From assembly GCA_017965765.1 (NCBI GenBank), contig JAGCPJ010000051.1, positions 1 through 57,734 on the forward strand: a stretch of DNA of 57,734 nt, read 5' to 3'. Below the pieces are notes generated by a model. It made no database searches, was not told the DNA's origin, and worked only from the letters and a program-made list of their open reading frames with translations. Below are positions 1 to 57,734 of this stretch, piece after piece (within the stretch, counting starts at the first letter, position 1; each line of letters opens with the position of its first letter). The DNA is from Bacteroidales bacterium (GTDB lineage Bacteria; Bacteroidota; Bacteroidia; Bacteroidales; F082). The translations under genes were made by a program, and so were the position numbers.

Positions 1-909
1 AAAAGCACCTGCAAGAATGAAGTTGTTCACGCCGCTTCCGATGGTGTCACAAGGACTGTGGTAGCATGGATGTTGAGAGAGATACTCAGTGTCGCCAAGA
101 TAAAGGGCGGGATACTGGTATGAGCAAAACCGAATGTGGTCACCCCTAGTGGTTTCTCCTCCTGTTCTCCAGCATGTTGGCGTCTCGGGCAGATACAGAT
201 TGGCTACAGAGTAATAATAATCGTATAATTTTCTGTTGAGATGATAGCATGCAGTGAACATCTTCACGGTGTCGAGTTCCGGAGGATACCATCCGATCAT
301 GTCGAGATTGAAGACGCCAAGGATGCTCTTGTCCTGACGGGCACATTCTTTGGCATATCCCATGCTTCCTATGAGTCCATTTTCCTCATCATTGAAATTG
401 ATGTAAATGATGGATCGATCCAATGCATATTGGCTTAAGATACGAGCTGCTTCAAGTACGCCAGCGGTGCCAGATGCATTATCGTCGGCTCCGGGACCGC
501 TTGGATGGTCATAATGCGAGGAGATGACGATGTATTCGTCAGGATATACCGTTCCGGGTTGAATGGCGACAACATTGCCCGCTTCAAGCCAATTGTTCTC
601 TTCGTCAACAAAGTAATGGACCGATGTTTCCAACCCCAGTTCCTCGTATTGTTCAACAAGCCAGTTCTGCGTCAGCAACGCTTCGGGAGAATAGGCCTCT
701 CGGATGAATTGTTGCATCCACGCGATGCTATTGTAAAGGTTGATGGTGTCCACTTGGTCAATCATGGCTTGGATTTCGGGGTTGATTTCAGTGACTTTGG
801 GATAGGTCTGTGCCCGATTGCCTTGGTGATCGATGGGTTCCCAATGGAATTGCGCCTTCATGGTGGAGGCGGCAATCAAGAGAATGCTAAGAAAGAGGGT
901 TTTTTTCAT
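1..909 (-). CDS. M28-family zinc aminopeptidase, secreted (3' end outside window)
   Basis: The reading frame is open from the ATG at 909 to the window edge, giving 303 residues without a stop, so the gene is cut by the window. Residues 1-20 are a signal peptide (MKKTLFLSILL...MKAQ). The zinc-site pattern of M28 peptidases is visible: SHYDHP (His132), GADDNASG (Asp142), NDEENG (Glu175/176), NLDMIGW (Asp203) and HPCYHSPCDT near residue 288. Such enzymes remove N-terminal residues from peptides outside the cytoplasm, using two zinc ions. The start overlaps the end of the upstream nitrilase gene by 23 bases. I keep this start because it carries the signal peptide. The specific substrate is not readable; family call is firm. 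Confidence 0.9.
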   Translation of the reverse strand, partial: MKKTLFLSILLIAASTMKAQFHWEPIDHQGNRAQTYPKVTEINPEIQAMIDQVDTINLYNSIAWMQQFIREAYSPEALLTQNWLVEQYEELGLETSVHYFVDEENNWLEAGNVVAIQPGTVYPDEYIVISSHYDHPSGPGADDNASGTAGVLEAARILSQYALDRSIIYINFNDEENGLIGSMGYAKECARQDKSILGVFNLDMIGWYPPELDTVKMFTACYHLNRKLYDYYYSVANLYLPETPTCWRTGGETTRGDHIRFCSYQYPALYLGDTEYLSQHPCYHSPCDTIGSGVNNFILAGAF

Positions 910-1714
910 GATTAAAATGATTTGTATGGGTGCAAAACGAATCCCAATCTTTTCCGACGGGGAATTTTTCGCGGAAGTGCTGGAGTGCTTCGTAATCGAG
1001 GGCAAAAGAAAGCACGGTTTCTTGGTCGGGCTCGGCTAGGCAAAGGATCTCACCCCGGGCGTTGATCATCTGCGACTTGCCGTTATAATGCACGCCTTCG
1101 GGATCGTCGCCGATGCGGTTCACGCCGATATAATAGGTTTGGTTCTCGATGGCTCGGGCCTTCAGCAGCGTATTCCATACCTCAATCCTCGATTCGGGGA
1201 AGTTGGCCAGATAGAGGCCCAAATCGTAATCGTAAACTCCGTTCTGATAGTGGTTCCTAGCCCATAAAGGGAAACGGATGTCATAGCAGATCATCGGCTT
1301 GATTTTCCAGCCTTTGAGCTCAACAACCAGGGGTGCTTTACCGGGTTCGATGGGCTCCTTTTCACCCCCGATTGCGAAGGTGTGCCGTTTGTTATACAAC
1401 GCATAGCTGCCATCGGGACGCATCCACACCAAGCTGTTATGGTAATGGCCATCTATATTAAGAAGCATAGTGCCACAAATCACGGCATTCAACTCCTGGG
1501 CTTTGTTGCTCAGCCAGTTCATGGTAGGGCCGTCCTGTGTTTCGGCAAACTTTAGAGGATCCACTGGAAACCCCGTGTTGAAGGTCTCGGGAAGCAACAC
1601 CAGATCTGCACCAGTGGGCACTTCTTTCAATAGCTGATCGAAATGCGTGCGGTTACCGTCAGGGTCTTCCCAACGGAGATCGGCTTGGATAAGAGAGATT
1701 CGCAGCTCACTCAT
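887..1714 (-). CDS. Nitrilase-superfamily amidohydrolase, omega-amidase (YafV-like)
   Basis: The 275-residue protein has the complete nitrilase triad: Glu43 in LLPETFNTGF, Lys109 in LYNKRHTF and Cys143 in MICYDIRFPLW. Length and motif spacing fit the YafV/Nit2 branch, which hydrolyses alpha-ketoglutaramate and related omega-amides to the keto acid and ammonia, cleaning up side products of glutamine transamination. No signal peptide, so cytoplasmic. It starts 3 bases after the DUF5683 gene ends and overlaps the M28 peptidase start by 23 bases, so it sits inside a minus-strand run. Substrate assignment is by family resemblance only. Confidence 0.88.
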   Translation of the reverse strand: MSELRISLIQADLRWEDPDGNRTHFDQLLKEVPTGADLVLLPETFNTGFPVDPLKFAETQDGPTMNWLSNKAQELNAVICGTMLLNIDGHYHNSLVWMRPDGSYALYNKRHTFAIGGEKEPIEPGKAPLVVELKGWKIKPMICYDIRFPLWARNHYQNGVYDYDLGLYLANFPESRIEVWNTLLKARAIENQTYYIGVNRIGDDPEGVHYNGKSQMINARGEILCLAEPDQETVLSFALDYEALQHFREKFPVGKDWDSFCTHTNHFNHEKNPLS

Positions 1715-1717
1715 AGA

Positions 1718-2479
1718 TCAAAAACCGATATGCATCGATAGGCCCATCACGGGAGCGCTGGTTTCGGGGGTGTGAATATAGGTGAAGCTGGGAGAAATGT
1801 TCATCTGGAGGCTTGTTTGCCGTCCCCGAATATCCTGATAGTACATGTTTTTGATCTTAGCGACATGGACCGCATCGAAGATATTCCAGACGTTGTAAGC
1901 AGCCAACAGTGCAGTACTTAGCAAAACAGCTGTAGGGTCTGGATAGAAAGAATTGGAGCCATTAGGGCCAACGTGTGACGTCCCTACGATAGACACCACC
2001 CATGCCATGGAACCCAAGATGTATCCTCCAAAGATCGCTGCGCCCCGTCCCCATTCATCGCATATTCCTTGACCAAGGCCTGGAATCAGCCACGATGCCA
2101 CGCCAGACAATGTTGGGTTATAAGGATCACCAAATTGCCGGGTATAGATGCGATGATTATATAGTTTTTTGTAATCCCTGTAACGCATTCCTTCAGAGAC
2201 GTATGGTTGGGGTTTGTAAGGTTCTCCAGTTGGGGTGGAATCGACGGAAAATACTTCGTTTTTGCCGTTTTCGTAACGAATGAGGAGGACATTCGTTTTA
2301 TTCAACACGTATGTTGGACCTTCCTGATTCTCGAAATCCAGATATTTGATTTCGGTTTCGGTAATTTCAAGGACTTTAGCTTGGATGTCCTTGCCTTCTT
2401 TAGTGACGATGATGTCTTGTGCCTTTAGGGTTCCTGCGATGGGAAGTAACAGGATGCAAACAATCAAAAGCTTTTTCAT
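1718..2479 (-). CDS. DUF5683-type secreted/membrane protein
   Basis: I place the start at the ATG at 2479 (MKKLLIVCILLLPIAG), which gives a clean signal peptide and 253 residues. An upstream ATG at 2509 would add ten Arg/Thr-rich residues ahead of it. After the signal, residues 20-75 have the strand-rich pattern of Bacteroidota proteins described as sensing or binding (IIVTKEGKDIQAKVLEI). The C-terminal half has a glycine-rich membrane region (SWLIPGLGQG, then GGYILGSMAWV) and a second hydrophobic segment with AAYNVWNIFDAVH, the typical DUF5683 layout. Function is unknown. The nitrilase gene starts 3 bases downstream. Confidence 0.7.
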   Translation of the reverse strand: MKKLLIVCILLLPIAGTLKAQDIIVTKEGKDIQAKVLEITETEIKYLDFENQEGPTYVLNKTNVLLIRYENGKNEVFSVDSTPTGEPYKPQPYVSEGMRYRDYKKLYNHRIYTRQFGDPYNPTLSGVASWLIPGLGQGICDEWGRGAAIFGGYILGSMAWVVSIVGTSHVGPNGSNSFYPDPTAVLLSTALLAAYNVWNIFDAVHVAKIKNMYYQDIRGRQTSLQMNISPSFTYIHTPETSAPVMGLSMHIGF

Positions 2480-2531
2480 GGGTAAAGCCCTGGTCCGTGT
2501 CGGGCGCAACGTTTAGTTTAGTATTGCAAAG

Positions 2532-3038
2532 CTAAGCTTTTTTTTGAAATGCCATCCGTTCGTCGCCATTTAATAGATGGATGATGCCGCAATACTGGTA
2601 CCCGTGTTTCTCTAGACCTTTACGCATGATGATGTTGGCCTCGTGGGTGTCGATGCGAATGTTTTTGGCAATGCTTTCGCTGAAATCCAAAACAGCATCC
2701 AAAATACCGTGGGATTCGGGGGTGCTGGCGATGCGGTGGATGACATGGTAGGGCTCATCGTCAAGCCACTGGCCGTCATAGATGACTTTATAGGTGATGT
2801 CGGGGCCAGGGATCAAGGCAAAGGTGCCGACGATGACGCCAGTTTGGTCTGCCATCACATAGCTACAGCCTTGTTCGATATCGTGGATGAACTTCTCATC
2901 GTAGGGATAGCCGTCGGGCCACTGGAATGTGTTGCCGTAGCTCCGCATGATTTCTCTTGCTTGATCCCGAAGGTTAAGGATCCGTGGGAGATCCTCCATC
3001 GTGGCCTGGAGGATGGCGTAAGGTGTAAGAGTGCTCAT
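2532..3038 (-). CDS. GNAT-family N-acetyltransferase
   Basis: A 168-residue protein of GNAT length and layout. The N-terminal segment ILQATMEDLPRILNLRDQA is the usual first strand and helix. A central strand YVMADQTGVIVGTFALIP is followed by HRIASTPESHGILDAVLDF, the acetyl-CoA binding region, and a C-terminal part with KHGYQYCGIIHL. GNAT enzymes move an acetyl group from acetyl-CoA to an amine; the acceptor cannot be told here. It overlaps the upstream AlkD-like gene by 4 bases (ATGA), so the two are likely translated together. Confidence 0.85.
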   Translation of the reverse strand: MSTLTPYAILQATMEDLPRILNLRDQAREIMRSYGNTFQWPDGYPYDEKFIHDIEQGCSYVMADQTGVIVGTFALIPGPDITYKVIYDGQWLDDEPYHVIHRIASTPESHGILDAVLDFSESIAKNIRIDTHEANIIMRKGLEKHGYQYCGIIHLLNGDERMAFQKKA

Positions 3039-3757
3039 GGTTTCAAATACTTAAGGCGTTCGTCTTCCGTAAACTTCTCAATGGCATACCGCAACATGGT
3101 GCGGGGCATGGTCCGGTAACGACCACTGAGCCAATCTTTTAGCCGCTGCTCATCACGTTTGCCGGCTTCGCGGAGCAGCCAGCCGACGGCCTTTTGCAAA
3201 AGATCATGCAAAGGTTGGGGCTTCTCCAAGAAGATCTCCGCGATAGCGTAGGTGTCATCCAGCTGATCGTGTCTTAAGAACTGCATGGTGCTCACCATCC
3301 CGATGCGTTGTTCCCAAATCGTTTTGCCGTCGCGGGAGAGGTCGTAAAGCAGGGTTCTATCTTTGTCCAAAAGCCATGTGCCGAGTAGCTCGTAGCAAGA
3401 GAGATCTACCAAATCCCAATTGTTAATGAACTCAGTGTGAGATAGATAGAAATCAACACATTGTTTTTGCAGCCCTACATCTTTCTTGGCATGCTTGAAC
3501 TGTTGCACCAAGGTCAGTAGGGCCGCCAAACGTAACTCATGGTATTCCGATTGGATGCAGGTCTCCAAGTCATCGAACGAGGTCGTCTGCCAACATTGTT
3601 TCACCACCTCGCGGGTGACAGGCACCTTGATCCCCAAGAACTTGTCGCCTTCGCCATATTGCCCTTTCCCCGTCTTGAAAAAGCGCGATAGGTTAACGGC
3701 TTGGACTGGGTCTTGTTTGGCGAGGATAGATTCGTATAATGCATTGCTTTTCATCAC
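3035..3757 (-). CDS. DNA alkylation repair protein (AlkD-like HEAT-repeat glycosylase)
   Basis: A 240-residue, all-helical protein. Recognisable family segments are GEGDKFLGIKVP near residues 36-47, a helix pair with YHELRLAALLTLVQQF, NNWDLVDLSCYELLG, and the C-terminal RDEQRLKDWLSGRYRTMPRTMLRYAIEKF. AlkD-type proteins remove positively charged alkylated bases (3-methyladenine, 7-methylguanine) by wrapping DNA in HEAT-like repeats. The aspartate in WDLVD corresponds to the residue the family needs for catalysis. The start could be the ATG at 3757 or the next codon at 3754. It lies 12 bases after the acyltransferase gene and overlaps the GNAT gene by 4 bases. Confidence 0.87.
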   Translation of the reverse strand: MMKSNALYESILAKQDPVQAVNLSRFFKTGKGQYGEGDKFLGIKVPVTREVVKQCWQTTSFDDLETCIQSEYHELRLAALLTLVQQFKHAKKDVGLQKQCVDFYLSHTEFINNWDLVDLSCYELLGTWLLDKDRTLLYDLSRDGKTIWEQRIGMVSTMQFLRHDQLDDTYAIAEIFLEKPQPLHDLLQKAVGWLLREAGKRDEQRLKDWLSGRYRTMPRTMLRYAIEKFTEDERLKYLKP

Positions 3758-3769
3758 AATGCAAAGATA

Positions 3770-4882
3770 TTATTTTTTCTTTATCCCCAATACACACCAC
3801 CTCACAAATGGGATCCTCCGGAGGATTTCATAGATGGCGGGCGAGAGCAGCATCACAGCCACGAAGAGGATGACGTACATCATCCAAGGGGCTAGGGTGG
3901 TGTACATCTTCATCATGTAACCGAAGGAGGCGATCACCAGATAATGGACGATGTAGATGCCATAGCTGGAGCGTGTCATGTAGGTCGCAAAAGGACTGGT
4001 CTTGTCTGCCCAAGCCTTGAAGCAGCCCAGCATGGCGAGGATGGCGAACCAAGCAAAGAGGTTGCAGAGCCAGCCTTTCAGCACGATGGGATCGGTGTCG
4101 TTCTTGCCATACATCACGATGGTGAAATAGGTGCCTGTGACCAAGGCAAGCATCAGCAGGGGAAGATGTATTTTGGCGAGTCGGTCTTGTACGGCATCGT
4201 GTGAAAAGACGAAGTATCCCAATAGGAAAGGCACAAAATAAGCCAGGGGACGGTAGAGATTCCACAAGCCGTCGGCGCTCTCTGGATTAGGATGAGAGAT
4301 GGAGCACTGTGCGCCTGCCCAAACGAGAAGGAAACCAACCACTACCAGCGCGATGGTAAGTCCCATGGATTCTTTTTGGAAGAGTTTGCCCACTGCGTTG
4401 TGCAGCTTGCCTTTCTCGATGACTTTGATCAGTACAAGAATCAACGAAAACAGCCACAAATCCTGAATGAACCAAAGTGGTCCTATGCCGCTGAAGGCGC
4501 GAAGAAAGTGCTTGACGGGTTGAGGTACGGCGGTCAAGACGTCCACACCAGCCACCTGAGTGTTGAAATAGCCTGTCATCCATTGAAATACCAAAAGGCC
4601 AATTGTGGCGGGAACCAACAACTTGCGGGTGCGACTCTTGATGAACTGCCCGTTGGTCTGCTTGTCGAGCGCATACTTTGAACTGATGCCGGCCACCACA
4701 AACAGTAACATCATGAACCAGGGATAGAGCATCGACATGATGCAGTCCCAAGGCTGGTCCTCATAGAAACCGCCGATGCCGCCGAACACGCCTTTGGCAT
4801 TGTAAAAATAGATGACGTGGTAAAACAATACCAACAACACCGTCACCCAACGGATGTTGTCCAAAAAATGTTTGCGTTCCAT
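3770..4882 (-). CDS. Acyltransferase family 3 integral membrane protein
   Basis: A 370-residue protein with about ten hydrophobic segments. The first (DNIRWVTVLLVLFYHVIYF) carries the conserved histidine of acyltransferase-3 proteins. These enzymes pass acetyl or other acyl groups across the inner membrane to sugars of surface glycans; closest resemblance is to the OpgC/MdoC branch. The segment SKYALDKQTNGQFIKSRTRKLLVPA, with basic residues at the membrane face, is also typical. The gene starts 2 bases after the AbrB-type gene ends and ends 12 bases before the AlkD-like gene. The acceptor glycan is unknown. Confidence 0.85.
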   Translation of the reverse strand: MERKHFLDNIRWVTVLLVLFYHVIYFYNAKGVFGGIGGFYEDQPWDCIMSMLYPWFMMLLFVVAGISSKYALDKQTNGQFIKSRTRKLLVPATIGLLVFQWMTGYFNTQVAGVDVLTAVPQPVKHFLRAFSGIGPLWFIQDLWLFSLILVLIKVIEKGKLHNAVGKLFQKESMGLTIALVVVGFLLVWAGAQCSISHPNPESADGLWNLYRPLAYFVPFLLGYFVFSHDAVQDRLAKIHLPLLMLALVTGTYFTIVMYGKNDTDPIVLKGWLCNLFAWFAILAMLGCFKAWADKTSPFATYMTRSSYGIYIVHYLVIASFGYMMKMYTTLAPWMMYVILFVAVMLLSPAIYEILRRIPFVRWCVLGIKKK

Positions 4883-4884
4883 AA

Positions 4885-5088
4885 CTAGTCCTTGTTTAAC
4901 ACTTCGTTGATTTTGTCTTGAAAGATTTCGGTTTTAAGGATGGCCATACCCTTCTTGTCGCCGAGTACCAATAAGCTGTCACCAGCCTTGATGCCATAGA
5001 TCTCACGAGCCTCCTTGGGGATGACGATTTGTCCGCGGTCGCCAACCTTGACAACCCCGAAAATGTATTTGCCTTGTTCTTCTAACAT
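4885..5088 (-). CDS. AbrB/MazE/SpoVT-type DNA-binding protein
   Basis: A 67-residue protein that is essentially one swapped-hairpin AbrB domain: VGDRGQIVIPKEAREIYGIKAGDSLLVLGDKKG. The pattern RGQIVIPKE...GIKAGD is diagnostic. Such proteins bind DNA as dimers, either as autoregulating antitoxins or as transition-state regulators. No toxin gene adjoins it: the next gene, 2 bases downstream, is an acyltransferase. A small stand-alone regulator of this operon is therefore the simplest reading. A -7 box lies upstream at 5126-5133. Confidence 0.9.
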   Translation of the reverse strand: MLEEQGKYIFGVVKVGDRGQIVIPKEAREIYGIKAGDSLLVLGDKKGMAILKTEIFQDKINEVLNKD

Positions 5089-5125
5089 AACTAATGTGAT
5101 TTGTGTGAAAAATCATATTTTTCTG

Positions 5126-5133
5126 CAAAAATA
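5126..5133 (-). promoter_or_regulatory. Bacteroidota -7 box for the AbrB-type gene run
   Basis: On the minus strand the sequence reads TATTTTTG followed by C, matching TAnnTTTG. It lies 38 bases before the AbrB-type start and just downstream of the terminator at 5154-5193, so it probably starts the co-directional run that ends off the left edge. Confidence 0.6.
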
Positions 5134-5153
5134 CACTTTTCTTAATAATGGGC

Positions 5154-5193
5154 AAAAAAATGCGTCAAGTTTTACACCTGACGCATTTTTTTT
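5154..5193 (-). terminator. Rho-independent terminator after the repeat-protein gene
   Basis: A perfect 14-bp inverted repeat, AAAAAAATGCGTCA and TGACGCATTTTTTT, separated by 11 bases. The A and T tracts make it active in either direction. It lies 21 bases past the stop codon of the 5214-5630 gene and isolates it from the AbrB-type promoter. Confidence 0.85.
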
Positions 5194-5213
5194 GGTTGTG
5201 CTGTGCTTTCTTT

Positions 5214-5630
5214 CTAATAAAACGGGAAGAAGAAGAAATAAGCAGCTACTCTTTCACGAGGAATGCCCTGTGCTCTGCCGATGCTGGAACCGGAGCTATT
5301 GCGAACGGTCCCGTCGTTTTCGACCTTTCCGATGCTGGAACCGGAGCTGTTGCGCACCGTGCCGTCGTTGTCAAGTTTTCCGATGCTGGAGCCAGAGCTA
5401 TTGCGGATGGTGCCGTCGCGATCGATCTTTCCGATGCTGGCTCCCGAACTATTGCGGATGGTGCCGTCGTTGTCGAAATGACCGACGCTGGCGCCGCTAG
5501 AGTTACGGATGGTTCCATTGTCTTCAATCTTTCCGCAGCTTGAGCCGCTGCTGTTATATACGGTCTGGGCAGATACTGTAGTGGCTATCACCGTGGCTAA
5601 GGCCAAGAATAAGATTCGTAACGCTTTCAT
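5214..5630 (-). CDS. Secreted five-fold repeat protein (beta-flower type)
   Basis: The 138-residue product has a signal peptide (MKALRILFLALATVIATTVSA) followed by six units of 17 residues, the last one diverged, at residues 23-124. The unit is T-[IV]-[RY]-N-S-S-G-[AS]-S-[ICV]-G-K-[ILV]-x-[DN]-[DN]-G. This matches the small Bacteroidota proteins described as five-fold beta-flower proteins, in which each unit forms a blade. The C-terminus is strikingly aromatic (AAYFFFFPFY), a possible membrane- or partner-binding tail. Function is unknown. The gene stands alone: GH78 ends 83 bases upstream and a strong terminator follows. Confidence 0.75.
   Translation of the reverse strand: MKALRILFLALATVIATTVSAQTVYNSSGSSCGKIEDNGTIRNSSGASVGHFDNDGTIRNSSGASIGKIDRDGTIRNSSGSSIGKLDNDGTVRNSSGSSIGKVENDGTVRNSSGSSIGRAQGIPRERVAAYFFFFPFY
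5259..5564. repeat. Six tandem 51-bp units inside the repeat-protein gene
   Basis: The DNA for the 17-residue units repeats every 51 bases with high identity; the phrase CCGATGCTGGA(A/G)CC(G/A)GAGCTATTGCG recurs in shortened form on the plus strand. Because the period is a multiple of three, unit gain or loss would keep the frame. The same repetition keeps several antisense frames open, so those ORFs are not real genes. Confidence 0.9.
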
Positions 5631-5713
5631 TTTACTTTGTTTTTAGGGTTTCAGATTCGGTATAACATAAGAAAAACCATCAAAAATCATTCCAATCAGA
5701 GCGCCTTAAATGC

Positions 5714-8512
5714 TTAGAGTTTGGAGGTAAGATGATATTTGCCACTCCCGTAAATCTTTGTTTCATACCCGTTTGCAGTGGGTATCCATACTTCTGCAGT
5801 GGTATTTGCAGGAATGACGAACTCCCATTCAAAATGATTGCCCTCGCGTTTCCAATGGCTTTCGATGCGTCCAGAGACGGACTCGTAAGAGCAGTTGACA
5901 TAATCCAATCCTACGATGGGATAAGGCTTTAGCGTAAGTTGAGAGTTGCCCACCGTATTCGAATAATCGACACGGATGCCAGCGAGGTATTCGTATTCCC
6001 ATAGGATGAGGTCGCCGAGGAGCATCACATGGTTGCCTGAGTTCATGGCGGGGTCGGCGGTGTTGCCGTTCCACAACTCCCAGATGGTGGTGGCTCCGTT
6101 ACGAACCATATATCCCCAGCTTGGATAGGTGTCGTTGGCGGCAATCTTCAATGCCAGATCGCCTCTTCCGAATTCAGTGAGGCAACGCATCAGCTGTTGG
6201 ATGCCGACCACACCGGTGGAGACATGACCGCCACAATCGTTCTCGGTCTTGTTGACGATATTGGCAAACACTTGTGTTTCAAGGTCTTTTGGAGCCATCC
6301 CAAACGACAAGGGTAGGATGTTGGCGGTGACGGTGTTGTTACCATAATAGCAGTGGGTGTAGTTGAAGTATTTGTGGTTGAAGGCGTCGGTGGTGGTTTC
6401 GATTTCGTTGTTGAAGTAGTCCACGTCAGCATCCAGTCCCATGGCCATGGCAAACTTCGCCATCTTGCCACAGAGATAGCAGTAGAAGGGGGTGGAGAGT
6501 AGGGGACCGTCGGTGATACGCTTGGGGTCGTTGGAGTGGATCATCTCCAGTGACTCGGGAGGCATGCACCAGTCGCCATAGGTGTCGCGATGGATGATGC
6601 CGTCTTTCATGTACTTTTCTTTGATATGGAGTAACCATTGTTTCCAGGCATCGTAATGCTGATGGATGGGTTCCGTGTCGCCGTAGCGAGTGAAGAGCAT
6701 ATCGGTAGCGGTGACCACGGCTCCGGGCCAAGTGAGGTTGTCGGTGTAGCCCCGCCAGTAAGGAGGGATGACATTGGGCAGGGACCCGTTGTCCCACTGG
6801 CTGTCGTCGGCATCGGTGAGCCACTTGGCATAGAGCTGGTGGTTGTTGAAGATGTACGATTCGCCATAGTTGCCCGTAGTGCGGTCGCCAGTCCAACCCA
6901 TGCGCTCATCACGTTGGGGACAGTCGGTGGGCATGCTGCGGTAGTTGCCTCGGATGCCCCAATAGGCGTTGCAATATACGGCGTTGATGATTTCGTTCGA
7001 GCACTCAAATGAACCAGTGGTTGGCATCTCATCATAGATCACCCAGCCTTCGAAGTCATCGATGGATGGTTTTTCGCGAAGACCGGTTATTTCTACGTAA
7101 CGAAAACCGTGATAGACGAACGTTGGGTGATAACTGTCATTGCGAGGAGCGGAGCTTTGCGGAGCGACGTGGCAATCCACACTTGGCGACGAATGGATTG
7201 CTTCGCTGCGCTCGCAATGACGACTACCGCTGGCAATGACATATTGGTCTGTGCACTCGGCTCCACGTAGGTTGGCGGTATAAAGTAGGCTATCGGGAGT
7301 CAAAAGTTCAGCGAAACGAAGTGTGATGGTGTCGCCAGGTTGTTGTCCACGCGGCTTCATGTCGATGAAGCCGACCATGTTTTGGCCCATGTCAAGCATC
7401 CATTTGCCGTCTTTGGGGAATATTGCAACGGGCTTCAACTTCTCCATCACGGTGATGTTGGGATTGGGTTGGGGGCTGAGCGTGCCTTGGGGGGCTTCCA
7501 CCAGTTCGGCTTGGAGCCAGGCAGTATCGTCATAACCCTTAGAGGTCCAATCACCAAGTTCATAATTTTCGTCGTAGGTTTCTCCATCGTATTCATTGGC
7601 GGTACGGATGGGACCCAGATGGGTGATTTTCCAGGTTTCATCACTGACAATCAAATCTTTATGGCCATCTTTATAAATAATTTCCAGTTGAAGAATCATT
7701 CTTGGCGTGCCAAAACTGGGGATAAATTCGGTTCCATCCCAGCCGTTGGGGTTAGGGGTGTTTCGGATGGTTGTAAAGCGGCCACCTTCAAGGATGACGC
7801 CGATAGCGTTGGAACCTTCGTTGAGCATCTCTGTGACCTCGTAGGTGTTGAAATACACGCGATTGGGATACCAGGAAAGGGTAGGCTTTAACAGCTCCTC
7901 GGGGGCAATTTCGTTCCCGTTGAGATAAGCACTATAGACGCCTAGGCCACTGACATAGAGTCTGGCTTCGCTGATGTCTGTACTTAGTTTGAATTCCTTG
8001 CGAAGATACCTCGCTGGAATCCTGGTGTGGCCTGTCAGGATATCCTCATCAAACTCACGGCCAATCCATCTTGCCTGCCAATCGTCTTGATTTAATAGAC
8101 TGATTTCCAGTTTGTTAATTTCACTTTCAAGGCTAGTCTTCTTTTTCTCATTAGTGACTTCAGTGACTACTTTCCAAAAGGCTTTGTCACGGCTTTTCAA
8201 CGTCTTTCCCTCGTAGGGGATATACAGCATCTGATTGGATTTCACCACTTGGGAATCCCACAGATCACCGATGCCTTGTTGTGCCTTCTCTTCCGTGGAA
8301 GCTACGATGATATGATAAGACTGCTGCACGATGTCGTTTTCGGTGCTTTCGTATTGCCAGCTGAAACGTGGCTGAGCTGTCGCCAAGGCCTGAGGCTGTA
8401 CCTGTTGTTCTACATTGGGTTTAACGATCTTGACCTCAAGTTCGTGGCAGGACACTAGGCCGACCAAGGCGAATAGGCAAAGCAGTGGTTTGATGAAAAG
8501 GTTGTCTAACAT
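5714..8512 (-). CDS. GH78 alpha-L-rhamnosidase, secreted lipoprotein, with in-frame repeat insertion
   Basis: A 932-residue protein with a lipoprotein signal (FALVGLVSCHE, Cys near residue 22). Then come an Ig-like N-terminal region, the jelly-roll domain (ARLYVSGLGVYSAYLNG) and the (alpha/alpha)6 barrel of GH78. The catalytic region is intact: CPQRDERMGWTGDRTTGNYGE holds the usual Asp and Glu, and TTIWELWNG lies near the C-terminus. The enzyme releases terminal alpha-L-rhamnose, for instance from rhamnogalacturonan side ends. Residues about 431-459 (SRHCERSEAIHS...) are not GH78 sequence; they are encoded by a palindromic repeat at 7136-7221. GH28 lies 5 bases upstream, so this is the last gene of the pectin operon. 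Confidence 0.92.
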   Translation of the reverse strand: MLDNLFIKPLLCLFALVGLVSCHELEVKIVKPNVEQQVQPQALATAQPRFSWQYESTENDIVQQSYHIIVASTEEKAQQGIGDLWDSQVVKSNQMLYIPYEGKTLKSRDKAFWKVVTEVTNEKKKTSLESEINKLEISLLNQDDWQARWIGREFDEDILTGHTRIPARYLRKEFKLSTDISEARLYVSGLGVYSAYLNGNEIAPEELLKPTLSWYPNRVYFNTYEVTEMLNEGSNAIGVILEGGRFTTIRNTPNPNGWDGTEFIPSFGTPRMILQLEIIYKDGHKDLIVSDETWKITHLGPIRTANEYDGETYDENYELGDWTSKGYDDTAWLQAELVEAPQGTLSPQPNPNITVMEKLKPVAIFPKDGKWMLDMGQNMVGFIDMKPRGQQPGDTITLRFAELLTPDSLLYTANLRGAECTDQYVIASGSRHCERSEAIHSSPSVDCHVAPQSSAPRNDSYHPTFVYHGFRYVEITGLREKPSIDDFEGWVIYDEMPTTGSFECSNEIINAVYCNAYWGIRGNYRSMPTDCPQRDERMGWTGDRTTGNYGESYIFNNHQLYAKWLTDADDSQWDNGSLPNVIPPYWRGYTDNLTWPGAVVTATDMLFTRYGDTEPIHQHYDAWKQWLLHIKEKYMKDGIIHRDTYGDWCMPPESLEMIHSNDPKRITDGPLLSTPFYCYLCGKMAKFAMAMGLDADVDYFNNEIETTTDAFNHKYFNYTHCYYGNNTVTANILPLSFGMAPKDLETQVFANIVNKTENDCGGHVSTGVVGIQQLMRCLTEFGRGDLALKIAANDTYPSWGYMVRNGATTIWELWNGNTADPAMNSGNHVMLLGDLILWEYEYLAGIRVDYSNTVGNSQLTLKPYPIVGLDYVNCSYESVSGRIESHWKREGNHFEWEFVIPANTTAEVWIPTANGYETKIYGSGKYHLTSKL
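7136..7221. repeat. 86-bp palindromic repeat inserted in frame in GH78
   Basis: The ends form an 11-bp perfect inverted repeat (GTCATTGCGAG and CTCGCAATGAC), and inside it GCAATCCA pairs with TGGATTGC around a 14-base centre. Read in the gene direction it gives residues rich in Ser, Arg, His and Cys and no stop codon. The left 44 bases recur unchanged at 42073-42116, and a shorter arm recurs at 10468-10505. Confidence 0.88.
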
Positions 8513-8517
8513 AATTG

Positions 8518-9993
8518 TTATTTTCGCTCGTAAATGGTTTCTTTAGCGTCCCCTTCAGGTTCTTCTACCCGTAAACTGCTGATATGATGGTTGTTTACAT
8601 CATCCATTACGATGGCGGTTCGGTAGTCTTTTTTCAGCGCCTTAAGAACGATGTTTTTCATCGTGAGACCATCCACATGTCGGATGAAGAAGCCCCAGGC
8701 GGGTAACTCCTCATGTTGGGAGAATTCAGGATAGGCCTTGGGCATTTCGGGTACCTTGTCGAGTTCGTCGAGACCAACATGGGCGTAATGGGGATCGCCG
8801 CCGCCAGGGAAGACGATCTCGATGTTTTCCAAGGTGACGTTTTTGATCTTGCTGTCTTTCAGTCCGATGATGCCACAAGGAGAAATGTTTCGGGGCAAGT
8901 CTTCGACGGGACCTTCGTATTCGTAGCCGGCATCGGGTTTGGTGGCAGCTACCTCGGCATAAAGGTTGCGGAGGATGATGCCGTCCATGAAACTCTGCTT
9001 GTCGCGGCGGGCACCGATGTTCAAGTAAATGGCGTTGCCCACGTTGGTGGCGTGGAGGGAGTCCACCAGGATGTTTTCGCATATACCGCCATCCACACTC
9101 TGGATGGTGATGGCACTGCGGTAGGTGTCGTACACCACGTTGTTGATGATTTTCACGTTTTTGAATCCTCCTGCGCCCATGGTGCCGAATTTGATGCCGC
9201 TGGCTGAGCTTCTCGCAGTGCAGTTGCGCACCTCGATGTCTTGGCACAACTTCTTGGCATTATGAGATTTGAGGCAGATGGCATCGTCGCTGGCGTTGAT
9301 GTAGCTGTTGGTGAGCACGAAGCCGTTGCAATCCACGATGTCAATGCCGTCGTTGTTCCAGAAGGCCGTGCTTTGTACCCTCACATTGTTGACGGTCACG
9401 TTCTCGCATTGGTCGTACATGCACACCCAGTTGGCGGCGTCGCGGAAGGTGACGTTATCGACTTCCACGTTCTTGCATTCCCTGAACAGCAGCAACCGGG
9501 GACGGAAGCCTTCTCCCACACGGTCGTTGCTGAGCTTATCCTTCATCAGGCCTTTGTGAACCAAGTCGGTGCAGTTGTTGCCCAGTTCGCGCCCTTGGCC
9601 TTCGATGCAGCCGCCGCTGTTATAGATGCCGAGCAGCTTGATGTTTTCGACGCCTTCGGCCATAATAAGGGCATGGTCGCTGGTGGCGACGAGGCGGTCG
9701 TAGTCGAAAGGATTGGTGCTACCGACGAGCACGGCGCCTTCCATCAGCTCGATGGTGACATTCGACTTCAGGTGGATGCTGCCCGTGAGGTAACGGCCCA
9801 CCCAAAATCGTAGTGTGCCTCCGCCTTGTTCGGCGATCCAGTCGATGGCGAACTGGATGCTGCGGGTGTTCATGGTCACGCCGTCGCTACGGATGCCGAA
9901 TTTCGAGGCGTTATAGATGGGTTTGGCCTCTTGGGCATCAAGCTGACCTAAACTCAACAAAGCCAACATAACTATGATTATAGTCTTCTTCAT
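8518..9993 (-). CDS. GH28 polygalacturonase-type glycoside hydrolase, secreted
   Basis: A 491-residue protein with signal peptide (MKKTIIIVMLALLSLGQLDAQ). The mature N-terminus (YNASKFGIRSDGVTMNTRSIQ) is the standard opening of pectin-lyase-fold enzymes. A right-handed beta-helix follows, with the GH28 active-site region NNDGIDIVDC, NASDDAICLKS and SGIKFGTMG; the usual GHG is replaced by SGIKFG, as in some Bacteroidota relatives. GH28 enzymes hydrolyse alpha-linked galacturonic acid in homogalacturonan or rhamnogalacturonan. With GH78 and GH106 as operon partners, rhamnogalacturonan is the likelier target. It starts 12 bases after the GH106 gene ends. Confidence 0.88.
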   Translation of the reverse strand: MKKTIIIVMLALLSLGQLDAQEAKPIYNASKFGIRSDGVTMNTRSIQFAIDWIAEQGGGTLRFWVGRYLTGSIHLKSNVTIELMEGAVLVGSTNPFDYDRLVATSDHALIMAEGVENIKLLGIYNSGGCIEGQGRELGNNCTDLVHKGLMKDKLSNDRVGEGFRPRLLLFRECKNVEVDNVTFRDAANWVCMYDQCENVTVNNVRVQSTAFWNNDGIDIVDCNGFVLTNSYINASDDAICLKSHNAKKLCQDIEVRNCTARSSASGIKFGTMGAGGFKNVKIINNVVYDTYRSAITIQSVDGGICENILVDSLHATNVGNAIYLNIGARRDKQSFMDGIILRNLYAEVAATKPDAGYEYEGPVEDLPRNISPCGIIGLKDSKIKNVTLENIEIVFPGGGDPHYAHVGLDELDKVPEMPKAYPEFSQHEELPAWGFFIRHVDGLTMKNIVLKALKKDYRTAIVMDDVNNHHISSLRVEEPEGDAKETIYERK

Positions 9994-10005
9994 ATTTTTT
10001 AGTTT

Positions 10006-12888
10006 TCAATGATTCTTTATCAGTTTTACCGGTCCAATCATCCCCGCCGGATGTAAAGGTTGGTCGCGTTTCGGATGGTTGACATAGACCCACACGGTGG
10101 GATTGTCTTCTTTAGTGAAGGTTTTCAGATAATTACCCAGGGTGGTGGTGACGCGTATTTCAAGGTCGTTATCCCCGTTGTGAAGCATGTCGCCAATGTC
10201 GCAGAGGCGGCGGCCATAGTACTTTACTCCAGCGGATTGACCGTTGACAAATACCTCGCTAACGCCTTCCACCAAACCTAATTCCAAAATGTTTCCCTGG
10301 TTTTGGATGGTTTTCCGATAGACGATGGTTCCGGCAAAATGCTGGGTCTCTGGACGGTCTTTTAGATCAAATAGCGTGTCGAAATGGGTGCGGATGGCGG
10401 TGTCTAGGCGAGCGTGTATGAATTCTACGTCCCAGTCATTGCTTAAGTCGGCTGTTTCGGGTAATACTGGATTGCCACGCTTCACGCTGTTCCGCTCGCA
10501 ATGACAGCTGTCGTTCCTTACTTTTTGCAATGAAGCGCTTGATGACTTTTTACGTTCAAACACAATCAACACCGACTCGGCAGGACCCAAATCAAAAACA
10601 AAGCTGTCATCCTCGTTCAATACCAAGGGATAGCGTTCACCGGTGTGAAGGTCCCAAACCCAAGGATGTTTGTGATGGTTTAATTCGCGATGGAAAGTGA
10701 TCTTGGTTTGGTGTGACTGATACCGATGCGAATTGATGATGAAGAGCATCTCGCTGCCATCGTCGGTGGTGTAACGGTTCTGCATCACAAAAGGATTTGG
10801 GTTCTCGATGTCGAGGTAATGCGGCAGGTTATAACAATGCATCAGACTGTCGTACCAGGGGATGAAGCCTTCCTTAGGTGGTTCCACAAAGACGAAACGG
10901 TCGTTAAAAGTCCGAATTTGCTCGAAACAATGATGAACGATGGAGTCTTTCATGGCGGTGTTTCCACTCAAACCCAACGACTGGTAGGGAATGGTATCGA
11001 TGCAAAGCAACCGGCCACCGCCCTCAACGAAGTGCAAAAGATGTTCTGCAGTCTTGGGATGTAAACGCTCTATGTCAATGAGTATCAAAGTATTATAGTG
11101 GCGTTCACCAAAACAGAACTCGCCATGACGCATCTCGCCTTCATTGATGATGTTTTCGCTTACGTAATCCACGCCGCCGCCGCATTTGTTGATGGCTTCC
11201 CAAACCATCGTTTTATAAGGGGCTCGGGTGGTGTTGGGGAAGGGCTCGTTCTGCATCCCGAGGGTACTCCACATGTCGTTTTCGGGATTCAAGATGGCAA
11301 TGTCAGCATAGTAGGTGCCATGTTGCAAGGCGTAGGAGAGGCGAGCCTTGTAGTCGTTGTAGTGTTTGAAATAGGGCCACCAGGGATTGTTTTCGCTGTA
11401 GTAGGCGCCATAGCGGACCCATCCCGGGAATGGGACCTCAAGATTGGGTGAGTAGTTGAAGCCGTGAAAAATGCTGTGGGTCACGCCGGAGATGGCACTC
11501 TGGTCGCCCCCGATCTTCAGCTGTTCCAAGGTCATGTAGAACACGGTGTAGGTGTTGGTCATCTCCTCGCAGCTCACGGTGCGATTGCCTGCCAGATGTG
11601 CTGCTGAGGAGACAAATTTGTTGACCATGGTATAGGCGCGGCCACGGCGATAGTCGGTTTCCGACATCTCTTCGCCAGGCTTGTGTTTCAGCCAGTTGGT
11701 GGTCCACGACTCACCTTCGGGGATGTCGTAGCCCATGGCGTTCTCCAAGGGATAGAAACCCCGACCGTATGCCTGTGCACGGGCTTTCACGCCTAAGGCA
11801 TGACACCAGTCCAGATAAGTTGCGGTGAACCGTTCCTGCATCAACTGGGCTTTGAAGTCCTCAAAATCGTAACGGGCTCGTTCGATAAGTTGCTGAAAAT
11901 CAGAAGTGACAGGTACCACTGGGTTATAGTTGAGCGCACTGCCCATAGAGCCGATCTTAAACAAAACAAAAGGTAGCCATTCGGTGATATCGTAACCATA
12001 GCGTTTTTGGAACTCAGCAGCCATGTCGGAGGTCCAGTTGGCGCCTTCCAGTTCCATGCTGTCGGTAAACAGAGCGCGGATGAAATTCTTTAACGGCCCC
12101 AGCTGGGCTTCGATCTCCTCGGACATGTGATCAAGGTAGTGTTTTACCGCGTTGACATTGAAATGGTCGAGTACCGGACCTGCCGCGCCAGGTGCTCCGT
12201 TGATCACCTCAAGGAAACCGTTAATCTTCACCAGAGCGGCAAGCGTATATTCCCCTTCAGGTACCTGGATGGTAAAGATACTGTCAGGCTGCCAAACATC
12301 AATGAAGTCGTCCGTGGATGTCGCAGGATTAGGATATAACCGCAACAACATCAGTTCTTTCGTGTTGCCTTTGTAGGGAGAGCTCACCTTGGGCATGGCT
12401 TTCTCGCAGATTCTATCCCGAAACAAGGTGAGAGAAGTAGGTCCAATCACGGGCTCTGCATAGTTGACCACAATCTGGGCGCGTTCTTCTTCGCCCAAGA
12501 ACTCGGCTCCGAAAGGCCATCCCGAACCCACGAGAAGATCGCAGGTCATGTCGAGACGTTGGGCTTCGTCGAAACAGACTTTCAACATGTTGATCCATTC
12601 GGGACTGAGCCATTCCAACGAGGTCTTGCCTAAGCTGTCGCAATAGGAAGGGAAGGCAATGGGGTTGATCTCCACACCGCCAATGCCAGCGTCTTTCAGC
12701 AAGCGCAGCTCGCGGACCAACTCTTCCGCTTCGACCTTATTGCCGTTCCACCACCAACGAACGAAGGGACGGTATTCCGACGGGGGTTGTTGGAAGGTCG
12801 CATAGAACTGCTCCGTTGTCCATCTACTGTGGTTGTTTGCGCAACGACAGAGGAGAAACAATCCGATCAGCATCAGCAGTTTTTTCAT
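10006..12888 (-). CDS. GH106-type alpha-L-rhamnosidase, lipoprotein, with in-frame half repeat
   Basis: A 960-residue protein with lipoprotein signal (LIGLFLLCRCANNH). The N-terminal domain opens with EYRPFVRWWWNG, then ELRLLKDAGIGGVEINP, and later LLVGSGWPFG. These are the hallmarks of the GH106 family, whose characterised members remove alpha-L-rhamnose from rhamnogalacturonan-II and related pectin. A beta-sandwich follows near the C-terminus (ILELGLVEGVSEVFVNGQSAG). Residues near 795-808 (CHCERNSVKRGNP) come from an arm of the palindromic repeat at 10468-10505. It is first in the operon with GH28 and GH78 and has its own -7 box at 12894-12901. No SusC/SusD pair adjoins it. Confidence 0.85.
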   Translation of the reverse strand: MKKLLMLIGLFLLCRCANNHSRWTTEQFYATFQQPPSEYRPFVRWWWNGNKVEAEELVRELRLLKDAGIGGVEINPIAFPSYCDSLGKTSLEWLSPEWINMLKVCFDEAQRLDMTCDLLVGSGWPFGAEFLGEEERAQIVVNYAEPVIGPTSLTLFRDRICEKAMPKVSSPYKGNTKELMLLRLYPNPATSTDDFIDVWQPDSIFTIQVPEGEYTLAALVKINGFLEVINGAPGAAGPVLDHFNVNAVKHYLDHMSEEIEAQLGPLKNFIRALFTDSMELEGANWTSDMAAEFQKRYGYDITEWLPFVLFKIGSMGSALNYNPVVPVTSDFQQLIERARYDFEDFKAQLMQERFTATYLDWCHALGVKARAQAYGRGFYPLENAMGYDIPEGESWTTNWLKHKPGEEMSETDYRRGRAYTMVNKFVSSAAHLAGNRTVSCEEMTNTYTVFYMTLEQLKIGGDQSAISGVTHSIFHGFNYSPNLEVPFPGWVRYGAYYSENNPWWPYFKHYNDYKARLSYALQHGTYYADIAILNPENDMWSTLGMQNEPFPNTTRAPYKTMVWEAINKCGGGVDYVSENIINEGEMRHGEFCFGERHYNTLILIDIERLHPKTAEHLLHFVEGGGRLLCIDTIPYQSLGLSGNTAMKDSIVHHCFEQIRTFNDRFVFVEPPKEGFIPWYDSLMHCYNLPHYLDIENPNPFVMQNRYTTDDGSEMLFIINSHRYQSHQTKITFHRELNHHKHPWVWDLHTGERYPLVLNEDDSFVFDLGPAESVLIVFERKKSSSASLQKVRNDSCHCERNSVKRGNPVLPETADLSNDWDVEFIHARLDTAIRTHFDTLFDLKDRPETQHFAGTIVYRKTIQNQGNILELGLVEGVSEVFVNGQSAGVKYYGRRLCDIGDMLHNGDNDLEIRVTTTLGNYLKTFTKEDNPTVWVYVNHPKRDQPLHPAGMIGPVKLIKNH
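10468..10505. repeat. Half copy of the palindromic repeat, in frame in GH106
   Basis: The stretch begins TGGATTGCCACG and ends CGCTCGCAATGAC, so it keeps the outer and inner ends of one arm of the 7136-7221 element but not the opposite arm. It lies in a predicted linker of the GH106 protein and introduces no stop. Confidence 0.8.
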
Positions 12889-12893
12889 GGATG

Positions 12894-12901
12894 CAAATGT
12901 A
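12894..12901 (-). promoter_or_regulatory. -7 box for the GH106-GH28-GH78 operon
   Basis: Minus strand reads TACATTTG followed by C, five bases before the GH106 start codon, so the leader would be very short. It faces the plus-strand box at 12914-12921, giving a tight divergent promoter pair. Confidence 0.5.
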
Positions 12902-12913
12902 ACGAAAAAGTAG

Positions 12914-12921
12914 TACCTTTG
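12914..12921 (+). promoter_or_regulatory. -7 box for the 12945 gene pair
   Basis: TACCTTTG followed by C, 23 bases before the ATG at 12945, matching TAnnTTTG. Confidence 0.6.
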
Positions 12922-12944
12922 CCAAATCTTTTGATTTATAGGCG

Positions 12945-13589
12945 ATGACCCCGAAATTCGACACCTGCTTCTTTGAGCGCTATGCCATGTATTCGCTAAG
13001 TGCGTTGCTTGGTGAGCGTTATGCGCATCTGGTCAATTCCGATCGGCCCGACTTGCAGGATGAGGAAAACGGCATCGGCATCGAGGTCACCAGAGCCATT
13101 ACCGAGGACAAGAACGTGGCGAACTCCTTGATCAATGAGATGGCGGGTCGGCCAGTCACTGAGGTGGACGAGGACCTACTGAAGATCCAGGAGAGTGGTT
13201 ATTCCTACGGCTTGAACCTCAACTACTCCGTGGGATCCAACGAGTACAACTACTGGGCGTTGGCTTTGCCCATGAAACGCATCCTCGAAAGCAAACTGTG
13301 GAAAGTCAACAATGGTTTCTATGGTCATTTTCAAGAGTTTGGACTTTATGTCTTCACCAAATATGACCTGATGGCCGACGAGGTGAATGAGATCATCGGC
13401 TTCATGATGGAAGCGCAACAAAGCCGTGAGGTGCGATACGATCACCTGTTTATTTCGCAAATCGACACGTTCTTTGATTGCGACCTGCATCAAGGGGATT
13501 TCGACTGTTACCCCATCGACTCGAAGATGAGGCGATCGTTCTATTATAAATCAATCGGGAAAAAGAAAACGTTCAAAAACAAGCTATAG
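12945..13589 (+). CDS. Conserved hypothetical protein, possibly PD-(D/E)XK nuclease-like
   Basis: I do not recognise this 214-residue protein with confidence. It has no signal peptide or membrane segment, and the start at 12945 (MTPKFDTCFFERYAM) sits 23 bases past a good -7 box. Residues 30-48 read DRPDLQDEENGIGIEVTRA. The order Pro-Asp, a short gap, then Ile-Glu-Val in a strand resembles the core of the PD-(D/E)XK nuclease fold, but the usual Lys after Glu is Thr here. The rest has mixed helices and strands with several aromatic residues. The nitroreductase-like gene follows 3 bases later. The nuclease idea is inference only. Confidence 0.75.
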   Translation: MTPKFDTCFFERYAMYSLSALLGERYAHLVNSDRPDLQDEENGIGIEVTRAITEDKNVANSLINEMAGRPVTEVDEDLLKIQESGYSYGLNLNYSVGSNEYNYWALALPMKRILESKLWKVNNGFYGHFQEFGLYVFTKYDLMADEVNEIIGFMMEAQQSREVRYDHLFISQIDTFFDCDLHQGDFDCYPIDSKMRRSFYYKSIGKKKTFKNKL

Positions 13590-13592
13590 GTT

Positions 13593-14234
13593 ATGGCCGA
13601 CGGTTATCTGGAAAAACGATATGAGGAGGTCTTTGGCAAGGGAGCCAAAAAGACCATCGTGAAACATACCGGGATAGAGGCATTGTTCGAGAAGAACCGC
13701 AGCTATCGGGGGTATAAGAAGGATTTTGTGGTAAAACGCGAGATGTTGGAACGCATCGTGGCGGTGAACACCAAGATCGCATCAGCAAAGAACCAACAGG
13801 TGCTGCGTTTCAAACTTGTCACCCAGGAGACAGGAGCCGACATTATCGTTCAGAATATGAAGTTGGGTGGTCTCCTTCCAGAATTGCATCTGCCTTTTGA
13901 AGGGACGGAGCCGGAGGCTTTCATCATCATCTGTAGTACCATTCCGGAGAACAAGTTCGTGGACATCGACCTAGGCATTGCTGCGCAGAGCATGTTGCTG
14001 AAAGCCACAGAAATGGGTCTCAACGGCATCATGATCGGTGCGTTCAACAAGGTGAAGATCACGGAGGCGTTTCACTTGCCCTATGAACCCTTGTTGATGC
14101 TTGCTATCGGAAAAGGCAACGAGAAAATCAAGTTGCAGCCGGTCAACAAGGAGGACAAGCTGGCGTATTATCGCGATGAAAAAGGGATTCAGTATGTCCC
14201 GAAGATTCGGTGGGAACAACTGATTATTGACTAA
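13593..14234 (+). CDS. Nitroreductase-family protein
   Basis: A 213-residue protein with the nitroreductase layout. An N-terminal Arg-rich loop (EKNRSYRGYKKDF, where the family has its RRSxR FMN-phosphate contact) is followed by ASAKNQQVLRFKLV (normally PSxxNxQPw, contacting FMN), DIDLGIAAQSMLLKATEMGLNG in the central helix, and MLAIGKGNEK towards the end. Such flavoproteins reduce nitro groups, quinones or flavins with NAD(P)H. It is the second gene of a two-gene transcript with the 12945 gene. It lacks the Cys or catalytic residues that would point to a specific substrate. Confidence 0.85.
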   Translation: MADGYLEKRYEEVFGKGAKKTIVKHTGIEALFEKNRSYRGYKKDFVVKREMLERIVAVNTKIASAKNQQVLRFKLVTQETGADIIVQNMKLGGLLPELHLPFEGTEPEAFIIICSTIPENKFVDIDLGIAAQSMLLKATEMGLNGIMIGAFNKVKITEAFHLPYEPLLMLAIGKGNEKIKLQPVNKEDKLAYYRDEKGIQYVPKIRWEQLIID

Positions 14235-14239
14235 TCTGC

Positions 14240-14806
14240 TTATTCGGGAATCGCGAATACTTCTGGGGAAACGGTCGCGTTTTCTTGGAAATCAGTCATT
14301 TCAAAAAAGGATTCACGACGTCCTTGTTTCATCACGCTTTTCATGGTGATGCCTTTATATACCCAAGCAGTGTTGCTGATCTTCTTGCGGCCTTGGGTGG
14401 TCTCGTAAGTGAATATCCGGCACATACGCCCCAGGACGGCTTCCTCTTTTCCAGTATCGACGAGTTTGTATTTGTCAATGACGGCTTGGGAAGGATTGAC
14501 AAAGGTGAGGTCGGCGGTAGGGTTTTGGAATTCCTTGGCACCGCCGCTGTTCACAAACCAAGCTTTTTCTTTCTTCGTGACGGTTGTATTGTCATAAGAT
14601 CCCAAGGCGCCCATGTCGATGGTCTGGATCATGGTCTCGCAATCGCCAAAGTTGTCAAAGTATTGGACCGCAGGCGTCACGTGGTCGTTCAAACGCGTTT
14701 CGGAGTGCGCGACACCCGATTTGATTTCATAACGGTGAGCCTCTTCTTGGGCCATTGTTAGGGATGCTGTAGCAAGTGCAAGTAGCAGCAATAAGGTCTT
14801 TTTCAT
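14240..14806 (-). CDS. Secreted hypothetical protein
   Basis: A 188-residue protein with a clear signal peptide (MKKTLLLLLALATASLTMAQ) and no membrane segment after it. The mature part is strand-rich (AHRYEIKSGVAHSETRL, CRIFTYETTQGRKKIS, NTAWVYKGITMKSVMKQGRRESFFEMTDF). This looks like the barrel or LolA-like fold of periplasmic DUF4412-type proteins, but I cannot fix the family. It lies 12 bases after the MBOAT gene and is probably the last gene of that operon, so a periplasmic role next to the O-acetylation genes is possible. Confidence 0.75.
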   Translation of the reverse strand: MKKTLLLLLALATASLTMAQEEAHRYEIKSGVAHSETRLNDHVTPAVQYFDNFGDCETMIQTIDMGALGSYDNTTVTKKEKAWFVNSGGAKEFQNPTADLTFVNPSQAVIDKYKLVDTGKEEAVLGRMCRIFTYETTQGRKKISNTAWVYKGITMKSVMKQGRRESFFEMTDFQENATVSPEVFAIPE

Positions 14807-14818
14807 ATGGTTTTGTTT

Positions 14819-16699
14819 TTAAAATTGGAAATATATGAAAGATTGCAGATCAGCGGTGATGAACTGATAGATGACAAAGACAATCAAAGCACATGCCACA
14901 ACCATCAGGGGTAAAGGCATATTGGCAAACCAGATGCGGTAGCGACGCTTGAAATTCTCGGGAAGCCAGTGGACAATCATACCTAAGATAATCATAATGA
15001 ACACATTGCGGTATTGATGTGCCATGGCTGGAATCTTGTCCAGTTCCCAATGGCTGCCAATCTGGTTGACCATGTTCTTGGCGGTGTTCCAGGCCGTCTC
15101 GTTGGCTTCAGCAGGGTCGAGGTTGGAGCCGCTTCGGAAGAACAATCGGGTGAAAGTGATGAAGGTGAAGGTCTGGAAGACCGCCCAAGCATCCGCGAGC
15201 CATTGGAAGGCGTCAGTGGAGGCTTTCTTCTTGAAAATCAAATGATAAGCCAGACGGATGACATTGCCGATCAAGATGATGAAACACCATACGAAGAACA
15301 TGCTGAACACGGGCTGGGGTACATAGATACTCAATAGCCTTAAAGTAATGGTAACCAGCAAGATAAACAGTGTTCGCGTGGTATTGCTCCAGTCTTTCCA
15401 AAACTTGTAGAAGATCATGCCGATGCCATTCAAGCCGCCCCAAATCATGAAGTTCCATGAGGCGCCATGCCAGAGACCACCGAGGAGCATGGTATCCATG
15501 GAGTTGATGTTGGTGGTGATTTTCTTGCGTTTTTCGGGTTTGAAGATGGCTACCAAAGCGATGATGACGGCAAGGACCAGCACGCCAAGCCCCACCCACC
15601 AGCTGCCACTCAAGAAGACAGCGATGGCGGCAATCATGACGATGATGCAGAACGATCCAAAGGTGGCGTTGCGGTTGCCTCCAAGAGGGATGTATAAATA
15701 GTCTTGCAGCCATCTGGAGAGGGAGATGTGCCAGCGTTTCCAGAACTCACCGGGGTGCTTGGCCTTGTATGGCGAGTTGAAGTTCTTGGGCAGGTAGAAG
15801 CCCATCAGCATGGCCACGCCGATGGCGATGTCAGTGTATCCTGAAAAGTCGGCATAGACTTGTAGGGAGTAGCCGAACAGGGCGCAGAGGTTTTCAAAGC
15901 CAGAGTAGAGCAGCGGGTTCTCAAACACGCGGTCGATAAAGTTGACGGCGATATAGTCACTGAGCACGATCTTCTTAACCAAGCCGTTCATGATCCAGAA
16001 CACGGCGATGCCAAACTGACGGCGGCTCAGGTGGTATTTCTTGTGCAGTTGAGGGATGAACTCGTTGGCCCTGACGATGGGACCGGCCACCAGTTGCGGG
16101 AAGAAGCTGACATAGAAACCGAAGTCAAGGATGTTCCTCACAGGTTCGATGCGCTTGCGATAGACATCCATGATGTAGCTGATGGCTTGGAAAGTGTAGA
16201 ACGAGATGCCTACAGGCAAGAGAATGGCATCTACGCTGAAACGGTTGCTGCCCGTAATCTCGTTGCCAATCCAGGAGAAAATATCGAACACCCTGAATTC
16301 CGATCCAAACAGGTTGTTGACCACGTCAGTAATGAAGTAGGCATATTTGAAATAGAACAGGATGGAAAGGTTGACGATCACGCTGACGGCAAGGACAAGG
16401 TTACGACTAAGCTCTTTCTTCCTGGTATTCAGCCATCTAGCTCCAAAGTAATTGTATAGGGTGATGAAAATCAGGATTAAGGTGAAGAGTCCGCTGGTCT
16501 TGTAATAGAAAAACAGGCTGACGAAGAACAGGAAGGCATTCCGTAGCAAGCATCTGTTTTTGATCAGGCTGAAGACAGCGAAGACAATGGCGAAGAACGC
16601 CCAGAAATAGAACTGGGTGAACAACAAGGGATGTGCCTTGTCGAAGGAGAACAGTTTCTGCAAGAAATCCAGTACTATGTCTGAGAAGGTCAACATCAA
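14819..16699 (-). CDS. MBOAT-family O-acyltransferase (AlgI/PatA-like)
   Basis: A 626-residue membrane protein with ten or more hydrophobic segments. Family motifs are complete: LPVGISFYTFQAISYIMD, FFPQLVAGPIVR, SGYTDIAIG, FWKRWHISLSRWLQDYLYIPLGG and the active histidine in LLGGLWHGASWNF. MBOAT proteins of this branch move acetyl groups across the inner membrane for O-acetylation of exported polysaccharide or peptidoglycan. About 55 residues with two hydrophobic stretches separate the IPLGGNR and LLGGLWHG motifs, where most relatives have about 15; this may be an added hairpin. The gene overlaps the upstream SGNH gene by 4 bases. Confidence 0.92.
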   Translation of the reverse strand: MMLTFSDIVLDFLQKLFSFDKAHPLLFTQFYFWAFFAIVFAVFSLIKNRCLLRNAFLFFVSLFFYYKTSGLFTLILIFITLYNYFGARWLNTRKKELSRNLVLAVSVIVNLSILFYFKYAYFITDVVNNLFGSEFRVFDIFSWIGNEITGSNRFSVDAILLPVGISFYTFQAISYIMDVYRKRIEPVRNILDFGFYVSFFPQLVAGPIVRANEFIPQLHKKYHLSRRQFGIAVFWIMNGLVKKIVLSDYIAVNFIDRVFENPLLYSGFENLCALFGYSLQVYADFSGYTDIAIGVAMLMGFYLPKNFNSPYKAKHPGEFWKRWHISLSRWLQDYLYIPLGGNRNATFGSFCIIVMIAAIAVFLSGSWWVGLGVLVLAVIIALVAIFKPEKRKKITTNINSMDTMLLGGLWHGASWNFMIWGGLNGIGMIFYKFWKDWSNTTRTLFILLVTITLRLLSIYVPQPVFSMFFVWCFIILIGNVIRLAYHLIFKKKASTDAFQWLADAWAVFQTFTFITFTRLFFRSGSNLDPAEANETAWNTAKNMVNQIGSHWELDKIPAMAHQYRNVFIMIILGMIVHWLPENFKRRYRIWFANMPLPLMVVACALIVFVIYQFITADLQSFIYFQF

Positions 16700-17943
16700 G
16701 GTTTGTATTTCTGAAGATGCGTTGTGTATTTGTCCATAAGGGCATTGAACAAGAGGTCTCCGATGAGGGCGTATCCGGTGTTGGTAAAGTGGACTTTGTC
16801 TTTTTGAGCTATGTTTTCGTCCTGCCAGTTCTGCATCGAGGTGAGTCCGCCCATGATGTCGAAGAAATCCCAGACGGCGGCGTTATGTTTCTTGCCGAGT
16901 TCAAAGAAGGCTTCCTGAGCGAGGAGGCCGTTGGTATTGACTTGGTATTTGTTTTTCTTCAACCGTTTGTAGCTGTCGTTGTTGGTGACGAAGATCATGG
17001 CACAATCGGGACTGACTTCATGGATGATGTCGATGAGTTGGTCATAGTCCCGTTTGAACTTGTCTTTGGTGAAGCTATCCGCCGCGGCGTCGTTGATCCC
17101 GATGCCGAAGATGACCAGGTCGGGCTTGACGAGTTCCATGTCGCGCCTGAGGTCCTCGCAACTGAGGTAGGAATCCACCCGGGCACCGTTGACGCCGATG
17201 CCATGATAGGTGATGCCGGGCATGCCGTTGTCGAGATAGACGCCGGTCACGGTGAAGGTGCCTTCAGCATGGTTGAAATCCACATACAATGAGTCGGTGT
17301 AATCGGGAAGCTGGAAGGTGAAAGAGCCTTCGTGTTCGTCATACACCCCGGGAAGCACCTCGTTGTTGAAGTGTACCACAGGTACAATCTTGCTGTTGTC
17401 GCCATATCCCAAGACTTTCACCAGGTTGAAGTCGAACACGGGAGTGATGTCTCTGGGCTTTTTCTCGCGGGTGACGATGGAGAAGCTGGCGGTGGTATCG
17501 GAGGTGGTGACGGAAGCGCCGGCAAGCCCCAATCGGGTGTCGAAGGCGACCGCGTTACGACAGTAGTTCCACTCGCCCGTATAGCTGATGCTATAGCTGG
17601 CTGGGGTGTTGGTTTTCATGAAGGGGAAGACCAGCCCTCTGCCGGAGGTGATGCCTGGAGAGAGATTTAGCAGGTGGTCACGCATCTGTTGGGAGAACAC
17701 ACCGGCTTGGACATGGGAGCCACCGATGTGTAGGATGTTGATTTTCCCTTGTCCAGTGAAAAGCAAGGCGTCCAGTTTCTCAAAGAACTGTTCCATGTTG
17801 GTGCTGTCACCCGGATAGATGAGTTGGTTACGGTCGAAATGGGTGAAGCTATACTCGGGAATCTGACATTTTACTGGTCCTTGTGCCGAAGAGCCCCAAG
17901 CCAGTAGGAGTAAGGGAATCAATATGCCGAGGTGACGTCTCAT
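16696..17943 (-). CDS. SGNH/GDSL-family hydrolase or acetyltransferase, periplasmic
   Basis: A 415-residue protein with signal peptide (MRRHLGILIPLLLLAWGSSAQ). The SGNH blocks are present: GGSHVQAG (block I serine), GIGINDAAADS (block III Asn) and DKVHFTNTGY (block V Asp-x-x-His). In O-acetylation systems, periplasmic SGNH partners transfer acetyl groups delivered by the MBOAT protein to the polysaccharide, or remove them. It overlaps both neighbours by 4 bases (stop and start in ATGA), so it is translated together with the second SGNH gene and the MBOAT gene. Confidence 0.87.
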   Translation of the reverse strand: MRRHLGILIPLLLLAWGSSAQGPVKCQIPEYSFTHFDRNQLIYPGDSTNMEQFFEKLDALLFTGQGKINILHIGGSHVQAGVFSQQMRDHLLNLSPGITSGRGLVFPFMKTNTPASYSISYTGEWNYCRNAVAFDTRLGLAGASVTTSDTTASFSIVTREKKPRDITPVFDFNLVKVLGYGDNSKIVPVVHFNNEVLPGVYDEHEGSFTFQLPDYTDSLYVDFNHAEGTFTVTGVYLDNGMPGITYHGIGVNGARVDSYLSCEDLRRDMELVKPDLVIFGIGINDAAADSFTKDKFKRDYDQLIDIIHEVSPDCAMIFVTNNDSYKRLKKNKYQVNTNGLLAQEAFFELGKKHNAAVWDFFDIMGGLTSMQNWQDENIAQKDKVHFTNTGYALIGDLLFNALMDKYTTHLQKYKP

Positions 17944-19457
17944 TCCTTATAGTAGTTGAAGGGTTTGAATTTGTTTTTGCGGGCTTCTTTTTCTTTCTCA
18001 ATGAGTTCACGGTCCTTGTTCATGAATGCAGCCACGGAGTCGTTGGGGAGATCTTGGCGGAACTGATAGAAGTCGTGGTACAGCAGCAGCGATTTGGCCA
18101 GGTTGTTGCCTATTTCTTGGGCTCCCAGGAAGGTAAAGTGGATATAATCGGGTCCGGCCAATGCGGGTTTGTGCTTTACAAATTGCGCCATGGAGCCTTC
18201 GCCGCCCATGACATGGAACATGTCCCAGTAGGCTACGTCGTGGCGTAAAGCAGTGGATCTCAGTGAGTCGTTGAGTTCCGGAAGGCCTTTCCAAGTGCCG
18301 ATCTTACCATTGTAACTCTTGCCCATGTCGGCAGGACCGATGAAGAGCAGGGTGGCTTCCGGGGCGACTTCTTTGAAGTATTCGATTTGTTTCTCAAGCT
18401 CCTTCATATAGCTTCCGATGGCTTTGCTACCGGAGATCCCTGGCATGCGGTTGCCACCGAATTGAAGGATGATCAGTCGCGTATCCAGGAGGTTGAAGGA
18501 TTCTTCCATTACTTTGGCGTTGATCCTGGAAAAGATGGTACCCGAGCATCCTCTCAAGGGGTTGTTGTCAATGGCTACACCATAGTCGCCATCAAGGAGA
18601 ACGGCATAGACCTCAGCGTTGCCTTGGAGGGTAAGGGTGCCTTTGCTGACAGGCTCAGGCAGATCCCAGCTGAGCAGGCTGACCCCGGAGTTCGCTGCGC
18701 ATTCTTTTGTCTCTTGAGGGGTCAGGTCGGTTTTCAAAGTGGCCTTGAAGTTATCGCTGTTGTTGCCAAAAAGGATGGATACTTTGGTGATTTCTCGTGC
18801 TTTGTCAAAGGCTTGGGTGTGTTTTGACTTGTAGAAGCTGATGGTGGCTGTCCCGCTGCACTGCGAGAATTGGGTCATCACGCCGTAGCGGTTATGGGAG
18901 GCGCGTCGTGTGGTGGAGTCGCCATAGATCGTGTAACGGGTGAGACCTCCTGAATAGCCTTGGGAGACGGAGATGGAAGCGATGCGTTGTACGGCGGGGA
19001 TCATGTTGGGCCCTGATCCTCCAAAGCGTTCTTGAAGCCGTTGGCGCAACACAGAGGAAATGCGGTCCATCTCGATCTGTGAGTCGCCGTAATGCATGAC
19101 GCGGTAGATTTTCTGTTGATTACGGGCTTGTCCCAACAGTTGGAACAGGGAGTCGAAATAGGTATAGTCGTTATCGGGCAGGTAGATGCGGTTGGGGTTG
19201 GTGGTCAGGAAGTCCCGGAAATACTCCAAGCTGTCGAGTTGAGTCGTGGAACAGGTCATCTCGAAACTTTTGTTGACGTCACTCAGTACCTTGTCCACAT
19301 CAACGGTTTCTTGTTCTTCCATCTGGGCTTCGGCAAACGAAGGGAAACGTAGGCTGAGTCCACCCACCCTGACGCCTTCGGCAGGGAAGGCGAACCAAGC
19401 GATGCCGAACAGCAGGAACACTGACAGGATGAACAAGAGGGTATGTGATGCTTTCAT
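17940..19457 (-). CDS. SGNH/GDSL-family protein with N-terminal membrane anchor
   Basis: A 505-residue protein. Residues 5-27 (HTLLFILSVFLLFGIAWFAF) are a single membrane segment, so the rest should be periplasmic. The SGNH set is MHYGDSQIEMD (block I), QFGGNRMPG (block III) and GPDYIHFTFLG (block V). The protein resembles the acetyltransferase partners of MBOAT proteins more than free esterases, because it is anchored and has a long insert between blocks I and III. It overlaps both neighbours by 4 bases. That makes two different SGNH proteins with one MBOAT protein. Confidence 0.85.
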   Translation of the reverse strand: MKASHTLLFILSVFLLFGIAWFAFPAEGVRVGGLSLRFPSFAEAQMEEQETVDVDKVLSDVNKSFEMTCSTTQLDSLEYFRDFLTTNPNRIYLPDNDYTYFDSLFQLLGQARNQQKIYRVMHYGDSQIEMDRISSVLRQRLQERFGGSGPNMIPAVQRIASISVSQGYSGGLTRYTIYGDSTTRRASHNRYGVMTQFSQCSGTATISFYKSKHTQAFDKAREITKVSILFGNNSDNFKATLKTDLTPQETKECAANSGVSLLSWDLPEPVSKGTLTLQGNAEVYAVLLDGDYGVAIDNNPLRGCSGTIFSRINAKVMEESFNLLDTRLIILQFGGNRMPGISGSKAIGSYMKELEKQIEYFKEVAPEATLLFIGPADMGKSYNGKIGTWKGLPELNDSLRSTALRHDVAYWDMFHVMGGEGSMAQFVKHKPALAGPDYIHFTFLGAQEIGNNLAKSLLLYHDFYQFRQDLPNDSVAAFMNKDRELIEKEKEARKNKFKPFNYYKE

Positions 19458-20542
19458 TTGTAAATCTTCAGTTTTTGTCCTTCCCTAATGAAGTCATTCT
19501 TCAGCTTGTTCCACTTCTTGAGGTCTTTGACCGTGACGTTGTGCTTCTTGGCAATTTTCCCCAGATAGTCACCGGATTTGACAGTGTAGGTGATGTATTC
19601 GGCGGCTTTGGCCTTGGCCTTTTGTTTCTCGGCTTGGGCTACCTGTTGTTGTTCTTCTTCTTTCTTTGCCTTGGCTTGCGCTGTCTCGTTGTAGATGGCA
19701 GTCTTGTTTTGTTCAAAAGCCTGGCCTGCGCTTTGCGGAAGTCTTATCCGGTAGGATTCAAAAGGGGTGAACGGATCGGATCTGAAGATAGGGTTGAGGT
19801 TGAGGATGGTTTGTTTGGAGACGCCTGTCTTGGCGGAGATCGCGGCCACTGAGATGGGCTGAGAGAAGCTGCATTCCACGTAGGCTTCGGTGGGGCGTGC
19901 CACGGTTTTCACATCGTCGCTGTAAACGAAATAGCAGGCTATGAGATTGCCGATAATGTTGATGTTCGGAAGGCAGCCCAGTTCGTAATAGGCCCAAGGG
20001 TCGTTGCCCAGTTCGGCATGCCGAGCCCTAGCGTTGTTGAGGGTGGCTGGGCTGTTGGCGTAAGCCAGGATGCATGACCACCAGTCGCCAAACGTGGTGT
20101 GAAGGTCTTTCAGATAAAGCAAAGCGGCCTGTGTTGAGGCTTCCACAGAGAAGCGCTCGTCGTGGTTCTCGTCAACAGTGAGGCCATAGCGCAAGGCGAC
20201 GAGAGTAGGCAAGTCCCAAAGTCCGGCACGGCCATCCTGGAGATGGTTGCTGTTCATCTCGGTGAGGGCCATGGGGAAGTAAAGGAACTCTGGAGGCAGT
20301 CCCAGTTCGCCGATAGCTTCTTCGATCATGGAGGAATAGGTCGAGAATTCTGTGGGCAGCTGTTTGGACATATAGGTCTTGATGTCACTCAGCAAGGCAT
20401 CGTTGTAAGGAAGCGGGAGGTCTTTCTCGATCTTGGAGAGACGCACCCGCACCTTGGTGGCGTCAAGGCCGGTGGCTAAACTGGGGAAGACAATGCCCCA
20501 GGTCAACAATATGATTAGTGATAATCTTTTTATCAAATTCAT
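19454..20542 (-). CDS. Lytic transglycosylase with C-terminal LysM domain
   Basis: I place the start at the ATG at 20542, which opens with a signal peptide (MNLIKRLSLIILLTWGIVFPSLA); longer open frame upstream overlaps the divergent MATE gene and is not coding. The 362-residue protein has an SLT-type domain (FLYFPMALTEMNSNHLQDGRAGLWDLP; the Glu in ALTEMNS is the catalytic position). A weaker LysM-like unit follows, then a Lys/Ala/Glu-rich linker and a C-terminal LysM domain (YTVKSGDYLGKIAKKHNVTVKDLKKWN). It cleaves or binds peptidoglycan. Its stop overlaps the next SGNH gene by 4 bases. Confidence 0.9.
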   Translation of the reverse strand: MNLIKRLSLIILLTWGIVFPSLATGLDATKVRVRLSKIEKDLPLPYNDALLSDIKTYMSKQLPTEFSTYSSMIEEAIGELGLPPEFLYFPMALTEMNSNHLQDGRAGLWDLPTLVALRYGLTVDENHDERFSVEASTQAALLYLKDLHTTFGDWWSCILAYANSPATLNNARARHAELGNDPWAYYELGCLPNINIIGNLIACYFVYSDDVKTVARPTEAYVECSFSQPISVAAISAKTGVSKQTILNLNPIFRSDPFTPFESYRIRLPQSAGQAFEQNKTAIYNETAQAKAKKEEEQQQVAQAEKQKAKAKAAEYITYTVKSGDYLGKIAKKHNVTVKDLKKWNKLKNDFIREGQKLKIYK

Positions 20543-20586
20543 GGTATTTTCAACAAATACTATCGTCAACTTACCAAATAAAACTG

Positions 20587-20594
20587 CAAAATTA
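20587..20594 (-). promoter_or_regulatory. Likely -7 box for the O-acetylation operon
   Basis: Minus strand TAATTTTG followed by C, 45 bases before the transglycosylase start. Confidence 0.5.
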
Positions 20595-20605
20595 GAAAAA
20601 TTCTC

Positions 20606-20613
20606 TAAATTTG
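20606..20613 (+). promoter_or_regulatory. -7 box for the MATE gene
   Basis: TAAATTTG followed by C, 25 bases before the ATG at 20639. Confidence 0.55.
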
Positions 20614-20638
20614 CGGCTTCATTTTTCAGCTGAATCGC

Positions 20639-22006
20639 ATGGAACAGATAGATAGGACAAGAGAGCTTGAAACCCAGGACATCAGGAAACTGTTGTGGGC
20701 ATACGCCATGCCTTCGATTGTCAGCCAGATCATCGCTTCGGTTTATAATATTTGCGACCGTGTGTTTTTGGGACAGTGTGTGGGTGCCATGGCCATCGCG
20801 GGTTTGGCAATCACGATGCCGATCATGAACATCATCCATGCGTTTGGCTCGCTGGTGGGTGTGGGTTCTTCAGCGCGCATGTCGATCATTTTGGGAAAGA
20901 AGGACTACAACTGGGCAGAGAAGATCTTGGGCAACAGTATGTTGCTGACGTTTATCTTTGGTTTTCTCTTCGTCACTGGCGGTTATGTGTTCATGGATCG
21001 GATCTTGACGATGTTTGGTGCTTCTGCCGAGACCATCGGCTACGCCAGGGAGTATATGGACATTGTGTTACCTGGGATGTTTCTTACCACGCTGACGTTC
21101 AACCTCACGGGTTTGATACGTGCCAGCGGTTATCCCAAGAAGTCGATGTGGATCATGGTGGGTGGTGCCGTGTTGAACATTGCGTTGGATGCCCTGTTCA
21201 TCTATGGATTGGATTGGGGAATCGCAGGTGCGGCTTGGGCTACTACCTTGTCCATGGGTAGTTCTGCAGTGGTCGCCATCATTCATTTCGTCCAGCCGAA
21301 GACGTTTATTCGTTTCCGTAGTCACGCCTGGAAGCCTAAAGGATATATCTTCCGTAACATCCTGTTGATCGGAATGAGTCCCTTTTTGATGAATGTAGCT
21401 GCTTCGGGTGTGGTGGCGTTGCTCAACAAACAGTTGATATTCTATGGTGGCGATTTGGCCGTAGGTGCATACGGCATTATCAACACCTTCGCCAGCTTGG
21501 CCGTGATGTTGATCCTAGGCGTGTGTCAAGGTATGCAACCGATTGCAGGTTACAACTATGGCGCGGGTCATCCACGTCGGTTGCGGTCGGTCTATATGTT
21601 GACCATGAAGGTGAATGTGATCATCGGCATGGCAAGTGCCGTGTTGGCGATGGCCATACCCCAAATTTTGTTGCGCGCCTTCACCAAGGAGGATGAACTC
21701 ATTCAAATTGCTGTTCCTGCCATGCGTTTCATCTTGGTGATGTTCGCCTTGGTGGGCTTCACCATCACCAATTCCAATTTCTTCCAGAGCATCGACAAGC
21801 CCTGGATTGCCATTGTCACTAGCCTCTCACGTCAAGTGTTGTTCCTCGCCCCCATGATCTACATCATACCACCATTGTTTGAGGACATGGGCTACCATGG
21901 CCTGACGGGTGTTTGGGCTTCGATGACGATCTCCGATGTCCTTGGCGCAGTCCTGGCATTTGTGTTGATGCTGACGCAGCGGAAAGTGTTTAGGAGTGAG
22001 GAGTGA
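20639..22006 (+). CDS. MATE-family multidrug/cation efflux transporter
   Basis: A 455-residue protein with twelve hydrophobic segments in two related halves. The first half opens with RKLLWAYAMPSIVSQIIASVYNICDRVFLG, the usual MATE start, and the second half repeats the pattern with FLMNVAASGVVALLNKQL. MATE proteins export cationic drugs or metabolites in exchange for Na+ or H+. The Na+ gradient from the Nqr complex further along could drive it, but the coupling ion is not readable. The last residues (RSEE) and the stop codon are made by a seven-base repeat (21993-22009). The GH89 gene ends 6 bases downstream on the other strand. Confidence 0.92.
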   Translation: MEQIDRTRELETQDIRKLLWAYAMPSIVSQIIASVYNICDRVFLGQCVGAMAIAGLAITMPIMNIIHAFGSLVGVGSSARMSIILGKKDYNWAEKILGNSMLLTFIFGFLFVTGGYVFMDRILTMFGASAETIGYAREYMDIVLPGMFLTTLTFNLTGLIRASGYPKKSMWIMVGGAVLNIALDALFIYGLDWGIAGAAWATTLSMGSSAVVAIIHFVQPKTFIRFRSHAWKPKGYIFRNILLIGMSPFLMNVAASGVVALLNKQLIFYGGDLAVGAYGIINTFASLAVMLILGVCQGMQPIAGYNYGAGHPRRLRSVYMLTMKVNVIIGMASAVLAMAIPQILLRAFTKEDELIQIAVPAMRFILVMFALVGFTITNSNFFQSIDKPWIAIVTSLSRQVLFLAPMIYIIPPLFEDMGYHGLTGVWASMTISDVLGAVLAFVLMLTQRKVFRSEE

Positions 22007-22009
22007 GGA
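21993..22009. repeat. Seven-base repeat at the MATE stop codon (unit GGAGTGA)
   Basis: Two full GGAGTGA units and a partial third; the second unit ends with the TGA stop of the MATE gene. It resembles in length and purine content the heptamer arrays in the frd and nqr genes. Confidence 0.7.
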
Positions 22010-22012
22010 GTA

Positions 22013-24232
22013 TTATTTGTAGTAAGTGTTCAATTGTTCACGGTAGCGATCTGCGATGGCTTTGGCTAGAGCGATGGCATCGCCTTGCGGTTCGGCATTG
22101 AATTGTCCAAGGCGTTCGCGCCACCATTGGCCTTCGTATTTGCAGATGCGATCGTGGTAGGCTTGCTCGTCAAAAGTGTCTTTGGCCTCTAAGGAGGCAT
22201 TTACATCCTTGAAGAACTCCTTCCAACGATAGGCATAATACGTTTCGGTGAGACCTGCCCAGGCACGGCTGGCGTACTCGTTGAGCAAGGCATCTTCCTC
22301 ACCCCAAGTGGTAATGATGTTTCGGGCATTGCTCTCGAAGTAGTCTTTGTCTTCTTCAGTGATGCCGATGTTGCGGGCGTCGCGAATCCATCGACCTACC
22401 AGGAAGGCGCTCTCTGTGGCAAGGATCTTATCGGTATCTTCCAAGATGGAAGTCATGGTTTGTTCCACTTGTTGAAGGTTGTCGTAGTCTTGTTCGCTAT
22501 AGGCTTTCACATAGTCGGCGTAGAGGTCGCTGAAATAGTTTCCGAGCAGTTGTCGGGTGATGTTAACGACATCGAAATGGCGGGCGCGGGTGTTGCAGTC
22601 GGAGGCAAGCAGTTTGTCGAGTACTTCCAGCAGGGTGAGGTTGCTGTATTTATAGGTGGGTGCGACATAATACTGGCGGTACTTGTCGATGTTGCCCATG
22701 GTCGGCCGTTGGTTGATACGAACGGTTTGGCCGGGTGACGACACCTTGTTGTAAACGCTGTCAGCCAACATTTTCCAAGCTGCACGCATGTTGGGATCTT
22801 CCTTACCGCCGCGTTGGTCGGCGAGGCGTTCTACCCAGGCGCTTACATCTTTGGTAAGAGGGCTGTCCCAGGCTTTCTCAAACACATATTCATACATGAA
22901 GGGGTTGCAGTCGAAGCCTTCCAGGGTGGAGCCGATACCGACGAAGTTGTCGCCGCCTTTTTCGAAAGCGCGTTCGATGCGGACGTTGACGGTGTCAAGG
23001 TTGCCGGCGAGCATGGAGTTGCCGCCGAAGTTGCCGAGGTAGCACCAGATGTAAGGCACTCCGTAGTAGCTGTTGGTGCGTTCCCAGATCGGCTGTCGTT
23101 CACAATAATAGTCGAGGAGCAAGTGGCGGTCCTTGGGGAAGGAGGTGATGTAGGCTTCAATGCGATTATCCACTTCCCAGTATTGGCGCTCATTCCAGAA
23201 GAGCCAGGTCATCTCCAGCCAACGGGCGTCAGGGTCAGCGGCAGCAAGTGATTCATACACTTGACGGCTTACGCGCCCAAGGTAGTCGGGTTCCCAACTC
23301 GGAGGGATGAGCTCGTTGAAGATGTCGATGCCATAGATATGATCGCTGCCGTAGAATTCGGTCTGCTTGGCGATGAACTTCTTCTGGATTTCGGTATATA
23401 AGGGGTCCAAGGGATCGAGGAACTTGCACCAGCAAGTGCTGTCGAAGCCTGCCCAGTCGCCCAAAGAGGCCAGGGGTGCGTCGGGATAGATGCGTTTGAT
23501 GCAAGGGGGTACGTGACCGGCGAATCCGGGAAGTACGGGTTTCATGTTCAGTTCCCGTTCGCGAGCGACGATTTTCTGCTGCAGGGCTTTTTGGTTTTCG
23601 AGCCATGACATGGGAAGAGGACCTCCCCAGCGGTCGATGTTTTGCATGCGGTGCCAAGGTAGATGCGCCGGGCCAGTGAAATAGCTGCGGATCTCTTCAT
23701 CGGTGAGGCCAAGGTCGCTCCATACCTCGTACCAAACCGATTCTTGTCCCGTGATGGCCAGTGGAAGGTTGATGCCGTTTAATGCCATCCAGTCGATAAA
23801 ATGCTCCCATTGCTCCCAACTCCACCAAGGCATGGTATAGCCAAAGGTGCAGTAATTCAGGAAGAAACGCTCAGGAACACGGGCTTTCTCGCTCACCTTG
23901 GCCGGAACCTTTGGCAATTGGGTAGGCATCTCCAAAGCCTCTTCCATGAACCATGGGAATTCGGCATGGCAATAGTATTTCAGATAGCGGTTCAGACCGA
24001 CGGCCATACTATTGGCATTATTGCCACGGATGATGAGCTTGTTTCCTTTACTTTCAAACTCATAACGGTCAATGGTGTCATTGATTCGTTCCAACTTGAT
24101 TTGGCTGGAGAATTCGGGAATCACGCGGTCAACGAGTCCGCGCATGGCGATGACTTCCGGGTCGGTTTCCTCTTTGGAGCAGGAAACGGTCATGAGAAGA
24201 CCCAAAATGGCGATGAGATACAGTTTCTTCAT
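22013..24232 (-). CDS. GH89 alpha-N-acetylglucosaminidase, lipoprotein
   Basis: A 739-residue protein with lipoprotein signal (LGLLMTVSCSKEE). The middle domain carries the GH89 hallmarks: FLNYCTFGYTMPWWSWEQWEHFIDWMALNGINLPL, TGQESVWYEVW, and two acidic positions that fit the catalytic pair, Glu in DIFNELIPPSW and Glu in STLEGFDCNPF. The family (NAGLU) removes terminal alpha-linked GlcNAc, for example from mucin or heparan-type glycans. Length is normal for the family. It has its own -7 box and lies 43 bases after the ROK kinase gene, a likely partner in using the released sugar. Confidence 0.93.
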   Translation of the reverse strand: MKKLYLIAILGLLMTVSCSKEETDPEVIAMRGLVDRVIPEFSSQIKLERINDTIDRYEFESKGNKLIIRGNNANSMAVGLNRYLKYYCHAEFPWFMEEALEMPTQLPKVPAKVSEKARVPERFFLNYCTFGYTMPWWSWEQWEHFIDWMALNGINLPLAITGQESVWYEVWSDLGLTDEEIRSYFTGPAHLPWHRMQNIDRWGGPLPMSWLENQKALQQKIVARERELNMKPVLPGFAGHVPPCIKRIYPDAPLASLGDWAGFDSTCWCKFLDPLDPLYTEIQKKFIAKQTEFYGSDHIYGIDIFNELIPPSWEPDYLGRVSRQVYESLAAADPDARWLEMTWLFWNERQYWEVDNRIEAYITSFPKDRHLLLDYYCERQPIWERTNSYYGVPYIWCYLGNFGGNSMLAGNLDTVNVRIERAFEKGGDNFVGIGSTLEGFDCNPFMYEYVFEKAWDSPLTKDVSAWVERLADQRGGKEDPNMRAAWKMLADSVYNKVSSPGQTVRINQRPTMGNIDKYRQYYVAPTYKYSNLTLLEVLDKLLASDCNTRARHFDVVNITRQLLGNYFSDLYADYVKAYSEQDYDNLQQVEQTMTSILEDTDKILATESAFLVGRWIRDARNIGITEEDKDYFESNARNIITTWGEEDALLNEYASRAWAGLTETYYAYRWKEFFKDVNASLEAKDTFDEQAYHDRICKYEGQWWRERLGQFNAEPQGDAIALAKAIADRYREQLNTYYK

Positions 24233-24249
24233 GGATTGAAATGTTTGGG

Positions 24250-24257
24250 CAAATATA
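24250..24257 (-). promoter_or_regulatory. -7 box for the GH89 gene
   Basis: Minus strand TATATTTG followed by C, 17 bases before the GH89 ATG. Confidence 0.55.
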
Positions 24258-24275
24258 GCAATTTTTCAACTCAGC

Positions 24276-25361
24276 TTATCCCAACTGATTCATCGCGTAG
24301 GCGTAGGCTCCGATGGCGACGGCCGATGAGGTCCCGAGCTTGGTGATGCCTACGCCTACGCGTTTGGCAGCGTCGTACCAGACTTGTTGGTCGCTGAAAG
24401 GCACGGTAATCATCTTTCCGCTTTTTTCAACGAAGCGGGTGCAGTCGGCCGCGTCTTCCAGATTATAGGCTACGGTCTCCATCTTCGGTAGGGCGTTGCC
24501 ATTGTTGTGATAAGGCTCGTTGAGTTTCTTGATGAGCATGGGCATGAACACCGGCCAGGCGCCTGACAGCCCTCCGCCAATCACGGCGATGCCGTCAGCA
24601 CAGCGGAGCCCGTTGCTGAGGACATCGGCAAGTACGGTGGTGAGTTCGTCCCAGGCTTTTAATGCAGCTTCTTGGTGGCCTTCCTGTTCACCTTTGGCGA
24701 TACGATAGATGTCGTAGGGTTGAGGTGCATCGTCGAAAGCGATGCCTGCTTCACGAGCATACACGCGACGCACGCCGCGGATGCTGACACTTTCCTCGGC
24801 AGTGGTGTCGGGATAGAGGCAGTTGCGCGTGCACCAAATCTCGCTGCCTGCGGAGTTGTCGCCGTTGACCAACACCTTGTTGATGACAAGACCTCCGCCG
24901 AAGCCTGTCCCTAGGGTGACACCGAAGAGGTTCTTGTATCGTTTCGGGTTGTCACGCTGCTCAAGTAACTGGTTTACAGCAGGTAGCAAGCCTGCGAGGG
25001 CTTCGCCATACACAAACAGGTCACCGTCGTTGTTGATGAACACAGGCACCTTGAATTCGTTTTCGAGCATCTGTTTCAGAGCGACGCCGCCACGGAAGGT
25101 GGGTAGGTTGGCCAGGTCGCCGATAATACCGTTCGGATAGTCGGCTGGACCAGGGAAGCAGAAACTAATAGCTCTTGCTTGGCTGCCACAGCGTTTTTCA
25201 CATTCATGGAAGCCGTCAATGATTTTTTTCAACACCTCTTCTAGCGTGGGTGCCTCTGAGGGGATGGTGAAAGGCTCGATGATTTCTCTGTATTCTTGTA
25301 CGGCGGAGAATTTAAATCCAGTGCCGCCTGCGTCGAGGACGAAGATGATATTGCTATTCAT
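24276..25361 (-). CDS. ROK-family sugar kinase
   Basis: A 361-residue protein starting with the ATP-binding strand-turn FVLDAGGTGFKFSAV, then FCFPGPADYPNG, FINNDGDLFVYGEA (catalytic Asp in NND) and VTLGTGFGGGLVIN. These are ROK signatures. The usual zinc motif CxCGxxGCxE is not present in standard form; the region reads IWCTRNCLYPDTTAEES. ROK kinases phosphorylate glucose, N-acetylglucosamine, N-acetylmannosamine or similar sugars. Next to a GH89 enzyme, GlcNAc is a reasonable guess. Its start overlaps the end of the exosortase-like gene by 8 bases. Confidence 0.88.
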   Translation of the reverse strand: MNSNIIFVLDAGGTGFKFSAVQEYREIIEPFTIPSEAPTLEEVLKKIIDGFHECEKRCGSQARAISFCFPGPADYPNGIIGDLANLPTFRGGVALKQMLENEFKVPVFINNDGDLFVYGEALAGLLPAVNQLLEQRDNPKRYKNLFGVTLGTGFGGGLVINKVLVNGDNSAGSEIWCTRNCLYPDTTAEESVSIRGVRRVYAREAGIAFDDAPQPYDIYRIAKGEQEGHQEAALKAWDELTTVLADVLSNGLRCADGIAVIGGGLSGAWPVFMPMLIKKLNEPYHNNGNALPKMETVAYNLEDAADCTRFVEKSGKMITVPFSDQQVWYDAAKRVGVGITKLGTSSAVAIGAYAYAMNQLG

Positions 25362-25968
25362 GTTGTTCAGTTGTTTTATCTTGATTTTTCGATTGTTTGT
25401 TCTTGAATTTTTCCACCCAAAGTACCCACATCAGGAAAATGACGAAGTAGAAGAAGAACTTGAAGATATAGTCGTGGGCGATGTGGAAGGTTTGTTGCCC
25501 GGGCCACCAGCGTTGCATCAAGAGGATGCCGCAGATCCGTATCACATTGGTCCATTCAATGACGACCAACCCGGCGGGGATGTACCAAGCCTTGTGTTTC
25601 CAAGGGCCGGGGAAGATGAGCATCAGAAAGAGCCAGTGGCACCATTGTTTCAGACTGGCGCATTCAGGGGCGATGACGACCCTGGAAAAACCGCCTTCGT
25701 TGTTCAACACCGCAATGACACGGTCGCTGGTAATGGTTGTGATGTCGATGCCAAAGAGGTGTTGCATCACCCAGCAGGATTGGTTGAACACCAAGTTCAC
25801 CGACCATAAACTCAACCGGTCGATGGTTCCCTTGATAGGCCAATAGTCCAAGTTCTGCCAACCGATAAACAAGAAGTGGAAACTGAGTATGAGGATGACG
25901 AAAATTCCCACATCGACAGTGCTTCGGTTTTTCGGGTCCCTTAGATATTCTTTCCAGGAGTTTTTCAT
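25354..25968 (-). CDS. Exosortase/archaeosortase-family transpeptidase
   Basis: Starting at the ATG at 25968 (MKNSWKEYL) gives 204 residues; a longer frame from 26013 would add a Tyr/Lys-rich tail with no family sequence. About six hydrophobic segments follow. The three family positions are in order: Cys in VVIAPECASLKQW, Arg in EWTNVIRICGIL and His in FHIAHDYIFKFFF. Exosortases cut a C-terminal tripartite sorting signal in the inner membrane and attach the protein to a surface glycan. No target with such a tail was seen in the window. A near-consensus box TATTATTG lies only five bases before the start. Confidence 0.82.
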   Translation of the reverse strand: MKNSWKEYLRDPKNRSTVDVGIFVILILSFHFLFIGWQNLDYWPIKGTIDRLSLWSVNLVFNQSCWVMQHLFGIDITTITSDRVIAVLNNEGGFSRVVIAPECASLKQWCHWLFLMLIFPGPWKHKAWYIPAGLVVIEWTNVIRICGILLMQRWWPGQQTFHIAHDYIFKFFFYFVIFLMWVLWVEKFKNKQSKNQDKTTEQHE

Positions 25969-25996
25969 GCTGCAATAATAGTAATTTTTTTTGTTG

Positions 25997-26004
25997 TATT
26001 TTTG
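25997..26004 (+). promoter_or_regulatory. -7 box for the MscS gene
   Basis: TATTTTTG followed by C, 20 bases before the ATG at 26025, with TTG-type bases in the T-rich stretch upstream. Confidence 0.6.
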
Positions 26005-26024
26005 CAAGTTCAAAAATAGATGTC

Positions 26025-26942
26025 ATGTTACAGAGTGATACGATTACCGAACAGGTAAGTGAAACCATACAGAACGATTCTACGGTAATGGCCATGGCCA
26101 ATACCATTGAGAAGTTGAAAGAGACACCGGTCAACGAGTGGTTGCCTCAACTGGTCCATCAGTACGTGGTGCCTTTCGCCATTAAGTTGGTGGTTGCCTT
26201 TATTGTACTTATCATTGGTCGTTGGGTGATCAAATTGATCAAGAAATGGATGCAACGTGTGTTGGAGCGCAGGCGCATCGATGCCAGTGTGGGGAGTTTT
26301 CTTTCCAGTCTGATTTCGGTGATCTTGACCTTTGTGCTTATCATATTCATAATCAGTATCTTGGGGGTTAATACCTCCTCATTGGTGGCTTTATTGGCCT
26401 CTGCGGGACTGGCCATCGGTATGGCGTTGAGTGGCACCTTGCAGAACTTTGCTGGTGGTGTCGTCATCATCTTGTTCCGCCCATTCAAGGTGGGTGATTT
26501 CATTGATGCCCAAGGGAAGCAAGGTGTGGTCAAGGAGATCCAGATTTTCAACACGGTGATCACGACGCCCGACAACAAAGTGATTTCCATCCCGAACGGC
26601 ATCCTTTCCACCGGTGTGATGACGATATTCACGAAAGAAGAGACACGACGTGTGGATTGGACCATCTCCATCTCGTATGGTGATGATTTTGAAAAGGCGA
26701 AAAAAGTGTTGCTTCAACTTTGTGACGAGGATCCGAGAATCTTGAAAGACCCGCCAATCGCTGTCCTTTTGTCGAATCTCAACGCAAGTTCCGTGGACCT
26801 GACATTGCGTGCCTGGGTGAAGTCGGCAGACTATTTCCCAGTGCTGTTCAGCATGAATGAAAAGGTATATGAAACCTTCCCCAAAGAAGGGTTGAACTTC
26901 CCGTTCCCGCAAATGGATGTGCATCTGGACAATAAAAATTAA
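26025..26942 (+). CDS. mscS: Small-conductance mechanosensitive channel (MscS family)
   Basis: A 305-residue protein. An amphipathic N-terminus is followed by three membrane segments (FAIKLVVAFIVLIIGRWVI, ISVILTFVLIIFIISILG, and the pore helix SLVALLASAGLAIGMALSGTLQNFAGG). A beta domain follows with RPFKVGDFIDAQGKQGVVKEI and VISIPNGIL, then the mixed C-terminal domain. The pore helix has the glycine/alanine ridge of MscS channels, which open under membrane tension and release solutes during osmotic downshock. It runs alone; the rpmB promoter begins a few bases beyond the stop. Confidence 0.93.
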   Translation: MLQSDTITEQVSETIQNDSTVMAMANTIEKLKETPVNEWLPQLVHQYVVPFAIKLVVAFIVLIIGRWVIKLIKKWMQRVLERRRIDASVGSFLSSLISVILTFVLIIFIISILGVNTSSLVALLASAGLAIGMALSGTLQNFAGGVVIILFRPFKVGDFIDAQGKQGVVKEIQIFNTVITTPDNKVISIPNGILSTGVMTIFTKEETRRVDWTISISYGDDFEKAKKVLLQLCDEDPRILKDPPIAVLLSNLNASSVDLTLRAWVKSADYFPVLFSMNEKVYETFPKEGLNFPFPQMDVHLDNKN

Positions 26943-26973
26943 TTGATTTTGTTGCGTATTCAAAAAAAAGCTG

Positions 26974-26981
26974 TACTTTTG
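26974..26981 (+). promoter_or_regulatory. -7 box for rpmB
   Basis: TACTTTTG followed by C, with TTTGTTG about 20 bases upstream as the -33 element. Distance to the ATG at 27029 is 47 bases, leaving a leader of about 40 bases. Confidence 0.65.
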
Positions 26982-27028
26982 CAGTCCGTTTTGAAGAAGA
27001 CAATTGTAATTATTAAAGGAATAGAGTC

Positions 27029-27271
27029 ATGTCAAAAGTTTGTCAAATTACAGGAAAAAAGACCGTCACTGGTAATAATGTCTCTCACTCAAACAAGAGA
27101 ACCAAGAGAACCTTTGAGCCGAATCTGAAGATCAAGAAGTTCTACGTTCCGGAGTGGGATGAATGGGTAGTTCTGAAGGTTTCCGCTGCTGGTCTTCGCA
27201 CCATCAATAAGAAAGGTGTTTACGCAGCTATCATGGATGCTGCCGAGAAGGGCAACTTAAACCGTTGGTAA
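27029..27271 (+). CDS. rpmB: 50S ribosomal protein L28
   Basis: An 80-residue protein of L28 length and sequence: [21 protein letters not shown] with the family's opening KxCxxTGKxxxxGNxxSHS, then Lys/Arg-rich [19 protein letters not shown] and [13 protein letters not shown]-like ending. It binds the large ribosomal subunit. In Bacteroidota this gene is normally followed directly by rpmG (L33) and a small DUF4295 gene. Here a terminator and a TonB-dependent receptor follow instead. Confidence 0.95.
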
Positions 27272-27295
27272 TTCCCTTTCAATAAGGATAAAAAA

Positions 27296-27326
27296 TAGCT
27301 GCCGTGCTTGCACGGCGGCTTTTTTT
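27296..27326 (+). terminator. Terminator after rpmB
   Basis: Stem AGCTGCCGTG pairing with CACGGCGGCT (one G-T pair) around the loop CTTG, followed by seven T residues. It ends the rpmB transcript 25 bases past the stop. Confidence 0.85.
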
Positions 27327-27366
27327 GTTTGATATACTAAATCCTCGGAAATCAAGTTATCCCAAT

Positions 27367-29811
27367 ATGCGTATTCGTCTCTGTATCTTGTTTGTGATCT
27401 TGTCCCTGTCGGCAGTTGCCCAGCAACTTCCTACGGCGACGGTGTATGGCAAGGTGACTGACGAACAGAACCATCCCATCGAGATGGCCAATGTGATTGT
27501 CACCGACTTGCTGGTGGGACAGACTACCAACGCAAGAGGCGCATACGAGTTGACCCTGATTTCTGATACGACCCTGGTAATCAACTTCTCCTTCATCGGT
27601 TACGAACCGAAACAGGTCACGGTGCGCCTTAAAAGTGGAGAGCGTAGAAAGCTGGACGTCATCCTCAAGTCAACAATGACCAACTTGCCCGATGCGGTGA
27701 TCTCCGATAGGGCTATCGAGGTGCATAGCTTGACGAAACTGGATCCCAAGCAGGCCACCTTGCTGCCTACGATGGGTGGGGGTGTGGAGAATCTGATCAA
27801 GACCCTGCCTGGAGTGATCTCCAACAATGAACTGAGTTCCCAATACACTGTCAGAGGCGGCAATTTCGATGAAAACCTGATCTATGTCAACGGCATCGAG
27901 ATCTACCGTCCGTTCCTGGTGGGTTCCGGTCAGCAGGAAGGCCTGTCGTTTGTGAACTCGCGTTTGGTGAATAACATTTCCTTCTCCGCCGGTGGTTTTG
28001 CCGCAGAGTACGGCGACAAGATGTCGTCGGTGCTCGACGTGACTTACAAGATGCCCCGTGAGACGGCCGGATCGCTCACCATGAGTCTGCTTGGAGTGGA
28101 AGCACATGCCGAGGGACTGGTGGGGAATGGGAAGTTCAGCTATCTGGTCGGAGGACGTTACAAGAACACCTCGCTGGCTTTGAACATGATGGATACCAAA
28201 GGCTCGTACCGCCCCAATTTCTCCGATGTCCAAACACTCCTAAACTACAAGTTCAACGATAAATGGAATCTTTCCTTCCTGGGTTATTTTTCCAGGAACC
28301 AGTATGCCTTGATGCCGCAATCCTCGTCCGCCGAGACGGGTTATGTGAACATGGTGGTTCGCTTGAATGTCTTCTTCGAAGGACAGGAGGTGGATAACTA
28401 CACTACGGGTTTGGGTGCCGTCACGTTGGATTACAAGCCACACAAGGACCTCGACCTGAAGTTCATCGCATCGGCCTATTCCGCATACGAGACTGAGACC
28501 TACGACATCCTGGGCGAATATCTGCTCGGTCAGGTGGAGACCTCGTTGGGCTCTGAACAGCAGGGCAATGTGGTGAGCAACCTGGGCGCCGGCGCCTACC
28601 TCAATCATGCCCGTAACGCTTTCTATGCCCAAGTCTATAATTTTGACCATAAGGGTATGAAAGTCAACGACCAAAATGTCTTCAAGTGGGGTGTCAGATA
28701 CCAACGCCAGAACATTGACGACGTGGTCAATGAATGGAATATGGTGGATTCTTCGGGTTATAACCTCCCGCATGTGCCGGATATCCCGGGAACGATGCCG
28801 TCAACGTTGCCTGAGATTGTGCTTAACGACTTCCATCGTTCACATAACCTTTTGGGACTCAATAATGTAGATGGCTTTGTGCAGCAATCGCTGACCTTCC
28901 CCGTTCGTGATAAGGGTGAACTTGTGCTGACGGGCGGCCTCCGTGCCAATTACTGGGATTACAATAAGAAGTTCTATGTCAGTCCTCGTGTGGGCGTTGC
29001 TTATCGTCCTGATATCGATGGCCGCGACCTAGTGTTTCGCCTGTCGGGCGGAGTCTATAATCAGACACCTTTCTACCGGGAACTCCGCAATCTCGATGGG
29101 ACGTTGTACCCCAACGCTGAGGTACAGAAGTCGTATCAGGTCATAGCGGGTAGCGACTATAAGTTCCGTGCCTACGGCAGGCCTTTCATCTTGACTTCTG
29201 AGGTGTATTACAAATACTTCAGCCACATCGTTCCCTACGATGTCGATAATGTCAGAATCCGCTATTACGCTGACCAACATGCCAGAGGTTACGCCGAGGG
29301 ACTGGATCTAAAAATCAATGGCGAGTTTGTGAAAGGTATCGACAGTTGGGCGAGTTTGTCGTTTATGAGGAGCCGCGAAGTCATCGAAGGGGATCCTGCC
29401 GGCTGGCATAACAGGCCTTCCAACCAAAGGGTCAGCTTCTCGATGTTTTTCCAAGATTTCATCCCGAACTTTCCTACTTGGAAAGTCAACATGACCTTGA
29501 CTTTCGGTACGGGTATGCCCGTCAACGATATCACCTCGGAATACTATCATACCACGTTCAACTACCCGCCTTACCGTCGCGTGGACATTGGTTTCGTGAA
29601 GCAGTTGATCCATGAGGGAAGCAGCTTTGGCCGAAAGAATCCCTTGAATTATGTGAAGAACATGTATGTGAGTATGGAAGTGTTCAACTTGCTGGACATC
29701 TCCAACACGGTATCTTTTACTTGGGTAAGGGATGTGTATAATAACGCATGGGGAGTCAATAGTTACTTGACTCCCCGATACGTCAACCTGAAATTGGTTA
29801 CGGAGTTCTAA
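27367..29811 (+). CDS. TonB-dependent receptor with carboxypeptidase-regulatory-like domain
   Basis: The start at 27367 opens with a signal peptide (MRIRLCILFVILSLSAVAQQ); an upstream in-frame ATG at 27304 lies inside the terminator. The 814-residue protein has a CarboxypepD_reg-like domain (ATVYGKVTDEQNHPIEMANVIV, SFIGYEPKQVTV). A plug domain follows (LIKTLPGVISNNELSSQYTVRGGNFDENLIYVNG), then a 22-strand type barrel with the usual aromatic ending (YLTPRYVNLKLVTEF). It imports a ligand across the outer membrane using TonB energy. No SusD-like gene is next to it, so a glycan receptor of the SusCD type is unlikely; the ligand is unknown. Its stop abuts the convergent aminopeptidase stop. Confidence 0.92.
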   Translation: MRIRLCILFVILSLSAVAQQLPTATVYGKVTDEQNHPIEMANVIVTDLLVGQTTNARGAYELTLISDTTLVINFSFIGYEPKQVTVRLKSGERRKLDVILKSTMTNLPDAVISDRAIEVHSLTKLDPKQATLLPTMGGGVENLIKTLPGVISNNELSSQYTVRGGNFDENLIYVNGIEIYRPFLVGSGQQEGLSFVNSRLVNNISFSAGGFAAEYGDKMSSVLDVTYKMPRETAGSLTMSLLGVEAHAEGLVGNGKFSYLVGGRYKNTSLALNMMDTKGSYRPNFSDVQTLLNYKFNDKWNLSFLGYFSRNQYALMPQSSSAETGYVNMVVRLNVFFEGQEVDNYTTGLGAVTLDYKPHKDLDLKFIASAYSAYETETYDILGEYLLGQVETSLGSEQQGNVVSNLGAGAYLNHARNAFYAQVYNFDHKGMKVNDQNVFKWGVRYQRQNIDDVVNEWNMVDSSGYNLPHVPDIPGTMPSTLPEIVLNDFHRSHNLLGLNNVDGFVQQSLTFPVRDKGELVLTGGLRANYWDYNKKFYVSPRVGVAYRPDIDGRDLVFRLSGGVYNQTPFYRELRNLDGTLYPNAEVQKSYQVIAGSDYKFRAYGRPFILTSEVYYKYFSHIVPYDVDNVRIRYYADQHARGYAEGLDLKINGEFVKGIDSWASLSFMRSREVIEGDPAGWHNRPSNQRVSFSMFFQDFIPNFPTWKVNMTLTFGTGMPVNDITSEYYHTTFNYPPYRRVDIGFVKQLIHEGSSFGRKNPLNYVKNMYVSMEVFNLLDISNTVSFTWVRDVYNNAWGVNSYLTPRYVNLKLVTEF

Positions 29812-31209
29812 TTACGCCAGTCCTTGGGCGCACATGGCTTCGACGTCTGCGACGGTCTTCGGAATCGGCCGTCCCAGGATGCGGCAGCCGTTTTCAGTGA
29901 TGAGCAGGTCATCCTCAATACGGATGCCTCCGAAGTCCTTATAAGTTTCTAGCAAATCATAGTTAATGAAATCTTTGTGCTTGCCTTCGGCTTTCCAGAG
30001 GTCGATGAGCGTGGGGATGAAATAGATACCCGGCTCGTCGGTGACCACGAAACCTGGTTTGAGGGTCTTGCCGCAACGCAGGCAGCTGAAGCCCTGTTTG
30101 GTGGAACGAGGTGTGATGTCGTCATAGCCCACGTATGTCTCGCCGAGGCCTTCCATGTCGTGGACGTCCATGCCTAGCATGTGGCCCAGTCCGTGAGGCA
30201 TGAAGAGCCAATGGGCACCGGCATGAAGGGCTTCTTCCACATCGCCTTTCATCAAGCCAACATTCTTGAGACCTTCAATCAACGTGCGGCAAGCCAAGAT
30301 ATGCATGTCCATATAGGGGATGTAAGGTTTGGTGTTGGCGGCTACTTTTTGGTTGGCGGCGAGAACGATTTCGTAAATCTCACGTTGGCGTTGGTTGAAG
30401 ACACCGCCCACGGGGGTAGTGCGGGTGAAGTCAGAAGCATAGTAGTTCTCCGTCTCCGCTCCGGCATCGCATACCATCATTCGGCCTTCTTTAAGCACGT
30501 TGTGGTGGCTGTGGTTGTGCAAGGTCTGTCCGTCCACGCTAAGGATGACGGGGAAAGACACGGGTCCGCCTCCTGAGAGCGAGATGCCTTCGACACGACC
30601 CGCAATTTCTTGTTCGATTACGCCTGGTTTACACATCTTCATGGCAGTGGTGTGCATCAGGTAGGCTGTGTTGGCGGCACGTTCCATCTCGGCAATCTCG
30701 ATGTCGCTCTTGATTTCGCGCATGGCGATGACGGCTTTGATAAGATCGAGGCTGACGAACTCGGAGACCTTGTTTACATTGCAGTTAAGCCAGTTGGAAA
30801 CCTGGATCTGCGTGTCGCCACGGTACGTTGGCAGGATATGGATCTTACGGCCCTTGGCCATGGCTTGTTGGATATACTCGCCAAAACGGTTGAAGTCGCG
30901 GCAGTCAGTGATGCCGATACGGTCGCCTTGTTCCTTGAGAGAGGGGAGGGGTCCGCACCAAATCACATCGTCGATGGTGACATCCACGCCAAAGAGGATC
31001 TCTTCGCCAGTCTCAAAGTCGATGACGCCCACCATGTCTGGATGGTTCAGCCCGAAATAGTAGGAGAAGTTGCTGTCCTGGCGATAGATGTAGGTGTTGT
31101 CAGGATAGTTGAAAGGCGCCTCGTTATTGGCGGGGAAGAAGGCGATGCCTTTGTCGAGCATCTTTTTCAATGCGGCTCTACGGCCAGCATAAACGTCTTT
31201 ATTAAACAT
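29812..31209 (-). CDS. pepP: M24B Xaa-Pro aminopeptidase, first copy
   Basis: A 465-residue protein with a creatinase-type N-terminal domain (FFPANNEAPFNYPDNTYIYRQDSNFSYYFG) and a pita-bread metallopeptidase domain. The metal ligands are in place: MVCDAGAETENYYASDFTRT, MPHGLGHMLGMDVHD, DEPGIYF, and IRIEDDLLIT. It removes the first residue of peptides with proline in second position, in the cytoplasm. A second, more standard copy lies at 32825-34117. This copy has a longer C-terminal domain with an inserted segment (TKQGFSCLRCGKTLKPGF) carrying two cysteines. Confidence 0.92.
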   Translation of the reverse strand: MFNKDVYAGRRAALKKMLDKGIAFFPANNEAPFNYPDNTYIYRQDSNFSYYFGLNHPDMVGVIDFETGEEILFGVDVTIDDVIWCGPLPSLKEQGDRIGITDCRDFNRFGEYIQQAMAKGRKIHILPTYRGDTQIQVSNWLNCNVNKVSEFVSLDLIKAVIAMREIKSDIEIAEMERAANTAYLMHTTAMKMCKPGVIEQEIAGRVEGISLSGGGPVSFPVILSVDGQTLHNHSHHNVLKEGRMMVCDAGAETENYYASDFTRTTPVGGVFNQRQREIYEIVLAANQKVAANTKPYIPYMDMHILACRTLIEGLKNVGLMKGDVEEALHAGAHWLFMPHGLGHMLGMDVHDMEGLGETYVGYDDITPRSTKQGFSCLRCGKTLKPGFVVTDEPGIYFIPTLIDLWKAEGKHKDFINYDLLETYKDFGGIRIEDDLLITENGCRILGRPIPKTVADVEAMCAQGLA

Positions 31210-31247
31210 GTTGATTGTGTATTTGTTGATTCGTTGAATTGTTGAAG

Positions 31248-31255
31248 CAAAGATA
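31248..31255 (-). promoter_or_regulatory. -7 box for the first pepP gene
   Basis: Minus strand TATCTTTG followed by C, 38 bases before the ATG at 31209. Confidence 0.6.
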
Positions 31256-31287
31256 ATAATTCATTTTTAAGGATGCACATAAAATTG

Positions 31288-31295
31288 TATTTTTG
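31288..31295 (+). promoter_or_regulatory. -7 box for the methyltransferase gene
   Basis: TATTTTTG followed by C, only eight bases before the ATG at 31304. The transcript would be almost leaderless. Confidence 0.6.
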
Positions 31296-31303
31296 CGCTT
31301 GAT

Positions 31304-32869
31304 ATGAAAAAGCGGCAGGTCCATCCAAAACATCTTACCCAACAGGAGACGGCAGACCTATTTCAGGTGAGTCCCGTCACCGTGTTCAATTGGGTGAAGG
31401 AAGGGTTTCTTGAAATGGATGAAGATCATCGGATTACTGCGGAGAGTATCCGCCAGTTTCAGATGAAACATGCCGGCAAGACCAAACTGCAGTATAGGGC
31501 TAACAAGTTGCAGAAAGACGGGCACGACAGTGCCGAAGTGGAAGCGGTAGTCAAGAAGGCGCTGAACGAGGAAACCTTTGACATGGCCATTGGCGACCGC
31601 TACCAGAACCTGCTTTCTGAGTCTTATAAGAACAAAGAAGGGATTTTCTATACACCCATGGCCATCGTGGATGACATGATGAAGGACCTCCCAATGGATG
31701 GCGCTACACGGTTTCTGGATCCCTGTTGCGGTACGGGTAATTTTTTAGTGAAGGCCGTACAGAAGGGTGTTTCCCCAGAGCATCTCTATGGTTTCGATAC
31801 GGATCCCATCGCAGTACAGATTGCCCAGCGACGGATCAAGGAACTTACGGGTTCAGAGGCACCGCATGTGGTGTGCGCAGACTTCCTTCAGGCCTGTTCC
31901 AGTCTCAAGGAACAGTTCGACATGGTGTTCACCAATCCACCGTGGGGAAAGAAAATCCCCAAAGCGCAGCGCTTGGATTTTGCCCAACGTTATCAAGCAG
32001 GGGCCAGTTCTGACACCTGTTCCCTATTCCTGTTGGCGGCCCTTTCCGTATTGAAACCCGAGGGTGTTGCCGGGCTGCTGATGCCGGAGTCGTTTTTCAA
32101 GATTGCCGTCTTTGAAGATGCGCGCAAAGCAGTGCTGAAGAAGACCATCCTTCAGGTCAAGGACTATGGCAAGCCTTTTAAGAACATGTATTCGGCGGTT
32201 TCCATATTGCTCAGGCAGTCCGAGGCAGGAGAGGGTCATTTGACTTCTTGTTATTATCAACAGCAGTATTACGATCGTGCTCAGGGACAGTTTTTGAGGA
32301 TGCCTCGTTGTAACATCAATTATTGGACACGGCCAGAGGAGATGCTGCGGGTGGAGGAGCTGATGCAACGGCCTTATCTCACCTTGAAAGGTCATGCCAC
32401 CTGGGGATTGGGAATCGTGACGGGTAATAACGCCAAGCGTTGCAAGCGTACGCGTCGTCCCGGCTTAAAACCCGTTTATCGGGGTAAGGACTTGCTTCCA
32501 GGGCGACTTCGTGCGGCTCAGTATTTCATCAATCCAGAAGACTTTCCGCGTTATCAGCAGTTGGCTCCCTTGGCGATGTACCAAGCTCCCGAGAAGTTGA
32601 TTTACCGCTTCATATCCAATGACTTGGTGTTCTTTTGCGACACGCATCAACGTTATATCTTGAACAGTGCCAATATGTTGGTGTTGGATGAGGACTTCCC
32701 GCTGGCAGCCAAACAGTTGGCAGAAATCATGAACAGCCAGCTGACGAACTGGCTGTTCAAACAATTGTTTCACACCCATAAGGTGCTACGCGGTGATTTG
32801 GAGCTGTTGCCTATCTTTACGGATTCAGCGCTGCATCGCGGCTTCAATCTCCTCGATCTCCATCGGTAA
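31304..32869 (+). CDS. Solitary N6-adenine DNA methyltransferase with N-terminal helix-turn-helix
   Basis: A 521-residue protein in three parts. Residues 8-55 form a MerR/excisionase-type helix-turn-helix (HLTQQETADLFQVSPVTVFNWVKEGFL). The middle is an N6-adenine methylase with motif I FLDPCCGTGNFL, the acidic FDTDPIA, and motif IV FTNPPWGKK. The C-terminal 140 residues look like a TaqI-type specificity domain (PVYRGKDLLPG, FISNDLVFFCD, LAEIMNSQLTNWLFKQLFHTHKVLRGDLELLPIF). The enzyme would methylate adenine in a specific site. No nuclease gene is beside it. Its 3' end overlaps the convergent pepP gene by 45 bases. Confidence 0.9.
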   Translation: MKKRQVHPKHLTQQETADLFQVSPVTVFNWVKEGFLEMDEDHRITAESIRQFQMKHAGKTKLQYRANKLQKDGHDSAEVEAVVKKALNEETFDMAIGDRYQNLLSESYKNKEGIFYTPMAIVDDMMKDLPMDGATRFLDPCCGTGNFLVKAVQKGVSPEHLYGFDTDPIAVQIAQRRIKELTGSEAPHVVCADFLQACSSLKEQFDMVFTNPPWGKKIPKAQRLDFAQRYQAGASSDTCSLFLLAALSVLKPEGVAGLLMPESFFKIAVFEDARKAVLKKTILQVKDYGKPFKNMYSAVSILLRQSEAGEGHLTSCYYQQQYYDRAQGQFLRMPRCNINYWTRPEEMLRVEELMQRPYLTLKGHATWGLGIVTGNNAKRCKRTRRPGLKPVYRGKDLLPGRLRAAQYFINPEDFPRYQQLAPLAMYQAPEKLIYRFISNDLVFFCDTHQRYILNSANMLVLDEDFPLAAKQLAEIMNSQLTNWLFKQLFHTHKVLRGDLELLPIFTDSALHRGFNLLDLHR

Positions 32870-34117
32870 ACCTTCAAATAGGTTGATGGGTTCCCCCTCA
32901 GTGATGAGAAGGTCGTTCTCAATACGAATGCCGATACCTTCTTCACGGATGTAAATTCCAGGCTCGCAGGTGAGGATCATTCCCGGTTCAAAGGGCTTGA
33001 ATTTGTCGATGCTGTCATGCACATCCAGACCGATGTGATGGGACATGCCGTGCATCAAGTATTTGCGTTCCAAGGGCTTGTTGGGGTCTTGGTGTTTCAC
33101 TTCCTCTTCGGTGAAGAGCCCCAACTGGATCATTTCTTTTTCCATCAGTCGATGGGTGGTCTCGTTGATCTCATTGATGCAATGGCCTGGACGGTAGAGT
33201 GCTTTGAGTTGTTTCATCACCCTTAGGACTGCATTGTAGCATTGTTTTTGCCTTTCGGTGAATTTGCCGTTGACGGGGATGGTTCGGCTCAGGTCTGACG
33301 AGTAGTTTTGGTACTCACAGCCGATGTCGAAGAGTAGCAGGTCGCCGTTACGAAGTATGCTTTGGTTCTTGGAATAGTGTAGGCAACAGGCATTCTTTCC
33401 TCCCGCGATGATGGGGGCGTAGGCATGGCCTGTGGCATTGTTTTGCTTGAAGATATATTCAATTTCAGCCTGCACCTCATATTCGTACATTCCCGGCTTT
33501 ACCGTTGCCAGACAGCGGCGGAACGCCTTTGAGGTGATGTCGCAAGCCTGTTGGGTGATATCGATCTCGTCGGGGGATTTCAGCATGCGCAAGGCATTGA
33601 GGATGGGAGCGGTGCGGCCGTATTGGTGCATGGGGTATAAGGCTTGGATTTTCTTGACGAAGCGTTGTTGGATGGTCTCCACGGCGCATTCGTATTTGGG
33701 GTACTCGTAGCTGTTGAGGAAGATCGTGTCGCCATAGCCGGAGAAAGCGATGTCGTTAAGTACGCTGTAGAAGGCGTCACTGCCTTTGACGGTCTTCACG
33801 CCCGACAGTTCGGAAGCCTGTTTGGCGTCGAGCATCTCTCCTTGCCAAGTGGCTTTTACTTCGTCGTAGGGTTCGATGAACAGGACTTCCCGGAGGCTCT
33901 CATCTGGATAACTTGGTGCGATGAGCAGGTAGGCGTTCTCGGCGTCGATGCCGGTGAGGTAGAAGAAGTCCGACTGTTGGCGAAAAGGATAGAACTCGTC
34001 CCCATTACGAGGCATGGGTTCGTTGGCGGTGAAGATGGCGATGGATTTTGGAGGCAGTTGGGCTGCCAGGTTGGCTCTATTGCGGGCAAAGAGTCGGTTG
34101 GGGATGTTGTTTTGCAT
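32825..34117 (-). CDS. pepP: M24B Xaa-Pro aminopeptidase, second copy
   Basis: A 430-residue protein of standard PepP length. The N-terminal domain (ANEPMPRNGDEFYPFRQQSDFFYLTG) is the classic opening. Metal ligands follow in LLFDIGCEYQNYSSDLSRT, HGMSHHIGLDVHD, TCEPGIYI and IRIENDLLIT. It acts on Xaa-Pro peptides in the cytoplasm with two Mn2+ ions. It lies directly after a terminator (34130-34157) and shows no clear -7 box of its own. The 3' end overlaps the methyltransferase gene by 45 bases in opposite orientation. Confidence 0.93.
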   Translation of the reverse strand: MQNNIPNRLFARNRANLAAQLPPKSIAIFTANEPMPRNGDEFYPFRQQSDFFYLTGIDAENAYLLIAPSYPDESLREVLFIEPYDEVKATWQGEMLDAKQASELSGVKTVKGSDAFYSVLNDIAFSGYGDTIFLNSYEYPKYECAVETIQQRFVKKIQALYPMHQYGRTAPILNALRMLKSPDEIDITQQACDITSKAFRRCLATVKPGMYEYEVQAEIEYIFKQNNATGHAYAPIIAGGKNACCLHYSKNQSILRNGDLLLFDIGCEYQNYSSDLSRTIPVNGKFTERQKQCYNAVLRVMKQLKALYRPGHCINEINETTHRLMEKEMIQLGLFTEEEVKHQDPNKPLERKYLMHGMSHHIGLDVHDSIDKFKPFEPGMILTCEPGIYIREEGIGIRIENDLLITEGEPINLFEGLPMEIEEIEAAMQR

Positions 34118-34129
34118 GTGTTGAAAGAA

Positions 34130-34157
34130 AAATGGCGGAGCTGATACCCCGCCATTT
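34130..34157 (-). terminator. Terminator after the outer-membrane protein gene
   Basis: Stem AAATGGCGG and CCGCCATTT with a 10-base loop, 19 bases past the stop of the 34177-34887 gene and 12 bases before pepP begins. Confidence 0.75.
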
Positions 34158-34176
34158 ATGATTAATGGGTTGATGA

Positions 34177-34887
34177 TTACAAGATCTTGAAGCCCACGGT
34201 GACCATGAACATGTTGTTATGGGCGTTGGAGATGTTGTTGGTGTCAAGGTATTGGCCCCATTCCGTATTGTTGATGATGTTGGCGCCGAATACTTTGGAG
34301 ATACCGAAGTTATAGTTGATATCAAGCGTGATTTTGCTCATGATGTCAAAACCCACACCGGCTTGGAAGCCGAAAGCGATGGACTTGGTATCGAAGGTGT
34401 CGTTGCTGATTTCGGTAGGTTCACTGCTTCCTACGGATTGGTTGATCAAGGTTTTCTGTGGGATGGTGAAGTTCATGGTCGGACCGGCTTGAGCACGGAC
34501 AGCGAGCATGTCGATCAGGCTGAATTTGTAGCCTACCAAAACTGGAACTTGGAAGTTCATGGCATTGAGTGTGAAGTCCACTTTACCTCCTGTGGGGACG
34601 TTGATGCCAACGATGTTGATATCATGGTCCACGTTGGTGCTGAGGTCGAATACGCTTTGGGTCTTGAACCACAGTATTTCAGGTTGCACGTAGAGGCCTC
34701 CCAGTTGCACACGGCCAAAGGCGCCGATGGTGAAGCTGTTGGCGAAGCCAGCCTTGATGTCTTCTTTCTGGTACGAGAGTTTGTTGGTCTTGTATCCAAC
34801 TTTGAGTCCGAGGTCGATGCCTCCGATGGCGAATGCGGAGCTGCCGAAAACGAGCAGCATGGCCATAATTAAGAGTGATTTTTTCAT
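34177..34887 (-). CDS. Outer-membrane beta-barrel protein (PorT/OMP_b-brl type)
   Basis: A 236-residue protein with signal peptide (MKKSLLIMAMLLVFGSSAFA). Alternating strands follow: GGIDLGLKVGYKTNKLSY, SFTIGAFGRVQLGGLYVQPEILWF, QVPVLVGYKFSLIDMLAVRAQAGP, FGFQAGVGFDIMSKITLDINYNFG, ending in NMFMVTVGFKIL. That is the pattern of small eight- to ten-strand barrels of the PorT-like family. The function is unknown. It is monocistronic, with a -7 box at 34922-34929 and terminators on both sides. Confidence 0.87.
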   Translation of the reverse strand: MKKSLLIMAMLLVFGSSAFAIGGIDLGLKVGYKTNKLSYQKEDIKAGFANSFTIGAFGRVQLGGLYVQPEILWFKTQSVFDLSTNVDHDINIVGINVPTGGKVDFTLNAMNFQVPVLVGYKFSLIDMLAVRAQAGPTMNFTIPQKTLINQSVGSSEPTEISNDTFDTKSIAFGFQAGVGFDIMSKITLDINYNFGISKVFGANIINNTEWGQYLDTNNISNAHNNMFMVTVGFKIL

Positions 34888-34921
34888 TTGATTGGTATTT
34901 TATTATTAAAGATTCTCAAGG

Positions 34922-34929
34922 CAAAGGTA
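34922..34929 (-). promoter_or_regulatory. -7 box for the outer-membrane protein gene
   Basis: Minus strand TACCTTTG followed by C, 34 bases before the ATG at 34887. Confidence 0.6.
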
Positions 34930-34961
34930 ATAATCATTTTTGAATGTTGCATAAAAAACAC

Positions 34962-34998
34962 AAAAAAAGGCTGATGAAAAACTCCATCAGCCTTTTTG
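34962..34998 (-). terminator. Terminator after the two OmpA-type genes
   Basis: Stem AAAAAGGCTGATG and CATCAGCCTTTTT around an eight-base loop, 18 bases past the stop at 35016. It separates the OmpA pair from the 34887 promoter. Confidence 0.85.
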
Positions 34999-35015
34999 TT
35001 CAGTGATTGGAAAGC

Positions 35016-36260
35016 TTATTTAACTTCCTTGATCAGCTCGACAAACACGCGGCGATCGTATTCCGTAGGATCAAGTTCATGCACACCGCCCACGGGGACT
35101 AGGATGATTTGGTCTTCCGGAATGCCCATGTCCATCAACTCCATTTGGATCTTGCGGCAACGGTTTTCGGAGAGTCGCTGGTTGTATTCCGGCGTTGCTG
35201 TTGCGCTATCGCAGGAACCTCTCAGGCGGACTTTCCATCCAGTTTCCTTAGCCACCTTGGCGATTTCTCTCAGGTTGACAAGATCTCTTCTTGACATCAG
35301 CTGATAAGAATCGAGGTTGAAGAAGATGGAGAAGGGGTAGGTGACGTATTCGCCAGGAGCCTCAACGGTGACGGTTTGGAACACTGTGTCGTGAACGACA
35401 CCAGGTTCGGGTTGGTTGTCAAGTTGGTCTTCCAGTTCTTTAATACGTTCACGCATTTCGCGCATCTCCTTAGAATAGTTGTAGGGAAGTTCATAAACTC
35501 TTCCTCTCGGAATGTACCAAGTAAGACCCAGGGCTGCTGAATAGTTACAGTCAACGCGTTTGGGTCTGATGGTTTGGTATTCATAAGTCCATGAATCGAT
35601 AGACCATCTTTGTGCGGACCAGGTGAAATCCAAGTGGAGATCCAAGGCTCTACTGATTCTGAAATTGTTGATCAAACCAGTGGCAAAAGACAGTTCATAA
35701 TTCAGCGCATTGTTTTTTCTATCAAGATACGACTGGATCAGCGATACATGATTAGCAACAACACCTGCGCCCATTCCCACGAACAAGACAGGAGTATAGA
35801 TTCTGTCGGGATCGTAGTAACCCAGGAAAAGATCTACGGGAGAAATGAGAACATCACCATGTATGTTATGATACATGAAGGACGTCTCATAATTATCGTT
35901 AGCATCCGGGTTTGTTCTGTCAACGTAAAGGTAATGGAAATAGGTCAGACCAGGATGAGGGCCATTAATAAAGCTATGAGCCTGGTTGACATCATAAGAA
36001 AGTCTCAATGCGATGTTATGGGTGATCCATTTGCCAACACTGAGGTTACCTCCAAAGGTAGGGCCGTTCAGTTTGGTATAATCTCCATTGGGATTTCTGT
36101 CTGACCCCTGCCACCAGTTGGCGCTAAAACTGGCACTTAAAAACCAGTTTTGGTTTAACTTGGAGCTCAGGTAACGGGTTGAATCAACTTGTCCTTCCGC
36201 AAAAGCCGAAGCTGATGCGAGAAGGACAAGACTGATGGCAATGATGAGTTTTTTCATCAT
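35016..36260 (-). CDS. OmpA-family outer-membrane protein, second of a pair
   Basis: A 414-residue protein with signal peptide (MMKKLIIAISLVLLASASAFA). An N-terminal barrel of about 260 residues (FLSASFSANWWQGSDRN, RLSYDVNQAHSF) is followed by a short coiled segment (YNYSKEMREMRERIKELEDQL). The C-terminal OmpA-like domain binds peptidoglycan (SIFFNLDSYQLMSRRDLVNL, VRLRGSCDSATATPEYNQRLSENRCRKI). It tethers the outer membrane to the wall. The upstream OmpA gene ends 22 bases before, and both share the promoter at 37555-37562. Confidence 0.9.
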   Translation of the reverse strand: MMKKLIIAISLVLLASASAFAEGQVDSTRYLSSKLNQNWFLSASFSANWWQGSDRNPNGDYTKLNGPTFGGNLSVGKWITHNIALRLSYDVNQAHSFINGPHPGLTYFHYLYVDRTNPDANDNYETSFMYHNIHGDVLISPVDLFLGYYDPDRIYTPVLFVGMGAGVVANHVSLIQSYLDRKNNALNYELSFATGLINNFRISRALDLHLDFTWSAQRWSIDSWTYEYQTIRPKRVDCNYSAALGLTWYIPRGRVYELPYNYSKEMREMRERIKELEDQLDNQPEPGVVHDTVFQTVTVEAPGEYVTYPFSIFFNLDSYQLMSRRDLVNLREIAKVAKETGWKVRLRGSCDSATATPEYNQRLSENRCRKIQMELMDMGIPEDQIILVPVGGVHELDPTEYDRRVFVELIKEVK

Positions 36261-36282
36261 CTATTACGTTCGATAGGTTAAC

Positions 36283-37488
36283 TTACTTGGAGAGGTTGAT
36301 GAGCACGCGGCGGTCGTATTCGGTAGGATTGAGTTCCTTCACACCACCAACGGCGTCAACGATAATGTTGCTTTCCTTCACACCAAGTTTGGTGAGTTCG
36401 TCCTTGATCTTACGGCAGCGGTTTTCAGCAAGGGTCTTGTTGAAAGCGCTGGAAGCGGTAGCACTGTCGCAGGTACCTCTCAAGGTGACTTTGTAATCCT
36501 TTTCCTTGGCAACCTTAGCAAGAGCTTCGAGGTTGACGCGGTCTCTGCCGTCTCTCAACTCGTAGGAACCCTTGTTGAAGAAGATGCTGAAAGGATAGGT
36601 GATGGCTTCGCCTTCGATGGTCTGGTAAACAGTGTCGCAAGGCTTGGTGATGATGATGGTGTTGCCATTGTCATCAGTGGTGATGCCGTTCTTGCAGTTC
36701 TCAAGTTCTTTGAGAAGCTCTTGGATTCTGGCTTCCTGCTCGCTGCAGTCAGCAACTTCGGGTTCGCATTCAGGAACGACAGTGAAGGCACGGCCGCCAA
36801 GGTACCACATAAGACCAACCATACCAGAGAAATCGAAGTGAGCTCTGTGCCAATAAGGACTCATGGTAGAACCTGCGGGCAGGACTTCAGTACCATCAAA
36901 GCTCCATCTTGTGGCGACAGCAGTGAGGTCAACATGCAGATCGAAGCTGTTGCTGAGTCTGAAGTTGTTCATGATACCACCATGGACACCGAAGTCAATG
37001 TCTGAACCTTTCCAGTGGATCAACAAATTGTAAGGACGAGTGTCGCGCGGGGTGTCGTCGGCAATAAGACCAACACCACCGTAAATCCACATGGTGTAGA
37101 ATCTCTTGGGATTGTATCCGAAGAACAGATCCAACGGGCTTTCCATGACATCAAAGTGCAAGCTCTTGAAGAAGAATTCCTTCTTAGCGTTGTAGGAAGC
37201 ATGTCTGTCATAGCCAACTCTCACGGCGACGCTTGGGCTTACTCTTCTACCAAATTTACCGGAAAAACCAAACAAATGCTTGGGATTCGTCTTGTGGAAA
37301 CCGCCATAGTAGGTGTTCAGGTAATGGTAGGCAGATCCATTGGAAGCAAAAACGCTATAGGTGCCTGCCAAGTCAACGAACCAACCCTGTTTGAACTTAG
37401 GGGTGTAGTAACTAGGCTTCTCTCCACCAGCAAATGCTGACACTGCGGTCAACAAAATAACACTTAAGGTTACAATTGCTTTTTTCAT
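36283..37488 (-). CDS. OmpA-family outer-membrane protein, first of a pair
   Basis: A 401-residue paralogue of the 35016-36260 product, with signal peptide (MKKAIVTLSVILLTAVSAFA), barrel, helical linker (CSEQEARIQELLKELENCKNG) and OmpA domain (SIFFNKGSYELRDGRDRVNL, VTLRGTCDSATASSAFNKTLAENRCRKI). The OmpA domains of the pair are very alike, the barrels less so. The linker contains four cysteines (CEPEVADC, ENC, KPC) that could form disulfides. Strong promoter, short operon and terminator suggest an abundant envelope protein. Confidence 0.9.
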   Translation of the reverse strand: MKKAIVTLSVILLTAVSAFAGGEKPSYYTPKFKQGWFVDLAGTYSVFASNGSAYHYLNTYYGGFHKTNPKHLFGFSGKFGRRVSPSVAVRVGYDRHASYNAKKEFFFKSLHFDVMESPLDLFFGYNPKRFYTMWIYGGVGLIADDTPRDTRPYNLLIHWKGSDIDFGVHGGIMNNFRLSNSFDLHVDLTAVATRWSFDGTEVLPAGSTMSPYWHRAHFDFSGMVGLMWYLGGRAFTVVPECEPEVADCSEQEARIQELLKELENCKNGITTDDNGNTIIITKPCDTVYQTIEGEAITYPFSIFFNKGSYELRDGRDRVNLEALAKVAKEKDYKVTLRGTCDSATASSAFNKTLAENRCRKIKDELTKLGVKESNIIVDAVGGVKELNPTEYDRRVLINLSK

Positions 37489-37554
37489 TTTTTTGTGGTT
37501 TTAAAGTGATTAATATTTAAGATACTTTCCTTTTTTTAGAATGCATTTTCGCTG

Positions 37555-37562
37555 CAAAAATA
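37555..37562 (-). promoter_or_regulatory. -7 box for the OmpA pair
   Basis: Minus strand TATTTTTG followed by C, 66 bases before the ATG at 37488, which leaves an AT-rich leader of about 60 bases. Confidence 0.6.
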
Positions 37563-37630
37563 CGCAAATTAATTGAGATACAAAAAAAAAATTCAATTTT
37601 TATCAACAAAAATCCTTTATCAGTGGCATT

Positions 37631-38512
37631 TTAGTGGGCTGAAATTCGATCCAGCGTGTTCTTTATGAGTTTATTAATATACGGATGATAATCCGTGCAG
37701 AACTTCTCGCTGACCCTGTTGGCAATCACAGCGCAGATGGTTAAACAGTTGTGCCCCATCATTTTACCGAGTCCGTAAAGGGCGGATGACTCCATCTCAA
37801 AATTACAAACTCTCCAATCCTGATAATGGAAGGCTTCAATCCTGTGGTTGTTCTCGGGATAAGCAAGCGGCATCCTTAAAGTCCGGCCCTGCGGACCATA
37901 AAACCCTGGAGCAGTAGCGGTAATGCCTTGGAAATACCCTTGTCCCAATCGGTCCATCAACGCCTTGGATCCTTCTACGACGTACGGCATCGGTAAATCC
38001 TTCGGATAATCCATCTGTTCGATAAAGGCATCCCTCATGGCGATCTCGTTCACCTCCTTGTTCTTCCCATAAAAGTAGATCAAACCATCCAACCCGATAG
38101 CGTACCGGGTGGCCACATAACTATCCTCAACGGGAATGTCAGCCTGCAAGGCTCCCGAAGTGCCCAAACGAACCATGTTCAAAGTGCGATGCTCGGCTTT
38201 GGGCATGCGGGTCTTCAAATCAATGTTGGCCAACACATCAAGTTCGTTGATCACAATGTCGATGTTGTCGGTCCCCATGCCAGTGGACAATACGGTGATC
38301 CTTTTTCCGTTATAGTATCCGGTGCGACTCCATAACTCTCGGTTTTGTCGCTTGACTTCAATCTTTTCAAAATACGCTGAAATAGTGTCAACACGCCCCG
38401 GGTCTCCTACCAAAATGATGTCATCAGCCAGCTCTTCAGGATGAAGGCCAAGGTGATAGACGGCTCCTTCGTTGTTCAGGACGAGTTGTGATTCGGGAAT
38501 TGCTTTTGTCAT
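37631..38512 (-). CDS. Nucleoside phosphorylase (uridine phosphorylase-like)
   Basis: A 293-residue protein with PNP/UDP-family motifs: IILVGDPGRVD for phosphate binding, STGMGTDNIDIVINEL, VRLGTSGALQADIPV and CNFEMESSALYGLGKMMGH for ribose and base binding. It splits nucleosides with phosphate into base and ribose-1-phosphate. Uridine is the likeliest substrate of this branch, but purine or mixed activity cannot be excluded. Single gene, divergent from gldB with both -7 boxes in the gap. Confidence 0.9.
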   Translation of the reverse strand: MTKAIPESQLVLNNEGAVYHLGLHPEELADDIILVGDPGRVDTISAYFEKIEVKRQNRELWSRTGYYNGKRITVLSTGMGTDNIDIVINELDVLANIDLKTRMPKAEHRTLNMVRLGTSGALQADIPVEDSYVATRYAIGLDGLIYFYGKNKEVNEIAMRDAFIEQMDYPKDLPMPYVVEGSKALMDRLGQGYFQGITATAPGFYGPQGRTLRMPLAYPENNHRIEAFHYQDWRVCNFEMESSALYGLGKMMGHNCLTICAVIANRVSEKFCTDYHPYINKLIKNTLDRISAH

Positions 38513-38540
38513 CTTTAATTAATTAAAAAGGTATAATCTG

Positions 38541-38548
38541 CAAATATA
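38541..38548 (-). promoter_or_regulatory. -7 box for the nucleoside phosphorylase gene
   Basis: Minus strand TATATTTG followed by C, 28 bases before the ATG at 38512. Confidence 0.55.
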
Positions 38549-38570
38549 CAATAAATTCAAAAATAATCAA

Positions 38571-38578
38571 TATTTTTG
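38571..38578 (+). promoter_or_regulatory. -7 box for gldB
   Basis: TATTTTTG followed by C, 20 bases before the ATG at 38599. Confidence 0.6.
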
Positions 38579-38598
38579 CACTATCATTTTTTTTCACG

Positions 38599-39609
38599 AT
38601 GAAAAATACCATCTTCCCCCTGGCCATAATGCTTTGTTCCATCCTATTGTTAGGCTGTGATTCGCAGCATAGGAACTACAAAAAGAAACTGGATGTTGCT
38701 CTGGAGCAAGTTTCAGAACCGGTGTTCAACCGTTATGAAGATGCTTTGTTTAACCTGGATACCGCAGATTTCCAAAATGGTTTGATGAAAATACAGCAGG
38801 ATTACCTGCCTTTCCTGGAGGGCGATCTGAACAATCCTGATGCAGTGCAGTACCTGAAGGACTTTGCCATTGACTCCTTGAACCGCTCCCTATACCGGAT
38901 CACAAAAAGTCAATATCCTGACTTACAAGCGATAAAAGGCATCATCATCGGGGTGAACCAACATTTTCATTACTATTATCCCGAAATAGATCTGCCAGAA
39001 ACCGTTTTCACTTGTGTCTCGGGCGTCAATCCAGAAATGGACCCGGTCATGATCATCAACGGCAGTCTTGTGGTTTCCCTCGACTGGTACCTGAATCAGC
39101 ATGAAGTGTATGATTGGATGGGCATGCCGCGTTATCTCTCGGAACGGACTTCAACGGCTCGTCTGGCGAAAGACTATGCCCAAACTTTGTATGCGACTTA
39201 TATCGAAAAACCTCATAAACAGGGCAACCTGCTTGAAGAAATGATCTACCATGGGAAGATGGACTTCTTTGTGGAGGCCATGACACCCACCTTGTCTGAC
39301 CCGGTGCTGCTCGGCTATACGCCTGAACAATTGGATTGGGCGGAATCAAATGAAGGCGACGTTTGGGCGGATATCATCGGTAGCCAACAACTCTATACTA
39401 CGGAATTTGACGCCTACCGGATTTTTCTTTCAGACGGTCCTTTCACCAATGAATACAGCCATTCAGCGCCCCCTAGACTTGGCGAGTTCTTGGGACTTCA
39501 TATCATTCGTTCGTATATGGACTTGAATGACACTCACTTACAAGAACTGATGCAAGATTCGGATCTTCAGGGAATCTTTCTGAATTCGGGCTACAAGCCG
39601 AAGAAATAG
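38599..39609 (+). CDS. gldB: GldB-like lipoprotein
   Basis: A 336-residue lipoprotein (signal ending SILLLGCDS). It follows the GldB layout: FNRYEDALFNLDTADF near the N-terminus, QYLKDFAIDSLNRSLYR, VNPEMDPVMIINGSLVVSLDWYLN, GMPRYLSERTSTARLAKDYAQTL, LLEEMIYHGKMDFFVEAM, and FTNEYSHSAPPRLGEFLGLHIIRSYM at the end. In gliding Flavobacteriia GldB is needed for motility, but it is also kept in non-gliding Bacteroidales, where its role is not settled. It is followed by yifB, which has its own -7 box. Confidence 0.85.
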   Translation: MKNTIFPLAIMLCSILLLGCDSQHRNYKKKLDVALEQVSEPVFNRYEDALFNLDTADFQNGLMKIQQDYLPFLEGDLNNPDAVQYLKDFAIDSLNRSLYRITKSQYPDLQAIKGIIIGVNQHFHYYYPEIDLPETVFTCVSGVNPEMDPVMIINGSLVVSLDWYLNQHEVYDWMGMPRYLSERTSTARLAKDYAQTLYATYIEKPHKQGNLLEEMIYHGKMDFFVEAMTPTLSDPVLLGYTPEQLDWAESNEGDVWADIIGSQQLYTTEFDAYRIFLSDGPFTNEYSHSAPPRLGEFLGLHIIRSYMDLNDTHLQELMQDSDLQGIFLNSGYKPKK

Positions 39610-39652
39610 AAATAATTTTGTTTATTATTGTTTGATATATAAAACTTTTGTA

Positions 39653-39660
39653 TATCTTTG
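39653..39660 (+). promoter_or_regulatory. -7 box for yifB
   Basis: TATCTTTG, 22 bases before the ATG at 39683. Confidence 0.55.
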
Positions 39661-39682
39661 TGGCAATAATAAATTTATCATT

Positions 39683-41215
39683 ATGTTAGTAAAAACATTC
39701 GGCTGTGCCATCATCGGCATCAACGCCATCATTGTCACCATCGAAGTCAATTCAGACAAAGGAATCCAGTATTTTCTCGTGGGCTTGCCTGACAACGCCG
39801 TCAAGGAAAGCCAGCAACGCATCATCGCGTCTCTCACCAACCTCGGTTATAAGTTTCCGAAAAAACGCATCACCATCAATATGGCTCCGGCGGATATCCG
39901 GAAAGAAGGTGCGGCTTACGACCTCGCCTTGGCCATCGGGGTCATGGCGGTGTCTGAACAAGTGGATGTTTCCCTGTTGAACCAATATGTGATTATGGGG
40001 GAGCTGTCACTTGATGGGGCACTGAACCCCATCCGTGGCGTCCTGCCCATGGCCATTCAAGCAAAGAAAGAGGGCTTTAAGGGCATCATCATCCCTAAGG
40101 AAAATGCGAAAGAAGCAGCTGTCGTAGAAGGTATTGATGTGATCGGCGCGGAAAACCTGTCCCAAGTGGTTGATTTCTTGAATGGACAGTTGATTATCGA
40201 TCCCGAGCATGTTGATCTGGATAGCCTTGCACAAGATGATGTATATCCGTTTGATTTCCAAGAAGTTCGTGGACAAGAGAATATCAAACGTGCCCTGGAA
40301 ATCGCTGCCGCTGGTTCACACAATGTCCTCCTCATAGGAAGCCCTGGGTCGGGTAAGACGATGCTTGCCAAACGCCTCCCCAGCATTTTGCCTCCCATGA
40401 CCTTGGCTGAGGCGTTGGAAACTACCAAAATCCATTCCGTGGCGGGGCTGATGGGAAACAACAAGACCCTGCTGGTCACCAGACCGTTTCGAAATCCGCA
40501 CCACTCCATTTCTGATGCTGGACTGTGCGGCGGCGGTTCTTACCCTCAGCCTGGGGAGATCTCCTTGGCACATAACGGGGTGCTCTTTCTTGATGAGATT
40601 CCTGAGATTCAGCGACATACGCTTGAAATCCTGAGGCAACCGATGGAGGATAGGGAGATTACCATCTCTCGGGCAAAGACGTCAGTGCAGTTCCCTGCCA
40701 ACTTCATGTTGGTGGCAGCGATGAACCCCTGTCCATGCGGCTATTATAACCATCCTGACCGTGAATGTGTGTGCAAGCCAGGGGAGGTCCAGAAATACCT
40801 GAGCAAGATCTCGGGGCCCTTGATGGATCGCATCGATCTGCATGTAGAAGTGCTACCGGTGGCTTACAATGAATTGTCGGATACGCGACGTGGCGAGCCC
40901 AGTGCGGAAATACGCAAAAGGGTCATCAGCGCACGAAAGATACAGGAACTCAGGTTTAAGGATTGTCCCGGAATCCATGCCAATGCTCAAATGACCACAA
41001 AACTCCTCCAGCAGTATTGTTCATTGGACCAACGAAGTCAAGGGGCACTTCGCAACGCCATGCATCGCTTAGGCCTCTCTGCCCGAGCGTATGACCGTAT
41101 TTTGAAAGTGGCGCGAACCATCGCCGACCTTGAGGGTAGCGAAAACATTAAATATGAGCATATTGCGGAGGCAATCACCTATAGGAGTCTGGATAGGGAC
41201 AATTGGGGGAGCTAG
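39683..41215 (+). CDS. yifB: YifB/ComM-family AAA+ ATPase (Mg-chelatase-like)
   Basis: The start at 39683 (MLVKTFGCAIIGINA) matches the family's N-terminus; an in-frame ATG at 39632 lies in the promoter. The 510-residue protein has a Lon-like N-terminal fold (VGLPDNAVKESQQRI, AYDLALAIGVMA), Walker A GSPGSGKTM, Walker B VLFLDEIPE, the FRNPHHSISDAGLCGGG segment, and a cysteine cluster PCPCGYYNHPDRECVCKP. In ComM this protein is a hexameric helicase promoting branch migration during recombination of incoming DNA. It ends 4 bases before the convergent frdB stop. Confidence 0.94.
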   Translation: MLVKTFGCAIIGINAIIVTIEVNSDKGIQYFLVGLPDNAVKESQQRIIASLTNLGYKFPKKRITINMAPADIRKEGAAYDLALAIGVMAVSEQVDVSLLNQYVIMGELSLDGALNPIRGVLPMAIQAKKEGFKGIIIPKENAKEAAVVEGIDVIGAENLSQVVDFLNGQLIIDPEHVDLDSLAQDDVYPFDFQEVRGQENIKRALEIAAAGSHNVLLIGSPGSGKTMLAKRLPSILPPMTLAEALETTKIHSVAGLMGNNKTLLVTRPFRNPHHSISDAGLCGGGSYPQPGEISLAHNGVLFLDEIPEIQRHTLEILRQPMEDREITISRAKTSVQFPANFMLVAAMNPCPCGYYNHPDRECVCKPGEVQKYLSKISGPLMDRIDLHVEVLPVAYNELSDTRRGEPSAEIRKRVISARKIQELRFKDCPGIHANAQMTTKLLQQYCSLDQRSQGALRNAMHRLGLSARAYDRILKVARTIADLEGSENIKYEHIAEAITYRSLDRDNWGS

Positions 41216-41219
41216 GCCT

Positions 41220-42035
41220 TTATTTGCCGTCCCTCCCAAACAATGCTTCAATCCACTGCCGATTAAGGCGCGAGATGTTCTGTCGTTTGATGAGTTTCGG
41301 GCATTCGGCCTCACAGGCATAGGTGTTGGTGCAACTTCCGAATCCCAACTCATCCATCTTGCAAACCATCTTTTTGGCGCGTTCGGCAGCTTCCACCTTG
41401 CCTTGGGGTAGCAGTGCCAGATGGCTGACCTTAGCGCCCACAAACAACATGGCACTGGCATTCTTGCATGCTGCCACACAGGCACCGCAACCGATGCACG
41501 AGGCGGCATCCATCGCCATGTCGGCGTCTTGTTTGGGTATCGGGATGGTGTTGGCATCGGGGACACCGCCTGTAGTAGTGCTGATGTAACCTCCTGCCTG
41601 GATGATCTTGTCAAGGGCAGAACGGTCCACCACAAGGTCGCGGATGACAGGGAACGGCTTGGCGCGCCAGGGCTCGATCCAAATGTCGTCTCCATCATGG
41701 AACTTGCGCATGTGCAGCTGACAGGTGGTGATGCCGTCGTCGTTGCCATGCGGACGGCCGTTGATATAGAGGCCACACATGCCACAGATGCCCTCTCGAC
41801 AGTCGTTGTCGAAGCAAACGGGATGAGTTATGGGAGAGTTTAGAGTTGAGAGTTGAGAGTTTAGAGTAGTTGAAAGCTGAGAGTTGAGAGTCGATCTGGT
41901 AATAAGCTGATCGTTCAGGATGTCGAGCATCTCGAGGAATGAGCAGTCGGGACTGATATTGTCAATCTGGTAAGTCTCGAAGTGGCCCTTTGCATGGGCA
42001 CACTCTTGTCTCCAAATATGCAGTGTGAAGTTCAT
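41220..42035 (-). CDS. frdB: Fumarate reductase/succinate dehydrogenase iron-sulfur subunit, with repeat-encoded insertion
   Basis: A 271-residue subunit. The [2Fe-2S] site is C79REGIC84GMC87 with C105; the [4Fe-4S] and [3Fe-4S] sites follow in [11 protein letters not shown] and CEAEC. It carries electrons between menaquinone and the flavin of FrdA. Residues about 47-70 (Thr/Leu/Asn/Ser-rich, [12 protein letters not shown] and so on) replace a loop of about four residues in relatives and are encoded by a seven-base repeat array at 41834-41891. The insertion ends eight residues before the first cluster cysteine. It is the last gene of frdC-frdA-frdB; an interspersed repeat half copy lies between it and frdA. 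Confidence 0.94.
41834..41891. repeat. Seven-base repeat array in frdB (unit GAGAGTT)
   Basis: About eight units of the form (G/T)AGAGTT in register, with one 11-base interruption (AGTTGAAAGCT). Read in the gene direction it gives a Leu-Ser-Thr-Asn-Gln repeat. Confidence 0.9.
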
Positions 42036-42072
42036 GGTTATCTGTTATTCGGTGATCCGGTCGCCGCTTTGC

Positions 42073-42116
42073 GTCATTGCGAGGAGCGGAGCTTTGCGGA
42101 GCGACGTGGCAATCCA
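42073..42116. repeat. 44-bp half copy of the palindromic repeat between frdA and frdB
   Basis: Identical over 44 bases to the left arm of the 7136-7221 element (GTCATTGCGAGG...GGCAATCCA). It fills most of the 87-base gap between the frdA stop and the frdB start. Confidence 0.88.
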
Positions 42117-42122
42117 CCATTA

Positions 42123-44087
42123 TTATTTATAGTTTCTGTTGGATATCTTAATATGTTCATAGACCAACGGCTCTTTCTCCATGGTCTCAGGTTGTCCGTG
42201 ACCTTGGTATTCCCAGGCAGCCACATACATGAAGTGCTCATCGTCGCGGAGGGTCTCGCCGTCTTGGGTCTGGTGTTCAGTGCGGAAATGACCGCCGCAG
42301 GACTCCTCCCTGTGCATCGCGTCGTCGATGACAAGTTGTGCCAGCTCGAAATAGTCCTCCAACCGGCAGGCCTTCTCCAACTCGGGGTTGAACTCGTTGG
42401 CTGTGCCTGGGATGAAGACGGATTTCCAGAACTCTTCTTCCAAATCCTTGACCAATGCCTTGGCTTTGTTGAGACTCTCAGTGTTTCGTGCCATGCCGCA
42501 GTATTCCCACATAATCTTGCCCAAGGCTTTGTGAAAGTGGTCGACGGAGTTGAGAGTTGAGAGGTGAGAGTTGAGAGTTGCTTGCGCACCGATTTGTAAT
42601 AAACGGTTGAGGCGGACACGAACGGCCTCTTCTGCCGCATCAAATTCTGGCGTTGTGGCTGAAATCTTCCCCACATAGATCTGGTCGGCGAGGTAGTTCT
42701 GCATGGTGTAGGGCAAAACGAAATAGCCATCGGCCAGTCCTTGCATCAAGGCGGAGGCACCGAGGCGGTTGGCGCCGTGGTCGCTGAAGTTGGCCTCGCC
42801 TGCAGCGAAGAGTCCCGGGATGGTGGTCTGCAGTTCGTAGTCCACCCACAGTCCACCCATGGTGTAGTGGATGGCGGGATAGATCATCATCGGCGTCTCG
42901 TAGGGATTCTCGTCCGTGATCTTCTGGTACATCTGGAAGAGGTTGCCGTATCTCTGTTCGACGGCTTCTTTGCCCAGACGTTGGATGGCGTCGGCGAAGT
43001 CGAGGTAAACGGCATACCCTGTCCCTACGCCATAGCCGGCGTCGCAGCGTTCCTTGGCGGCTCGGCTGGCCACATCACGGGGGACGAGATTGCCGAAGGC
43101 GGGGTAACGGCGCTCCAGATAGTAGTCGCGGTTTTCTTCAGGGATGTCATTGGCTTTTAGCTTGCCCGCACGGATGGCTTCGGCGTCTTCTTTTTTCTTG
43201 GGCACCCAGATGCGGCCATCATTGCGGAGACTCTCGCTCATCAGGGTGAGTTTCGACTGATAGTCGCCGTGGACGGGGATGCAGGTGGGATGGATCTGCA
43301 CATAGCAAGGGTTGGCGAAAGCGGCTCCTTTGCGGTGGCACACCCATGCCGCGCTACCGTTGCTGTTCATGGCGTTGGTGGACAGGTAATAGAGGTTGCC
43401 GTAACCGCCAGTGGCGAGTACCACGGCATGGGCGGCATAGCGCTCCAGGTCGCCGGTGACGAGGTTGCGGACGATGATGCCGCGGGCGCGGCCTTCCACC
43501 ACGACGAGGTCCATCATTTCGCAGCGCGTATGCAGTTTCACCGTGCCTCGGGCAATCTCACGACTCAAGGCGCCGTAGGCGCCAAGCAACAGTTGCTGTC
43601 CCGTCTGGCCTTTGGCGTAGAAGGTTCGGCTCACCTGAGCGCCGCCAAAAGAGCGGTTGTCGAGAAGTCCGCCATAGTCACGGGCGAAAGGTACGCCTTG
43701 GGCCACACATTGGTCGATGATGGCGCCGCTGACCTCAGCCAAGCGATAGACGTTGGCCTCGCGGGCGCGGTAGTCGCCTCCCTTGATGGTGTCGCGGAAG
43801 AGGCGTTCCACGCTGTCGCCATCGTTCTGGTAGTTCTTCGCCGCGTTGATGCCTCCTTGGGCTGCGATGCTATGGGCACGGCGTGGTGAGTCTTGGATGC
43901 AGAAAATATCCACATGGAAACCCATGGCGCCGAGCGAGGCTGCTGCTGAGGCACCGGCCAGTCCCGTGCCGACCACGATGATGTCGAGTTTGCGTTTGTT
44001 GGCGGGATTGACCAGCTTCTGAGAGGCTTTATAGTTGGTCCATTTCTCAGCGAGCGGACCTGAAGGTATCTTGGAATCGAGGTTCAT
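42123..44087 (-). CDS. frdA: Fumarate reductase/succinate dehydrogenase flavoprotein subunit
   Basis: The start at 44087 ([16 protein letters not shown]) matches family N-termini; a longer frame from 44144 would run through the repeat leader. The 654-residue protein has the FAD fold [15 protein letters not shown], the [14 protein letters not shown] flavin-linking segment, [14 protein letters not shown], and the active-site region [12 protein letters not shown] and [11 protein letters not shown]. It reduces fumarate to succinate with menaquinol, or the reverse. Residues about 503-515 ([12 protein letters not shown]) are made by a seven-base repeat in the helical domain. No signal peptide; it works on the inner face of the membrane. 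Confidence 0.95.
42545..42579. repeat. Seven-base repeat array in frdA (unit GAGAGTT)
   Basis: Four full units (one GAGAGGT) and one partial unit. Same unit as in frdB, in frame. Confidence 0.88.
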
Positions 44088-44092
44088 TTTAA

Positions 44093-44113
44093 GTGGAAAG
44101 TGGAAAGTTGAAA
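44093..44113. repeat. Seven-base repeat array filling the frdC-frdA gap (unit GTGGAAA)
   Basis: Three units, the last GTTGAAA. It occupies nearly all of the 28 bases between the frdC stop codon and the frdA start, so it is the frdA ribosome-loading region. Confidence 0.85.
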
Positions 44114-44115
44114 GA

Positions 44116-44922
44116 TTATAACCCAAAATAGACAAGGAGCACAACGGCAGTGAACATCAGGCACACCACCCAGGTGTAGATCTGGCCAAGCACCTCAATG
44201 GCTTTGCCGTATTTGTAGTTATATAGTCCGAAGGTCTGGAAGATGGCGGCGAAGCCGTGTCGCAAATGGAACCAGACCACTACAAAAAACACGAGGTAGG
44301 AAATGACAATGTGCAAGATCTTGAATTTTTCCCTGGCTTGGTGGTAGAAGTCTGGTTCGACCTCAAGTCCGGCGGCTTCCAAAGCTACCTTGTCTTCTTT
44401 GTCGAAGTTGGCAAGCCAGGTGCCTTTGGCCGACAGTTCGCCTTTTTGCTCGGCATAACTGACCGCCTCAGGCTGTGTGGCTTTCACCTTCATGAGTTCC
44501 TCCGTTTGGACCATGTATTTACCCTTCACCCAGCCGATCTTGACGAAGTAAAAGTCAGTAAAATGCATGATGAGGCAGACAAAGATGAGGATGCCTGTCC
44601 ACACTTGCAGTTTGGAACCGGCGTGTGTTTTGGAGCGTTGCGGCTTGTGGTAGCCCTTGGGTCGTGCCATCTTGTTGGTGATGGCTAACCAGATGGCCAA
44701 CACCGCATGCAGTAGCAGCGCACCAAACAGGCCTATCTCTAGTATCTTGACGATGACGTAGGTGCCCATGAAATGACAGAAGGCATTGTACCATTCGCCG
44801 CCGTCAGGTCTTAAAATGAGGAGATTGGCACTGGCGTGAAACAGCAGGAAGAAACTCAAGAAGGCGCCCAAAGCGCCAACAAGAATCTTCTTTGAGATGG
44901 AATGGATCTTAGGTAGGTTCAT
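44116..44922 (-). CDS. frdC: Fumarate reductase/succinate dehydrogenase cytochrome b subunit
   Basis: The start at 44922 ([15 protein letters not shown]) begins just before the first membrane helix and 21 bases past a -7 box; the longer frame from 45060 would overlap the divergent GNAT gene. The 268-residue protein has five membrane segments, as in di-haem subunits of the Bacteroidota/Wolinella type, with candidate haem histidines in [35 protein letters not shown] and WFHLRHGF. It anchors FrdAB and exchanges electrons with menaquinone. First gene of the frdCAB operon. Confidence 0.92.
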
Positions 44923-44943
44923 GGATGAGTCGTTTTCATTATG

Positions 44944-44951
44944 CAAAAGTA
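44944..44951 (-). promoter_or_regulatory. -7 box for the frdCAB operon
   Basis: Minus strand TACTTTTG followed by C, 21 bases before the frdC ATG. It lies 12 bases from the opposing GNAT box, so the two promoters overlap. Confidence 0.6.
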
Positions 44952-44963
44952 CTGAAAAAAAAC

Positions 44964-44971
44964 TATCTTTG
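44964..44971 (+). promoter_or_regulatory. -7 box for the GNAT gene
   Basis: TATCTTTG followed by C, 21 bases before the ATG at 44993. Confidence 0.6.
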
Positions 44972-44992
44972 CATTCACATAACAAAACAACT

Positions 44993-45475
44993 ATGAACAC
45001 GTTATTCACCATCCGTCCTGCAAAGCCCGAGGAGGCAGGTCTCGTCCTTGATTTTATCAAGAAGCTGGCCGTTTACGAAAAATGTGCCGATGAGGTCGTG
45101 GCGGACGAAGCCACCATCCGCCATTCCTTGTTTGTGGAACGTGCTGCCGAAGTGGTCTTTGCCGAGGAAGACGGCGTTGTCATCGGCTTTGCCTTGTTTT
45201 TCCACAATTTCTCCACCTTTGTCGGACGTAAGGGTTTGTATCTTGAAGACTTGTTCATCCTTCCCGAGAAACGGGGCCGGGGTTATGGCAAAGCCTTGCT
45301 GAAATACTTGGCTAGGATCGCTGTCGATCGTAATTGTGGCCGCATGGAATGGATTTGTCTTGATTGGAACAAACCTGCTTTGACGGTTTATCGTAGCATT
45401 GGGGCGGTGCCCATGGATGAATGGACCGTGCAACGTTTGGATGAAATGTCCTTGCGTAAGTTCGCGGAAGAATAA
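44993..45475 (+). CDS. GNAT-family N-acetyltransferase
   Basis: The start at 44993 (MNTLFTIRPAKPEEAGLVLDFIKKLA) gives a normal 160-residue GNAT; the longer frame would run through the frd promoter. The acetyl-CoA site is LYLEDLFILPEKRGRGYGKALLKYLA, with WICLDWNKPALTVYRSIGA downstream. The sequence resembles the diamine/spermidine acetyltransferase branch (AVYEKCADEV, LYLEDLFV pattern), so polyamines or small amines are possible acceptors. It sits between the divergent frd operon and the convergent nqrF end. Confidence 0.9.
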   Translation: MNTLFTIRPAKPEEAGLVLDFIKKLAVYEKCADEVVADEATIRHSLFVERAAEVVFAEEDGVVIGFALFFHNFSTFVGRKGLYLEDLFILPEKRGRGYGKALLKYLARIAVDRNCGRMEWICLDWNKPALTVYRSIGAVPMDEWTVQRLDEMSLRKFAEE

Positions 45476-45481
45476 GGATGC

Positions 45482-46873
45482 TTAATTCTTAGGAGCCCCT
45501 CCGCCGAAGTCATCGTAAAGGATGTTCTCAGGCGCAACGCCTAAATTGTCAAGCATGTTGACGACGGCGGCACTCATCGGGCCGGGACCACATAGGTAGT
45601 ATTCGATGTCCTCGGGGGCAAGATGGTCTTTCAGATAGGTATCATACATCACGTTGTGTACAAAGCCAGGGGTGTAAGGTATGCCTGCCGCATCGGCTGC
45701 TGGATCAGGACGGTCCAGGGCGAGGTGGAAATGGAAGTTCGGGAAGTCTTTCTCCAACTGACGGAAGTCATCTAAGTAGAACACTTCGTTTAAGGCTCTG
45801 GCACCATAGAAATAGTGCATCTCACGGTCTCTGACATTCAAAGTGCGTGTCAAGTGCATGATCTGTGCGCGCAAAGGAGCCATGCCAGCGCCGCCGCCTA
45901 CCCAAATCATTTCGGGCAGTTGAGCTCTAACCGAACCATCCGAATGTATCCGAGCTGTCTCCATTCGGTTTGTTTCGGGTGATTCGGTTAGTGATATTTC
46001 AAGATGCTCTTTCACATGGAACTCGCCGTATGGGCCTGACATCAGCACCTTGTCGCCGGGTTTCAGCGAGAAGATATAGGAGGAAGCAATACCAGGATTA
46101 ACATTCATAAATGGCGATTCGTTCTCCGTTCTCCGTTTTTCGTTTTCCGTTTTCTTGAACGGCGGTGTGGCGATGCGTACGGTGAGCATAAAGACGTCGC
46201 CCTCGGCAGGATAATTGGCCATGGAATAGGCGCGCACGGTCGGTTCGGTGTTGACGCAGCGCAAGTCGAACATCTTGAACTTCTCCCACGCTGGAAGATA
46301 CGCTGAGCCGATCAGTTCCTTGTCGAAATCGGCATAGTTGATTTTGAACTTCGGTATCTTGATTTGAGCATAACTGCCTGGAATGAAGTCCATGTGGACA
46401 CCAGGGGGCAGCTGTACCTTGAATTCTTTGATGAAGGTGGCCACGTTGCGGTTGCTGATCACGGTGCATTCGTATTCCTTGACATCCAAAACCGATTGAG
46501 GTACAACTATCTTCAAATCTTCCTTCACCTTCACCTGGCATCCCAGGCGCCAGTGGTCCTGAATCTGCTTGCGGGTAAAGAATCCAACTTCGGTGGGCAA
46601 AATCGTTCCGCCGCCTTCAACCACACGGCATTTGCACTGACCGCACGAGCCTTTGCCACCACAGGCAGAAGGCAGATACACTTTCTGTTCGGCAAGGCTG
46701 TTAATCAGCGTATCGCCGACGGGCACTGTCAGCTCCTTGTCGTCGTTGATGGTGATCTTCACCTCGCCCTTGGGCATCAGTTTGTTACGTACCCAAAGTA
46801 GCAGGGCCACGAGTAGAAGCGTGATGCCTAGGAAAACGGCAATGCTGAGGAATATGTTAGTGGTGAAGTCCAT
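45482..46873 (-). CDS. nqrF: Na+-translocating NADH:quinone reductase subunit F, with repeat-encoded segment
   Basis: The start at 46873 (MDFTTNIFLSIAVF) opens the single N-terminal membrane helix. The 463-residue protein has the ferredoxin domain (PSACGGKGSCGQCKCRV), FAD site (VRAYSMANYP) and NADH site (WVGGGAGMAPLRAQI, YYLCGPGPM). It takes electrons from NADH into the complex. Residues about 240-251 (Lys/Thr/Glu/Asn/Arg) come from a seven-base repeat in the loop after RIATPPF. Last gene of the nqrABCDEF operon; 4 bases follow nqrE. Confidence 0.96.
   Translation of the reverse strand: MDFTTNIFLSIAVFLGITLLLVALLLWVRNKLMPKGEVKITINDDKELTVPVGDTLINSLAEQKVYLPSACGGKGSCGQCKCRVVEGGGTILPTEVGFFTRKQIQDHWRLGCQVKVKEDLKIVVPQSVLDVKEYECTVISNRNVATFIKEFKVQLPPGVHMDFIPGSYAQIKIPKFKINYADFDKELIGSAYLPAWEKFKMFDLRCVNTEPTVRAYSMANYPAEGDVFMLTVRIATPPFKKTENEKRRTENESPFMNVNPGIASSYIFSLKPGDKVLMSGPYGEFHVKEHLEISLTESPETNRMETARIHSDGSVRAQLPEMIWVGGGAGMAPLRAQIMHLTRTLNVRDREMHYFYGARALNEVFYLDDFRQLEKDFPNFHFHLALDRPDPAADAAGIPYTPGFVHNVMYDTYLKDHLAPEDIEYYLCGPGPMSAAVVNMLDNLGVAPENILYDDFGGGAPKN
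46121..46154. repeat. Seven-base repeat array in nqrF (unit GTTCTCC/GTTTTCC)
   Basis: Nearly five units: GTTCTCC twice, GTTTTTC, GTTTTCC and a partial. On the coding strand this is GGAAAAC-type, purine-rich. Confidence 0.87.
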
Positions 46874-46877
46874 GAAG

Positions 46878-47492
46878 TCAAAGTTTAAATCCCATAAATG
46901 CCATAAAGGCAATACCCATCAAACCCGTGATGATGAAAGAAATGCCAACGCCTTGCAATCCTTTGGGAATCTTGGAGTAACGCAGTTTTTCACGGATGGC
47001 GGCGATGGCCACAATGGCCAACAGCCAGCCGATGCCCGAGCCGAGACCGAAAACGGCCGCCTCACCCACATTGCTGAAATTGCGCTCTTGCATGAAGAGG
47101 GAGCAGCCCAGAATGGCGCAGTTCACTGCAATCAGTGGGAGGAAAATGCCCAAAGCGGAATAGAGCGAGGGCGTGAAGGTCTCGATGATCATCTCCAAGA
47201 TCTGTACGATGGCGGCGATGATGGCAATAAAAAGGATATAGGTCAGGAAACTCAAATCAATAGTGGCGAAGCGAGGGCTGATCCATGCTAATGCTCCTGG
47301 TGATAATAGGTATTTGTTAATTAGATAGTTAACTGGTACGGTGATCACCAATACAAAGGTCACGGCCAACCCCAAACCTGCGCTGGTCTTAACGGTCTTC
47401 GACACGGCCAAATAGGAACACATGCCTAAGAAATAGGCGAAGATCATGTTGTCAACAAAGACCGATTTCACGAAGAGTTTGAAGATTTCCAT
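46878..47492 (-). CDS. nqrE: Na+-NQR subunit E
   Basis: A 204-residue protein with six membrane segments and the family motifs [46 protein letters not shown] and [20 protein letters not shown]. With NqrD it forms the symmetric pair holding an iron centre within the membrane part of the complex; the Cys in MCSYLA and NCAILG fit its ligands. Six bases follow nqrD. Confidence 0.97.
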
Positions 47493-47498
47493 GGCCGT

Positions 47499-48122
47499 TT
47501 ATTTTTGGTTGTTCTCTTGCATTTCTGGGTGGCGGCTGCGTTGGATCCAGATGATAATACCTACGATGATCAGGGCCATGGGTGGAAGAATCATCAACCC
47601 ATTGTTCTGATAGCCAGCCTCGTAAAAAGATTGCGGAATGATTTGGTAACCCAGGAGTGTTCCCGATCCTAACAGTTCACGGAAGAAGGCAACCATGACC
47701 AGGATCAAGCTATATCCTAGTCCATTGCCTAGCCCATCCAAAAACGACTCACCAGGCCCATGAGAGAGCGCGAAGGCCTCCAAGCGTCCCATGATGATGC
47801 AGTTGGTGATGATAAGTCCCACATAAACAGAGAGTTGCTTGCTCACGTCGTATGCAAAGGCTTTCAGGAACTGGTCGATCATGATCACCAATGTGGCCAC
47901 GACCACCAATTGAACGATGATGCGGATGCGGTTGGGGATGCCTTTACGTAATAGGGAGATGATGAAGTTGGAGAGTGCGGTCACCACCGTCACGGAAGCC
48001 CCCATCACCAAGGCGGGCTTCAACTTGGCGGTCACGGCCAGGCAGGAGCAGATGCCCAACACCAGCACGGTGACTGGATTGGTTTTGCGCAAGGGTTCTA
48101 TGAGGAGTTTCTTTACATTCAT
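47499..48122 (-). CDS. nqrD: Na+-NQR subunit D
   Basis: A 207-residue protein with six membrane segments, paralogue of NqrE. Motifs LVLGICSCLAVTAKLKPALVMG and TNCIIMGRLEAFALSHGPGESFLDGLGNGLGY are present, with the conserved cysteines in GICSC and TNCII. It is part of the Na+ path and the intramembrane iron site. It overlaps nqrC by 4 bases. Confidence 0.97.
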   Translation of the reverse strand: MNVKKLLIEPLRKTNPVTVLVLGICSCLAVTAKLKPALVMGASVTVVTALSNFIISLLRKGIPNRIRIIVQLVVVATLVIMIDQFLKAFAYDVSKQLSVYVGLIITNCIIMGRLEAFALSHGPGESFLDGLGNGLGYSLILVMVAFFRELLGSGTLLGYQIIPQSFYEAGYQNNGLMILPPMALIIVGIIIWIQRSRHPEMQENNQK

Positions 48123-48655
48123 CGTTTTTTAAGATAAGGCAAATATAGCTGCGTTGTGTGGTTGATCATTTCTCTCACGCCATTGGAGGTCTTGGTGGCC
48201 CCTGTAATGGCATCGAATTCAATGGGGACTTGACTTCCATTTTCCACCACCCTTTTCCCAGCAAATTGGCTTTGGAACTTCGTGGTGGTAATCTCACCGC
48301 CCAACCCAGGTGTCTCCGATTTATGGCCAAAGCTGGCCCCCACCACCGTCTTGCTGTCAGAAGCCAGGGCGAGATAACCCCAGATGGGTCCCCAAAGACC
48401 GTTGCCCTGCATGGGGAGAACGGTAATGGAGTCGTTGACAAGGTAATAGGGTAGCTCGCTGTCAACAAAAGAAATGGCATCGTTGTCATCTGCCCCAGCA
48501 GCAGCGAGAATCATCATGCGTTTCTCATTCTCCTTGTTGCGTTGTTGGTAGGGTTGAAGCCATAAAGCCGTAGCCGTGAGCAATACCGCTACGACAACCA
48601 CTAACACCGTGGAGTACAGGAAGATGTATCCGTTGCTGTTGATATTCCTTTTCAT
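48119..48655 (-). CDS. nqrC: Na+-NQR subunit C, short form
   Basis: A 178-residue protein with one N-terminal membrane helix (GYIFLYSTVLVVVVAVLLTATALWL) and a periplasmic FMN domain. The covalent-FMN site is ITGATKTSNGV, where the second residue group carries the linking Thr. GHKSETPGLGGEI is conserved. Most NqrC proteins have about 230-260 residues; this one lacks roughly 50-80 residues from the middle, making it nearer RnfG in size. It overlaps both nqrB and nqrD by 4 bases. Confidence 0.93.
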   Translation of the reverse strand: MKRNINSNGYIFLYSTVLVVVVAVLLTATALWLQPYQQRNKENEKRMMILAAAGADDNDAISFVDSELPYYLVNDSITVLPMQGNGLWGPIWGYLALASDSKTVVGASFGHKSETPGLGGEITTTKFQSQFAGKRVVENGSQVPIEFDAITGATKTSNGVREMINHTTQLYLPYLKKR

Positions 48656-49896
48656 TGGACTGCGGCTTTGGATTTGACGATGGCGCGTTTTTTGCGCTTT
48701 TTGATATTTCTTGCCACAACGCAGTGGTCAATGAGCGGTGCAAAGCAATTCATGAGCAAGATGCTGAGCATCATGCCTTCAGGATAGGCGGGGTTGACAA
48801 CGCGCAATAACACGGCGAAGAGGCCGATGAGCAGGCCGTAGATCCACTTGCCCGTGTTGGTTTGTGCCGCCGTGACGGGGTCGGTGGCCATGAAGACTGC
48901 ACCGAACATGAAGCCGCCCATCAGGTAGTGGTAGTAGAAGGGTAACTGTAAGTAAGTTGAGAGTTGAGGGTTGAGCGTTGAGAGTAGTGGTAAGTTGAGC
49001 GTTGTAAGTAGGTTGAAGAACAGACCCATGAGACCGCCACCCAGGACGACAGAAAGCATGATGCGCCAACTGGCAATTCCTGTCACTAACAATAGGATGG
49101 CTCCCAGTAAGATGGCGATGACCGAAGATTCGCAAGTTGAGCCGGGAATGGTGCCGAGAAACATATCCAAGGCGGAAGTAGAGGGCTGAATTCCAGCGGC
49201 CAGTTCGCCTAAAGGCGTAGCACCCGTAAAGGCATCGGTGCCCCAAAAATCGGCTGCAACCCAGACGCTGTCTCCCGACATACGGGTGGGGTAGGCGAAG
49301 AAGAGGAAGGCACGCGCCACCAAGGCGGGGTTGAGGAAGTTCATGCCTGTTCCGCCGAAGACCTCCTTGCCAATGATGACAGCAAAGGCCGTGGCAAGTG
49401 CGAGTTGCCACAAAGGCGTGGTGACGGGCATGATCATCGGGATGATGAATCCCGTAACCAAAAAACCTTCATTGACTTGATGGTGCCGTAGCTGAGCAAA
49501 AGCAAATTCAATGGTCAGGCCCACAGTGTAGGAAACGGCCAACATGGGCAACATTCGTATGAAACCGAAGACGAAACAAAAGATCCAGCTGGCCACAGAC
49601 CCCAACGGGTAAGGCCAATCCGTCGCATGAAGCGATGCCTGGTAGCCGATGTTCCACATGCCAAAAAGCATGGCGGGCATCAAAGCGAACACCACGATGA
49701 TCATGGCGCGCTTTAAGTCGATGGCGTCGCGGACATGGCAACCTTTAGTGGTAACCCGATTGGGAGTGAAGGCAAAGGTGTGGAATGCCTCGTAGGTGCT
49801 GCCCAGCCAAGCCCATTTCCCCTTGGGTTCATGGACTTCGAACCATTTCTCCAAGGCGGATAGTATTCCGTTTTCCGTTTTCCGTTTTCCGTTCAT
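48652..49896 (-). CDS. nqrB: Na+-NQR subunit B, with two repeat-encoded segments
   Basis: A 414-residue membrane subunit with about ten helices. The covalent-FMN site is DAFTGATPLGEL. It binds FMN and riboflavin and carries the main Na+ path. Two parts are made by seven-base repeats: the N-terminus directly after the start codon (MNGKRKTENGI, 49865-49893) and residues about 297-314 (LTTLNLPLLSTLNPQLST, 48956-49007) in a loop before PFYYHYLMGG. It overlaps nqrA and nqrC by 4 bases each. Confidence 0.95.
   Translation of the reverse strand: MNGKRKTENGILSALEKWFEVHEPKGKWAWLGSTYEAFHTFAFTPNRVTTKGCHVRDAIDLKRAMIIVVFALMPAMLFGMWNIGYQASLHATDWPYPLGSVASWIFCFVFGFIRMLPMLAVSYTVGLTIEFAFAQLRHHQVNEGFLVTGFIIPMIMPVTTPLWQLALATAFAVIIGKEVFGGTGMNFLNPALVARAFLFFAYPTRMSGDSVWVAADFWGTDAFTGATPLGELAAGIQPSTSALDMFLGTIPGSTCESSVIAILLGAILLLVTGIASWRIMLSVVLGGGLMGLFFNLLTTLNLPLLSTLNPQLSTYLQLPFYYHYLMGGFMFGAVFMATDPVTAAQTNTGKWIYGLLIGLFAVLLRVVNPAYPEGMMLSILLMNCFAPLIDHCVVARNIKKRKKRAIVKSKAAVQ
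48956..49007. repeat. Seven-base repeat array inside nqrB (unit GTTGAGA)
   Basis: Six to seven units (GTTGAGA, GTTGAGG, GTTGAGC and so on) with one short interruption. Same unit family as the frdA and frdB arrays. Confidence 0.87.
49865..49893. repeat. Seven-base repeat array at the nqrB start codon (unit GTTTTCC)
   Basis: About four units (partial ATTCC, three GTTTTCC, partial GTT) directly adjoining the ATG. On the coding strand GGAAAAC-type, as in nqrF. Confidence 0.88.
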
Positions 49897-51311
49897 CCTA
49901 CGTCCTCCTTTCTCAGTCTTTCCAATGCATCACGGATGATTTGTTGGATGTCGGTTTTCGAAGTGTCAATGTACTCGCAAAGTGCAAAGTCCTCTGGTTC
50001 AACCTCATAGATTCCGAGGTTTTCCATCAGTTCAATGTCGCCGACGAGGCAAGCTTTGATGAGTTGGGTGGGGTAGATGTCGAAGGGGAAGACCCGCTCG
50101 AAGTTGCCGGTGAAGACCAATGGACGTTCGTCGCCGTGCGTGTTGGTGTCGAATCTCCAGAAGTGCTCAAAACGAGGCAAGTCGATGCCCAATGGCTTGA
50201 AGGTGCTCTTTGGCATGAATCCACTGAGGAAAGTTCTCGAGAAGCTGTGTTTCCTTAGCCCTGGCATCATCCAACCCATGAAGTCGTAATAGTTGCCTTC
50301 GGGAAGGATGCTCACCAGGTCGTCATAAGCTCCGAGGAAACCATCAGAGGTGATTTGCGTGCCGCATAGGATGTCACCTGAAATGATTCGGCTCTCATGA
50401 TGGTTGTCGGAGGTGTCCATCTTTGGAAAACTGTCATTAAGTAGCTGAGCCTTAATAATTTCCGAAAGACAGGCTCCGGTTTTTACACGGTAGTAATGTG
50501 CATTTTTGATATTTGGCCCAGCGACAGCGATGACCTTTTCGGGATTATAAACCCCTGTGGCGACCAATTCCCCCAACACGGCAACATCTTGGACATTCAT
50601 CGTCCACACAATATCACCTTTATTAATGGGGTCGATTTTTGCAATCTGTGTACCGACGTTTCCGGCGGGGTGAGGACCTTTGAAGGTGAAAGTGGAAAGT
50701 GGAAAGTGGAGAGAGGAAAGTTGGGTGGCGAGTTTTTGGCCGGGACGGAAAGAGACATGAACCTTACCTTTGGTTAATTGGGAGAGGGCCTCAAGGCCTT
50801 TCTTGAGATACGCTTCCCTACCTTGCATCGCGAAGTCGTAATCAGGCGCCAAGGGTACACTGCTGAAAGCACTGACGAAAATGGCCTTGGGCATGTCGTC
50901 GGGGTTGGCCACCGTGCCAAAAGGACGCTGGCGCAACTTCGTCCAGAGGCCACATTGCAGCATGGCTTCTTTGATAGAAGAGGTGTCGATTTTGTTCGGT
51001 GAAGGCAGATTGTTTGCTTTTTCTTCGACGACTACCTCAAGAAGTTTTCGTTTTTCGCCCCTATGGATGGCCTTCACGCAACCGTTGACAGGTGAGGTGA
51101 AACGAATGCGCTCGTCGTTCTTGTCGCAGAACAAGGCATCGCCAATAGTAACAATATCGCCTTCCTCTACCAGCAAGCGTGGCGTGAGTCCCACAAAATC
51201 AGTGGGTTTAACAGCGTATGAGGCGATGTTTCGCGCATCGGTGAGGCGTTTCTCAGCCGCTCCACCGATGGGCAAATCCAAACCTTTTCGTATGGTGATG
51301 GTTCCCGACAT
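49893..51311 (-). CDS. nqrA: Na+-NQR subunit A, with repeat-encoded segment
   Basis: A 472-residue cytoplasmic subunit with family segments ITIRKGLDLPIGG near the N-terminus, FKGPHPAGNVGTQIAKIDPI, VAVAGPNIKN, and LGIYEVEPEDFALCEYIDTSKTDIQQIIRDAL at the end. It is thought to bind quinone at the membrane face. Residues about 198-209 (LSSLHFPLSTFT), just before FKGPHPAG, are encoded by a seven-base repeat. First gene of the operon; the promoter box is 11 bases upstream. Confidence 0.96.
   Translation of the reverse strand: MSGTITIRKGLDLPIGGAAEKRLTDARNIASYAVKPTDFVGLTPRLLVEEGDIVTIGDALFCDKNDERIRFTSPVNGCVKAIHRGEKRKLLEVVVEEKANNLPSPNKIDTSSIKEAMLQCGLWTKLRQRPFGTVANPDDMPKAIFVSAFSSVPLAPDYDFAMQGREAYLKKGLEALSQLTKGKVHVSFRPGQKLATQLSSLHFPLSTFTFKGPHPAGNVGTQIAKIDPINKGDIVWTMNVQDVAVLGELVATGVYNPEKVIAVAGPNIKNAHYYRVKTGACLSEIIKAQLLNDSFPKMDTSDNHHESRIISGDILCGTQITSDGFLGAYDDLVSILPEGNYYDFMGWMMPGLRKHSFSRTFLSGFMPKSTFKPLGIDLPRFEHFWRFDTNTHGDERPLVFTGNFERVFPFDIYPTQLIKACLVGDIELMENLGIYEVEPEDFALCEYIDTSKTDIQQIIRDALERLRKEDVG
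50685..50719. repeat. Seven-base repeat array in nqrA (unit GTGGAAA)
   Basis: Five units (GGTGAAA, GTGGAAA twice, GTGGAGA, GAGGAAA). Same unit as the array in the frdC-frdA gap. Confidence 0.88.
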
Positions 51312-51322
51312 GATTCAAATGG

Positions 51323-51330
51323 CAAAAATA
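51323..51330 (-). promoter_or_regulatory. -7 box for the nqr operon
   Basis: Minus strand TATTTTTG followed by C, 11 bases before the nqrA ATG, giving a very short leader. Confidence 0.6.
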
Positions 51331-51362
51331 GGAAAAATGCGCTTATCCTCCAAACTTTTTCC

Positions 51363-51370
51363 TACCTTTG
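51363..51370 (+). promoter_or_regulatory. -7 box for the EF-G gene
   Basis: TACCTTTG followed by C, 57 bases before the ATG at 51428, so the leader is about 50 bases. Confidence 0.6.
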
Positions 51371-51427
51371 CACTTTGAATCCAGTTCCTCTGGTTCTTTT
51401 TATAAAGAATTGAAAATCAATAAAATA

Positions 51428-53497
51428 ATGAGTCAAAGTATTTCAAAATTAAGAAACATCGGTATTGCAGCGCATATCGATGCAGGCAAGACTACGGTTT
51501 CTGAACGCATCTTGTTCTTCACGGGCGTCAACCGTAAGGTGGGTGAAACGCATGATGGACAGGCCACCATGGACTTTATGAAACAGGAGCAGGAGCGCGG
51601 CATCACCATCGCTTCCGCAGCCATCACCGCCCATTGGAACGGCTATCAGATCAACTTGATCGATACTCCTGGCCACGTGGACTTCACCGTTGAGGTGGAA
51701 CGTTCCCTCCGTGTCATTGACGGTATGGTTGCCGTGTTCTGCGCCGTAGGTGGCGTGGAGCCGCAAAGTGAGACCGTTTGGAACCAAGCCGACAAATATC
51801 GCGTGCCGCGTATCGCTTTCGTCAATAAGATGGATCGTACGGGCGCCGATTTCAACGAGGTCGTCAACCAAATGCATAAATACTTGGGTGCCAATGCCGT
51901 GCCGCTGCATCTTCCCATTGGAGCTGAGGCTTCTTTCGAAGGAATGGTGGACCTGGTACAGATGAACTCCGTACGCTTTATCGAGAAAGAGCGCATCGTC
52001 GGACCGATTCCGGAGAACATGATGGAACAAGCCCTGGAAGCCCGTCGCAACCTCATTGAGAAGGTGGCCGACCTTGATGACGAGATCGCTGAACTCTACC
52101 TAGAGGATGCAGAAATCCCGACCGACAAACTGATGGCTGCGATCCGTCAGGCCACCATCAAGCTGATGATGGTGCCGGTGCTTTGCGGTGCTGCCTATAA
52201 GAATAAGGGGATCCAGCTCCTTCTGGATGCTGTCGTGGATTACCTGCCTTCACCCAACGACTTGGGTGCCGTCATCGCACATGACCCCGCCAACGAGGAA
52301 AAGACCTATCGTCGCAACCCCTCTGAGAATGAGCCGTTCTCAGCTTTGGCGTTCAAACTCATCAACGACCCGTATGTGGGCCAACAGACCTTCATCCGTA
52401 TCTTCAGCGGCAAGTTGACCAATGGCATGAGTGTTTACAACACCAACAAGCTGAAGAGCGAGCGTGTGGGCCGTATCTTCCGTATCAAAGCGAAGGAGCG
52501 TGAGGAAATCACGGAAGCCGGCGCTGGCGAAATCGTGGCTCTCGTAGGCATGAAATACACCAAGACGGGTGATACCCTCTGTGATGAGGGTCAGCCTATC
52601 TTGCTGGAATCCATCAATATCCCGCCTGCGGTAATCGAGATGAAGGTGAATCTCGACGACAAGAAAAACCGCAGCAAGCTGAGCGAGGCCTTGGCCAAGC
52701 TCTGCAACGAAGACCCATCGTTCCATGCCCATTTCGATGAGGAGACGGAAGAAACCATCATTGCCGGCATGGGCGAGTTGCATCTGGAGATCATCGTCGA
52801 TCGTTTGAAAGAAGAGTTCAAGGTGCCAGTCACAGTAGGCGCGCCTTCAGTGTCGTTCCGTGAGACTATCACGGCACCGTTCGAGTGCAACTACCGCTTT
52901 GTGAAGCAGACAGGTGGCAAGGGCCAGTTCGCCCACACCGTCATCCGCTTCGAGCCGAATCCTGGTGGAGGCTTTGAGTTCGTTGACATCACCAAGGGCG
53001 GTGTCATCCCCAAGGAGTTCATCCCCTCGGTGCAGAAAGGTTTGGCAGCGGCCATGAACAAAGGTCCTTTCGCAGGCTATCCTGTGGTGGATGTGAAGTG
53101 CGTCCTCGTCGATGGCAGCTCGCATCCCGTCGATTCCAGCGACATGGCCTTCCAACTCTGCGCCCAGATGTGCTTCAAGCAGGCCTTCATGAAAGCCAGT
53201 CCCGTATTGCTTGAGCCTGTGATGAAGGTGGAGATCAACACGCCTGACGACTACATCGGCAATGTGACGGGCGACGTCAACAAGCGTCGCGGCCGCATCG
53301 AAGCCATGCGCCGTTTCCGTAAAGGCTCCCAGAAACTGGATGCCTTCGTCCCGCTGATGGAGATGTTCGGCTATGCCACGGCCTTGCGCAACCTCACCTC
53401 GGGTCGCGCCAACTACTCCATGGAGTTCCACCAGTATATGCCGACGCCGAAGGACAAACAGGAGGAAATCGTTAAGGAAAGAAATCAAAAAGATTGA
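51428..53497 (+). CDS. fusA: Elongation factor G (possibly the EF-G2 paralogue)
   Basis: The start at 51428 ([23 protein letters not shown]) gives 689 residues. GTPase motifs are intact: G1 AHIDAGKTT (residues 15-23), G3 DTPGH (79-83), G4 NKMD (133-136). Domains II to V follow, ending in [25 protein letters not shown] moves tRNA and mRNA on the ribosome. The gene is not in a str operon (no rpsL, rpsG or tuf nearby). Its wording ([29 protein letters not shown]) differs from the canonical Bacteroidota form, which makes it a candidate EF-G2. The yicC gene follows 5 bases later. Confidence 0.93.
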
Positions 53498-53502
53498 CAA
53501 CC

Positions 53503-54375
53503 ATGATACGTTCCATGACCGGCTACGGCATCGCCGAAGGCCTTTATCATACCAAGAAAATCTCCGTCGAGATCAGAACCCTCAACAGCAAGCAACTCGA
53601 TTTGGCCGTGAAACTGCCTAACGAGCTTCGTTTTGCTGAGTTGGACTTCCGTAACCAGATAGGGGCTCGCCTGCTTCGGGGAAAGATAGATGCCGTGATC
53701 ACCATCACAGATACTTCGGTGGATTCCGTGAATCGAATCGACTCCGATGTGGTGGCTTCTTACCTTCAGCAGATCAACAGCATCTCCGAGGAACTCGGCA
53801 TAGCTCCTTCAGCCGATATGGCGTCGCTGCTTTTCAGGATGCCAGGTATCTTCAATGCCCCAGAGCAAAGCTATGACGAGGAGTTCGTGTCAAAGATCAA
53901 TGAGACCATTGATGTCGCCCTCGATACCGTGGATCGCTTCCGTATCCAGGAAGGGCAGACCTTGAAGAAAGACCTTCTTCATCGCGTGGAACTGATTCTC
54001 GGCCTACTGGATCAGGTGGAACCTTTTGAGAAATCCCGTCATGACACCATCAAACAACGGCTGACCAAGAATCTCTCAGAGCTGACTTCTGAAGGCCAAT
54101 ACGATGAAAACCGCTTTGAGGCGGAGTTGATCTACTATCTGGAGAAACTCGACATCACCGAGGAAAAGGTGCGTTTGCGCCAGCATTGCAATTACTTTAA
54201 AGAAAGCTGTGACGAAGACCAAGCCGGCAAGAAGCTAGGCTTCATCAGCCAGGAGATGGGTCGCGAAATCAACACCCTCGGTTCCAAGGCCAACGAGGTC
54301 AACATCCAGAAGATCGTCGTGAAGATGAAGGACGAGTTGGAGAAGATCAAGGAGCAGGTGCTCAATATTCTTTAA
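53503..54375 (+). CDS. yicC: YicC-family endoribonuclease
   Basis: The start at 53503 (MIRSMTGYG) is the invariant family N-terminus; a TTG nine bases upstream is also in frame but overlaps the EF-G stop. The 290-residue protein has EIRTLNSKQLDLAVKLP, INQIGARLLRGKID-type sequence near residue 50, and the conserved end GRE INTLGSKANEVNIQKIVVKMKDELEKIKEQVLNIL (shortened here). YicC proteins are hexameric RNA-cleaving enzymes involved in small-RNA turnover. In many genomes gmk follows; here the structured repeat follows directly after the stop. Confidence 0.94.
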   Translation: MIRSMTGYGIAEGLYHTKKISVEIRTLNSKQLDLAVKLPNELRFAELDFRNQIGARLLRGKIDAVITITDTSVDSVNRIDSDVVASYLQQINSISEELGIAPSADMASLLFRMPGIFNAPEQSYDEEFVSKINETIDVALDTVDRFRIQEGQTLKKDLLHRVELILGLLDQVEPFEKSRHDTIKQRLTKNLSELTSEGQYDENRFEAELIYYLEKLDITEEKVRLRQHCNYFKESCDEDQAGKKLGFISQEMGREINTLGSKANEVNIQKIVVKMKDELEKIKEQVLNIL

Positions 54376-54376
54376 T

Positions 54377-54600
54377 GTTACTTTTGTCTTGATACAAAAG
54401 TAACCAAAAAATCAAGGCCAAAAACATCGGCCCACCGCACAGCCGAACTAAGTGGGGAGCCTCAAGGCGGGGAGTGCCTTCGTGCCGAAGGCAAACGCTC
54501 CGCTGAAGCTCCGCGCCCCGCCCTGAGTCTCAACCCACTTAGTTCGGCTTTGGGGCTGGCGCTGCTCCGGTTTTTGGCCATTGGCCACGCGCCCAGCCCG
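54377..54600 (+). repeat. Structured inverted repeat element, copy A
   Basis: It begins 2 bases after the yicC stop. Parts in order: hairpin GTTACTTTTGT with ACAAAAGTAAC (54377-54404); outer stem GGCCAAAAAC (54416-54425) with GTTTTTGGCC (54570-54579); inner stem GCCGAACTAAGTGGG (54442-54456) with CCCACTTAGTTCGGC (54534-54548), continuing through GAG-CTCA-GGCGGGG pairing; and a central hairpin TGCCTTCG with CGAAGGCA. The first hairpin probably also ends the fusA-yicC transcript. Copy B lies at 56318-56558 in opposite orientation with high identity. Confidence 0.88.
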
Positions 54601-54622
54601 TGACGGTGAGTCGTGCTTTGTG

Positions 54623-55456
54623 TCAACTAATATTCCAAGAGATACAATTCAACGCTCCGCCTTTTCTGACGGCTTCCAGTGCGGGTATGCCTTCTACTTT
54701 GCAATCTGGTAAAGCTTTGCTGATTTGTTCCATAGCTTGTTCGTCCTCTTCAAGCCCTAACTGCGGAACGAGAACCAGTTTTCCTATCTGCAGGAAATTG
54801 ATATAAGCCCAACTGCGAGCGTGTTGCCTTTTGGATTTATACTTCAAAGGGATTACTTCGAAGTGTTTTTCCAATGCTTTTCGGAAACGGCTATAATAAT
54901 AAGGCGAGATTTCATCGTAGTTCGTCAATAACACTTTCCCATCACCAGCATAATGGACAATGCCATCGCTATGTCCAAACTTTTCTTTATGGTCCCACGG
55001 AAGAAATAGTAGATCACATTGGAAACCATCTTTCAGGATCCGCTCTACCTCAGAACGCGTTTTATCCTTGTTCTCGACGAACGCCTTCTCCGTCATTACG
55101 ACGGTGTCGCCACATTTCACCACATTGCCTCCATCCAACACAAGGTCGATAGTGACGGCGTTTTGCAGTAGATGTTGAAGGTGATTTTCACCAGCACGAA
55201 ACACTTTTTCAGGGTTGGTTTGAAGGTAAAGAGCGTCCTCCAAATAGTTAGGCGTGTATTTATAGAATACGAAGCGATTTTCTTCGACCTGAATGGGCAT
55301 AAAATCACGGCACCAAATGTCCTTGGTTTCAGAAAGGTAGGCATAATGAATCCGGTTCTCCTCTAAAATATCAGCAATGTACCTGTTCAGGACAGGGCAT
55401 TTTTCAGGTAAAAGACTGGAGAAATAAACTGTGTTGGTTTGGCCGTCGGTGATCAT
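54623..55456 (-). CDS. Agmatine deiminase/peptidylarginine deiminase-family protein
   Basis: The start at 55456 (MITDGQTNTVYFSS) overlaps the stop of the upstream gene by 4 bases. The 277-residue protein has the family's guanidine-site motifs: DIWCRDFMPIQ, LDGGNVVKCG, KFGHSDGIVHY and, near the end, KGGALNCISW, where Cys matches the nucleophile normally found in GGGxxHC. These enzymes deiminate agmatine to N-carbamoylputrescine, or arginine residues. The protein is shorter than typical agmatine deiminases (about 340-370 residues), and the His before the Cys is Asn here, so substrate and activity are uncertain. Confidence 0.82.
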   Translation of the reverse strand: MITDGQTNTVYFSSLLPEKCPVLNRYIADILEENRIHYAYLSETKDIWCRDFMPIQVEENRFVFYKYTPNYLEDALYLQTNPEKVFRAGENHLQHLLQNAVTIDLVLDGGNVVKCGDTVVMTEKAFVENKDKTRSEVERILKDGFQCDLLFLPWDHKEKFGHSDGIVHYAGDGKVLLTNYDEISPYYYSRFRKALEKHFEVIPLKYKSKRQHARSWAYINFLQIGKLVLVPQLGLEEDEQAMEQISKALPDCKVEGIPALEAVRKGGALNCISWNIS

Positions 55457-56121
55457 AATTCTTTTATTGCAGATGGTACATAACCCATTTTTTCTTTTGC
55501 ATACTCCAACGCCCATCCTTGAGACTTGCCGTGTTGGTGTACTTGATTATAAAGAAAACTCACTATCATTTTTTCCTTATCAAGATATTTGCTTTCTCTA
55601 AACCATTCGTCGCACATTACTGCTCGCAATTCATAGTCTTGATACTCTCCTGTATTATTACCAAGATTGATTCTGTTTGAAAACAAAACATCATTTTGAA
55701 TATCATTGGGAACCAATGTCAATATTTTGTTTTCTAATTCTTCTTTTTCGAGCTTGCTAACGTCTAAAATCCTTTTAAGTACATTGTTAGGGCCAATAGT
55801 TATTTCATCATTTACCATCGCACTCCGTATCAAATAAGCATAGTAGATACTTTCATCATCGCTAGCAACGAAATCCAGCCCTCCTCGATTGCCACCTGTA
55901 TATAGATTTGATCGCTTTGTTCCCTTTCTGTGCACGTAAAAATGATTCTGGTTATCCTTCTGTAACTCGTTTCGATGGACAGATTCATCCTTAAAAACTC
56001 CGTTTAACTCATAATAATACACTTCGATCTCTTTGGGTAAAATGATGACCTCATCCAGTACTATCATTTTTGACAAAAAGAGCATTGCCTCGTTTTGAAG
56101 TTTCTTAACTACTTGTTTCAT
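55453..56121 (-). CDS. Unknown protein, remote resemblance to MPG-type DNA glycosylases
   Basis: I do not recognise this 222-residue protein. It is AT-rich compared with its neighbours, as seen in its many Lys, Asn, Tyr and Ile residues. No signal peptide or membrane segment. The order EIEVYYYELNG, DESVHRNE, NHFYVHRKGTKRSNLY, GGLDFVAS, YAYLIRSAM and IGPNNVLKRILDV resembles 3-methyladenine glycosylases of the MPG fold (E-x-YY, SH, YVY, LIRA, GPGKL), but several catalytic residues differ. The downstream half, with WFRESKYLDKEKMIVSFLYNQVHQHG, has no match I know. It is co-translated with the agmatine deiminase-like gene. Confidence 0.7.
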   Translation of the reverse strand: MKQVVKKLQNEAMLFLSKMIVLDEVIILPKEIEVYYYELNGVFKDESVHRNELQKDNQNHFYVHRKGTKRSNLYTGGNRGGLDFVASDDESIYYAYLIRSAMVNDEITIGPNNVLKRILDVSKLEKEELENKILTLVPNDIQNDVLFSNRINLGNNTGEYQDYELRAVMCDEWFRESKYLDKEKMIVSFLYNQVHQHGKSQGWALEYAKEKMGYVPSAIKEL

Positions 56122-56173
56122 AAAAACTTATAATTTATATATTTATAATCCTTCAATAACGGTATATATTGTG

Positions 56174-56181
56174 CAAAGATA
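56174..56181 (-). promoter_or_regulatory. -7 box for the two-gene cassette
   Basis: Minus strand TATCTTTG followed by C, 52 bases before the ATG at 56121. Confidence 0.6.
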
Positions 56182-56317
56182 AACCGGGAATCTTCCACCA
56201 CCAAAAATATTCGGTTAAAGATGGTTAAAACTTTCGAAAAAAGTTATTCCTAAGAAACACAAATAAATTATTGTAATAATTTAAATATGCTATTTCTATT
56301 TAAAAACCAGCTATTAA

Positions 56318-56558
56318 GCAGGACATACCTGACCGGGCTGGGTGCGTGGGCCGAGGCCAAAAACCGGGGCAGCGCCGGCCTAAAAGCCGAACTAAGTGGG
56401 TTGAGACTCAGGGCGGGGCGCGGAGCTTTAGCGGAGCGTTTGCCTTCGGCACGAAGGCACTCCCCGCCTTGAGGCTCCCCACTTAGGGAGGCTGTGCGGC
56501 AGGCCATTGTTTTTGGCCTAGATCTTTTGGTTACTTTTCCATCAATGGGAAAAGTAAC
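56318..56558 (-). repeat. Structured inverted repeat element, copy B
   Basis: Read on the minus strand it has the same order as copy A: hairpin GTTACTTTTCC with GGAAAAGTAAC, GGCCAAAAAC, CTAAGTGGG, the long central palindrome with CCTTCGTGCCGAAGG, CCCACTTAGTTCGGC, and a GTTTTTGGCC arm. It lies 13 bases after the lysS stop, so its hairpin can also end the lysS transcript. The first hairpin differs from copy A at paired positions only. Confidence 0.88.
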
Positions 56559-56571
56559 AACGGTAAAATTC

Positions 56572-57734
56572 TTATTGAAGCCATGCCTCAACCTCTTCCA
56601 GCTGAAGCGCAGGCACCTCCATCTTATTCTTCTTTCTCAATCCGTTGAGTTTCTCTCTTAATGCAGTAGCCTTTTCTTCCTTCAGCTTTTCCACGCTGGT
56701 GTAGCCATTAGCGCATAGCACCTTGGCCCAGACTTCGGGAACGCCGATGCCCATGAAGTCCTCGGGGGTGGCCACTTTCTGGACCTTCTCGGGACGCATC
56801 ATCGGGAACAGCAGCACCTCTTGAATGGTGGTCTGACCCGTGAGCAACATCACGAAACGGTCGATGCCGATGCCCATGCCGGAGGTCGGGGGCATACCGT
56901 ATTCTAGTGCGCGTAGGAAGTCCTGGTCGATGAACATGGCCTCGTCGTCGCCGCGCTCGCTGAGTTTCATCTGCTCCTCGAAGCGTGCACGTTGGTCGAT
57001 GGGGTCGTTCAGCTCGGTGTAGGCGTTGGCCAATTCCTTGCCGTTGACCATCAACTCGAAACGCTCGGTCAGCTCGGGATTGTTGCGGTGACGCTTGCAG
57101 AGGGGTGACATCTCTACGGGATAGTCGGTGATGAAGGTCGGCTGGATGTAGGTGCCTTCGCACTTCTCGCCGAAGATCTCGTCGATCAGTTTGCCCTTGC
57201 CCATGGAGGCATCCACTTCGATGCCGAGTTGCTTGCACACCTCGCGCAGCTGGGCTTCGTCCATACCCGTGATGTCGATGCCGGTCTTCTCCTTGATGGA
57301 GTCGATCATGGTGATGCGCTTGAAGGGACGCTTGAAGCTGATCTCGTTGTCGCCCACCTTCACAGTCTCGGTGCCCAAGACATCCATTACGCAGCGATGG
57401 ATCATCTCCTCGGTGTAATCCATCATCCAGAGGTAGTCTTTGTAAGAGACATAGATCTCAAGCCCCGTGAACTCGGGATTGTGGGTGCGGTCCATGCCCT
57501 CGTTGCGGAAGTTGCGCGAGAACTCGTACACACCTTCAAAACCACCCACGATCAGGCGCTTCAGGTAATGCTCGTCGGCAATACGGAGATACATGGGGAT
57601 ATCCAAGGCATTGTGGTGGGTGATGAAGGGACGTGCCGTGGCACCACCAGGGATGGCTTGCAGCACAGGCGTCTCCACCTCCAAATAGCCGCTCTCGTTG
57701 AAGAAACGGCGGATGCTGTCGATGATGCGGGTGC
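56572..57734 (-). CDS. lysS: Lysyl-tRNA synthetase, class II (5' end outside window)
   Basis: The frame is open to the right edge of the window, so the N-terminal anticodon-binding domain is missing. The visible part is the class II core: [21 protein letters not shown] (motif 2 region upstream), [25 protein letters not shown] (motif 2), and [16 protein letters not shown] (motif 3). It charges tRNA-Lys. After the core there is a C-terminal extension of about 75 residues ([37 protein letters not shown]...), a helical add-on typical of Bacteroidota LysS. The apparent start at 57684 is a TTG codon inside the gene, not the true start. Confidence 0.95.

Follow-up and report, generated by a model that had tools for sequence, protein, structure and literature searches.

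Seven short arrays of seven-base units lie within and between the frd and nqr genes of this Bacteroidales contig, and the locus raises the question of why such DNA should occupy the coding sequence of conserved enzymes. It could be a switch, a mobile element, or a passenger that the proteins tolerate. An earlier note, made from the sequence, had placed the arrays in frdB, frdA, the frdC-frdA gap, nqrF, nqrB (twice) and nqrA; TRF located all seven there within the window (the whole 57,734-nucleotide stretch that was analysed), and the unit type differs between arrays, as had been claimed.

Arrays in the frd-nqr region

On the plus strand, opposite to the frdB gene, GAGAGTT/TAGAGTT/GAAAGCT units (41834..41891) add length to the loop ahead of HPVCFD (11-letter peptide). 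AGTTGAG units (42547..42580, plus) fill the FrdA loop between LLQIG and VDHFHK, and an AAGTGGA array (44091..44114, plus) sits in the frdC-frdA gap, directly upstream of the frdA start. The nqrF array (46120..46154, minus) reads on the coding strand as GGAAAAC/GGAGAAC units and encodes KTENEKRRTEN. Two arrays lie in nqrB: AGTTGAG/AGGGTTG/AGCGTTG units (LNPQLST) at 48955..49004 on the plus strand (48955-48985 by TRF), between FFN and LPFYY, and a perfect (GGAAAAC)4 at 49866..49893 on the minus strand, which covers the start of the gene at its 5' end (MNGKRKTENG). AAGTGGA units in nqrA (50688..50721, plus) lie in the loop ahead of an invariant GPHP motif. Open frames hold the nqrA, nqrF, frdA, frdB and both nqrB arrays. 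Gene identities come from Pfam matches (Fer2_3/Fer4; FAD_binding_2 and Succ_DH_flav_C; Fer2/FAD_binding_6/NAD_binding_1; NQR2_RnfD_RnfE; NQRA domains), and the frdC frame, which has no Pfam match, is named from its position.

A self-match scan of the window over every period from 4 to 24 returned eight period-7 segments, namely these seven and an AGGAGTG array, also found by TRF, that overlaps the end of a MatE gene (21992..22011, plus; Pfam). Apart from these it picked up only multiples of 7 and, within those arrays, two segments of period 24; no period-7 segment appeared in 20 third-order Markov copies of the window. The window arrays are short (2.9 to 7.9 copies by TRF) and mostly imperfect. 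The seven are tandem and so are not palindromes of the REP or Rickettsia type with a GTAG or CGTC tag; megablast against plasmids gave no matches.

Density and placement of arrays in the genome

These arrays are part of a genome-wide population of imperfect heptanucleotide repeats in a genus of rumen Bacteroidales. The earlier note had seen a concentration in respiratory genes and had asked for a genome-wide count. That count does not bear it out: 74 arrays were found in 582,429 bases sampled from elsewhere in the MAG, compared to 8 in the 57,734 of the window, a density of about 1 per 8 kb in both. Across the 640,163 sampled bases, the 82 period-7 arrays stand against 9 of period 8, 4 of period 9, 6 of period 12, 1 of period 6 and none of periods 4, 5, 10, 11 or 13, and one Markov copy of this sample contained no period-7 array. 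Period 7 was also the most frequent of periods 4–13 in four other genomes (42 arrays in 400 kb, 8 in 400 kb, 35 in 200 kb and 13 in 200 kb).

Arrays are dispersed and over-represented outside coding sequence. Only 17 of the 82 are internal to genes, despite a coding share of 89% by our own simple gene caller, with 11 at gene ends, 32 at gene edges and 22 intergenic. Twelve of the intragenic arrays fall in nine genes other than frd and nqr, including those for aminotransferase V, a GDP-mannose dehydratase type, FtsK, DnaX, MazG and an M28 peptidase. In a comparison with MITE-like composite elements, which have terminal inverted repeats and target duplications, six of nine close array pairs are in opposite (inverted) orientation; target duplications at arrays were looked for by eye.

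Spacer arrays are oriented. With respect to the purine-rich strand, 34 of those between tandem genes are sense and 7 antisense, and 12 lie in convergent spacers versus 2 in divergent ones. This bias, together with inverted pairs able to form hairpins, would suit arrays that act at the RNA level close to the 3' ends of genes, as terminators or as elements for stability or binding, with the intragenic copies as strays; in the accessible parts of the literature, REPs and GGGNATC heptamers (PMC4692102) are likewise reported near 3' ends. However, purging of arrays from promoters would give the same placement, and the bias is absent from arrays with one neighbouring gene (3 sense, 5 antisense) and not clear for internal ones (10 to 7). 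Unit sequence also varies freely between species, and we regard an RNA role as unlikely.

Unit types and the question of mobility

After rotation, all 82 arrays match the loose consensus RRAR+NNN, with A at position 3, compared to 34% of random genomic heptamers given the same rotations, although the arrays are not independent, since unit types recur between them. All 19 listed consensus units match as well (one is a rotation of another). In four other genomes the rule is weaker (38/42, 5/8, 34/35 and 8/13 arrays). Each of the five sampled genomes has its own few unit types, and the probability that two arrays share a unit is 0.116 for pairs from one genome and 0.034 for pairs from different genomes (0 of 200 permutations). 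At eight intragenic sites, identical units occur in 24% of within-genome versus 9% of between-genome pairs, with 11 of 300 permutations reaching the within-genome mean; this test used 54 of 59 heptamer rows, after removal of the 8 same-genome duplicates present among all 227 rows (below). A 24-mer of GGAAAAC, the unit at the nqrB start, has 15 matches in this genome (two overlapping) and none in 197 other genomes drawn from the phylum, and a CAACTCT 24-mer is present in 2 of 197 other genomes drawn from the order. Common unit types at unrelated loci of one genome point beyond pure local slippage, to some spread or shared bias.

One form of spread would be a mobile element, put in by some enzyme as finished arrays. 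Units that recur at many unrelated places in one genome and seldom elsewhere are consistent with this, as are an identical 33-nt array in nqrF and a sufS-like gene of genome G035 and the sharing of loops between arrays and dispersed palindromes. Against it, arrays share unit order no more often than shuffles do. Pairs of arrays sharing aperiodic 24-mers number 96 in G000 (shuffle mean 75.7, maximum 107), 17 in G033 (mean 14.3) and 3 in G022 (mean 7.2), with none in G020 and G010; these values lie within the shuffle range and do not show whole-array copying, which was set aside. No target duplication was seen by eye in comparisons of empty with filled sites. Sixteen heptamer arrays of NqrA stand in one register, which suggests descent over repeated insertion. 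Nor was any heptamer array found in the stretches fetched around nine of the many Y1_Tnp genes listed (about 1.4–2 kb per side, 13 kb for locus L117), which gives no sign, over these stretches, of RAYT as the heptamer mover. One of the Y1_Tnp matches, on C6, scores below the family cut-off. We therefore doubt that the heptamer arrays are themselves mobile.

The palindromes are another matter. A dispersed repeat of the CGTCATTGCGAGGAG type lies between frdB and frdA (42074..42117, minus), with 100% copies at G000:C76, C70 and C47:7137-7180 and 96–98% copies at C61. In relatives, by eye, the same family also fills nqrA, sufS-like and rmlB-like loops. A REP-like palindrome flanks one Y1_Tnp gene (G000:C37). 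The suggestion of a short mobile repeat in the earlier note is likely to hold for the dispersed palindromes that fill these loops, and is unproven for the heptamers.

Turnover of loops across relatives

The content of these loops differs among related rumen Bacteroidales. In FrdA, NqrF, NqrA and two non-respiratory enzymes, corresponding loops contain heptamers of other types, octamers or REP-like palindromes, all unrelated to one another, or lack a recognised repeat. At eight sites, 227 rows contain 59 heptamer and 27 dispersed-repeat fillers, versus 2 and 0 of 454 flank controls; at four of the eight, most rows have no recognised repeat. Of 232 locus-by-site combinations, 219 had a reading frame across the site, and 8 reference rows complete the set, which includes 8 same-genome duplicates, a truncated FrdA (L023) and four frd loci that belong to other families (L033, L036-L038). 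Among the 13 combinations lacking a spanning frame, L052 is frame-broken at the array and the rest, inspected in part, are mostly at contig ends. Of 60 genomes searched for EF-G as a control, 46 matched, 45 of them once. These data agree with the proposals that arrays are tolerated in loops and that coding arrays keep frame, given the open frames in the window and the few frame breaks in relatives.

The extent of filling differs by site. Heptamers occupy 4 of 28 aligned FrdB rows, the other 24 having a shorter loop with no recognised repeat; 5 of 29 rows at the NqrF array site, whose usual form in relatives is a short loop of PDRSG type; and 8 of 28 aligned rows at the FFN-LPFYY site of NqrB. 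The FrdA array site is a gap in the best solved relative, 9lay_A. A second variable nqrF site (45912..46007, minus; approximately aa 303-334), apparent as a gap in DNA matches, has no heptamer array in the window and holds heptamers or CCCTTCGACAGGCTCAGGG-type palindromes in relatives. In a sufS-like array, both arms differ jointly, by eye, between G000/G022 and G009. In relatives, the frdC-frdA gap contains different heptamers, heptamer pairs in inverted orientation or sequence of another kind, and the intergenic array there measures 55, 55, 56, 62, 62, 69 and 84 nt in the 7 of 42 scanned loci that matched both anchors, with mostly 7-nt steps.

NqrA gives the fullest series. Rows of at least 65% identity (n = 41) comprise 16 with heptamers, 12 with octamers, 10 of CGTC type, 1 with another palindrome and 2 unclassified, and all 23 rows of 64% identity or less are without a recognised repeat. 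On the tree, which excludes L174 (dropped by the coverage filter) and L203-L218 (outside the set), the filler changed at least 23 times, or 17 with coarse labels, a count uncorrected for between-species recombination. The 16 heptamer rows contain 8 unit types. These rows and the two unclassified near rows all give a 16-residue slice that aligns best to L140 at shift 0. Hence, in this loop, the heptamer unit varies between species while register and loop length are constant.

This constancy bears on phase variation, also raised in the earlier note, whereby frd and nqr would be switched by gain or loss of a seven-base unit. In its favour, seven bases are not a whole number of codons, the homologous intergenic array changes length as described, and the frame breaks at the array in two relatives, at an octamer in nqrA of G080 and a heptamer in nqrB of G078. 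However, NqrA heptamer loops keep one length, the arrays of the window are short and mostly imperfect, those of the genome lie mostly outside genes or at gene edges, and in sister species palindromes or repeat-free loops take their place. A contig error is likely in G080, because a second frame break follows just downstream of its nqrA array, and both breaks could be assembly errors. Phase variation is not supported by these data, and we consider it very unlikely.

Interpretation

The explanation we favour, and think rather probable, combines period-7 slippage or homogenisation with REP insertion, both filtered by selection on frame and loop tolerance. We infer that transient misalignment of strands by 7 nt multiplies units and makes them alike, through slippage or because a unit is copied from its neighbour or from the facing arm of a hairpin. 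In intergenic DNA, such misalignment would alter copy number; inside genes, selection would purge out-of-frame changes, leaving length-neutral rewriting. REP-type palindromes would reach the same loops by transposition. The frd and nqr arrays would then be tolerated passengers with no respiratory function.

A different way to obtain variable units at constant length would be a trans-acting factor, a protein or RNA template whose own seven-base preference steers all arrays of a genome, as one evolving set, toward a species-specific vocabulary. We hold this to be a long shot; if true, the arrays would mark an unrecognised templated DNA-synthesis or repair activity that operates even in genes of central metabolism. 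It is also very unlikely that respiratory loci are preferred targets: a local intragenic cluster is real, in that, of the 17 intragenic arrays in the 640-kb sample, 5 fall in 9.5 kb of frd-nqr sequence, but it was picked after being seen, and respiratory concentration was rejected as a genome-wide rule on the equal total density elsewhere in the sample and the same loop turnover in two non-respiratory genes.

Under slippage and homogenisation filtered by selection, a process of period 7 has left its arrays, across a genus, in loops of FrdA, NqrA, NqrB and NqrF and of two or more enzymes outside respiration. Most work on repeat DNA looks at it as a switch or between genes; here it is tolerated and rewritten inside them. 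The loops behave as slots: one repeat gives way to an unrelated one, and the enzyme around it stays conserved. They are a natural record of where proteins accept foreign peptides. Aligned coding arrays with the same register and loop length and different units provide material on unit homogenisation at constant copy number. Annotators should expect inserts of this kind at repeats and, now and then, a frame break there in a MAG.

Comparison with known systems

Head-to-tail seven-base units, over-represented relative to other periods, place the arrays among heptanucleotide SSRs, which include cyanobacterial heptamers, GGGNATC of Xanthomonas and Nostoc (PMC4692102) and TAACTGA of Beggiatoaceae (PMC4679880; Mrazek 2007 as cited there). 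As far as the accessible parts of these papers go, known heptamers change by 7-nt indel increments in Cyanothece, occur as several types per genome and are present in five Bacteroidetes (PMC4692102, PMC4679880); dominance of period 7, dispersal over the genome and a mostly intergenic location are shared with our arrays. The published units GGGNATC, GGGGAYT and TAACTGA are absent from the 19 consensus units, which form a new set of the same kind. What differs here is that vocabularies diverge within one genus and this genome's units match RRAR+NNN. Intragenic TAACTGA sets are described mainly at protein ends and in hypothetical proteins (PMC4679880, in part), whereas these arrays keep the frame inside conserved enzymes, in internal loops whose counterparts in sister species hold unrelated repeats. 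A literature search with most subscription papers outside its reach turned up no report of heptamer arrays within genes of Bacteroidales.

Contingency loci are phase-variable SSRs in coding sequence with a unit length that is not a multiple of three. The coding location and unit length are alike; however, the present arrays are short and mostly imperfect, the nqrA loop length is constant across species, and the genes do not encode surface proteins.

Intragenic REPs (GTAG/CGTC families) and Rickettsia palindromic elements are also short repeats that decorate proteins in frame and, in the part of the source available, different REPs occupy approximately the same recB site in two Xanthomonas (PMC3733652). 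Palindromes in the nqrA, frdA, sufS-like and rmlB-like loops resemble these families, a likeness drawn from tag letters only. Heptamer arrays, in contrast, are not palindromic and have no known transposase, and here tandem arrays and palindromes swap places at several sites in dozens of genomes.

Heptamer arrays across the genome

Seven imperfect tandem arrays of seven-base units had been reported in the frd and nqr genes by an earlier note on this DNA, and all seven lie where it placed them, in genes with Pfam matches to FrdB, FrdA, NqrF, NqrB and NqrA (the frdC frame takes its name from gene context). A self-match scan of periods 4–24 identified eight period-7 segments in the window, the only other periods being multiples of 7 and two period-24 segments inside the same arrays. 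No period-7 segment was seen in twenty Markov copies of the window. Two other repeats were observed: a 51-base tandem repeat, not of the heptamer kind (5278–5476, 3.9 copies, score 251), and a dispersed CGTCATTGCGAGGAG-type repeat at 42074–42117 and 7137–7180, which recurs on contigs C61, C70 and C76 of the same genome and in several relatives.

The same note had proposed that the arrays are concentrated in respiratory genes. We counted arrays in 40 stretches (582,429 bases) outside the window from the same MAG (2.0 Mb, 78 contigs, 76% complete), in which the window is contig C47. This sample contains 74 period-7 arrays, compared to 8 in the 57,734-base window, an equal density; multiples of 7 aside, each other period gave 0–9 arrays in the whole sample. 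Based on our own simple hexamer gene caller (500 genes, 89% coding), 17 of the 82 arrays are internal to genes, 11 lie at gene ends, 32 cross gene edges and 22 fall between genes. Pfam matches place the 12 internal arrays outside frd-nqr in nine genes: aminotransferase class V (taken here to be SufS-like), GDP-mannose dehydratase/epimerase (presumably RmlB-like), FtsK, a PMT-type transferase, peptidase M28, DnaX, MazG, DUF4292 and oxaloacetate decarboxylase gamma. Given the equal density elsewhere and these nine additional host genes, the arrays are not respiratory. The 9.5-kb frd-nqr region holds 5 of the 17 internal arrays of the sample; the cluster is genuine for this genome, although it was picked because it was seen.

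Unit sequence and orientation

On the purine-rich strand, and after rotation, every one of the 82 arrays conforms to RRAR+NNN with A in the third position, compared to 34% of random heptamers; GGAAAAC is the commonest unit (27 of 82 arrays). Tandem, convergent and divergent spacers, which number 345, 59 and 55, contain 41, 12 and 2 arrays, respectively. Sense orientation of the purine strand was seen for 34 of the 41 tandem-spacer arrays, for 3 of those with one neighbouring gene (5 are antisense) and for 10 of the internal arrays (7 are antisense). Where a stretch has genes on both strands, array orientation mostly tracks gene direction.

Close array pairs are inverted in six of nine cases, and two inverted pairs lie within conserved genes (loci L104 and L106). 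Inverted pairs could fold back on themselves. The pairs at L106:4764–4852, inside an RmlB-like gene, and L111:8303–8376, beside a gene, have a similar centre (GCCTCCGGAGG and GCCTCAGGAGG) and possibly represent a composite element.

Rumen and gut Bacteroidales MAGs make up the named relatives in the genome collection, with Candidatus Colimorpha records among the more distant. Period 7 again outnumbers every other period from 4 to 13 in four further genomes of the genus (0.2 to 1.75 per 10 kb), where the RRAR rule holds less strictly (38/42, 5/8, 34/35 and 8/13 arrays). Each genome has a peculiar unit spectrum, the probability of drawing the same unit being 0.116 within versus 0.034 between genomes (0 of 200 permutations). 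A perfect GGAAAAC 24-mer has 15 matches in the source genome and 0 in 197 others drawn from the phylum, and a perfect CAACTCT 24-mer is present in 2 of 197 other genomes drawn from the order. In more distant rumen Bacteroidales (L203–L218), 34 period-7 arrays were seen in 237 kb, along with periods 8, 9 and 11.

Turnover at array sites among orthologues

Array positions in genes are sites of turnover among orthologues. In aligned relatives, the FrdA site is filled by different heptamers or by palindromes (GTAGAGACG-type, CCTTCGACAGGCTCAGG-type or others), or has no recognised filler, and similar turnover was found at a second NqrF site and in NqrB, SufS-like and RmlB-like genes. Over eight sites, fillers are heptameric in 59 of 227 rows (each one aligned orthologue at one site), compared to 2 of 454 flanking control pieces. 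A further 27 fillers match at least three places in unrelated sampled DNA (controls, 0/454); visual inspection assigns 19 of them to palindromes, 4 to octamers and 4 to degenerate tandem repeats. The remaining rows gave no match (127) or one or two (14). One or two matches were also obtained for 61 control pieces; the SufS-like gene accounts for 52, with paralogues the probable source. EF-G, adjoining nqr, has no turnover site, with a single match in 45 of 46 matching genomes (60 searched, with a threshold). Genome G034 has two matches on two contigs, matches in G079 and G013 cover only part, and in G015 and G029 the stretch falls short of the query by 26 and 51 nt, respectively. Further variable stretches were also seen. 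Separately, an identical 33-nt imperfect heptamer array occurs in nqrF (L087) and the SufS-like gene (L237) of one genome, G035.

For NqrA, 64 of the 65 available rows (the window plus L139–L202) passed the coverage filter. Among the 41 at ≥65% identity (window included), 39 have a classified repeat in the loop: 16 heptamer (eight unit types), 12 octamer, 10 CGTCATTGCGAGGAG-like and one other palindrome; L161 and L177 are unclassified. All 23 rows at ≤64% identity lack a recognised repeat there. On a tree of the rest of NqrA, at least 23 label changes are needed (17 with coarse labels). Octamer arrays of AACAATTA type replace heptamers in L146–L153, L155, L157, L160 and L166, which makes period 8 a second, minor class at this loop.

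The NqrA site slice is 16 residues in all 16 heptamer and both unclassified near rows, with the best match to L140 at shift 0. From a KVHV-type anchor to GPHP, 16 of the 17 rows measured among these 18 (L143 unmeasured) span 30 residues; L178 spans 35, the excess lying upstream of the array, and octamer loops span 31 (12/12). With one slice length and eight unit types, the coding array thus changes unit type and keeps length. Between frdC and frdA, by contrast, the array is 55, 55, 56, 62, 62, 69 and 84 nt in the 7 of 42 scanned loci matching both anchors; differences are 7, 14 or 28, save a one-nt offset between two groups.

In the nearest FrdA relative with a solved structure (9lay_A), the position of the insert is a gap. 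Solved NqrA (8a1u_A) is four residues shorter at its site in the alignment, so the NqrA array mostly replaces native loop sequence rather than purely adding to it. Frame is lost at the octamer array, and again just downstream, in nqrA of G080 (L052), and at a heptamer array in nqrB of G078 (L060). Either true alleles or faulty assembly could account for these breaks. A MAG consensus cannot separate switching from error. Another break lies upstream of the site in an rmlB-like gene (L271), and in G011 and G023 the FrdA frame is split elsewhere.

Discussion

These observations are consistent with a process by which seven-base units are multiplied and homogenised. Between genes, such a process would alter copy number; within genes, selection would preserve both length and frame, leaving rewriting that does not alter length. 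Rewriting might proceed through transient one-unit misalignment or copying between hairpin arms. In the SufS-like array, both arms differ together between G000 (the source genome)/G022 and G009, by eye. Arrays in one genome are not fully independent, since unit vocabulary is shared within it. Shared unit order between arrays did not exceed shuffles, and hence whole-array copying lacks support.

Fillers of the palindromic type are dispersed repeats, and a resemblance to the GTAG and CGTC REP families (PMC3733652) is seen in some. A REP-like palindrome flanks one gene for a Y1_Tnp transposase in the source genome; no heptamer arrays were found at the nine Y1_Tnp loci examined.

Heptanucleotide arrays are known in cyanobacteria, Xanthomonas, Beggiatoaceae and a few Bacteroidetes (PMC4692102, PMC4679880). 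Intragenic REPs are known in many bacteria, and in one instance, recB, different REPs occupy nearly the same position (PMC3733652). In the literature searched, we found no report of heptamer arrays kept in frame in conserved-enzyme loops with species-specific units and palindrome exchange at one site.
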